Virus record (IMG/VR): IMGVR_UViG_3300042361_000037
Location: 1 to 24,557 of that record
Direction: 5' to 3' (one strand)
DNA from: a virus
DNA length: 24,557 nucleotides
Shown: piece by piece, positions 1 to 24,557 of the stretch
How positions within the stretch are numbered: the first letter of the stretch is position 1
How the letters are laid out: every line of letters begins with the position of its first letter
Made by a program: the position numbers and the translations under genes
Notes under the pieces: model-generated
The model's database searches: none
What the model was told of the DNA's origin: nothing
The model's input: only the letters and a program-made list of their open reading frames with translations

Positions 1-141
1 GTCCTCCATCATCGGACATTCTGTATGCAACCAGTGACTCTGTTCGTGTTTCAACCATGCATCGTAGGCCCAAGGATAAGAAAATGGTTTGAACGAACTA
101 CGTTCATCAGTCAGTTTTGATTCTACATTTTTCTTTGTCAT
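1..141 (-). CDS. nrdB: Ribonucleotide reductase small subunit NrdB, N-terminal part
   Basis: The 47 codons before the window edge begin MTKKNVESKL and include FKPFSYPWAYDAW followed by KHEQSHWLHTE, the typical N-terminus of the class I ribonucleotide reductase beta subunit. This subunit houses the diiron-tyrosyl radical cofactor that works with NrdA to make deoxyribonucleotides. The metal ligands and radical tyrosine lie beyond the window, so activity cannot be judged. The start overlaps the thioredoxin stop as ATGA, which suggests translational coupling. With nrdA, the nuclease and thioredoxin it forms one transcription unit. Confidence 0.85.
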   Translation of the reverse strand, partial: MTKKNVESKLTDERSSFKPFSYPWAYDAWLKHEQSHWLHTECPMMED

Positions 142-383
142 TCTTTTATCCAATTTTCTAATTTATCTTTTGTCACCAGGCCGACCATTCTACGAACTTC
201 GATGTTTTCATCAAGCATGACCAGTGTAGGAACCGATCTGATTCCATAATCAACAGCCAATTCAGACTGTTCATCAATATCAATGACTTCAATCGGTAGG
301 TTGGTGTCAACACCATCTATCAATTTAGCCATAGCTTTGCATGGTTGGCACCATGATGCGGTGAATCTCAATACTTTTCTCAT
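138..383 (-). CDS. Thioredoxin-like protein (81 aa)
   Basis: A short thioredoxin fold protein with the redox site in FTASWCQPCKAM (CxxC of the type CQPC), followed by a central DYGIRSVPTL segment holding the cis-proline. At 81 residues it is shorter than cellular thioredoxins (about 105) and similar to phage thioredoxin or glutaredoxin proteins. Between nrdA and nrdB it most likely supplies electrons to reduce the C-terminal cysteine pair of NrdA, as T4 NrdC does; that role is inferred from position. I chose the ATG at 383 because it lies one base after the nuclease stop and gives MRKVLRFTASW; the longer frame from 434 would run inside the nuclease gene. Confidence 0.85.
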   Translation of the reverse strand: MRKVLRFTASWCQPCKAMAKLIDGVDTNLPIEVIDIDEQSELAVDYGIRSVPTLVMLDENIEVRRMVGLVTKDKLENWIKE

Positions 384-384
384 A

Positions 385-822
385 TCAGCACCATGATGTT
401 TTAGCTTCGCCGTAGTACTCACGGGCAAAACCATTTGTTATCAACATTTGACGCAGGCTCTTGCCGTCAAGCAAAATATCACCCAATACACGCCCACCAT
501 ATTTGTCCCAACCCATCAATACAACTTGGCGTTTCTGTGCCCCATTGATTTGTGCCTTAGTGAATGCAGTTGCAGCTTGACCACGTGCATCTTCACTTGG
601 GCACATTGCGCGATGACCCTTCTCAGGTGTATCAACACCAAATACACGGACACTCAATTCCTTTTTCAGAGGCTCAGGCAACCAGTTAGCTTGAAACGCC
701 ACTGTGTCACCATCAATTACTCTGGTCAATACTGCATCATATGCAACACCAGCTTTTTCTTTTTGTGCAAAACTTGCGATTGCGGTTAGTGCTATCATAG
801 CACCGATTATTATTTTTTTCAT
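385..822 (-). CDS. Secreted staphylococcal-nuclease-like (SNase) protein, 145 aa
   Basis: The N-terminus MKKIIIGAMIALTAIASFA is a clear signal peptide, so the product should be exported to the periplasm. The body has SNase (thermonuclease-like) motifs: VIDGDTV with the calcium-binding aspartates, VRVFGVDTPE with the arginine, aspartate and glutamate of the active site, and DKYGGRVLGDI with the second arginine. All key catalytic positions of the family appear to be present. The family cuts DNA or RNA non-specifically. The ATG at 822 is chosen because AAAGGAAT lies just upstream and it opens the signal peptide; the frame from 855 would overlap nrdA. An exported nuclease inside a cytoplasmic nucleotide-synthesis operon is odd. 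Confidence 0.85.
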   Translation of the reverse strand: MKKIIIGAMIALTAIASFAQKEKAGVAYDAVLTRVIDGDTVAFQANWLPEPLKKELSVRVFGVDTPEKGHRAMCPSEDARGQAATAFTKAQINGAQKRQVVLMGWDKYGGRVLGDILLDGKSLRQMLITNGFAREYYGEAKTSWC

Positions 823-836
823 TTTTATTCCTTTTG

Positions 837-2630
837 TTATTGGCAAGCTAGGCATTCATCACCACCAATGATTGCACTCAAGTCCAATTCTTTGATGATT
901 TCACGCTCAATGCGCTTTGATACCTTATCCGCTTTAGCCAACTTCTCACTGCGGCAATAGTACAAAGTCTTCAACCCACGTTTCCATGCTAGGAAATGGC
1001 AAGCATGGATATACTTGATGTGTGCATCTGGACGGAAGAATAGATTCAAACTCTGTGCTTGATCAATGTATGGCTGTCTATCTGCGGCGTGTTCAATGAC
1101 CCAACGCTGATCAATCTCCATAGAAGTCTTGAACACTTCACGATCATTTTCATTCATCCATGTTAGGTGTTGCACCGAGCCATCGTTGGCAATGATTGAC
1201 GACCAAACTTCATCAGCCCAGCCATCTGTATGAGTCTCAGCTTCTTTCTGAATGATCTTGTCCAACCAACGATTCTTGTTCAGTGAAGAACCACTCAGTG
1301 TGTCTTGGCGATAAGCATTTGCGCGGTATGGTTCAATGGATGGTGATGTATTGCCCATGATGATGGACGATGATGCATTTGGTGCAATAGCCCACATGTG
1401 GCTGAATCTGCGGCCTGTGCCGACAGCATCAGGTGCCTCACCTCGCTCTTTACCCAACTCAAGATTAGCAACAGCGCCCTTTGTATGGATGTTCTTGAAC
1501 ATCTGGATGTTGTATGACTTAGCCATCACACCTTCAAATGCAATTCCCTTTTTCTGCAAGAATGCATGGAAGCCCAGTGCACCGATACCAATGCTTCGCT
1601 CACGCATAGCAGAGAATTTAGCCCTTGCGATGGTGTCTGGTGCATTGTCGATGAAGTATTGCAAAACGTTGTCTAACATCTCTGCGATATCACGAATGAA
1701 TAGTGGATCATCTTTCCATTCATCATAGTACTCCAGATTCACGGAAGACAGGCAACACACCGCGGTGCGGTCTTTGTTTGTTGGAAGAATGATTTCAGAA
1801 CACAGATTGGATTGTGCAATCTTCAAGCCCAAGTCTTTCTGAAACTGTGGCATTGCACGATTGCTTGTGTCAATGAAGTGGATGTATGGCTCACCTGTCA
1901 ACATACGCATTTCAAGGACTTGTTGCCACAACTCTTTAGCTGATACTGTATCACGAATGGTGTTATCATGTGGATCACGGAAGTGCCAACTATCATCAGC
2001 ATTTGGATCCAACATAGCCTGCTCAACCAATTGCATGAAGTCATCGGTGATATTGATACCGTGATGCAAGTTCAAGGCCCGCATATTTGGATCACCAGTT
2101 GGCTTCCTCATATCCAAAAATAGAGGAATATCTGGATGGCTAATATCAAGATAAGCGGCATAAGAACCGCGGCGAGTACGGCCCTGCCTATAGGCGAGGC
2201 TTGATGCATCATAAGTCCTAAGATGAGGCATGATGCCAGTAGACTTGTCATCAGCAGAACGAATAGCGAATCCAATTCCAATACCTCCGCCGAGCATACT
2301 CAGCCAGTTTACCTCCGAGAGACAATCCACCAAACCTTCTGCACTATCGTGGAGATATGGTAGAAAGCAAGAAATAGGTAGGCCCCGGCTGCTACGACCA
2401 AAAGAAAGGATAGGTGTAGAATAGCTGAGCCAATGCTTAGAAGAATATTCATACAACCTCTGAGCATGTGCTTGATTAGATCCAAAAGTTTTGCTGACAA
2501 ACGCGAATCTCTCCTGTGGTGATTGTTCCTCATCTTTCATGTAGCTTTCTTTAAGGCGCTTCCTACCTAAATCATCGAATAGATTATCCCGAGAATAATC
2601 CACTCTAATATCGTGAACGATACTTTCCAT
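837..2630 (-). CDS. nrdA: Class I ribonucleotide reductase large subunit NrdA
   Basis: This is the alpha subunit that reduces ribonucleoside diphosphates. Visible landmarks are ISCFLPYLHDS with the first active-site cysteine (C88), SNLCSEIILP with the radical cysteine C277 and nearby N275/E279, a second-site cysteine in VCCLSSVNLE, the phosphate-binding APNASSS segment, and a C-terminal DECLACQ with the C593/C596 shuttle pair that thioredoxin would reduce. At 597 residues it is shorter than T4 or E. coli NrdA (about 750), and I see no N-terminal ATP-cone, so overall-activity control by dATP is probably absent. AGGAGA five bases before the ATG at 2630 supports the start. It is followed by the SNase, thioredoxin and nrdB genes. 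Confidence 0.95.
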   Translation of the reverse strand: MESIVHDIRVDYSRDNLFDDLGRKRLKESYMKDEEQSPQERFAFVSKTFGSNQAHAQRLYEYSSKHWLSYSTPILSFGRSSRGLPISCFLPYLHDSAEGLVDCLSEVNWLSMLGGGIGIGFAIRSADDKSTGIMPHLRTYDASSLAYRQGRTRRGSYAAYLDISHPDIPLFLDMRKPTGDPNMRALNLHHGINITDDFMQLVEQAMLDPNADDSWHFRDPHDNTIRDTVSAKELWQQVLEMRMLTGEPYIHFIDTSNRAMPQFQKDLGLKIAQSNLCSEIILPTNKDRTAVCCLSSVNLEYYDEWKDDPLFIRDIAEMLDNVLQYFIDNAPDTIARAKFSAMRERSIGIGALGFHAFLQKKGIAFEGVMAKSYNIQMFKNIHTKGAVANLELGKERGEAPDAVGTGRRFSHMWAIAPNASSSIIMGNTSPSIEPYRANAYRQDTLSGSSLNKNRWLDKIIQKEAETHTDGWADEVWSSIIANDGSVQHLTWMNENDREVFKTSMEIDQRWVIEHAADRQPYIDQAQSLNLFFRPDAHIKYIHACHFLAWKRGLKTLYYCRSEKLAKADKVSKRIEREIIKELDLSAIIGGDECLACQ

Positions 2631-2644
2631 CTTGTCTCCTGTTA

Positions 2645-3328
2645 TTATTTTGATACGAACTCTTGCGCCAAAGGAAATACCTCAGCGATCACTTTGGCAA
2701 TTTCAATTGCCATTTCCCTGTGTTCTTTTTGCGTTGCTTTTTCAGAGCGGACTTCTATGTAGTGAATGAAGGAACGCAGTGTACCATTGATGTACATGCG
2801 TGACACGGTATTTCCTTCGGGTAGAATGGCTCTGGCTTGCTCTTTTGCAATACCCTTTTCCATTGCCCAAGCATAGACTTCCTTTGATTTTTGAATTAAA
2901 TCTCGCTGTAAATTTTGCCACTGATATGCAATCTGACGATGACTATCATTATTCATATCAAGTTCAATTGAATTTTGACGATTCTTGGTGTCTTGCAGCC
3001 TCGCTTCACGAAACACAAAATCTAGGTCCTTAGTTGGATCAGCATATCGTTGGCTAAACTCCTGAAAAGAGAATGACCTGTGGCGTAGAATCTGTCGGGC
3101 GATATCGCGGGTAGTTTCAACTTCAACACATGCAGACACCATCTCCAGAGGACTCCAGTGCTTATTCTTGACCAAGTAATTGATCAGTTTTGTGGATGTT
3201 TCTGTGTTTAGTTGGTTTGCAGGATTTGATACTCTTGCACAAAATGCAATTAGTTCTTGCATATCATATAAGCCTTCATTGGCAATCTCACGGGAGGGTT
3301 TACTATAGCTAATCAGTCGCGCTTTCAT
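2645..3328 (-). CDS. thyX: Flavin-dependent thymidylate synthase ThyX
   Basis: ThyX makes dTMP from dUMP using FAD, NADPH and methylene-tetrahydrofolate. The signature RHRx7S motif is intact as RHRSFSFQEFSQRY at residues 82-95. The C-terminal half contains ARAILPEGNTVSRMYINGTL and RSFIHYIEVR, which match the substrate and flavin binding helices of the family. Length (227 aa) is normal. It starts one base after the primase stop and is followed 14 bases later by nrdA, so it sits in a deoxynucleotide-supply operon. T4 itself uses the unrelated ThyA-type enzyme; ThyX is common in marine T4-like phages. Confidence 0.95.
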   Translation of the reverse strand: MKARLISYSKPSREIANEGLYDMQELIAFCARVSNPANQLNTETSTKLINYLVKNKHWSPLEMVSACVEVETTRDIARQILRHRSFSFQEFSQRYADPTKDLDFVFREARLQDTKNRQNSIELDMNNDSHRQIAYQWQNLQRDLIQKSKEVYAWAMEKGIAKEQARAILPEGNTVSRMYINGTLRSFIHYIEVRSEKATQKEHREMAIEIAKVIAEVFPLAQEFVSK

Positions 3329-3329
3329 G

Positions 3330-4361
3330 TTATACTTTCTTCCAATAATTAAAATTAATTTGTGCTTCGATACCTTTGAAGGTGTTATTACTTATGATAT
3401 CTTCTATTTCATCAGGTGATATCCCACTCATAACCATTTCATTGATATCTTTGCCGTCTACGGTGTCGGGCCATACAACGATGTTATGGCCATGTTTGAT
3501 TGCATCGCCCATGAGATTGACGATTTCTCTATTTCTAGGTTCATTGTCATATATCAGGACTGTCTTTTCAGCATTCAATTGCTTTGCTGTGATGGTCAAG
3601 CTGGAATCTCCAGAGCCAACACAATTGTCCAAGAACAACGAGTCAATCGGTCCTTCGACAATCTTTATGGGTTGAGATATATCTATGCGGTCTAGGCCAT
3701 AGATTAACTTGTTCTCACTGGTATTTGTCTTGATAGTGACATAGCGCAACTTATAGTCAGCAGTCACCAACGCACGACCGGATACACCAATCAGTGCGTT
3801 ATATGAATCATAGAACGGTATGACCAGTCTTGCATCAGCGGTGATCTTATCTTTGCCATGGTCAGGATATACCTCATCACAGAACTTTTTGTAGTTTGCA
3901 GTGAAGTATAGATTCTTGTAATGCTCTAGTGGAATCTTACGATTCTTCAAATAAGAAACACAGAAGTGTTGGTCAGGTAGCTTATCGCATCGTTCGGCAT
4001 TATCGAAAATCTTTTTCTCTACCTTACCAAATCTGGTCACAGGAACATCAAACAATGTTCGGCGAGTTGATACACCATTGTATTCACCAGACTTGTATTT
4101 CTCTAGGACATATTCTTTGTGGATGGTACCATCAAGTCGCTTGATAAAATTACCAAGAGACATACTCTCACCACAGTTGTGGCAAAGGTAAAAAAGACCA
4201 TTTCCGCGCCGGTAGATATACCCACGCATCTTGGTCTTGTTTTTGTGTGAGTCCCCGCATAGAGGACAACGGACGTTGAATAGGTAATCAGACTTGCGCT
4301 GATACTTATTGAAACGGTGTGTGATTCGTTGAACGAATGATAGATCGGTGGACAGACTCAT
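3330..4361 (-). CDS. 61: DNA primase, T4 gp61-like
   Basis: The protein makes RNA primers for lagging-strand synthesis together with the gene 41 helicase. Its N-terminus has a zinc ribbon: CPLC at residues 32-35 and CHNC at 60-63, with CGDSHKNKTKMRGYIY between. The centre carries a TOPRIM domain with KIVEGPIDSLF (catalytic glutamate) and VLIYDNEPRN followed by DGKDINE (acidic metal ligands). Length (343 aa) matches gp61. In T4 gene 61 is close to gene 41; here about 18.7 kb of late genes separate them. A sigma70-type promoter ends only a few bases before the ATG, and no ribosome binding site is visible. Confidence 0.92.
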   Translation of the reverse strand: MSLSTDLSFVQRITHRFNKYQRKSDYLFNVRCPLCGDSHKNKTKMRGYIYRRGNGLFYLCHNCGESMSLGNFIKRLDGTIHKEYVLEKYKSGEYNGVSTRRTLFDVPVTRFGKVEKKIFDNAERCDKLPDQHFCVSYLKNRKIPLEHYKNLYFTANYKKFCDEVYPDHGKDKITADARLVIPFYDSYNALIGVSGRALVTADYKLRYVTIKTNTSENKLIYGLDRIDISQPIKIVEGPIDSLFLDNCVGSGDSSLTITAKQLNAEKTVLIYDNEPRNREIVNLMGDAIKHGHNIVVWPDTVDGKDINEMVMSGISPDEIEDIISNNTFKGIEAQINFNYWKKV

Positions 4362-4369
4362 AGCTATAC

Positions 4370-4397
4370 ATTATATACACATCCACCAAAAAGTCAA
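4370..4397 (-). promoter_or_regulatory. Sigma70-type (early) promoter before the primase gene
   Basis: On the minus strand TTGACT (4397-4392) and a perfect TATAAT (4375-4370) are separated by 16 bases. This is the best host-type promoter I found in the window and fits early expression of primase, thyX and the nrd genes. Transcription would start near 4363, leaving almost no leader before the ATG at 4361. Confidence 0.6.
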
Positions 4398-4398
4398 G

Positions 4399-4836
4399 CT
4401 AATTGAATAGTTTACCTAGTGTTGCTAGATTAACATTTGTTACCAGCCATGCGAATATGACTACACCACCGGTAACAAACCATTTCCATTCAAGGATCTT
4501 TTTTAGCGCGGAATCTTCTTCCTTATTATGCTTGGAAATATCAGCCCTCAGTGACTTGATTTCCTCCATAATACGGCGTTCCGTCAATTCTATCTTATCT
4601 GATAGGTTCCTGTCAACTGTGGAGATGCGAGAATGCATCTCCTTTATGTCTGCAACCGTGTCACTTTTTCTTTTTTCCATATCATTATAGATTTGATTGA
4701 CGACACGATCATGATTGTCCATGAGTCTATCGATAACTTTGTCCATTTTATCACAAAGCACAGTCAGTGATGAAACCTGTGTCTTTAGAACACCCACATC
4801 CACTTTCATATCGATACACTCTTTTTCGTCAGACAT
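4399..4836 (-). CDS. Coiled-coil protein with C-terminal membrane anchor (145 aa)
   Basis: I do not recognise a specific family. Residues about 15-110 are highly charged and helical with heptad-like spacing, so a long coiled coil is likely. Residues about 115-135 (WKWFVTGGVVIFAWLV) form one membrane segment close to the C-terminus. The layout resembles hemolysin XhlA-type and other phage membrane-associated coiled-coil proteins found beside lysis genes. It starts with a TAATG overlap with the secreted protein before it, and both follow a late promoter. A role in lysis timing or envelope interaction is a guess from position. It is the last gene of the late block. Confidence 0.7.
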   Translation of the reverse strand: MSDEKECIDMKVDVGVLKTQVSSLTVLCDKMDKVIDRLMDNHDRVVNQIYNDMEKRKSDTVADIKEMHSRISTVDRNLSDKIELTERRIMEEIKSLRADISKHNKEEDSALKKILEWKWFVTGGVVIFAWLVTNVNLATLGKLFN

Positions 4837-5027
4837 TATTTTTTCTCTGGAACTTTAGTGCCTTCAAGTTTCTTATGAATCTTGATTGTCTTGCAGACTT
4901 CTTTTACTTTACCAGATTTTGCGTCTTTTTCTTCAACGCAAACTTTTTTAGTTTCTGGTTGTTTGTCCGTTGCATATGCTGGAATCAGTGCAAAAGCCAA
5001 CACAAGTGATGCAATTAGTTTTTTCAT
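4836..5027 (-). CDS. Small secreted protein with two cysteines (63 aa)
   Basis: The N-terminus MKKLIASLVLAFALIPAYA is a clean signal peptide with cleavage expected before TDKQ. The mature part is about 44 residues, rich in lysine and glutamate, with two cysteines (KKVCVEE and KEVCKTI) that could form a disulfide in the periplasm. No family recognised. A late promoter box lies 20 bases upstream of the ATG at 5027, inside the end of the preceding gene, and the stop overlaps the next start as TAATG. Confidence 0.75.
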   Translation of the reverse strand: MKKLIASLVLAFALIPAYATDKQPETKKVCVEEKDAKSGKVKEVCKTIKIHKKLEGTKVPEKK

Positions 5028-5257
5028 GAGTTTTTCTCCGTTTTCTTATTTATAGATGCGAATTTCTCAGATGCAGTGAATCCAAGACCAGCCATTGTCA
5101 AATATATCATACCCTCAAACATGTATGATTCCACTTTGTAGTCCCAAAATAGATTAGCAATGAATGCTGTACCACATAACACAAATGCTAGAAAAGTCAC
5201 AACTCTCTTACTACTAAGAGAATTGTTATGTGAGTCGTCTAGCATCCCGTTTAGCAT
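5024..5257 (-). CDS. Small two-segment membrane protein, holin candidate (77 aa)
   Basis: Two hydrophobic segments are visible: residues about 18-38 (RVVTFLAFVLCGTAFIANLF) and about 46-62 (MFEGMIYLTMAGLGFTA), with a short charged tail. Size and topology fit a class II holin, and the gene sits four genes after the endolysin and spanins. The sequence alone does not prove holin function; it could be another accessory membrane protein. The start at 5257 overlaps the previous stop (TAATG) and has GGAG seven bases upstream; a second ATG at 5245 is possible. Confidence 0.65.
   Translation of the reverse strand: MLNGMLDDSHNNSLSSKRVVTFLAFVLCGTAFIANLFWDYKVESYMFEGMIYLTMAGLGFTASEKFASINKKTEKNS
5047..5054 (-). 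promoter_or_regulatory. T4-type late promoter TATAAATA
   Basis: An exact TATAAATA box on the minus strand, the minus-10 element read by sigma factor gp55 in T4-like phages. It lies 20 bases before the ATG at 5027, so the transcript would start just ahead of the ribosome binding region of the small secreted protein. Confidence 0.6.
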
Positions 5258-5736
5258 TATAGCTCCGGCTGTGGTGCAGGTGCAGGTGCTGGCTTGCCGC
5301 CGTAGCCCATGATAACTTGTCCAGCTGGTGCAGGTGCTTCAACATTGAAAGATGTCTCTGCTCTCATAACAGGTGCTACAGATGCTTTAGCAGGCTCAGC
5401 TTGTACTCTTGCAAACTCAACAGTATTCTTAGCGGCCGAATTAGCATTATCTTGTGCTTGCTTCATCATAGCCATCTTTGCATCATTCTCTTCTTTAGTG
5501 CCGCCAGCAAGCATAATGCCTGATAGTGTACCAGTCAAGAAAGTGGCAATAGGCACAATCAACTCAAAGAATTTCTGATCAATTGGGCTGATAGCATTCA
5601 GTGGTTGTGTCACAAAAATTAGTGAGTACAACACAACAAATACGATACCAGTTAGAGTCAATGCAAGACATACGCCGATGAAAAACTTCAATCGGGCCAT
5701 CAATTGCTCTTCGGTGTACATTACATTATTTTGCAC
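5257..5736 (-). CDS. Two-segment membrane protein with proline/alanine-rich tail (159 aa)
   Basis: After a short cytoplasmic part (MYTEEQLMARLKFF) come two membrane segments: FIGVCLALTLTGIVFVVLYS and, about 25 residues later, IVPIATFLTGTLSGIML. The remainder is a charged helix followed by a low-complexity tail ending KPAPAPAPQPEL. I know similar proteins only as conserved hypotheticals of marine T4-like phages. The start is decided by the ribosome binding site: AAAGGAG at 5749-5743 is six bases before a GTG at 5736, whereas the ATG at 5721 is too far away and the ATG at 5805 would overlap the previous gene by 80 bases. It overlaps the previous gene by 11 bases. Confidence 0.75.
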   Translation of the reverse strand: MQNNVMYTEEQLMARLKFFIGVCLALTLTGIVFVVLYSLIFVTQPLNAISPIDQKFFELIVPIATFLTGTLSGIMLAGGTKEENDAKMAMMKQAQDNANSAAKNTVEFARVQAEPAKASVAPVMRAETSFNVEAPAPAGQVIMGYGGKPAPAPAPQPEL

Positions 5737-6019
5737 AGGCTTCTCCTTTAGCTGGCGCTGGGCAAGTCGCTGGCGCAACTGCTCCCAAAACATTTTTATT
5801 TTCATCTGGTGGTCCTAATCTAGGGTCTCTCTGCCCTTTGAATACATGTTCAGGGCAAGTTCTTGTCACATCACATGCTGGTTTTTGACAAACTGGTTTA
5901 TCCCAGTTTTCTGGATTTTGGCAAGGATAGCGAAATCTATCACCACCAAAAATAGCTAGTGCTAGAGGTAAAAGAATTAATACACCTAGCCACTTAAATA
6001 ATTTCACATCACTGTTCAT
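5726..6019 (-). CDS. Membrane-anchored cysteine-rich protein (97 aa)
   Basis: One membrane segment near the N-terminus (LFKWLGVLILLPLALAIFGG) is followed by a hydrophilic domain with six cysteines, in YPCQNPENW, VCQKPACDVTRTC and near the end in ATCPAPAKGEACAK. The domain is probably periplasmic and disulfide bonded. No family recognised. It starts with a one-base overlap with the endolysin stop and lies within the lysis gene group, so a role at the envelope is plausible but unproven. Confidence 0.7.
   Translation of the reverse strand: MNSDVKLFKWLGVLILLPLALAIFGGDRFRYPCQNPENWDKPVCQKPACDVTRTCPEHVFKGQRDPRLGPPDENKNVLGAVAPATCPAPAKGEACAK
5743..5749 (-). promoter_or_regulatory. Ribosome binding site AAAGGAG that sets a GTG start
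   Basis: AAAGGAG on the minus strand, six bases before GTG at 5736. It lies inside the preceding gene and is the reason for choosing the GTG over nearby ATG codons. Confidence 0.7.
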
Positions 6020-6645
6020 TAGTGTGCTCCCAAGACATGGAGCGCATGTTCATAATGCTTGATACGATCCTCAAGACCAATAGTGCCGCCGTTGATTCGC
6101 TTTGTCAATGTAACAATATCACCCTTGTCAGCCCACTGATTCAGATTGTTTGTTTCCCAGAACCAGCAAGCTGATTGTGCAGCACCTTCAAACGTCAACA
6201 GATATTCGGACGCATCTTCTACTGAAATTTGTAGAGATTCTGCAAACCATGTGTAGTTGCTCTTGCCCGTCAATTGAATCAAGCCCTTGCCAGCATAGCG
6301 CCAGCCGTCACCAGTTTCTGGTGCACCATTGCCCATACGATTAGCATACACCAGATTAGCAATAGCTTCCTGCTTGTTTGGCTTACTTGCATATTCGTTT
6401 GCCATAGCATCAGTTGGAAAATACTTTGGAAAAATCTTGCGTAGAGTTACAGCCTTATAATTCAGATTTTCTTTGAGTACCATGAAGTTACCAGACTCAT
6501 GGGCACACTGTGCAACAAATGCTGCGATACGCTGTGGTGTATTGATGTTATAATCAGGCAGCAATTGTGACAGCGCGGCATGCCAGTTGTCGATGTATGG
6601 ATTCTTCGGTAGAAGTTTCCTTAGTTGGTCTTTAGTTAGTTCCAT
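6019..6645 (-). CDS. Endolysin, glycoside hydrolase family 19 type
   Basis: A 208-residue single-domain enzyme of the GH19 (chitinase-like) lysozyme family, which in phages cuts the peptidoglycan glycan chain. The first catalytic glutamate is E50 in AQCAHESGNF. The second conserved block is NRMGNGAPETGDGWRYAGKG followed by LIQLTGKSNY, which forms the rest of the active site and substrate groove. A late KRINGG motif is also typical. There is no signal peptide, so it needs a holin for export. It sits directly after the two spanin genes, forming a full lysis module. Confidence 0.93.
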   Translation of the reverse strand: MELTKDQLRKLLPKNPYIDNWHAALSQLLPDYNINTPQRIAAFVAQCAHESGNFMVLKENLNYKAVTLRKIFPKYFPTDAMANEYASKPNKQEAIANLVYANRMGNGAPETGDGWRYAGKGLIQLTGKSNYTWFAESLQISVEDASEYLLTFEGAAQSACWFWETNNLNQWADKGDIVTLTKRINGGTIGLEDRIKHYEHALHVLGAH

Positions 6646-6911
6646 TATTGTAACACCTCAAATATTTTTTGTTGTTTTTCATGCCACTCAATCCATGCAT
6701 CCATTTTGACTGCACAGCTATAATACATGTTGTAATTCTCGGTAACATTTTTTGCAATATCACTCAACTTTGCGTCCTCAGCTAACAGCTTCAGTGGAGC
6801 ACATTTTTGTTTCAGCATAAGTGGAGCATCTGGAAATTTCATAGTGACGGGCACAGTTGTTGAACAACCCACCAACAGAAATACCATAAAGCATGTTATG
6901 ATTGATTTCAT
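6645..6911 (-). CDS. Outer membrane spanin (o-spanin) lipoprotein candidate (88 aa)
   Basis: The N-terminus has a signal sequence ending in a lipobox, LLVGCST, so the cysteine would be lipid-modified and the protein anchored in the outer membrane. The rest is a short helical periplasmic domain ending in KMDAWIEWHEKQQKIFE. Position immediately after an inner-membrane spanin candidate, with an ATGA overlap, is the classical Rz/Rz1 arrangement, and the endolysin follows. Spanins fuse inner and outer membranes in the last step of lysis. Assignment rests on lipobox, size and gene order rather than sequence family. Confidence 0.8.
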   Translation of the reverse strand: MKSIITCFMVFLLVGCSTTVPVTMKFPDAPLMLKQKCAPLKLLAEDAKLSDIAKNVTENYNMYYSCAVKMDAWIEWHEKQQKIFEVLQ

Positions 6912-7363
6912 TTTTTTGCATCCGGCGGTGTTGCTGCTTTGTTCAGTGAAATTATGAATTCTTTAGGTATTTCACACTCACCGCCAGCGATAAATTTTGT
7001 GTCGTACTTGATAACCTCTTTGTCAACATACTTGATAACTTCTTCACCACGCTCTTTAACGATCTTTGTATTGTTGACCACTTTCTCAACAATTTTGACA
7101 TTCTCTTCCGCAGCTTTGGCTTGCGCTTCAGCGACTTTGATTTGAAGTTCCTTAACTCTTGCTTCCCACTGTTCGTTGTTACTGATTGCACCTGCCATGT
7201 AAGTGCCCAATGCTATCAAAATAATAGACACCATCTGTATCGGTGTCTTATAGACATATACAAACGGAATGAACTTCATGACAAAAGTTGCAGCAAGACC
7301 TAATACACCAGCTAAAAAGCAAGCATAGAAAATCCAGTTAGGAAGCCATTGCAAAATCCACAT
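6908..7363 (-). CDS. Inner membrane spanin (i-spanin) candidate (151 aa)
   Basis: Two hydrophobic segments (about residues 8-30 and 42-60) are followed by a long alanine-, lysine- and glutamate-rich coiled coil (about 65-115) and a tail with GGECEIPKEFIISLNKA. The cysteine-plus-LNKA ending is typical of Rz-like i-spanins, which usually have only one membrane segment, so the extra one is unusual. The coiled coil would span the periplasm to meet the lipoprotein encoded next. The stop overlaps the o-spanin start as ATGA. Confidence 0.75.
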   Translation of the reverse strand: MWILQWLPNWIFYACFLAGVLGLAATFVMKFIPFVYVYKTPIQMVSIILIALGTYMAGAISNNEQWEARVKELQIKVAEAQAKAAEENVKIVEKVVNNTKIVKERGEEVIKYVDKEVIKYDTKFIAGGECEIPKEFIISLNKAATPPDAKK

Positions 7364-7364
7364 T

Positions 7365-7697
7365 TTAGTTGCCTCTGCCGTATCTCAGGTATACCATTGC
7401 ACCAGTTTGTTCATCTTCTAGCACAATGCCTTCTTTCCAGTTGGCATTAGCATAGTCTGCAATCTCTTTGGACACACCAGAATCACCAAGATAGGATTCA
7501 AATCTGGCGCCCTTACGTTTCAGCATCTTAGCCATGACAAAGGATTTGGATGGCACAGTGAATACGGTAGAACCAGCAAACTTCTTACGTTTAATGCCTG
7601 GTTCAGCTTGATTTGGAATATTAGGGTTTGGCACACCGATACCAGCTACATTACCACCACCTACAGAGTTTGTTGGAGCATCTTCTTTTATTGTCAT
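7365..7697 (-). CDS. Conserved T4-like phage protein of unknown function (110 aa)
   Basis: The N-terminal 30 residues are glycine- and proline-rich (NSVGGGNVAGIGV, PNPNIPNQAEPG), resembling a flexible linker. The compact C-terminal part contains KKFAGSTVFTVPSKSF, AKMLKRKGARFESYLGD and a final TGAMVYLRYGRGN. I recall similar proteins in T4-like cyanophages only as hypotheticals. The start overlaps the previous gene as ATGA. A virion role is possible from its place in the late block, but nothing in the sequence proves it. Confidence 0.75.
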   Translation of the reverse strand: MTIKEDAPTNSVGGGNVAGIGVPNPNIPNQAEPGIKRKKFAGSTVFTVPSKSFVMAKMLKRKGARFESYLGDSGVSKEIADYANANWKEGIVLEDEQTGAMVYLRYGRGN

Positions 7698-8086
7698 TTT
7701 ATTTCCCTAAGAACCTCAGCAACTTTCATGTCAACATCTATGTCTGACGATATGATGTTATTGCCTCTAATACCCATAACAACACTCGGCATGTAATTTA
7801 GAAACAGCAGATATGTTTTGAGTGTGTGGTAATCCTCTTTATGTACCTTGAAAAACAACATTCTAGTAGCAACTTCAACACCAAAAACATTGTATAGCAC
7901 TATCAAGTGATTGATGACAAGACGCTCACGCATCTCGCCTTCTTTTCGATAACGATAGAACAGGCGCTTCAAATAATTGAACCGCTTCATGTCTTCTTTG
8001 AACTCACTCATAATGCAATTAGGCTTATCATAAGCCTTGACTGCATATAGTAGGATGTTCTCACTAGTCAAATCATCAAAAGACAT
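7694..8086 (-). CDS. Conserved T4-like phage protein of unknown function (130 aa)
   Basis: A basic, mostly helical protein beginning MSFDDLTSENILLYAVKAYD, with FNYLKRLFYRYRKEGEMRER and LVINHLIVLYNVFGVEVATR in the centre. No membrane segment or signal peptide. The pattern is familiar from conserved hypothetical proteins of T4-like marine phages, but I know of no assigned activity. It starts one base after the stop of the capsid-targeted protein at 8450-8088. Confidence 0.78.
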   Translation of the reverse strand: MSFDDLTSENILLYAVKAYDKPNCIMSEFKEDMKRFNYLKRLFYRYRKEGEMRERLVINHLIVLYNVFGVEVATRMLFFKVHKEDYHTLKTYLLFLNYMPSVVMGIRGNNIISSDIDVDMKVAEVLREIK

Positions 8087-8087
8087 T

Positions 8088-8450
8088 TTAGCTTTCGTCT
8101 TCCCCTTCCAGTTCAGACATTGCTTGCTCTACACCACTTTCATCCATAATCTCAGCATAAAAATCATAGTATCCATCATCCGTTGGATAATACAGAATAT
8201 ACAGAAAACTATCGCCAGATAAGTGTGTTGCTAATTCTTCACCTTCAGTGTTCAAATCATAAAGGGACTCAAATGCGATTCCCTCAAGATAAAGTATTTT
8301 ACGAATCTTTGCGATACCCGATTCTGGTGTCAAGACAGGCTGAGTTAGCTCAACCATCAACAACAGATTGAGTTTACCCTGCGTTACTGAGTCAATGGAG
8401 ACTTCATCTCCACCATCCATTGACTCCGTGATGAATTCTTTGAAATTCAT
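8088..8450 (-). CDS. Small acidic protein with capsid-targeting-like N-terminus (120 aa)
   Basis: The first residues MNFKEFITES match the T4 capsid targeting pattern, with I-T-E at positions 7-9 as a possible prohead protease site. Cleavage there would release an acidic protein of about 110 residues. The body has a predicted alpha/beta domain (LNLLLMVELTQPVL; IAKIRKILYLEGIAFESLYD; FLYILYYPTDDGYYDFYAEI) and an acidic tail ending in ELEGEDES. No family recognised. It overlaps the stop of the previous virion gene as TAATG. Packaging into the head is an inference. Confidence 0.78.
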   Translation of the reverse strand: MNFKEFITESMDGGDEVSIDSVTQGKLNLLLMVELTQPVLTPESGIAKIRKILYLEGIAFESLYDLNTEGEELATHLSGDSFLYILYYPTDDGYYDFYAEIMDESGVEQAMSELEGEDES

Positions 8451-9010
8451 TAGCTGTCTGCAAACACTGTGTCATCGGAAGCGTCAGCAACACCTGCTTG
8501 ACCGATGCTGCCCATAGCAACAAGAGTCTCTGTGTGTTCGCGCCCGACACGACCACCCATGGTGATTGTAATTGATACGTTAGAGTTTGGCACCGCGCCG
8601 ATTGTTGGTGCAGCCAAGTAGTTACCACCAGTTGTCAGTGTAATACCAGTAATCAACTTTGCACCGTTTGTAACGATACGTGCGTTAGCGGAAGTGTTAC
8701 CTGTGCCACCGCCAGTGAATGTCAAGAATACGTTACCGTCAGGTGAGTATGAACTTGCATTCGCTGTAAGTGTTGCAACAGGACCTGTGCCTTGCTTTAC
8801 AACAACCCAACCTGCGTGTGCTCCTTTTGGATTAGCCGCAACGCCCTGTTCAGTACTGTCAACACCGAAAATGCCAACAGCTTGTCTAGGTGTGAATGCA
8901 CCGATAGTTGTGCTACCAAACAGTGTTGCTCCGTTTGCATTGTTAGTAGCTGCAACGCCTGCGTGTTTTGGTGCCGCGTTGCTTGAATCTGATTTTGCCC
9001 ATAGTGTCAT
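8450..9010 (-). CDS. Probable virion structural protein (186 aa)
   Basis: A glycine-, threonine- and alanine-rich beta protein beginning MTLWAKSDSSNAAPK, with repeated short beta segments (TTIGAFTPRQAVGIFGV, VFLTFTGGGTGNTSA, ITLTTGGNYLAAPTIG) and a C-terminal RVGREHTETLVAMGSIG. This layout resembles small structural proteins of T4-like cyanophages with the same kind of start and end. It follows a late-promoter-like box and has AGGAG nine bases before the ATG. Exact place in the particle is unknown. Confidence 0.75.
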   Translation of the reverse strand: MTLWAKSDSSNAAPKHAGVAATNNANGATLFGSTTIGAFTPRQAVGIFGVDSTEQGVAANPKGAHAGWVVVKQGTGPVATLTANASSYSPDGNVFLTFTGGGTGNTSANARIVTNGAKLITGITLTTGGNYLAAPTIGAVPNSNVSITITMGGRVGREHTETLVAMGSIGQAGVADASDDTVFADS

Positions 9011-9033
9011 TTATGACTCCTTTTGTTATTGTT

Positions 9034-9041
9034 TATTTATG
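9034..9041 (-). promoter_or_regulatory. Late promoter-like box CATAAATA
   Basis: CATAAATA on the minus strand, one mismatch from the T4 late consensus, 23 bases before the ATG at 9010. As at 23074-23081, the stop codon of the upstream gene (TAA, 9039-9037) lies inside the box. Confidence 0.45.
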
Positions 9042-10704
9042 TTTTGATGATCTGTGATGATAGCTCAGGTTCAGCTTGGAATGTATCAGCTTTTTCTTTG
9101 CTAGATGACTTAGAATTCTTAGCCAAATCTTTTACGATGCCAGCAGTCTTAGACAGTGAACGTTTCGCAGGTGTGCTTGTTTTCTCAAAAGAATCTTCCG
9201 GCTCTTGCTCTTCTTTTAGACCTGCTTGTTTACGTGCAGCAGTCTTTGCGAGGTGCTTAACTCTAGACATTGCTGTGTGTTTTGCGCCAGATTTGTCTGT
9301 TGTCACTTTTGTTGTATTTTTGGTATAAGGACCATCAAATGGAACCTCATAACGCTCTTTACCCAAGTCTGTTGCAGTTTGTTCAGCAGTAATGATAGGT
9401 GTAGGCTTCGCAGGCTTCTTAGCTGGTCCGGATGTGAAACGACCAGCGTCCGGATTCTCGTTGGAGTTGCTAGTTTGACCAACTTCTTCCGCCACAACAC
9501 TCTCAGCTTTGTACTTCTTAAACATATCAGTACCTTTTCTTGGTGCAAGACCTTGTGTGCGATATGCAGCAGCAGAAACAGCAGCGTATCGTTTTGTCTT
9601 CTTACTCGCCTCAGCGTTTGTGCCGGTGCCAGGCAATTCTCTTGCGCTGTCCATTGCTTTATTGACATAGGAGCCAAGAGTTTTCTTTGACAACTCATCA
9701 ATCTGCTCAACTTCTTCCTTCATCCCTGTACGGCGAGACTCACCTTCAATGTATGAGTGTAGTGATTCTACATCACTTTGAACTTTAGATAGTTTGTTCT
9801 GATACCACTCTTCAATTTCACCACCCATCTCAATGAACTCAAGAATTTCTTCAGCGGCATACTTGATGAAGTGTAGTTGCGTTTGGGCCATCTCAGTTTT
9901 TTCGGTGGTATCCGATTCAGCTTGCTCATTGATTTCAGCTTGTTTCAGAATACCTTTGACCAATGGTGCCTTTAATTGACGATGACGTGGAACTGGAATG
10001 TGGTGCTTTGCTTCTGGATGTGTGTATACATCGTGGCTACCTGATGTGCGCGAAAGTTTCCAACCACGCTTCTTCAGATGTTGATGCACAGCACGGGTAT
10101 CCATGTTAGCACCAGGCATTTCATCTAGTTGCTCAACATCAACAGACTCATCCCACTGCTTACCACGTGCCGCATTTCTAGCCGCAGATTTTGCACCATA
10201 GTTTTGTTGCAGTCTCTCAGCATCATACTTATGTACTGTAGCGCCTTTGACTTTCTTTGCAACGTTCTCGGCATGAGACTTGGTATCAAATGTTTTCCAG
10301 TGACGACCATTGACATGTACTGAGTGATAGTCTTTGGCGTCAGCTTCGGCCAGTTCAACCTCTTCATTAGTCTGTGAGTTTTTCAAATCCTTCTCGGATG
10401 GTGCACCCTCTGAGCCAGGCTTACGCATACGTTCACCTGAACCTTTTTTGATTCTTTCACGCTTGGCATGAATGTTGTCCCACAGACCAGCTTCTTCAAT
10501 GGTTTCTTCTTCTTTGATGGATTTGCCAGCAGATTTATCACCATAAGTTGCCTGACGTTTTTTAGCAAGGTCGAGCTTATCTTTGACAGCTTTTCCCAAC
10601 TTCGGATCAGCCTTCAGCATCCATCCTGTTCCAAGAGACTTTTTACCCTCTTCCAAAATGTCCTCACCGCGGACAAGACTTGCAATCTGCTTGAAACTTC
10701 TCAT
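9037..10704 (-). CDS. Capsid cargo polyprotein candidate with HicA-like RNase domain (555 aa)
   Basis: The N-terminus MRSFKQIASL resembles a capsid targeting sequence, and LEE at 17-19 is a possible prohead protease site. Segments in order: basic linker (20-115); HSVHVNGRHWKTFDTKSHA domain (127-165); LDE site at 193-195; HicA-like domain (200-256) with GSH (222-224) and a later VPRH; INE site at 258-260; helical EEW-containing segment (275-320); one DELSKKTLGSYVNKA module (336-350) as in the neighbouring repeat protein; low-complexity lysine/serine/alanine tail. The start at 10704 is chosen because it has GGGAG upstream and lies one base after the previous stop; the frame from 10788 would overlap that gene. 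I infer a head-packaged, protease-processed effector precursor; a scaffold-type role is the alternative. Confidence 0.8.
   Translation of the reverse strand: MRSFKQIASLVRGEDILEEGKKSLGTGWMLKADPKLGKAVKDKLDLAKKRQATYGDKSAGKSIKEEETIEEAGLWDNIHAKRERIKKGSGERMRKPGSEGAPSEKDLKNSQTNEEVELAEADAKDYHSVHVNGRHWKTFDTKSHAENVAKKVKGATVHKYDAERLQQNYGAKSAARNAARGKQWDESVDVEQLDEMPGANMDTRAVHQHLKKRGWKLSRTSGSHDVYTHPEAKHHIPVPRHRQLKAPLVKGILKQAEINEQAESDTTEKTEMAQTQLHFIKYAAEEILEFIEMGGEIEEWYQNKLSKVQSDVESLHSYIEGESRRTGMKEEVEQIDELSKKTLGSYVNKAMDSARELPGTGTNAEASKKTKRYAAVSAAAYRTQGLAPRKGTDMFKKYKAESVVAEEVGQTSNSNENPDAGRFTSGPAKKPAKPTPIITAEQTATDLGKERYEVPFDGPYTKNTTKVTTDKSGAKHTAMSRVKHLAKTAARKQAGLKEEQEPEDSFEKTSTPAKRSLSKTAGIVKDLAKNSKSSSKEKADTFQAEPELSSQIIKT
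9937..10107 (-). other. HicA-like RNase domain inside the polyprotein
   Basis: Residues 200-256 read as a compact HicA (YcfA) mRNA-interferase fold: a first helix DTRAVHQHLKKRGW, the strand-turn TSGSHDVYTHP with the catalytic-type histidine, the strand HHIPVPRH and the last helix PLVKGILKQAEI. Size, order and the G-S-H motif all fit. No HicB-like antitoxin is encoded beside it. Confidence 0.8.
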
Positions 10705-10705
10705 A

Positions 10706-12499
10706 TTACTCTCCCTTGGCTTGCTTGGTGGCCGTAGCGTACATAACAGACTTAGCATCTTTGCCATAACGCTCTTTGAAGCCAGCAATGTTCTTCTTCA
10801 TGCCTTTGACATTCTTTTCCAATGCAGCCTTTTCAGCGGTGGTCAATGAACGCTCTTCAATTTGCTCAACTTCTTCCTTAGCTAAACGATCAACAGCTTT
10901 GCCCATGTTTTCGCGGCGCTTCCAAGACTTAGCAAAAGTTTTATCTGCTTTCTCCATGCTCTTTCTAGCATCATTGTAGCGTGAATCTTTACGTGCAGCT
11001 TCTGAATCATTAGCATGTTGACGAGTCAATGCGCCCTTGTGTGCAACATCATGAGATGCTTTCTTGACATAGGATGCTAGTGTAGACTTCTTTAGTTCAT
11101 CTAGTTGTTCAAATTCTTCAGTTTGCATGAAGTTTTCAACATCTTCAACAGTAAATTCAAGTTCATCTAAGTTTTCATATTCTTCTCTAGTCAAACGTTT
11201 AACAGCTTTTTTAACGCCGCGGTCTCGCTTTTTAATCACACGCTGATCTGCTTTCATTTCGCGGGCGTTACGAACCTGATCAGCTTTTTTTTCAGGTTGG
11301 GCACCATACGCCACGCTTGCAATATTATGCTCTCTATCTGCTTGACTTCTTACAGCTTTATTGATGTATGAACCGAGTGTCTTCTTACTTAACTCATCAA
11401 TTTGTTCAACTTCTTCTTTAGTCAAACGATCTACCGCTCTTTGTATACCAGTAGTTGAATTTTTAAGTCTACGGAAGTTTCCTGGCGTCCTACGATTTCG
11501 TTCCAGTGTAGTAAGATGATGACCTACCTCGTGTGCGGCATACCTCACCCTGCCTTGGGCTTTATTGATATATTTACCAAGAGTCTTCTTGCTCAGTTCA
11601 TCTAGTTGTTCAAATTCTTCAGTTTGCATGAAGTTTTCAACATCTTCAACAGTAAATTCAAGTTCATCTAAGTTTTCATATTCTTCTCTAGTCAAACGTT
11701 TAACAGCGCGATCAACGCCGCGATTTCGCTTTTTAATCACACGTTCATCTTTTTTTATTTCGCGGGCTTGCTGTTTCACATCAGCTTTTTTTTCAGGTTG
11801 GTCGCCAAAGTGCAGACGTCCAATATTATAATCTTTATTTGCTACACTGCTTACAGCTTTATTGATGTATGAACCGAGTGTCTTCTTACTTAACTCATCA
11901 ATTTGTTCAACTTCTTCTTTAGTCAAACGATCTACCGCTCTTTGTATACCAGTAGTTGAATTTTTAACTTTACGGACATGTTGTGGGGACGGTTTAAGTT
12001 TAGAAACATCACGTCCTATCATGTATGATCTATTTCTCACATTATCTCGGGCAGCCTTAATATATTTACCAAGAGTCTTCTTGCTCAGTTCATCTAGTTG
12101 TTCAACAGATTCTTGCTTGACAGCTTGCACAGCAGGCTTTGCAACTTCAGCTTTGCTCTTGCCAATGGACTTGTCTTGTGCTATCTTGATCTCTTTGTTG
12201 AACTCTTCTTGAGATGCTTCTTCTTTTGTATACTTCTTAGTGTACACAGTGCCTGTGGAGATTTTCTTAGCATCGTGGCCAGTCTTCTCACCTTTTTCAG
12301 CAGTTTGGCGTGGAGTATTCTTCCAGTCAAATGGGCTAGCAGGCTTCTTGGCTTCCTCTTTGCGCAACAACTTGAAGTCGTGTGCATCAACTTTGCCGTT
12401 TTTGTTTTTATCGATCTTGTGTTGATCGCCTTTCAGTGCTTCGTCCACAACAGCTTTCACTGCTTCGGCCACTGATTTTAGAATTTTATCGTTGAACAT
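10706..12499 (-). CDS. Repeat protein with EF-hand and DELSKKTLG modules (597 aa)
   Basis: Residues 30-41 (DKNKNGKVDAHD) form a canonical calcium-binding EF-hand loop. From about residue 130 the protein consists of lysine- and glutamate-rich helical modules that each open with [LI]-D-E-L-x-K-x-T-L-[GA]-x-Y, at 135, 200, 299, 367 and 466, and close with basic RAV(D/K)RLT segments. Modules 2 and 4 are 167 residues apart. Each [LI]-D-E is also a possible prohead protease site. No membrane segment. Similar DELSKKTLG repeats occur in T4-like marine phage proteins of unknown function. Possible roles are prohead scaffold or core, DNA-binding internal protein, or precursor of many small peptides. AAGGAA upstream supports the ATG at 12499. 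Confidence 0.82.
   Translation of the reverse strand: MFNDKILKSVAEAVKAVVDEALKGDQHKIDKNKNGKVDAHDFKLLRKEEAKKPASPFDWKNTPRQTAEKGEKTGHDAKKISTGTVYTKKYTKEEASQEEFNKEIKIAQDKSIGKSKAEVAKPAVQAVKQESVEQLDELSKKTLGKYIKAARDNVRNRSYMIGRDVSKLKPSPQHVRKVKNSTTGIQRAVDRLTKEEVEQIDELSKKTLGSYINKAVSSVANKDYNIGRLHFGDQPEKKADVKQQAREIKKDERVIKKRNRGVDRAVKRLTREEYENLDELEFTVEDVENFMQTEEFEQLDELSKKTLGKYINKAQGRVRYAAHEVGHHLTTLERNRRTPGNFRRLKNSTTGIQRAVDRLTKEEVEQIDELSKKTLGSYINKAVRSQADREHNIASVAYGAQPEKKADQVRNAREMKADQRVIKKRDRGVKKAVKRLTREEYENLDELEFTVEDVENFMQTEEFEQLDELKKSTLASYVKKASHDVAHKGALTRQHANDSEAARKDSRYNDARKSMEKADKTFAKSWKRRENMGKAVDRLAKEEVEQIEERSLTTAEKAALEKNVKGMKKNIAGFKERYGKDAKSVMYATATKQAKGE
11094..11206. repeat. 113-bp direct repeat A, copy 1
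   Basis: Identical by eye to 11595-11707, 501 bases away. It encodes the REEYENLDELEFTVEDVENF segment and the start of the following module, in the same frame in both copies. Confidence 0.9.
11349..11466. repeat. 118-bp direct repeat B, copy 1
   Basis: Identical by eye to 11850-11967, again 501 bases away. It encodes KNSTTGIQRAVDRLTKEE and the EQIDELSKKTLGSYINKA module opening. Confidence 0.9.
11595..11707. repeat. 113-bp direct repeat A, copy 2
   Basis: Second copy of repeat A. Between the A and B blocks the two 501-bp units are clearly diverged, so identical and diverged stretches alternate. Confidence 0.9.
11850..11967. repeat. 118-bp direct repeat B, copy 2
   Basis: Second copy of repeat B; see 11349-11466. 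Confidence 0.9.
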
Positions 12500-12525
12500 G
12501 GTTTTTCCTTTTTGTTTTATGTTAA

Positions 12526-14178
12526 TTAGTTATGTTCCTGCCAGTTTACAATGCCCACAGCATCATCGTTGTTGGTAGTGGCTATTGCTGCCAAACACCA
12601 TATGTCTGATACACCTGCTATAGTTCTACCTAACTGTTGACTAAAGTCTATTTCGTTGCTAGTAACTTGAGCGGATCCGCCCTTATTAGATCCTACAAAT
12701 ACACCTTGCGTTATTACTTTGCCGCCAGATAATGCTGTAGCAGAGATGTCATACTCTACTGTACTGTCTGTGTCAGCACTGGTCCAATTAGCATCAGTCA
12801 ATGTGGGATTGAGAATAATGCGATATGAAAAGGCTGCTTGTTGTAGTCCAAATACATCGAACGCAGTGGGCACTACAATAGAGTCCGGGGCTGTTGACTT
12901 CATGCGTAAACAGACTAATGGTCTGTACACGGTATTGCTGAGGTCCTTACCAGTTAGTGCTGTTCCTATGGCACGGGTAAAACTGCGATTACTATAACCG
13001 CCTTCCGACATAACTGTACTACAGATTGCTCTCATTGAGGCTGCGGGTCCAGTGCTGATCAATTCATATCGTAGGGGTAACGTAGCACTGGTCATATAGA
13101 CCTTGTTTAATATGTTGGCATGATGAAAACTGTGACAAACGATGAACTGTCCGTTAATCACAAATCCACAACGAACTGTCCCTACACCTAACCATTCTAT
13201 GTCTGTCCAGAAGATTTGTGCTTTGGTTACATCTAATGTTATTCCGCTGGCTCCAGTTCCATCTAATTTATCACCATTCCACAAACTTTGAGGGAATTTT
13301 TCCGTAGTGTCATCTACTGAACCAGAAGTGTATTTTCTAATAACTAGATTTTTTGTGGTGTCTGCTACTTCAAAGTAGATGCCGTTCTGTGCTCCGAAAT
13401 AGCCTGCTCGTTGTGTAACGCCAGCGGTAGGAGCGTTCATAACAAAGGTCAACAGAACCAATAGACTCTTACCAGGCTGGTAGGAAAATACCTGTTTAGT
13501 CTGACGAATGGCCGATCCTGCTCCTGTAGCGCTCATTAGAATAGAACTTTCGTTAGGTAAGAAAGAGGAAGTGACAGAGCCTGTGTCCACTTGGTCCCAC
13601 TTGTATGTATTGTCAAAGTAACGCAGACCACCATCGAACAGTGTATATGGATTACTTACACGCAACCGTCCAAACGCATCAGTGGCCGCTGCCCCCAAAG
13701 TTACAGCACTGGTGCCAGTTAGGGTAGCATTTACATTACCACTAATAGGTATAGGATTGCCGCTGTCGTTTTTAATCTCTACCTCAGGCATAGTGCCAAT
13801 GTTAACTGTAGGAGTGCCGCTGATAGTAACTGTGGTATTTTCCAATGCTGACAATGTGTTTGCCGATAAACTAACGATGCCGTCTGTGCCAATGTTAACA
13901 TTTCCGCCTATTGGCATATAAGATACAGTCAATAAACCACTTGTGCCAACTTCCGTAATGTGTGTATGAACTGGGTTTTCTGGCGAACTTGCGACATTAA
14001 CCGTATCCACAAAATTCACGTTTCCAGTAATTGTGATATTTTCTGAACCAAGAGTTACTGGTAAAGGATTTGAGAGAGAAACGATATCACCATTAGCGTT
14101 ATTAGCCAACATCATCACCTCATATCGAGATGAAATCTTCGGATCTAGCGCACCAATATCTTTATTAAATTGTGCCAC
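12526..14178 (-). CDS. Large beta-rich virion structural protein, head fibre or decoration candidate (550 aa)
   Basis: The N-terminal 180 residues hold short degenerate beta repeats built on NPLPVTLG, ITITGNVNFVDTVNV, GGNVNIGTDG, PTVNIGTMPEVEI and ISGNVNATLTG, which suggests a fibrous shaft. From FGRLRVSNPYTLFDGG onward it becomes a long globular beta domain without recognised enzyme motifs. FGRLRVSNPYTLFD-like stretches are familiar from structural proteins of large phages. The start is a GTG directly after the previous stop, with GGAA upstream. It is not a cargo-type protein: it has no targeting-like N-terminus. Which virion part it forms cannot be told. Confidence 0.72.
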   Translation of the reverse strand: MAQFNKDIGALDPKISSRYEVMMLANNANGDIVSLSNPLPVTLGSENITITGNVNFVDTVNVASSPENPVHTHITEVGTSGLLTVSYMPIGGNVNIGTDGIVSLSANTLSALENTTVTISGTPTVNIGTMPEVEIKNDSGNPIPISGNVNATLTGTSAVTLGAAATDAFGRLRVSNPYTLFDGGLRYFDNTYKWDQVDTGSVTSSFLPNESSILMSATGAGSAIRQTKQVFSYQPGKSLLVLLTFVMNAPTAGVTQRAGYFGAQNGIYFEVADTTKNLVIRKYTSGSVDDTTEKFPQSLWNGDKLDGTGASGITLDVTKAQIFWTDIEWLGVGTVRCGFVINGQFIVCHSFHHANILNKVYMTSATLPLRYELISTGPAASMRAICSTVMSEGGYSNRSFTRAIGTALTGKDLSNTVYRPLVCLRMKSTAPDSIVVPTAFDVFGLQQAAFSYRIILNPTLTDANWTSADTDSTVEYDISATALSGGKVITQGVFVGSNKGGSAQVTSNEIDFSQQLGRTIAGVSDIWCLAAIATTNNDDAVGIVNWQEHN

Positions 14179-14556
14179 TTAGCAATTCCATTTTCTTAGT
14201 GCGAGAGCTTTACGGGACGGCTCTCCGTTAGGTTTCTTCATCGGACCTTCCACTCCACCCATTCTAGCACAGAATGACTTGCGACGGTTAGCAGCTTTAC
14301 TGCCCGGTGTCAATTTTGATGGTGGTGTTGTAACCGGTGCTTTTAGATTGCCGCCATCTTTTCTGTTGTAGTAGTCACGACCCTTTTGAGTTAGACCACC
14401 AGTAGAGCTTTTTAGTCCTTTAGCATCAACTGCGGCTTCCACTACAGTTTCTTCTTTCATACAAGAATCGGGTGAGTATGCTTTCTTACCTGGAACAGGT
14501 TTATAGCCTTTCCAGCAGCGCCCAGCTTCAGTGACAAAATCTTTATAGTTTTTCAT
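14179..14556 (-). CDS. Capsid-targeted small basic protein with four cysteines (DUF6321-like), 125 aa
   Basis: The N-terminus MKNYKDFVTEAG is a capsid-targeting-like sequence with V-T-E before A. Then come CWKGYKPVPGKKAYSPDSC (cysteines 14 and 32) and a strongly conserved-looking end: LTQKGRDYYNRKDGG, SFCARMGGVEGPMKKPNGEP and ALALRKWNC (cysteines 96 and 125). This C-terminal half matches my memory of the DUF6321 family found in T4-like phages. The four cysteines could bind zinc. It is strongly basic and could bind packaged DNA or RNA. The start overlaps the polyprotein stop as ATGA. Confidence 0.82.
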   Translation of the reverse strand: MKNYKDFVTEAGRCWKGYKPVPGKKAYSPDSCMKEETVVEAAVDAKGLKSSTGGLTQKGRDYYNRKDGGNLKAPVTTPPSKLTPGSKAANRRKSFCARMGGVEGPMKKPNGEPSRKALALRKWNC

Positions 14557-17084
14557 AGGTAATTCTTTCCTCTGAACGTGCTAAGTGATATGCCATGTTT
14601 AGCCAGTTCATCTTGTTTTTGTGCACCAATTGACGCTGTGGTTGAATCCCCACCCATTTCAGCAACAGGTTTCTTTTTCAGAGGATTCACTTTGCCATTC
14701 TTGTCATTGATTTCGCCCATGTCACGCCCAATGCCTTCGCCACCAGCAGCCATGGACATGCCAGTTTCTATGCCTTTGTCGATGGCTTCTTTGAACGTGT
14801 TTTTGGCTTGCGAGAGGGTGAGCTTGCCTTTAAAGCGGCTGGCTTCGTGGATGTTTTTGGTGCTGGCTTCGGCACTGGCACTGGCACTTGTTCCTGCACT
14901 GTTACCACTGGAACTTCCACTTCCACTTTCGGTAATGGCTCTGGTACTACTACGACCGGAACTTCCACTTTCGGCAATGGTTGTGGCTCCGGTGCTGACT
15001 CCGGCACTACGGCTGGTGCTTCCACTTTCGGCAATGGTTGTGGCTCCGGTTCCACTGGCGGTTTGCTCTTCACAAAGAAACTTTTCACGAATTTCAACAT
15101 TTACATTCTCCTTTAATTTAACTATGTAACCTTTGTCTGTCTTAACGACTTCACCACCTTTGGTGTGTGCGTCTTTAGCAGCATTGTTTCGTATTGCATA
15201 TACTTTAGGCTTGTTGCCTGATGCAATATATGTAGCTCCATCTTTTACGGCAGTTCTTTCACCACTGATACTTTCGGAGACAAACATGGATTTTCCGAGC
15301 GTCAATAGATTGTATGCACCAGAATCAGACATTTCTGTGTGGTCCACGTGCTCCTCAACTTCCTGCTCTTCCACTTCTGCATCTCCATTGCCAGTCAGCA
15401 TCTTCATTGCTTTTTGTAGCTCTTCTGGGGTATCAGCTTTGAAAGTAACTGAAACGGCCTCAAAAAGATTCTGAAAATCTTCGTTGATAGACTCTTTGAC
15501 TGGTTTCTTGGGCACAGGCTTTTGGCTACTAGCTCCACTCATAGGAACTTCAGCAGTTTTCTTAATCATCTTTTGCTGTTCAGCGTGTGTTGGATCCTGC
15601 ACCAAAGTTCCGTGAACTGTGTGATGTGTGACTTTACCATTCTTACCATATCGGCCATAGCCATAGTATTGTAGCCCAAGGCGTCTAGCTTCATCAGTTG
15701 CTTTGTTTTCGCCCTCAGCGGAGTGTGGAATAGACAGTTCCGTGCCTTTCTTAGGAACAGGCAAGGTGTCTTTCTTCTGTAGTTCACCAGCAACCCAAGC
15801 CTTAGCTTGCTCATTCTTAGGTGGTGCTTGAACAAACTTTTGGACAGTCTTGAAGATGTTGTTCATCTCTTCTTTCTTGGCTTTGACCACTTCTGGTGCT
15901 GCGGTGCGCAAGTCTTCAGAGTTATCAAATTCAATATAGCTGTTGCCAAACAACTTAGCCATCTCTGGGCGTGAATTGTTTACTGCGTCCCACTTTTCTT
16001 TACGAATATTCTCAGGAACTGTACGACCACCTCTTTGCCCACGCTCAACGTTTCTCTGTGCAGAAATTTCATCGCGTGTAACAACGGCAACCATAGAAGT
16101 TTCATAGCCAATTTCTTCTAAGTTTTTCTTTATCTTGGCATACTTTGCGGGATCATCGCCTGTGCCATTGATAATGATGCCGTTGCGACCCAACAGCGCC
16201 AGCTTCTGCTTCAACTCTGTCATGTCTTTTGCTTTACCGCGAACAAGTGTCCGTGCATCAGCTTCAGTCTCTGGCATTTTCTTGTCCAGATTATTCTTGT
16301 CCATCAGAAACTCAAGTGCTTTGTCTGAGTTGATTTCAATCAAGCCATGACCAGCAAGTGTGTTATCCAACACATAGTCTTTACCTGAGCCTGGACCGCC
16401 CGATAGAAACACAGCCTTGAAGATGCCTTTATCGTGGACACCCTCAGATAGGATCATCTGAATTTGTGATCGGAAATCTTCTTTGACTTGCATTCCCTTG
16501 CGCACATCATTATACAATTCTTTAGCGTGTTCTGGCGCTACGTGACTTGGAATGCCTTTTTTGAATTCTTTGAAGTTGCCTTTTGATGCATGGCTACGCA
16601 TCTTGGATGCAGACATACCAGATACACCCTCAGCATCAGGATCACGCTCACCAGCGGAGTGTACGTGAATACCACGAAACTTGAAGTATCCATGCGTACC
16701 TTTTACGCCATTGTATTTGTGTAAAATCTTCTCATACTCACCAGTTCTATCGGATCCTGCAACCATGTGCAAATGTGTAGCGCCAGCTTTGTGGAGTTTT
16801 GATGCTTGAGCCAGAAAGTTTGGATGTTCTTTACTGGAGGTTGTGATATTCGTGTCAGGAAAATATCGTTGTGCGTGTTTGACTTTTTGCTCACCTGAGA
16901 GTGGATTCTTCTCAGCGTCCTGTGAATGCGATAGAACAACGTGGTGTGTTCCCTTCACAGATTTAGCAACATCTTTGACTTTATCAACCAGTTTTGCATG
17001 ACCGGTTGTTGGTGGATTCATGCGTCCGAACGCAAGGACCGCATGTTTTTCTGTTGTTTCTTCTAAATATTGTCTGAACTTCAT
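14553..17084 (-). CDS. Capsid cargo polyprotein candidate: nucleotidyltransferase plus zeta-like kinase (843 aa)
   Basis: Segments in order: targeting-like MKFRQYLEET (1-10); nucleotidyltransferase of the NMN-adenylyltransferase type with GRMNPPTTGH (20-29) and SGMSASKMR (155-163); LSE site (212-214) before G; P-loop kinase with GGPGSGK (229-235), NSDK (252-255), NGIIINGTGDD and RNVERGQRGGR (344-354), resembling zeta toxin; sites INE (533-535) and LFE (540-542); a small alpha/beta segment (545-665); a serine/glycine/threonine stretch with IAE, IAE and ITE each before S (684-719); IHE before A (745-747); a glycine-rich end. GGAG precedes the ATG at 17084. The serine-rich stretch is also read in another frame (see 14768-15100). 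I infer a head-packaged precursor cut by the prohead protease; a cytoplasmic multidomain enzyme is the alternative. Confidence 0.82.
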   Translation of the reverse strand: MKFRQYLEETTEKHAVLAFGRMNPPTTGHAKLVDKVKDVAKSVKGTHHVVLSHSQDAEKNPLSGEQKVKHAQRYFPDTNITTSSKEHPNFLAQASKLHKAGATHLHMVAGSDRTGEYEKILHKYNGVKGTHGYFKFRGIHVHSAGERDPDAEGVSGMSASKMRSHASKGNFKEFKKGIPSHVAPEHAKELYNDVRKGMQVKEDFRSQIQMILSEGVHDKGIFKAVFLSGGPGSGKDYVLDNTLAGHGLIEINSDKALEFLMDKNNLDKKMPETEADARTLVRGKAKDMTELKQKLALLGRNGIIINGTGDDPAKYAKIKKNLEEIGYETSMVAVVTRDEISAQRNVERGQRGGRTVPENIRKEKWDAVNNSRPEMAKLFGNSYIEFDNSEDLRTAAPEVVKAKKEEMNNIFKTVQKFVQAPPKNEQAKAWVAGELQKKDTLPVPKKGTELSIPHSAEGENKATDEARRLGLQYYGYGRYGKNGKVTHHTVHGTLVQDPTHAEQQKMIKKTAEVPMSGASSQKPVPKKPVKESINEDFQNLFEAVSVTFKADTPEELQKAMKMLTGNGDAEVEEQEVEEHVDHTEMSDSGAYNLLTLGKSMFVSESISGERTAVKDGATYIASGNKPKVYAIRNNAAKDAHTKGGEVVKTDKGYIVKLKENVNVEIREKFLCEEQTASGTGATTIAESGSTSRSAGVSTGATTIAESGSSGRSSTRAITESGSGSSSGNSAGTSASASAEASTKNIHEASRFKGKLTLSQAKNTFKEAIDKGIETGMSMAAGGEGIGRDMGEINDKNGKVNPLKKKPVAEMGGDSTTASIGAQKQDELAKHGISLSTFRGKNYL
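14768..15100 (-). CDS. Embedded overlapping gene candidate: proline-rich, basic-tailed protein (110 aa)
   Basis: This frame lies wholly inside the polyprotein gene in another frame of the same strand. It begins MLKFVKSFFVKSKPP, continues with three PEPQPLPKVE-type repeats (third shortened to PEPLPKVE), valine/proline dipeptides, and ends in a lysine-, serine- and proline-rich basic tail (SPSRKPKTRSKKPSTKA). AAAGGAG stands seven bases before its ATG, a better ribosome binding site than most genes here have. The four base substitutions between repeats 2 and 3 keep this protein unchanged but alter the polyprotein. The extended proline region and basic tail recall TonB-like spacers and DNA-binding tails; no function can be assigned. 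Confidence 0.6.
   Translation of the reverse strand: MLKFVKSFFVKSKPPVEPEPQPLPKVEAPAVVPESAPEPQPLPKVEVPVVVVPEPLPKVEVEVPVVTVQEQVPVPVPKPAPKTSTKPAALKASSPSRKPKTRSKKPSTKA
14962..15050. repeat. Tandem repeat region with two identical 32-bp units
   Basis: The 32 bases at 15019-15050 and 14962-14993 are identical and 57 bases (19 codons) apart; a shortened, diverged third unit follows at about 14910-14945. The repeats encode PEPQPLPKVE in one frame and TGATTIAESG in the other. Confidence 0.85.
15108..15114 (-). promoter_or_regulatory. Strong ribosome binding site AAAGGAG inside the polyprotein gene
   Basis: AAAGGAG on the minus strand with seven bases to the ATG at 15100. Its presence in the middle of a long gene supports translation of the embedded frame. 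Confidence 0.6.
15885..16421 (-). other. Zeta-toxin-like P-loop kinase domain
   Basis: Residues 222-400 of the polyprotein: AVFLSGGPGSGKDYVL (Walker A), NSDK after the second strand, NGIIINGTGDD as the third strand, and an arginine-rich lid ERGQRGGRTVPENI, where zeta-type kinases place their substrate and phosphate contacts. Other P-loop kinases (gluconate or polynucleotide kinase type) share parts of this pattern. Confidence 0.65.
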
Positions 17085-17138
17085 TTACTCCGCCTCTACA
17101 GCAAGTTTCATTATAGTCTATTTAGCAAAAAACAATTG

Positions 17139-17798
17139 TCAATCTCTGACTAATTCTCCAGTCCTGGCGATCATTCCTGTGCAATACACACGGTCAACCT
17201 CAACCAGCTTATCTTTTGGAATGTGCAAAAAATGCACATGTTCTGTGTCCAATTGTCCAAGAATATTGAGATTTTTCTGTAATATTTCAAAATAATCATC
17301 AGCTAGACTGGAGCACAGTGAGAACAGTCTTGTGTCCAAGCAATGTGTTGCACCAGAAACAACAGGATTCATCCATGTTTCATTGCGGCGCTTAAACACA
17401 TAATGTCCTTGCTTGTCTGTATAATATGAAATGTCAAAGCCATCATCAAGGACATATCTACCAGACAACTTGAATATTCTATCACACACGATTCCTTGCC
17501 TCTTTATGAAATTCAGCATTTCCATAAGAATGACTGTTTCACCATGACTCTTCATGCCATGAGTTGAAAACATCTTGACTGCATGATGATCATTGAAACT
17601 CACAACCTTACAATATTCTTGCAGTTCATCTATCATTCCACCAAGTGGCGCAACTGAGATATCAGCGAGAAAGATCATAGCTGTTGGATCTTTCTCACGA
17701 ATAGATTTCAGTGTGTCCAGTGTGTCGTTGAACCTCTGTATTGTATTGAAAACGCCAGCTTGTGTGAGCAAAGCGGAAGTTACGATGAATACATTCAT
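17139..17798 (-). CDS. Putative glycosyltransferase-related protein (219 aa)
   Basis: A globular protein starting MNVFIVTSALLTQAGVFNT, with a DTLKSIREKDPTAMIFLADI segment like a Rossmann-type strand-helix unit and a RIFKLSGRYVLDDGF motif. KxSGRY motifs occur in proteins near capsular and lipopolysaccharide glycosyltransferases and in phage hypotheticals, so I place it tentatively with sugar-transfer enzymes; no DxD metal motif is certain. The ATG at 17798 forms an ATGA overlap with the previous gene, which is why it is preferred over 17831. It is the last gene of the glycan cassette; 54 bases separate it from the cargo polyprotein gene. Confidence 0.7.
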   Translation of the reverse strand: MNVFIVTSALLTQAGVFNTIQRFNDTLDTLKSIREKDPTAMIFLADISVAPLGGMIDELQEYCKVVSFNDHHAVKMFSTHGMKSHGETVILMEMLNFIKRQGIVCDRIFKLSGRYVLDDGFDISYYTDKQGHYVFKRRNETWMNPVVSGATHCLDTRLFSLCSSLADDYFEILQKNLNILGQLDTEHVHFLHIPKDKLVEVDRVYCTGMIARTGELVRD

Positions 17799-18592
17799 GT
17801 GTGATTGAAGTCTCTGAATATGACAAACCAATAGTCAGGATTGACATAATTGATTTTGAAGTCGTGCGGTGACATTTTGTATGACATGAGCAACATGGAC
17901 TGATCATCATCAATCAAATCCACTTCAATGTAGTTCATTATTGCCCGTGTCATGAGTGTTGCCATTTGCTTCCACTTTTCAACTGGTGCAACGATGTGAC
18001 AGCCTTGGACGTACACATTATTTGTCTTGACGATATTGAATATAGGTTCAGCTTCGTCAGGGTTGGAGAAACAGAACAGATTGATTAGATTCTGTGTGTT
18101 GAACTTCCATTCCATTCCAGCAGGACAGAATGTATCTTCACGCACATATCCAAAGTCTAACCAAGCAGCCGTGCCTGTTGACACATGACCCATCTTAATT
18201 GCTGTATTGACAAACAAAGATTTGGCGTAATTTATGAACACATAATGTGGCGACCAATACTCAGGCATCGTTGGTTGATTCAGATGCGCAATAAACTCAG
18301 GGCGTCTTTGAATGTGTGCGATACGACTCAGTAGCTGGTTGTTGTCTTCAAAAATGTTATCAGCAACAACACAGATGATATCGTCACGATAACTCTTGAT
18401 GGTGTCAATGAATTTGCTTTCGGTGAAAACAACGATAGGATTCTTTAGCTCAGTTAGTCGCTTGAATCTGTCCAGATATGTCTGTGTGTCACGCTTTAGG
18501 TAGTGTGGCAGTTGCTGACCATTTAGAGTACCTTCCCAATTTGACCTACCAATGTCAAAGAACGCAGTTACAATTGTGACAGTCTCACTCAT
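17795..18592 (-). CDS. HtrL/YibB-like putative glycosyltransferase (265 aa)
   Basis: The N-terminus MSETVTIVTAFFDIGRSNWE matches the opening of the HtrL/YibB (WlaTC) family of enterobacterial and Campylobacter surface-glycan loci. Other landmarks are PIVVFTES, SPHYVFINYAKSLFVNTAIK and TAAWLDFGYVREDTF, the last being the likely sugar-nucleotide/metal region. The family is thought to act as glycosyltransferases in lipopolysaccharide or capsule synthesis. The ATG at 18592 overlaps the methyltransferase stop as ATGA; the upstream start at 18625 would overlap more and is less likely. Confidence 0.75.
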   Translation of the reverse strand: MSETVTIVTAFFDIGRSNWEGTLNGQQLPHYLKRDTQTYLDRFKRLTELKNPIVVFTESKFIDTIKSYRDDIICVVADNIFEDNNQLLSRIAHIQRRPEFIAHLNQPTMPEYWSPHYVFINYAKSLFVNTAIKMGHVSTGTAAWLDFGYVREDTFCPAGMEWKFNTQNLINLFCFSNPDEAEPIFNIVKTNNVYVQGCHIVAPVEKWKQMATLMTRAIMNYIEVDLIDDDQSMLLMSYKMSPHDFKINYVNPDYWFVIFRDFNHT

Positions 18593-19143
18593 TTCTTGAT
18601 CCAGTACCATACATCGTTTGCACAAGTTTGTACTTCTGCGCCGTGCTTGGCTGCAAATTCATTTACCGCACGATTTACACCTTCGATGACATTGTAATCG
18701 TGACCTGCAAAAACACCACCAGATTTTACTTTACTGAAGTAATTCTCACAGTCAATCGTGACTTGTTCGTATGTGTGTATTCCATCAATAAATATGAAAT
18801 CGAGTGAGTCATCTTCAAAATGATTGACCATATTATCCGAGAAATCACGATGCATGACGAATCTATCACCGAACTCAGCACAGTAATCCAGAATCTGTTT
18901 GTGCATGTCAACACGATCTGTCAGGAATCTACCATTCCAGTCTTCATAGTTGACATACGGATCAATACCATGCAACACCAACTCAGGTAAGTTTTTCAGC
19001 AAATAGTGTGTTGTGTGGCCTTCAGCACAGCCGATCTCCAAACCAACCTGTGGTCCCTTATCACGCAATAGTAGCAGAAGTCCTTTACCTGAACAAATCC
19101 ACTCATTGGCAGGATTAGTATTCATTACAATGTAATCGCTCAT
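18589..19143 (-). CDS. Class I SAM-dependent methyltransferase (184 aa)
   Basis: Motif I for S-adenosylmethionine binding is VGLEIGCAEG (residues 33-42), followed by HGIDPYV at the end of the second strand and LDFIFIDGIHTYEQV as the central strand. SGGVFAGHDYN closes the fold. This pattern is the Methyltransf_24 family, whose members are common in glycan and O-antigen clusters. The substrate is not visible; between glycosyltransferases it may methylate a sugar. The start has GAAAG upstream and the stop overlaps the next gene. Confidence 0.85.
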   Translation of the reverse strand: MSDYIVMNTNPANEWICSGKGLLLLLRDKGPQVGLEIGCAEGHTTHYLLKNLPELVLHGIDPYVNYEDWNGRFLTDRVDMHKQILDYCAEFGDRFVMHRDFSDNMVNHFEDDSLDFIFIDGIHTYEQVTIDCENYFSKVKSGGVFAGHDYNVIEGVNRAVNEFAAKHGAEVQTCANDVWYWIKK

Positions 19144-19152
19144 AATATTCTT

Positions 19153-20037
19153 TCATGTAGTAATAGTAAAATACTTAGGAGATGACCCAGTATCAGTTTC
19201 AGTTGTAATCTTCACATCATACTTATCATAGAAGTATTTTGTCCACTCAGGCACTCGGTCGTACTGATGCACAATAACGAAAGGCTCACCATCGGCGTTC
19301 TTAACAACACCATCTTCCATGTATGGACGATCCTCAAGTAAATATGGACCAAACTCGTCCATCTGGTCTGGTTTATTTGTCACATGTGCATTCAATGCCC
19401 AGCCATCCATCAGTGGAAGACATGTCGCCACCTCGTTCCATGGCTTGAAACTCAGCAACATATTATATGCAGCTTGATCAGCAACCCAGTCGGGACGATT
19501 ACTAGACATTTGAAATAGTGCAAAGCACAGGTCCTTGATGTATTCTGTTGTGCCCGCTAGGATGCCCACGTTGAATACTTCATGTTCTTTGATATCCTCA
19601 TAGAAGTATTGACCAAAGTTTTTGATGATGTTTTCACGATTCCATCGCTCATGCTGAATCTGGATTGCTTCCGATTGTGCTACGATACCTTTGTAGCTAC
19701 CATATAGATTGTGTAGATACAAGCTAGGATTGCTCTGAAATATCACATCACGAACATCTGTAGTGATGACATAGCGATATTTGTTATGGTACTTTTTCAG
19801 GAAATCGTAGATGTATAGGAAGCGCATCATGTGAATCATCATGTTGCCTTGCTTTGGATGCTCAACAACAGTCACACCAGCGTCTTCAATCTCTAACACA
19901 ATACTTTTCGGTGCATCAATTGCAATCAGTACAATATCACCATCGAAGCCAGTTTCTTTGATGGAATGAATCCACGGCTTGACAACGTTGAAGTCGCTGT
20001 AGTTACTAAATGCACCAATTATTAAATCTTTCGCCAT
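19153..20037 (-). CDS. Putative GT-A fold glycosyltransferase (294 aa)
   Basis: The protein opens with DLIIGAFSNYSDFNVVKPW, has a first Rossmann half through GVTVVEHPKQGN, and then YRYVITTDVRDVIFQSNP, where D94 and D97 resemble the DxD metal site of nucleotide-sugar transferases. VFNVGILAGTTEYI and DQAAYNMLL are typical acceptor-side elements of the same fold. Substrate is unknown. It starts inside the end of the preceding glycosyltransferase (16-base overlap) with AAAGGAAA upstream. Confidence 0.78.
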   Translation of the reverse strand: MAKDLIIGAFSNYSDFNVVKPWIHSIKETGFDGDIVLIAIDAPKSIVLEIEDAGVTVVEHPKQGNMMIHMMRFLYIYDFLKKYHNKYRYVITTDVRDVIFQSNPSLYLHNLYGSYKGIVAQSEAIQIQHERWNRENIIKNFGQYFYEDIKEHEVFNVGILAGTTEYIKDLCFALFQMSSNRPDWVADQAAYNMLLSFKPWNEVATCLPLMDGWALNAHVTNKPDQMDEFGPYLLEDRPYMEDGVVKNADGEPFVIVHQYDRVPEWTKYFYDKYDVKITTETDTGSSPKYFTITT

Positions 20038-20750
20038 GGATAGTTTCCTTTCAAATGCTGTTGCATCGCATTATTACCGCGAATAAAGAATGAGTCCTGT
20101 ACAGAGTCTGCGCGACTCGCCACCCTATAGTTTACAGTATATTGACCATTCGTGTCAAATGTTTTCGACTTGGCCATCATAAATGCCGAAAGAATTCTAT
20201 CAACTTCAGGTTGATCGTTAGGATGTCTAGCTCTACGATACCAATATGGAGCAAATTCTAGTGCGGCCATCTTCGGTATCATGAAACAGTTCACATCAAC
20301 AAAATTGTCACCGATCACCGATTGCCACTTACCAAGTGATTCACAGTCATCATTACAAATGTAGTTGCCATCCTGATCAACGATTTTGCGTAATGAGTAT
20401 GCCCAATCATTACCTCTTGTGAGTTGGTTAACTAGCGATTCAATGTGATTATCATCGTACCAATTGTCTTGGTCTAGAAAGCACAGGTATTCGCCCTCAG
20501 CAATAAATGTCATAGCACCATAGATACGATGACCATTGTATTGGCTATGACCTGTGTTATATGGTAATGTGAGTATACTAGCATATCGTGATCCGACAAT
20601 GGAATCTAGTGCATTTTCATAATGCTCAACTCCATCAACAACGATTAGATGCTGTATGTTCTTGTATGTTTGATTATCAACAGACCGAACTGCGTCAGCT
20701 AATTGAGCAGTTCCTGTTGTTGGTGTAATTACTGTGATCAATGGGTTCAT
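20022..20750 (-). CDS. Family 2 glycosyltransferase (242 aa)
   Basis: A typical GT2 start, PLITVITPTTGTAQLADAVR, then SVDNQTYKNIQHLIVVDG and the DxD-type metal site FLDQDNW (D93, D95). The final third is shorter than in many GT2 enzymes, as is usual for phage versions. It would transfer a sugar from a nucleotide donor in the cytoplasm. It opens a five-gene glycan cassette in which the next genes overlap or nearly touch. I see no clear ribosome binding site for the ATG at 20750. Confidence 0.88.
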   Translation of the reverse strand: MNPLITVITPTTGTAQLADAVRSVDNQTYKNIQHLIVVDGVEHYENALDSIVGSRYASILTLPYNTGHSQYNGHRIYGAMTFIAEGEYLCFLDQDNWYDDNHIESLVNQLTRGNDWAYSLRKIVDQDGNYICNDDCESLGKWQSVIGDNFVDVNCFMIPKMAALEFAPYWYRRARHPNDQPEVDRILSAFMMAKSKTFDTNGQYTVNYRVASRADSVQDSFFIRGNNAMQQHLKGNYPWRKI

Positions 20751-20766
20751 AATATAATTGAGTTAG

Positions 20767-21072
20767 TTACTGACCTGGAGTATCTCGTTTGTATCGCTTG
20801 ACTAGCAAGTCTGTGCCCTCTTGCCCTGCGCCAGCTGGTGGCAGAATGTCTGGATTAGGAGACTTCTTTTCTTCATGCACACTTTTATGTAGCTGAACTC
20901 CAGTGACTTTCTGGACCATATCCCAAGCATCCTTTGTTCGCTTGTTCTTCACATGATCATCAAATTTCTTTTTCTGTTCAGGTGTAGCTTTTTGCTTGAA
21001 TTTGATAAGTTCCATAATGCCGATGTTACCAGCATAAGATGCTTCTTTCACCAGTTCTTTGAATGACTGCAT
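20767..21072 (-). CDS. Small basic protein with capsid-targeting-like N-terminus (101 aa)
   Basis: Starting at the ATG that overlaps the previous stop (TAATG) gives MQSFKELVKEAS, a targeting-like sequence with V-K-E before A. The rest is lysine-rich and helical (KFKQKATPEQKKKFDDHVKN, DAWDMVQKVTGVQL) with a tail containing PPAGAGQEGTDLLVKRYKRD and TPGQ at the end. No family recognised. The GTG at 21084 would add four residues before the motif and is less likely. It may be a small internal head protein. Confidence 0.75.
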   Translation of the reverse strand: MQSFKELVKEASYAGNIGIMELIKFKQKATPEQKKKFDDHVKNKRTKDAWDMVQKVTGVQLHKSVHEEKKSPNPDILPPAGAGQEGTDLLVKRYKRDTPGQ

Positions 21073-22304
21073 TATTTGTCCCACGCTTTCTGTGCGGTGA
21101 AGTTTGCATGACTGAATTCAAGTCTATCAACCAACTTGACGGCATTACCTTTTAGTCGATCAACAGCAACAAAGCCTTCTGGATTCGTGACCTTAAATCC
21201 ATCATCTGTACGTAAGAATGCACCAGTAACTTGACGCATCTGTTGTAACTTTTTGATAATGATATTCTTGGAATCAACGATCATATTCATGATATCAAAA
21301 ATCTTAACAAGCTCGGCAAAGTTGCTTCGATAGAATCGCATGATTTCATTCTTTTCAGCTTGACGCTTGAGTTTAGTGTCTTCTCTTTTAGCGGCAATAA
21401 TCTCTTTGTTCAGCTTGTCTTCAATCCATTTCAACAGTCCTTTCGCATGTTCCGTTGTATCTTTGATGTGTTCACCGGAACGAACTTTCGTGTTGTTGTA
21501 TGTTTTGATCTGAACATTGAATATCTCAGAGGTAGCAATACGATTCAGGGTCATGCTACTGGTTCTTTGGAACAGGGATCCTGCTTGAGATAAAATAGCT
21601 GTGATTTCTTTAGTCTCTTTTTCGGTAAATGTGACTGTACCAGATGCGTCAACGAAATATGCATCACGGAACCAAACATCCTTAGTTGCTTTCATTCTAC
21701 CAATATCGATGTTGAATGAAGACTTCAAATCTGCGATTGTCTTTCCTGTGTATGCCGTATGAAACACAATACCCATTTGTGCTGTCAACATGGACTTAGC
21801 TAGTGCAGAATCTTCAGGAACCGCATACACGATTGTGTTTGGTTGAAATGTCACATACTTGACACCATCAATCGTTGCTTTCTTGATATCACCTTTAGCA
21901 AACATCATGTCGCCTTGCAGAATGCCATCGATACCAATCTTAGGCAAGTATGCTAGTGCAACCTTCAGTTTCTTATTCAGGCCTTCACCTGGATGATTTC
22001 TGTCAATATCTTCATCGGTGTAGTTCAGCTTTGCATCTTTGTTGAAGATGCCTTTTGTGGCTACAAAGAACTTACCATTCTCTGGATTAGTGCCAGCAAA
22101 TACAGCAGGTGCACCGTCCCATTTTGTGGTAATGTTTACCTTGCCGTCTGAATTGCCAGCAAGCATGTCTCTGAGTGATCGCAAAAAGTTGATTGCATCT
22201 CTCGTACCAGCTACACCGCGATTTAGAACTTCTTCCTCGATATGCTCTAGGTGAACGTTCTTGCCTTCTTTTGAGGACTCTGTTAGGAATTCTTTGAATT
22301 TCAT
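21072..22304 (-). CDS. Capsid-targeted KxDG nucleotidyltransferase-like protein (410 aa)
   Basis: The first ten residues MKFKEFLTES are the clearest capsid-targeting-like sequence here, with L-T-E before S. Residues 59-70 (TTKWDGAPAVFA) contain K-W-D-G, the lysine motif used for covalent AMP or GMP attachment by DNA/RNA ligases and capping enzymes. GIDGILQGDMMF and GIVFHT could be motifs III/IIIa and IV. Similar proteins of this length occur in T4-like marine phages without known function (I recall DUF6267, unverified). RNA ligase, DNA ligase or a non-catalytic relative are all possible. The ATG at 22304 shares a base with the previous stop; a GTG at 22316 is the alternative. Confidence 0.75.
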   Translation of the reverse strand: MKFKEFLTESSKEGKNVHLEHIEEEVLNRGVAGTRDAINFLRSLRDMLAGNSDGKVNITTKWDGAPAVFAGTNPENGKFFVATKGIFNKDAKLNYTDEDIDRNHPGEGLNKKLKVALAYLPKIGIDGILQGDMMFAKGDIKKATIDGVKYVTFQPNTIVYAVPEDSALAKSMLTAQMGIVFHTAYTGKTIADLKSSFNIDIGRMKATKDVWFRDAYFVDASGTVTFTEKETKEITAILSQAGSLFQRTSSMTLNRIATSEIFNVQIKTYNNTKVRSGEHIKDTTEHAKGLLKWIEDKLNKEIIAAKREDTKLKRQAEKNEIMRFYRSNFAELVKIFDIMNMIVDSKNIIIKKLQQMRQVTGAFLRTDDGFKVTNPEGFVAVDRLKGNAVKLVDRLEFSHANFTAQKAWDK

Positions 22305-23053
22305 TACGTAAAACACCCTAAACTTAAATCTTTTTTGATAATTGTGACACTTTTGCCATCAACTGGAGCAATGTTGAATGGTGATTTTTTGCTTGATGGT
22401 ATAGAAAATTGCATTTCAAAAGTGAACTGATAATTGCCGCTACCTTTATATTGAACCCTGGCTCTATAAGTTGCTTTTGCAGAAGTACCGAAGCGAGGAA
22501 CGTCTTTCAGCTTTAAGGGATTTTTTGAGCCCATTAAGTAGAAACCGTGAGTGCCAACATTTACATAGTAAGTATCTTTTTTGTTGTAATAATCTTCAAT
22601 TTCTTTTGCACTAATCTCACCACGAATATCTTGAAAAGTATCTCTATCCCTTTCATATCTCTTTTGAGGAGATAGTTTACCTGCAGTGGCTTCCCATAAT
22701 GGATCTTTATCTCTCTTGAAAGGAATTTCTTTCCACTCAGCTTTAAGTCTTTTGAATAATCCAACTTCTTCAGCTAGATTCTTAATAAAGAACTTTTCAG
22801 CATCATCTTCACTGACATTGCCAAATTTCCAGGGACTTTTTTTATCTTTCGCATCATATTTCAAAACAAGGGAACCAGCGGACGCTGCCGTGATTTTCAA
22901 TTCACAACCAGCTTTGTCTTTCTTATGTTCAAGCATCAAATCTGGTTGATCATGTCCTGCTCCCGCTGGCTTAAAACTTTTAGGCACAAGACCCATAGGT
23001 TTCAAGACATTAGCGGCATTTATTTCGTATTGGAAGCCTTGTTGAGCGGCCAT
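22304..23053 (-). CDS. PD-(D/E)XK nuclease-like protein (249 aa)
   Basis: Residues 30-55 contain AGAGHDQPDLMLEHK followed by GCELKIT: a P-D (37-38), a spacer of 12 and E-L-K (51-53), the arrangement of PD-(D/E)XK nucleases. The rest is lysine-rich with a beta-rich second half (RVQYKGSGNYQFTFEMQFS) that might recognise DNA. It has no targeting-like N-terminus. The start at 23053 is chosen because GGAG lies six bases before it; the ATG at 23065 would be almost at the predicted transcript start. It is the first gene behind a late promoter, so it is probably made late and could act on DNA during packaging or as a restriction-like enzyme. Confidence 0.72.
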   Translation of the reverse strand: MAAQQGFQYEINAANVLKPMGLVPKSFKPAGAGHDQPDLMLEHKKDKAGCELKITAASAGSLVLKYDAKDKKSPWKFGNVSEDDAEKFFIKNLAEEVGLFKRLKAEWKEIPFKRDKDPLWEATAGKLSPQKRYERDRDTFQDIRGEISAKEIEDYYNKKDTYYVNVGTHGFYLMGSKNPLKLKDVPRFGTSAKATYRARVQYKGSGNYQFTFEMQFSIPSSKKSPFNIAPVDGKSVTIIKKDLSLGCFT

Positions 23054-23059
23054 AAAAAT

Positions 23060-23063
23060 CTCC
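23060..23063 (-). promoter_or_regulatory. Ribosome binding site GGAG deciding the start at 23053
   Basis: GGAG is followed by ATTTTT and ATG at 23053. The upstream ATG at 23065 overlaps this site, so it is unlikely to be the start. Confidence 0.65.
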
Positions 23064-23073
23064 ATTTATTGGA

Positions 23074-23081
23074 TATTTATA
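23074..23081 (-). promoter_or_regulatory. T4-type late promoter TATAAATA
   Basis: Exact TATAAATA on the minus strand, 20 bases before the start at 23053. It contains the TAA stop codon of the helicase gene (23079-23077). It marks the change from early replication genes to the late block. Confidence 0.65.
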
Positions 23082-24474
23082 CACGAACACCTTCGAACTT
23101 TGAGTTGAATTTACGCTCACGATTACCAAAGGTATTGATAGGCTTGTCATCAACTTGACCAGAATCTATGATGTTCTGTGCAATATCCTCAACATCATAC
23201 AGCCTCATCTTGGATTTGTCAACACCAATCACGAATTTCTTATTCTCGTTAGGATCACTGTATCGATTCTTGAGTTGTTTCACCATGATTTGATTCAGTT
23301 GGTGCAATTCTTCTGTACTGATCAATGCGAACATAAAGTCAGCAGTTGCAGGCAAACCAAATGATTCTGAGGTATCTTCAAGGCCAACGTCTGAGTTGCT
23401 GAAACCACTTCGTGTTGTCTGTGTTGCAGAAACGATAGGCACGTTGAATTCAACTGCAAGGCCGCGCAACTCTTCAGCAATAGCTTTGATGTATGTGTAT
23501 GAGTTTACACTTGCACCCATCTTCATTCTAGAGGAACAGCAGATGTTCAGATAGTCGATAAAGATGATCTTTGGTCGAAAGTTCTTTTTCAGGTGCAATT
23601 CGTTCAACAGTGAACGGAAGTGCATTGATCCAGCAGCCGCAGTTGGATACTCTTTGATGACTAACTTACCTTGTGCTTTGTTCTGAACAGCTTTGAATCT
23701 GCGAACATATTCATCTTTACTGATAACGTGGAGATCATTGATTGCAATATTCAACAGATTCGCATCGATTCGTTCTGCAATCTTTTCCTCAGACATTTCC
23801 ATGGTGATGTACAACACATCGGTGCCAGCCGAGATACAACCAGCAGCAACGTGACACATGAACAAACTCTTACCAACACCGGTACCAGCAAGTGCAATAT
23901 TCAGTGTCTTGTTAGGCAAACCACCCTTGGTGATTTTGTTGAAGTAATCCAGATCAAACGGAACACGTTCTTCTTTCCTGTGATAGAATTCAAAACGACT
24001 TTCATAATCACTGATGTAGTCATGACCAACGTTCTGGTCAAATGATACACCCAATGCATCAGCAAGAATCTTGGGAATCTCACCTTTGCCTTTGGTGCTT
24101 TTCTTATCATCAAGAATCGTTACAGATTCCATGATAGCATTGTAGATTGCTTTGTCCTGACAAAACTTTTCTGTCTGGTCAGTCAACCAATCAATGTTGG
24201 TTTCTTCATTACGTTGCTCATGAATTTCATTCAGTAACTCAATGGCGCCACGAACCTGCTCTTCGGTATGATTCTTACCCTCAGTGAGATTAATAATCAA
24301 TGCTTCATGTGTCGGCAAATTCTTGTATTTGTCCAGAAACTCACGAACTTCATTGAATACAAGTTTCTCTACGTTATCAGAGAAGTATTCCTCTTGAATG
24401 AAAGGTATTGTTTTTCTGGTAAAGTCTTCATTATAAATCAGACTCTTCAGAATAGATTTTTCTAGGCGATTCAA
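23077..24474 (-). CDS. 41: Replicative DNA helicase, T4 gp41-like (DnaB family)
   Basis: The hexameric 5'-3' helicase that moves the T4-type replication fork and partners with primase. The Walker A motif is AGTGVGKS (196-203), then LYITMEMSEEKIAERIDANL as in DnaB-type motif H1a, and IIFIDYLNIC is Walker B. AATQTTRSGFS and TADFMFALISTEEL complete the RecA-like core. Length (465 aa) matches gp41, and the N-terminal ILKSLIYNEDFTRK aligns with the start of gp41 from memory. The start is a TTG; an in-frame stop lies just upstream and no other start exists before the conserved region. Confidence 0.93.
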   Translation of the reverse strand: MNRLEKSILKSLIYNEDFTRKTIPFIQEEYFSDNVEKLVFNEVREFLDKYKNLPTHEALIINLTEGKNHTEEQVRGAIELLNEIHEQRNEETNIDWLTDQTEKFCQDKAIYNAIMESVTILDDKKSTKGKGEIPKILADALGVSFDQNVGHDYISDYESRFEFYHRKEERVPFDLDYFNKITKGGLPNKTLNIALAGTGVGKSLFMCHVAAGCISAGTDVLYITMEMSEEKIAERIDANLLNIAINDLHVISKDEYVRRFKAVQNKAQGKLVIKEYPTAAAGSMHFRSLLNELHLKKNFRPKIIFIDYLNICCSSRMKMGASVNSYTYIKAIAEELRGLAVEFNVPIVSATQTTRSGFSNSDVGLEDTSESFGLPATADFMFALISTEELHQLNQIMVKQLKNRYSDPNENKKFVIGVDKSKMRLYDVEDIAQNIIDSGQVDDKPINTFGNRERKFNSKFEGVRV

Positions 24475-24556
24475 TTTGTGTTTCCGTTAAAATAATTTGA
24501 GAGAGGATGTCACCTATCATTGTAACAAATTCCTCACTATTCTCTAAGTCTTTTTT
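24431..24556 (-). CDS. C-terminal end of an unidentified upstream gene (partial)
   Basis: An open frame enters from the right edge and ends at 24431, reading KDLENSEEFVTMIGDILSQI and then about 20 more residues, overlapping the helicase start by 44 bases. In T4 the position before gene 41 holds gene 40 (and uvsX beyond), but this fragment is too short to identify. It is acidic and helical. It could be a real gene end or a chance open frame. Confidence 0.4.
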   Translation of the reverse strand, partial: KKDLENSEEFVTMIGDILSQIILTETQIESPRKIYSEESDL

Positions 24557-24557
24557 G

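Follow-up and report, generated by a model that had tools for sequence, protein, structure and literature searches.

The 501-bp repeat described here probably belongs to a T4-like phage's modular head polyprotein, in which basic modules are connected by joints of the gp21 type, are most likely separated by cleavage at these joints and are exchanged as recombining cassettes. The window, i.e., the whole stretch of 24.6 kb that was analyzed, is an IMG/VR virus record with T4-like genes, among them genes that encode a DnaB-like replicative helicase (PHROG 19) and a structural protein of the virion (PHROG 1645). The entire repeat is contained in one gene on the minus strand (P0001, positions 10706-12499, 597 amino acids), the frame of which is open through both copies. 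Relatives of P0001 with the same two ends occur in many phages and differ in the number and kind of modules located between them.

Architecture of the Modular Gene

P0001 is composed of a conserved N-terminal part, the array A1-B1-x-A2-B2-x-C and a conserved C-terminal peptide, all of them encoded on the minus strand. The N-terminal part (residues 1-137; 12089-12499) ends at LDE| and is conserved in relatives, with a dN/dS of 0.06 in comparison to the close relative L005. It is followed by module A1 (residues 138-202; 11894-12088), a predicted basic peptide with limits set by the [LI]xE sites, by module B1 (residues 203-279; 11663-11893), a helical hairpin in the structural model, and by the acidic segment x1 (residues 280-301; 11597-11662). 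The second unit comprises module A2 (residues 302-369; 11393-11596), a weak sister of A1 (support 0.90), module B2 (residues 370-446; 11162-11392), the sister of B1 (support 1.0), and segment x2 (residues 447-468; 11096-11161), which has the same DNA as x1. Module C (residues 469-549; 10853-11095) is common to the window and close relatives, and the C-terminal peptide (residues 550-597; 10709-10852) is kept in nearly all relatives. The cores of B1 and B2 align with a score of 129, compared to at most 44 for any other module, while the cores of A1 and A2 are unequal in length. As B1 and B2 are closest relatives and A1 and A2 weak sisters, it follows that the A-B-x unit was duplicated. Cleavage at all joints is predicted to yield basic peptides of 65-81 residues with a pI of 9.7-10.4, as well as an acidic peptide of 22 residues and a C-terminal one of 48.

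No Pfam family scored above cut-off for P0001, and NCBIfam gave no match. DUF7443, DUF2795 and EF-hand appeared among the sub-cut-off Pfam matches and were rejected as its identity, all of their scores being under the cut-off. Among the PHROGs, it matches PHROG 5709, a family of unknown function, and weakly a tail family. Near the N terminus, an EF-hand- or dockerin-like loop (DKNKNGKVDAHDF, 12365-12418, minus strand) lies below the Pfam cut-off and is kept by most relatives.

A module profile made from five modules of P0001 matched 232 domains, distributed over 120 frames, in the first locus set and 166 domains in 65 further loci. The module was present in at least 414 confirmed viral loci versus one metagenome-assembled contig from 84,980 prokaryote genomes and is thus essentially restricted to phages. 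Isolates carrying it are Caulobacter phage Cr30, Synechococcus phage S-SKS1 and Prochlorococcus phage P-TIM68; no virion proteome of such an isolate was found in the literature searched. Related modules vary in length. The AlphaFold2 model of the module is a two-helix hairpin (mean pLDDT 92), with the linker modelled as part of helix 1 at lower confidence (mean pLDDT 74). The structure alignment omitted two of 38 rows, probably from named phage records, and a few others. A BFVD fold search gave nothing with E < 0.2, as is expected for a plain hairpin, and neither a PDB sequence search nor Pfam contained a relative of the module. Likewise, no description of the module was found in Pfam, NCBIfam, PDB or the literature searched, and no prior description was found in the literature on the module or on polyproteins in combination with a prohead protease.

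Identical and Diverged Blocks of the Repeat

The earlier note had described the repeat as an alternation of exact and diverged blocks, and this was confirmed to the base. At an offset of 501, a 113-bp block (11094-11206 and 11595-11707) and a 118-bp block (11349-11466 and 11850-11967) are identical in every base, while 38 of 142 bases are mismatched between them (11207-11348 versus 11708-11849). An additional identity of 46 bp occurs at an offset of 492 (11568-11613 and 12060-12105). The 113-bp block contains the end of B, x and the start of the next module, and the 118-bp block contains the end of A, the joint and the start of B. Hence, the identical blocks represent joints together with the adjoining module ends and the diverged blocks represent module cores. 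The cores of A1 and A2 share only 57% of their bases. The clustering of mismatches in the core compared to the identical blocks (38/142 versus 0/231) is significant (Fisher P = 3e-18), also at synonymous sites alone (6/30 in the B cores versus 0/44 in the joints, P = 0.003). Between the units, the B1 and B2 cores feature a dN of 0.35 and a dS of 0.23, compared to a dS of 0 in the flanks. With joints lacking any synonymous change and B cores having accumulated several, a single duplication that aged evenly is excluded; the earlier note had expected uniform similarity from one recent event. Tandem Repeats Finder does not list the repeat because its periods were limited to 500.

The gene with both copies is found unaltered in two IMG/VR contigs from different metagenomes (L003 and L004), in which 10.3 and 13.8 kb align to the window with 4 mismatches. 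A further contig (L007/L105) is 100% identical to the window across 11,206 bases and stops exactly where the 113-bp block does, at 11206.

Joints and the Putative Cleavage Motif

The module joints consist of an acidic linker with the consensus KEEVEQ[IL]DE, most often KEEVEQIDE, which ends in [LI]xE. The same linker stands ahead of about 150 different sequences, many of which are not hairpins. The prohead protease gp21 of T4 cuts after Glu in the motif L/I-X-E (PMC9026906). In P0001, all eight [LI]xE tripeptides are located at joints and none within modules, and this placement was replicated in two module sets: Glu occupies the P1 position of 142 of 149 domain hits to full-length modules in the first set and of 107 of 114 modules in the independent set. 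Still, roughly 30% of the second-set modules have no recognizable site after them.

Moreover, the motif is avoided inside the parts that would be released. In the variable cores of the first set, [LI]xE was not observed at all, compared to 8.9 occurrences expected from shuffling, and the 114 modules of the independent set contain 1 versus 14.4 expected. The control motifs [LI]xD, [LI]xQ and [LI]E were not depleted in the cores and [LI]xK was enriched there; [LI]xxE was likewise somewhat depleted in both module sets. In unrelated frames of the same loci, [LI]xE is enriched 1.35-fold. The T4 record, used as positive control, behaves like P0001 in this respect, with ipII and ipIII each holding one [LI]xE at the targeting cut FIAE|A. 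Cleavage of P0001 by the prohead protease, with small basic peptides as products, is therefore probable.

The window itself is a fragment without head genes and contains neither gp21 nor gp23. Among 13 large related records, 10 encode gp21 and 11 encode gp23, including the close relative G005/L035, and the gp23 N termini in relatives feature a plausible [LI]xE maturation site at the expected end of the propeptide (YLTE|A, LLE|A, LNE|T). Targeting-like N termini, defined by a loose pattern, were found in 92 of 2502 frames of all loci versus none in shuffled sequences. By the same loose pattern, five genes of the window start like T4 capsid-targeted proteins, and three of them (8088, 14553 and 21072) include the strict [LI]xE in this start. 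The earlier note had suggested a modular protein with variable middles, as in antigen- or target-variable proteins. The first part of this suggestion stands, the protein being modular and its modules being swapped between phages, but a role as antigen or surface target is unsupported; the protease-site signature rather suggests a location within the phage head.

Turnover of Modules and Cores

The synonymous sites of the linker are free to vary, as only 47% of same-residue codons match between phages. The comparison with homologues revealed an uneven divergence of module C. Its ends have a dS of 0.2-0.3 against L005 and L008, similar to the rest of the gene and at the level of the genomic background, whereas synonymous sites in its core are saturated, with 14.7-15.7 changes over 19 of them and a dN of 0.33. 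This indicates replacement of the core and not merely fast amino-acid change. Accordingly, an exchange of cores between conserved ends fits better than point-wise diversifying selection, although selection may contribute in addition. The proposal of the earlier note that recombination or gene conversion keeps the module ends alike is supported.

Close relatives have gained or lost whole modules, often with an overlap of 12-17 nt at the junction. Across all related pairs, the counts of which are not independent, 41% of the breakpoints of similarity lie within 10 residues of a linker, compared to 12.6% for random positions. The phage contig L128 shows the same pattern as the window, with identical module tails and cores of 50% identity. 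When possible donors of the A1 and B1 cores were searched for, only the same phage was matched, and an exact search for the x segment returned only the same three contigs. Besides, the 22-residue acidic segment (11096-11161 and 11597-11662) was also encountered in the otherwise different phages L020, L025, L026, L029 and L080, where 14-15 of 17-18 same-residue codons are identical. This value lies well above the linker background of 47% and suggests a recent exchange of the segment among these phages.

Alternative Explanations

Several other explanations were considered for the repeat. P0001 might be an uncut repetitive scaffold or structural protein with EEVEQIDEL...Y as part of the hairpin fold, whose repeats expand, contract and recombine. 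This is unlikely, even though the confident helical-hairpin model takes in the linker and a weak match to a PHROG tail family exists, as one linker precedes about 150 different and often non-hairpin sequences and a requirement of the fold leaves the avoidance of [LI]xE and the enrichment of [LI]xK in the cores unexplained. Far less probable is one old duplication followed by point selection that diversified the cores and by purifying selection that preserved the ends, as would apply to an antigen- or target-variable protein. The dN of the B cores does exceed their dS, but the latter is itself raised to 0.23, and the joints feature no synonymous change in about 44 sites despite linker codons that vary freely between phages. 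In addition, the core of C is synonymously saturated between close relatives with ends at background level, and whole modules are gained and lost. Diversifying selection, which the earlier note had offered as a possible cause, is thus not upheld as the main one.

It is also very improbable that the repeat is an assembly artefact in the form of a strain-variant chimera. The break of contig L007/L105 exactly at a block edge would be compatible with such an error; nevertheless, the same order occurs in two other assemblies which truly differ elsewhere, the open frame is maintained and L128 shows the same pattern. Finally, variable blocks alternating with constant ones could recall the targets of a diversity-generating retroelement. 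This is highly unlikely and the candidate was rejected, since a reverse transcriptase (PF00078) was absent from all 10 large related contigs, mismatches are of every type and at every codon position, and the A cores as well as related modules are unequal in length.

Comparison with Known Head Protein Systems

The internal proteins of T4 are encoded by single genes and receive one N-terminal cut; they are targeted to the capsid, processed by gp21, injected into the host and directed against restriction. P0001 resembles IPI, IPII and IPIII in its predicted small basic products and in the confinement of [LI]xE to the processing site. The setting is likewise similar, comprising a T4-like phage, gp21 in relatives, window neighbours with targeting-like starts and a strong variability between phages. 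In contrast to the internal proteins, the P0001 gene holds many modules with one site per joint, and a sequence relation was not seen. Furthermore, the N terminus of P0001 contains only the VxE motifs SVAE and VVDE and no strict targeting sequence ending in L/I-X-E, for which reason it is not classed as an internal protein.

The T4 core protein gp22 is cut into several fragments at L/I-X-E, which mostly leave the head. Multiple cuts at this motif, as predicted for P0001, are shared with the scaffold protein gp22 (and gp67), but those in P0001 would release folded modules, and its cores avoid the motif. A third point of comparison are the polyvalent proteins, which feature many domains per chain, are shuffled between elements and are thought to be packaged and partly released by proteolysis (Iyer et al., 2017; PMC5512222). 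P0001 is similarly shuffled and multi-part, and its neighbours in the window carry HicA-like and Zeta-kinase domains. The modules of P0001, however, belong to one family of small hairpins without a recognized enzyme domain, and instead of an embedded peptidase, the general prohead protease is presumed to act on them. An assignment to the polyvalent proteins was rejected, as no enzymatic or effector domain is apparent from Pfam (nothing above cut-off) or NCBIfam (no match).

Proposed Function of the Polyprotein

In the proposed mechanism, the polyprotein would enter the prohead core and a gp21-type protease would cut each joint. The basic peptides freed in this way (65-81 residues) would remain associated with the DNA and may reach the next cell by injection, as is the case for the T4 internal proteins. 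The joint would have a double use, namely as cut site and as a shared stretch of DNA for the exchange of cassettes or cores. With joints conserved in DNA, recombination can add, remove and swap whole modules and cores, and such swapping would leave joints identical and cores diverged. For P0001, this would imply a duplicated A-B-x unit with recently homogenized joints (dS 0) and cores which are either older or replaced. In T4, different GmrSD restriction enzymes are inhibited by the internal proteins, which face pressure to diversify (PMC12373910). As a tentative extension, T4-like phages of natural waters might possess a cassette system for injected proteins, with joints acting as protease sites and as recombination hot spots for changing anti-defence peptides.

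If the proposed reading is true, a motif at each joint which is purged from the cores would offer a simple way to interpret hundreds of unannotated phage proteins and to predict the peptides released from them. It would also account for how such phages could rapidly renew their internal proteins. Under the tentative extension, one gene could be loaded with changing small anti-defence peptides, and the joints would guarantee the release of each cassette.

Neighbouring Genes and Related Polyproteins

Adjoining P0001, a second polyprotein gene (9037-10704, minus strand, starting from MRSFKQ) encodes a HicA-like domain and one hairpin module with the same joints. The HicA-like domain (PF07927, E 2.4e-12; 9931-10089, minus strand) directly follows a VEQLDE| joint and looks like a toxin-type RNA-binding fold that was acquired as a cassette. 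In comparison to L005 and L008, the second polyprotein gained or lost modules at its own joints, e.g., around 9707-9723, 10134-10140 and 9485-9496. Another neighbour (14553-17084, minus strand) combines the targeting-like start MKFRQYLEE|T with a cytidylyltransferase-like domain and a Zeta-toxin-like kinase, and features three short repeats with [LI]xE near its C-terminal end (TTIAE|SGS, TTIAE|SGS and RAITE|SGS). PHROG 455 spans both the DUF6267 protein and the nucleotidyltransferase domain, which are encoded at 14553-17084 and 21072-22316 of the window. The two proteins, although separate here, are therefore probably one fused protein in other phages. In the relative L049, a polyprotein of 1432 residues (approximately 5450-9748) contains an apparent intein (CVPLDSLAIAKSGPISYEDLNVGDEILSYN ... 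TITGN|S).

What the first reader, a model, noticed from the sequence alone, without database searches (positions are those of the whole stretch)
14553..17084. Polyprotein joining an NMN-adenylyltransferase-type domain and a zeta-toxin-like kinase
One 843-residue protein with a targeting-like N-terminus carries GRMNPPTTGH (nucleotidyltransferase) and a P-loop kinase with an arginine-rich lid resembling zeta toxins, separated by L-S-E before G at 212-215. More [LI]-x-E sites follow (533-535, 540-542, 684-686, 703-705, 717-719, 745-747), all outside the recognised folds. That spacing suggests processing into separate enzymes. Together with the HicA-like domain it suggests a theme of toxin-type domains delivered from the capsid.
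Basis: partly seen in the sequence, partly recalled or inferred. Interest (0 to 1): 0.82.

Follow-up and report, generated by a model that had tools for sequence, protein, structure and literature searches.

The report
Capsid-packaged enzyme polyprotein with embedded cut-site
A relative of phage T4 makes one long protein that carries two enzymes, and a T4-type "pack me into the head, then cut here" signal sits both at its start and exactly between the enzymes; the phage therefore probably packs the enzymes as one chain, cuts them apart inside the head and injects them into the next host.

Summary
The 843-aa ORF is real and lies on the minus strand. It holds a nucleotidyltransferase domain (NT, about 10-201), a P-loop kinase (about 215-437) and small modules joined by disordered linkers. 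All six [LI]xE[AGS] sites fall in predicted disorder.

Processing at two places is well supported. The N-terminus (MKFRQYLEE) matches the register of the T4 capsid-targeting sequence and is kept in 22/22 aligned homologues. The site before the kinase, LSE|G 212-215, is [LI]xE|G in 80/80 viral kinases: L/I and E are fixed, the middle residue varies freely. In stand-alone kinases that same site is the protein's own N-terminus (MKTFAELQE|G), so the fusion carries an embedded signal. Relatives encode the T4-type prohead protease and have LxE at their capsid maturation site. Published mass spectrometry finds NT homologues in cyanophage virions; both checked begin with the signal.

Not supported: the four tail sites (poorly conserved, over a conserved nested +1-frame gene) and the toxin theme. 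The kinase fold is at least as close to PSTK and polynucleotide kinase as to zeta. Substrates are unproven and cleavage is inferred. Verdict: a new variant of T4-type capsid cargo, a multi-enzyme polyprotein.

The parts
17058..17084 (-). N-terminal capsid-targeting-like sequence MKFRQYLEE (residues 1-9), predicted cut after E9
   Evidence: [LIVM]xE in same columns 22/22 homologues; F3/Y6/L7/E9 match the T4 IPIII CTS register (targeting 4,7; processing 8,10; PMC9026906)
16482..17057 (-). HxGH-superfamily nucleotidyltransferase domain (residues 10-201)
   Evidence: PHROG 3041/395 cytidyltransferase E 6e-66/1e-43; fold PPAT Z 14.4, NMNAT Z 13.4
16443..16481 (-). disordered junction with embedded targeting/cleavage signal EDFRSQIQMILSE (residues 202-214), cut predicted between E214 and G215
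   Evidence: [LI]xE|G in 80/80 viral kinases and 17/18 bacterial-contig loci; pLDDT <50 at 203-220; stand-alone kinases start here
15774..16442 (-). P-loop kinase domain (residues 215-437), Walker A GGPGSGKD
   Evidence: Pfam Zeta_toxin 5e-14 and AAA_33 8e-9; AF2 pLDDT 89; folds PSTK/PNK/zeta/adenylate kinase
15570..15704 (-). small module GLQYYGYGRYGKNGKVTHHTVHGTLV (residues 461-505)
   Evidence: the same kind of module directly follows the N-terminal MK-x-F-x-x-F-L-x-E signal in cyanophage NT proteins S-SSM4, S-SSM7, S-SCSM1
15459..15488 (-). INE 533-535 and LFE|A 540-542 sites in disorder
   Evidence: 17/22 and 11/21 homologues keep [LIVM]xE; region 513-550 disordered
15111..15227 (-). small folded module (residues 620-658)
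   Evidence: pLDDT 69-83 at 621-650
14844..15035 (-). tail sites IAE 684, IAE 703, ITE 717, IHE 745 in Ser/Thr/Gly-rich linker; probably not functional cut sites
   Evidence: not conserved, lie in dual-coding DNA
14768..15100 (-). nested gene in the +1 frame, 110 aa: short amphipathic N-terminus, Pro/Val/Glu-rich middle, basic Ser/Pro/Lys tail
   Evidence: conserved with its ribosome-binding site in L006-L018 and, in the same frame, in about 15 further homologues
15108..15114 (-). ribosome-binding site AAAGGAG of the nested gene
   Evidence: conserved upstream of the nested ATG
14556..14687 (-). conserved C-terminal segment (GDSTTASIGAQKQDELAKHGISLSTF)
   Evidence: kept across fused homologues
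14179..14556 (-). next gene, DUF6321 protein, starts MKNYKDFVTE|A (CTS-like)
   Evidence: ORF and Pfam DUF6321 1e-25
21072..22304 (-). DUF6267 protein, starts MKFKEFLTE|S (CTS-like), invariant K-x-DG
   Evidence: Pfam DUF6267 5e-111; alignment; syntenic upstream of NT in HTVC008M and Melnitz

Best explanation
The gene encodes a cargo polyprotein of a T4-related phage. The N-terminal capsid-targeting sequence brings the whole chain into the prohead core. The phage's T4-type prohead protease then cuts after E9 and after E214, and possibly after E542, which frees a nucleotidyltransferase and a P-loop kinase inside the head; both are injected with the DNA. The signal between them is a targeting/cleavage signal that the kinase once carried at its own N-terminus and that the fusion kept. 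Shown here: the conservation pattern, its identity with stand-alone N-termini, disorder at the junction, and the protease and LxE capsid site in relatives. Shown in the literature: NT homologues in virions. Inferred: cleavage of this protein, injection of the kinase, and the function. The most likely function is small-molecule nucleotide metabolism at the start of infection (NMNAT- or PPAT-type adenylyl transfer plus a kinase, as in NadR); the substrates are unproven.
For: Junction [LI]xE|G in 80/80 viral kinase loci found with patterns that do not include the site. Among 39 distinct fused cases P1 is E in all, P3 is L or I only, P2 has 3.35 bits of entropy, P7 is F in 23 and P4 is L/I in 24. 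17/18 loci from bacterial or archaeal contigs agree. Stand-alone kinases begin MKTFAELQE|G, MIPFILKE|G, MTEISKQLDE|G. The slot before the kinase holds at least three different NT types, yet the site stays. AF2 puts 203-220 in disorder. Peptidase_S77 is found in relatives. Capsid maturation sites are LxE: LTE|A in G001, with LGE, LSE, LTE in others. Virion-detected NTs S-SCSM1 ORF91 (MKSFLQFLKE|AA) and S-SZBM1_140 (MRFRQFIIE|AV) carry the signal. T4 CTS rules: PMC9026906. Foldseek aligns both domains to NadR 6gyf over 457 columns.
Against: No cleavage or virion data exist for this protein or for any fused homologue. Genome-wide, internal CTS-register motifs occur at about chance frequency, so the motif alone proves nothing. 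A conserved LxE also exists inside the kinase fold (248, 22/22), so conservation can have structural causes. Fusions with NadM-like NT (L145-L149) lack an N-terminal signal. Walker A ends in D instead of S/T in the fused clade. Authors of the proteomes warn of possible co-purification (PMC10665884). No NAMPT gene in 15 related records.
Confidence: 0.7

Rival explanations
1. The [LI]xE|G before the kinase is a structural element of the kinase family (end of an N-terminal helix), not a cut site; the fusion works uncut in the cytoplasm as a NadR-like bifunctional enzyme.
For: The motif directly adjoins the conserved GVxDxxIFKA of every kinase, stand-alone or fused. An LxE inside the fold is equally conserved. 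The NT-kinase order equals NadR, and Foldseek matches NadR over both domains. A short helix is predicted at 204-216.
Against: The segment has pLDDT under 50 in the full model and about 60 in the domain model, so it is probably not packed. P2 is hypervariable. The match extends to the T4 targeting register. Stand-alone members carry it as a typical MKTFxELxE terminus. The distant kinase of PSS2, a phage without a detectable S77 protease, lacks it.
Confidence: 0.2
2. A toxin cargo: a zeta-type kinase and other toxin-like domains (HicA) delivered from the capsid to poison the host.
For: Pfam Zeta_toxin above cut-off; a HicA domain in a neighbouring [LI]xE-rich protein and in 3 of 12 relatives.
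Against: Fold scores favour PSTK and polynucleotide kinase over zeta; profile search gives adenylate kinases and zeta together; no HicB, no epsilon antitoxin (no positive control); NT is a metabolic enzyme type.
Confidence: 0.1
3. Nucleic-acid end repair kit: the kinase is a 5'-polynucleotide kinase acting with the neighbouring DUF6267 protein, which has a K-x-DG motif like nucleic-acid ligases. (This rivals only the function, not the packaging and processing.)
For: Fold Z 15.0 with Clostridium thermocellum polynucleotide kinase and 12.9 with T4 Pnk; DUF6267 has invariant KxDG and a CTS-like start and is syntenic.
Against: The position three residues after the presumed catalytic Asp254 is L or F, not the Arg known from T4 Pnk (own knowledge). 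DUF6267 matches no ligase structure by sequence.
Confidence: 0.15

Closest known systems
T4 internal head proteins (IPI-IPIII, Alt) with capsid-targeting sequence, processed by gp21
   Same: N-terminal hydrophobic/aromatic signal with [LI]xE cut; cognate S77 protease in relatives; enzymatic cargo as in Alt
   Different: two enzymes plus further modules in one chain, with the signal repeated between the enzymes; T4 cargo proteins are single-function and trimmed at the ends
Virion-associated NMNAT/cytidylyltransferase of cyanomyoviruses (S-SCSM1 ORF91, S-SZBM1_140, S-CREM2 ORF154)
   Same: homologous NT domain, CTS-like start, found in virions by mass spectrometry
   Different: no kinase fused; authors did not report the targeting/cleavage signal in the passages read
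NadR (NMN adenylyltransferase/ribosylnicotinamide kinase)
   Same: NT then P-loop kinase in one chain; Foldseek match to 6gyf over both domains
   Different: no sequence-level membership (17 bits against a cut-off of 341); disordered, probably cleavable junction; kinase closer to PSTK/PNK/zeta
Stand-alone phage kinase, PHROG 2071 type (HTVC008M gp129, Melnitz 118)
   Same: same kinase family with [LI]xE|G at its N-terminus
   Different: separate gene, Walker A GKS/GKT instead of GKD

Membership tests
T4-type capsid-targeted, prohead-protease-processed internal proteins | N-terminal targeting signal ending in [LI]xE | tested here: met
   MKFRQYLEE; 22/22 homologues
T4-type capsid-targeted, prohead-protease-processed internal proteins | T4-type (S77) prohead protease in the genome | tested here: inconclusive
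   the 24.6-kb window is a fragment and was not shown to hold it; present in close and distant relatives incl. G001, G003, G011, G012, HTVC008M
T4-type capsid-targeted, prohead-protease-processed internal proteins | present in virion and found cleaved | not testable with these tools
   only for NT homologues: detection by MS in S-SCSM1 and S-SZBM1; cleavage not reported
Zeta/PezT toxin | sequence profile Zeta_toxin above cut-off | tested here: met
   48.8 bits vs 22.3
Zeta/PezT toxin | closest fold is zeta/PezT | tested here: inconclusive
   zeta Z 13.5; PSTK 15.4, PNK 15.0
Zeta/PezT toxin | paired antitoxin | tested here: inconclusive
   no epsilon family in 12 records, but control genomes silent
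Zeta/PezT toxin | UDP-N-acetylglucosamine kinase activity | not testable with these tools
   needs an assay
NMN adenylyltransferase (NadM/NadR/NadD) | HxGH-superfamily fold and motifs | tested here: met
   GRMNPPTTGH, SxSxxxR; fold Z 13-14
NMN adenylyltransferase (NadM/NadR/NadD) | NCBIfam equivalog cut-off | tested here: not met
   nadR_NMN_Atrans 17.3 bits vs 341
NMN adenylyltransferase (NadM/NadR/NadD) | fold closer to NMNAT than to PPAT | tested here: inconclusive
   PPAT Z 14.4, NMNAT 13.4

The most novel reading that the evidence does not exclude
Kyanoviridae-like phages run a polyprotein strategy for head cargo: modules that each carry a targeting/cleavage signal are strung together in shuffled order, packed as one chain and cut apart in the prohead by the capsid protease. 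In this gene a second protein is overprinted in the +1 frame within the linker between modules.
Probability: 0.45. Interest if true: 0.85.

Novelty: new variant of a known kind. Interest (0 to 1): 0.72.

Why it matters
It would show that tailed phages use a Gag-Pol-like logic for injected enzymes: one targeting event loads several enzymes in fixed ratio, and the capsid maturation protease releases them. It would also explain why NMNAT-like enzymes keep turning up in cyanophage virions, and it gives a simple sequence rule (a hydrophobic-x-x-hydrophobic-[LI]xE|G/A signal at conserved domain borders) for predicting which unknown phage proteins are injected. The rule is testable with existing virion proteomes by searching for semi-specific peptides.

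Tried and rejected
Genome-wide excess of internal CTS-register motifs in seven phages: not found in six, mild in S-SSM7 (15 vs 8.9), so motif counting was rejected as evidence. Tail LxE sites as cut sites: rejected (overlap with nested gene). NAMPT partner for NAD salvage: none in 15 records. DUF6267 as ligase by sequence: no PDB ligase match. HicB: none in 12 records with positive controls. PHROG match for the nested protein: none. A literature search for 'capsid targeting' together with 'cyanophage' found only a T4 review. HicA junction check in relatives: the pattern did not hit, not pursued. Adenylate-kinase-type assignment from sequence profiles was not adopted because fold scores rank PSTK/PNK higher.
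Full report
Observation. The ORF lies on the minus strand, 17084 to 14553, 843 aa. PHROG places cytidyltransferase families over residues 9-208 and ATPase families over 208-436; Pfam gives Zeta_toxin above cut-off at 223-370 and a sub-threshold CTP_transf_like. Six [LI]xE[AGS] sites stand against 1.9 expected from shuffles, p=0.009. The AlphaFold2 model of the full chain (mean pLDDT 60) has confident segments at about 10-200, 221-437, 461-505 and 620-658, and pLDDT below 50 at 203-220, 513-550, 565-616, 659-757 and 765-818. All six sites fall in the latter; two unlisted [LI]xE (248, 322) lie in the kinase fold. The observation therefore stands.

Is the junction site selected? A scan of IMG/VR with a kinase alignment, using patterns downstream of the site, gave 80 kinase loci. 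All 80 have [LI]xE immediately before the conserved glycine. After de-replication, 39 are internal in fusions and 29 are N-terminal. In the internal ones P1 is always E, P3 is L (34) or I (5), and P2 is nearly free (3.35 bits). P7 is F in 23 and P4 is L or I in 24. In T4 IPIII, residues 4 and 7 of the targeting sequence act in targeting and 8 and 10 in processing (PMC9026906); these are P7, P4, P3 and P1. Seventeen of 18 loci from bacterial or archaeal contigs, probably phage contigs, agree; the other has IKE|S. Stand-alone kinases begin at this very place: MKTFAELQE|G in Melnitz, MIPFILKE|G in HTVC008M, MTEISKQLDE|G in L020. HTVC008M has kinase and NT as two adjacent genes in the opposite order, and Melnitz has them far apart. 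The slot before the kinase is filled by at least three NT types: GRMNPPTTGH, GGGFQPFHAGH and the NadM-like PGRFQPFHKGH. The junction signal survives these exchanges.

Is there a matching protease? Peptidase_S77 (T4 gp21 family) is found in G001, the 162-kb relative that holds L015, in G003, HTVC008M, Melnitz, C48C1, S-SSM4, S-SSM7, S-SCSM2R, DLP6 and Atu_ph07, and in further kinase-bearing contigs. The major capsid proteins of these phages have the expected maturation site: GYLTE|A in G001, FLSE|A in Melnitz, FLGE|I in HTVC008M, MLTE|A in S-SSM4, FLAE|A in S-SCSM1. The window itself is a fragment in which these genes were not seen.

Is it virion cargo? NT homologues were found by mass spectrometry in virions of S-SCSM1, S-SZBM1 and S-CREM2, with S-CBWM1 cited (PMC9602691, PMC9146016, PMC10665884); the authors note that co-purification is possible. 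I translated two of these proteins: S-SCSM1 ORF91 begins MKSFLQFLKE|AA and S-SZBM1_140 begins MRFRQFIIE|AV. The window protein begins MKFRQYLEE|T, and [LIVM]xE is kept at that place in 22/22 homologues. Neighbouring genes start the same way: MKFKEFLTE|S (DUF6267), MKNYKDFVTE|A (DUF6321), MNFKEFITE|S, MQSFKELVKE|A. No INPHARED phage record covers 80% of the fused protein, so the fusion is so far known here only from environmental contigs.

Limits. Internal CTS-register motifs are not enriched across seven phage proteomes as a whole, so only conservation at module borders is informative. The 540 site is kept in 11 of 21 and 533 in 17 of 22; tail sites 684, 703, 717, 745 in 6/16, 0, 2/7 and 3/19. 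One LxE inside the kinase fold is conserved too, a reminder that conservation can be structural. The 80 loci share ancestry, so they are not 80 independent events; the free variation of P2 beside fixed P1 and P3 is the better argument.

Nested gene. The tail sites overlap an ORF in the +1 frame (15100-14768, 110 aa) with the ribosome-binding site aaaggagaatgtaaATG. It is conserved in L006-L018 and recurs in the same +1 frame in about fifteen other fused homologues. Over seven pairs of relatives the substitutions in the overlap shift towards the nested third position compared with the flank (Fisher p=1.4e-5), and overall both frames look constrained. This is a dual-coding region in a disordered linker.

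Function. The kinase model (pLDDT 89) matches O-phosphoseryl-tRNA kinase (Z 15.4), a putative kinase 2rhm (15.3), C. thermocellum polynucleotide kinase (15.0), zeta (13.5), adenylate kinase (13.1) and T4 Pnk (12.9). The fused clade has GGPGSGKD where free kinases have GKS or GKT. The NT matches PPAT (14.4) and NMNAT (13.4). Foldseek on the whole chain aligns both domains in order to NadR 6gyf. An NT plus kinase acting on small molecules, as in NadR or in PPAT/dephospho-CoA kinase pairs, is the best guess; the substrates are open. A toxin role has no support beyond the Pfam name.

Conclusion. A T4-type capsid cargo protein in polyprotein form: strong comparative evidence for one internal cut (E214|G215) and one N-terminal cut (after E9), moderate for a third, none for the tail.

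Noticed in passing
window 14768-15100 (-): Conserved overlapping gene nested in the +1 frame of the polyprotein's tail: amphipathic start, Pro-rich middle, basic SPxK-type tail; recurs in about 25 homologues, always in the same frame; no PHROG match.
   Followed up: partly
window 15784-16442 (-); L108-L152: Walker A of the fused kinase clade is GGPGSGKD, with D where S/T normally binds Mg; stand-alone relatives have GKS/GKT.
   Followed up: no
window 21072-22304 (-): DUF6267 protein has an invariant K-x-DG and a CTS-like start, and lies syntenically before NT in HTVC008M, Melnitz and others; may be a nucleotidyl-transferring ligase-like enzyme and capsid cargo.
   Followed up: partly
window 22304-23065 (-); L001 3203-4261; L002 3284-4369: Neighbouring protein with a possible PD-(D/E)xK nuclease motif; HTVC008M gp126 and Melnitz 15 have a similar motif after CTS-like starts (NLSE|A, FLSE|A).
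   Followed up: no
window 9037-12499 (-): Two further [LI]xE-rich proteins with repeats (EQIDELSKKTLGSY), one with a HicA domain; no HicB in related genomes; HicA recurs in G001, G002, G011.
   Followed up: partly
L033 2830-4998 (Stenotrophomonas phage DLP_6): NT fused to a basic module through LTE|A; in C48C1 a similar basic protein stands alone with a CTS-like start (MLSFKQFVSE).
   Followed up: no
L145-L149, L151: Fused kinases behind NadM-like or unassigned NT domains have no N-terminal targeting signal but keep the [LI]xE|G junction.
   Followed up: no

Follow-up and report, generated by a model that had tools for sequence, protein, structure and literature searches.

A small protein-coding gene lies wholly inside a larger gene of a T4-like phage, on the same strand and in its +1 frame, and a comparison of 79 distinct relatives indicates that this small frame is almost certainly a selected gene with a start and a stop of its own. 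The gene was recognized in a viral stretch of 24,557 nucleotides (IMG/VR record IMGVR_UViG_3300042361_000037, hereafter the window), whose features are collected in Table 1. A preliminary description of this DNA had placed a 110-codon frame, headed by AAAGGAG seven bases ahead of its ATG, inside a polyprotein gene, and both elements are indeed present, the frame being +1 relative to an 843-aa ORF. It had also called attention to four differences between the second and third repeats of the overlap (CCG/CCA, TTG/TTA, CCG/CCA and GTC/GTG), which we likewise find to be silent in the small frame (4/4) and to exchange G/R, A/T, G/S and R/G in the host frame. In the window alone, when the host protein was held fixed and synonymous codons were drawn at random, 7% of trials gave a +1 ORF of this length or longer; a single open frame is thus unremarkable, and the case for the embedded gene rests on its relatives.

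Table 1. Coordinates of the embedded gene, its parts and its host gene in the window.
Feature	Position	Strand	Remarks
Embedded gene	14768..15100	-	110 codons from ATG, then TAG stop; in +1 frame of host gene
Shine-Dalgarno (SD) AAAGGAG	15108..15114	-	7 nt upstream of embedded ATG
Host codon AAT and next G, forming embedded ATG	15098..15101	-	first base varies among relatives
N-terminus of embedded protein, MLKFVKSFFVKSKP	15059..15100	-	short amphipathic, basic, helix-like segment
Pro/Val/Glu-rich middle with (PL)PKVE repeats	14906..15058	-	host frame of the same DNA reads (T)IAESGS
Basic C-terminal tail of embedded protein	14771..14860	-	last 30 residues with net charge +10
Host gene	14553..17084	-	843 aa; contains the whole embedded gene

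Relatives were collected from the viral contigs in IMG/VR by scanning for the C-terminus of the host protein, and the removal of duplicates left 79 distinct complete sequences, which fall into 25 groups at 70% host-protein identity. A +1 ORF of 59-110 aa is found at this spot in 79/79 of them, its start never more than a few codons away from the host motif YVVKxKE, against a chance expectation of 6.8/79 obtained from synonymous-codon shuffles that preserve the host protein. The 79 sequences are related to one another and are not independent observations; the 25 diverged groups suffice by themselves, which makes chance untenable as an account of this retention. An SD-like motif precedes a start in 76 relatives, and stops or frameshifts in the small frame, which the preliminary description had proposed to look for, number zero among the relatives that retain the overlap. 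One further contig (L132) lacks the entire overlap segment and keeps the host frame intact (L132:6070-6130), and no copy of the embedded gene was detected elsewhere on its 13.6 kb, so that the overlap stretch is not indispensable everywhere. The lineage is that of a T4-like dsDNA phage, with contigs of up to 214 kb, and nine long contigs each hold one copy of the embedded gene per genome.

Both ends of the small frame persist while the host residues encoded around them change. The embedded ATG is constant in the relatives when the base ahead of it is A, G, C or T, the host codon plus its following base being AAT-G in 45 members, GAT-G in 12, CAT-G in 12, TAT-G in 7 and something else in 3. At the opposite end, the last codon of the host motif IDKG-[I/V] is ATA or GTA, which creates the TAG stop, in 45/45 members in which the small frame has not closed before that point; ATA accounts for 17% of the Ile codons in these genes, and 20/28 members whose small frame is already closed there use ATT or ATC. 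The conserved SD and ATG are most simply explained by independent initiation inside the host gene, and it is very probable from these patterns that ribosomes start on their own at the embedded signals.

Selection on the two frames was assessed in 30 independent pairs by our own OLGenie-style count for this frame relation, which is tree-free and not an exact OLGenie run, using the flanks of the same gene as a control that guards against composition effects. Changes at host codon positions 1/2/3 amount to 241/150/236 in the overlap and to 207/146/699 in the flanks (chi-square p 1.4e-29). The nested-frame omega is 0.375 (0.31-0.45) in the overlap, whereas the flanks give 0.927 (0.76-1.14) in that frame, in agreement with the initial proposal that the small frame is under selection. 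In the overlap, the host-silent rate is 0.45x that of the flanks, a decrease seen in all groups except three small ones, and the nested-silent rate is up 3.1x, an increase seen in all groups but one, itself almost without changes. The preliminary description had further regarded the serine-rich stretch of the polyprotein as a passenger of the small gene. This is correct insofar as constraint on the host frame is looser in the overlap (omega 0.369, 0.30-0.44) than in the flanks (0.132, 0.11-0.15), but the host frame is still under purifying selection there and shows an excess of L/I-x-E-[A/G/S] motifs (see below), so that the word goes too far.

The balance between the frames shifts along the overlap. 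Nested omega is 0.26 for the N-terminal 20 codons, 0.40 for the middle and 0.44 for the tail, and host omega over these segments is 0.52, 0.43 and 0.27, respectively; the small frame thus dominates at its own N-terminus, and the host frame gains toward the C-terminus of the small protein. The N-terminal segment of the overlap alignment is nearly gap-free, and within the clade to which the window belongs, changes in the first 26 codons number 26/7/0 at host positions 1/2/3, summed over pairs.

The embedded protein consists of three recurring parts, namely a start like M-L-K-F-I-K-x-L-F-x-K-K, a Pro/Val/Glu-rich middle and a basic tail that often takes the form KSPSxKSxxxKKK. The hydrophobic moment of the N-terminus is 0.60, against 0.40 in host-preserving shuffles (mean of 25 groups), and the middle, compared likewise, has a proline content of 0.18 versus 0.07 and is also more acidic. 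The tail charge is 8.2 versus 7.7 in the same comparison and, because the host frame imposes it, does not constitute independent evidence for nucleic-acid binding; the basic tail was consequently dropped as an argument for DNA binding. AlphaFold2 predicts an almost structureless protein with a helix at residues 6-9 only, at a low-confidence mean pLDDT of 67.6.

The host gene encodes, in this order, a cytidyltransferase-like domain, a P-loop kinase (Zeta_toxin/AAA_33), a small AAK[ED]AH domain, a linker that corresponds to the overlap, and a conserved C-terminus. In T4-like (Kyanoviridae) phages, the cytidyltransferase gene lies downstream of the replicative helicase, in surroundings that resemble these. 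The linker is predicted to be unstructured by a low-confidence structure model, and the N-terminus of the host protein is capsid-targeting-like. The tripeptide L/I-x-E is the motif of T4 gp21 (PMC9026906), and [L/I]xE stands directly before GVHDKG, between the first two domains, in 37/37 host proteins that hold VHDKG. Judging from its N-terminus and from the sites at its domain junctions, the host gene reads as that of a late, head-targeted, protease-processed polyprotein. Capsid-targeting-like N-termini (M-x-x-F/Y...[F/I/L/V]-x-E) occur in five ORFs of the window, starting at 22304, 21072, 17084, 14556 and 8450 (all on the minus strand), suggesting a cluster of head-packaged proteins.

Other observations concern the remainder of the window. 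Residues 234-286 of a 583-aa ORF at 9037-10788 (-) match a HicA toxin domain (PF07927, E 2e-12), which is an unexpected partner in this long, otherwise unassigned protein, and EQxDELSKKTLGxYxxKA repeats recur in two neighbouring ORFs at 9037-12499 (-). A mechanical ORF listing gives a second possible overlap inside the 583-aa ORF, a 135-codon frame with a TTG start at 9303-9710 (-). Exact copies of TATAAATA, the core of the T4-type late promoter, are located at 23074-23081 and 5047-5054 (-), the first just upstream of the ORF that starts at 23065; a scan of the window for late promoters of this type returned 14 near-matches versus 24 expected and was uninformative overall.

The overlap is also the site of a dual-coded repeat, since in the window the same DNA is read as IAESG in the host frame and as LPKVE in the small frame. 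Across 25 representatives, the host frame of the overlap contains L/I-x-E-[A/G/S], which matches the T4 prohead-protease consensus, 26 times versus 6 expected by shuffling, and the small frame contains P-[KR]-[VAIL]-E 13 times versus 1.1 expected. It could be imagined that selection acts on a single DNA repeat through both frames simultaneously, maintaining a prohead-protease-type site in the host product and a P-K-V-E docking repeat in the embedded one, and that the two products are functionally coupled, a proposal that we regard as a long shot. If true, the small protein could, for example, regulate the processing or packaging of the very polyprotein that carries its gene. The dual-coded repeats offer a clean system for studying how one DNA segment can serve two proteins.

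The explanation that we favor is that the loosely constrained, protease-site-rich linker of the host gene left room for the overlap, and that ribosomes would start at the embedded SD and ATG on the host-gene mRNA to produce a protein of 59-110 aa. The N-terminal amphipathic helix might attach this protein to the inner membrane. The acidic, proline-rich segment would serve as a spacer or for docking, and nucleic acid or another acidic partner may be contacted by the basic tail. The product would then be a disordered adaptor made late in infection and serving late takeover or head assembly. The explanation as a whole is rated at roughly 0.75, a figure that reflects both the overlapping gene and the adaptor function. 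The parts differ in strength: the assignment as a small disordered membrane-binding adaptor is tentative, falling short of even odds; association with the membrane, suggested by the residue pattern, has nearly an even chance; and contact with nucleic acid is rather doubtful.

The alternative that survives best, although it is improbable, holds that the small protein is packaged into the head as an internal protein and is ejected with the DNA; its N-terminal helix would be a capsid-targeting sequence, and its Lys-rich tail would bind the packaged DNA. This alternative draws on the capsid-targeting-like starts of the host gene and of other ORFs in the window, on the small size of T4 internal proteins and on the basic capsid-targeting-like proteins of related phages (PMC9026906, PMC3012670). 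However, 24/25 representative nested proteins contain no L/I-x-E-[A/G/S] site, the one in the remaining protein (L038) is placed mid-protein, and most nested N-termini are Lys-rich and devoid of the acidic residues found in host N-termini. Translation of the +1 frame exclusively by programmed frameshifting out of the host frame, yielding a host-fusion variant, is very unlikely. Phages do use frameshifting, but here an SD and an ATG are kept while the host residues at the start vary, and in the window a +1 stop directly precedes the embedded ATG, so that a shift site could hardly be accommodated ahead of the conserved start. Even less credit is given to a lysis factor with the layout of lambda Rz1, the embedded outer-membrane spanin, which shares the embedded +1 architecture and the richness in proline (PMC6139136); Rz1 is an outer-membrane lipoprotein, whereas Cys is absent from 74/79 members (present in 5/79), no signal-peptide-like hydrophobic stretch is seen in the embedded protein, and the host is a nucleotidyltransferase-kinase rather than an inner-membrane spanin. 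Finally, the reading that there is no second gene supposes that +1 stops seldom arise from the codons of a Ser/Gly/Thr/Ala-rich linker and that the open frame results from this. It can appeal to the frequency of a single such frame (7-9% per sequence) and to other long +1 ORFs in the host gene, but it is refuted on comparative grounds by the retention of the frame (79/79 versus 6.8 expected), by a nested omega of 0.38 versus 0.93 in the flanks and by start and stop positions that persist while host residues change.

A tblastn search with the embedded protein and three host C-termini found no match in 50,697 named phage records, profile search did not recover the embedded gene in HTVC008M, AG-345-O18, Melnitz-2 or S-CAM9, which are syntenic relatives of the host gene, and no relative was found in bacterial genomes. 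The embedded family has no match in PHROGs or the PDB, nor in Pfam, which was searched with the window protein only, and no paper on this gene pair was found in the literature. As the embedded family matches no known protein family, standard annotation would miss the small gene, and its absence from the libraries searched has kept its function and distribution invisible so far. Embedded spanin genes such as Rz1 are likewise often overlooked by gene callers (PMC6139136).

Three known systems invite comparison. Like Rz1 within Rz of lambda (PMC6139136), the embedded gene specifies a small proline-rich protein in the +1 frame of a larger phage gene on the same strand; unlike Rz1, its product has a basic tail and neither a lipobox Cys nor a signal sequence, its host is not an inner-membrane protein, and nothing in the data speaks for a role in lysis. 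The resemblance to the T4 internal proteins and their capsid-targeting system (PMC9026906) belongs to the host gene, with its targeting-like N-terminus and L/I-x-E sites, whereas the embedded protein does not carry an N-terminal processing site of that kind. Overprinted viral genes in general (PMC8227390) likewise give rise to a novel protein from an alternative frame of an existing gene, with no homologues found beyond their lineage. What differs here is that the gene is retained in 25 diverged groups of a T4-like dsDNA phage lineage with contigs of up to 214 kb. In genomes this large, pressure on genome size does not readily explain an overlap, and the comparison of relatives shows clearly that a fully embedded gene has been deeply conserved there.
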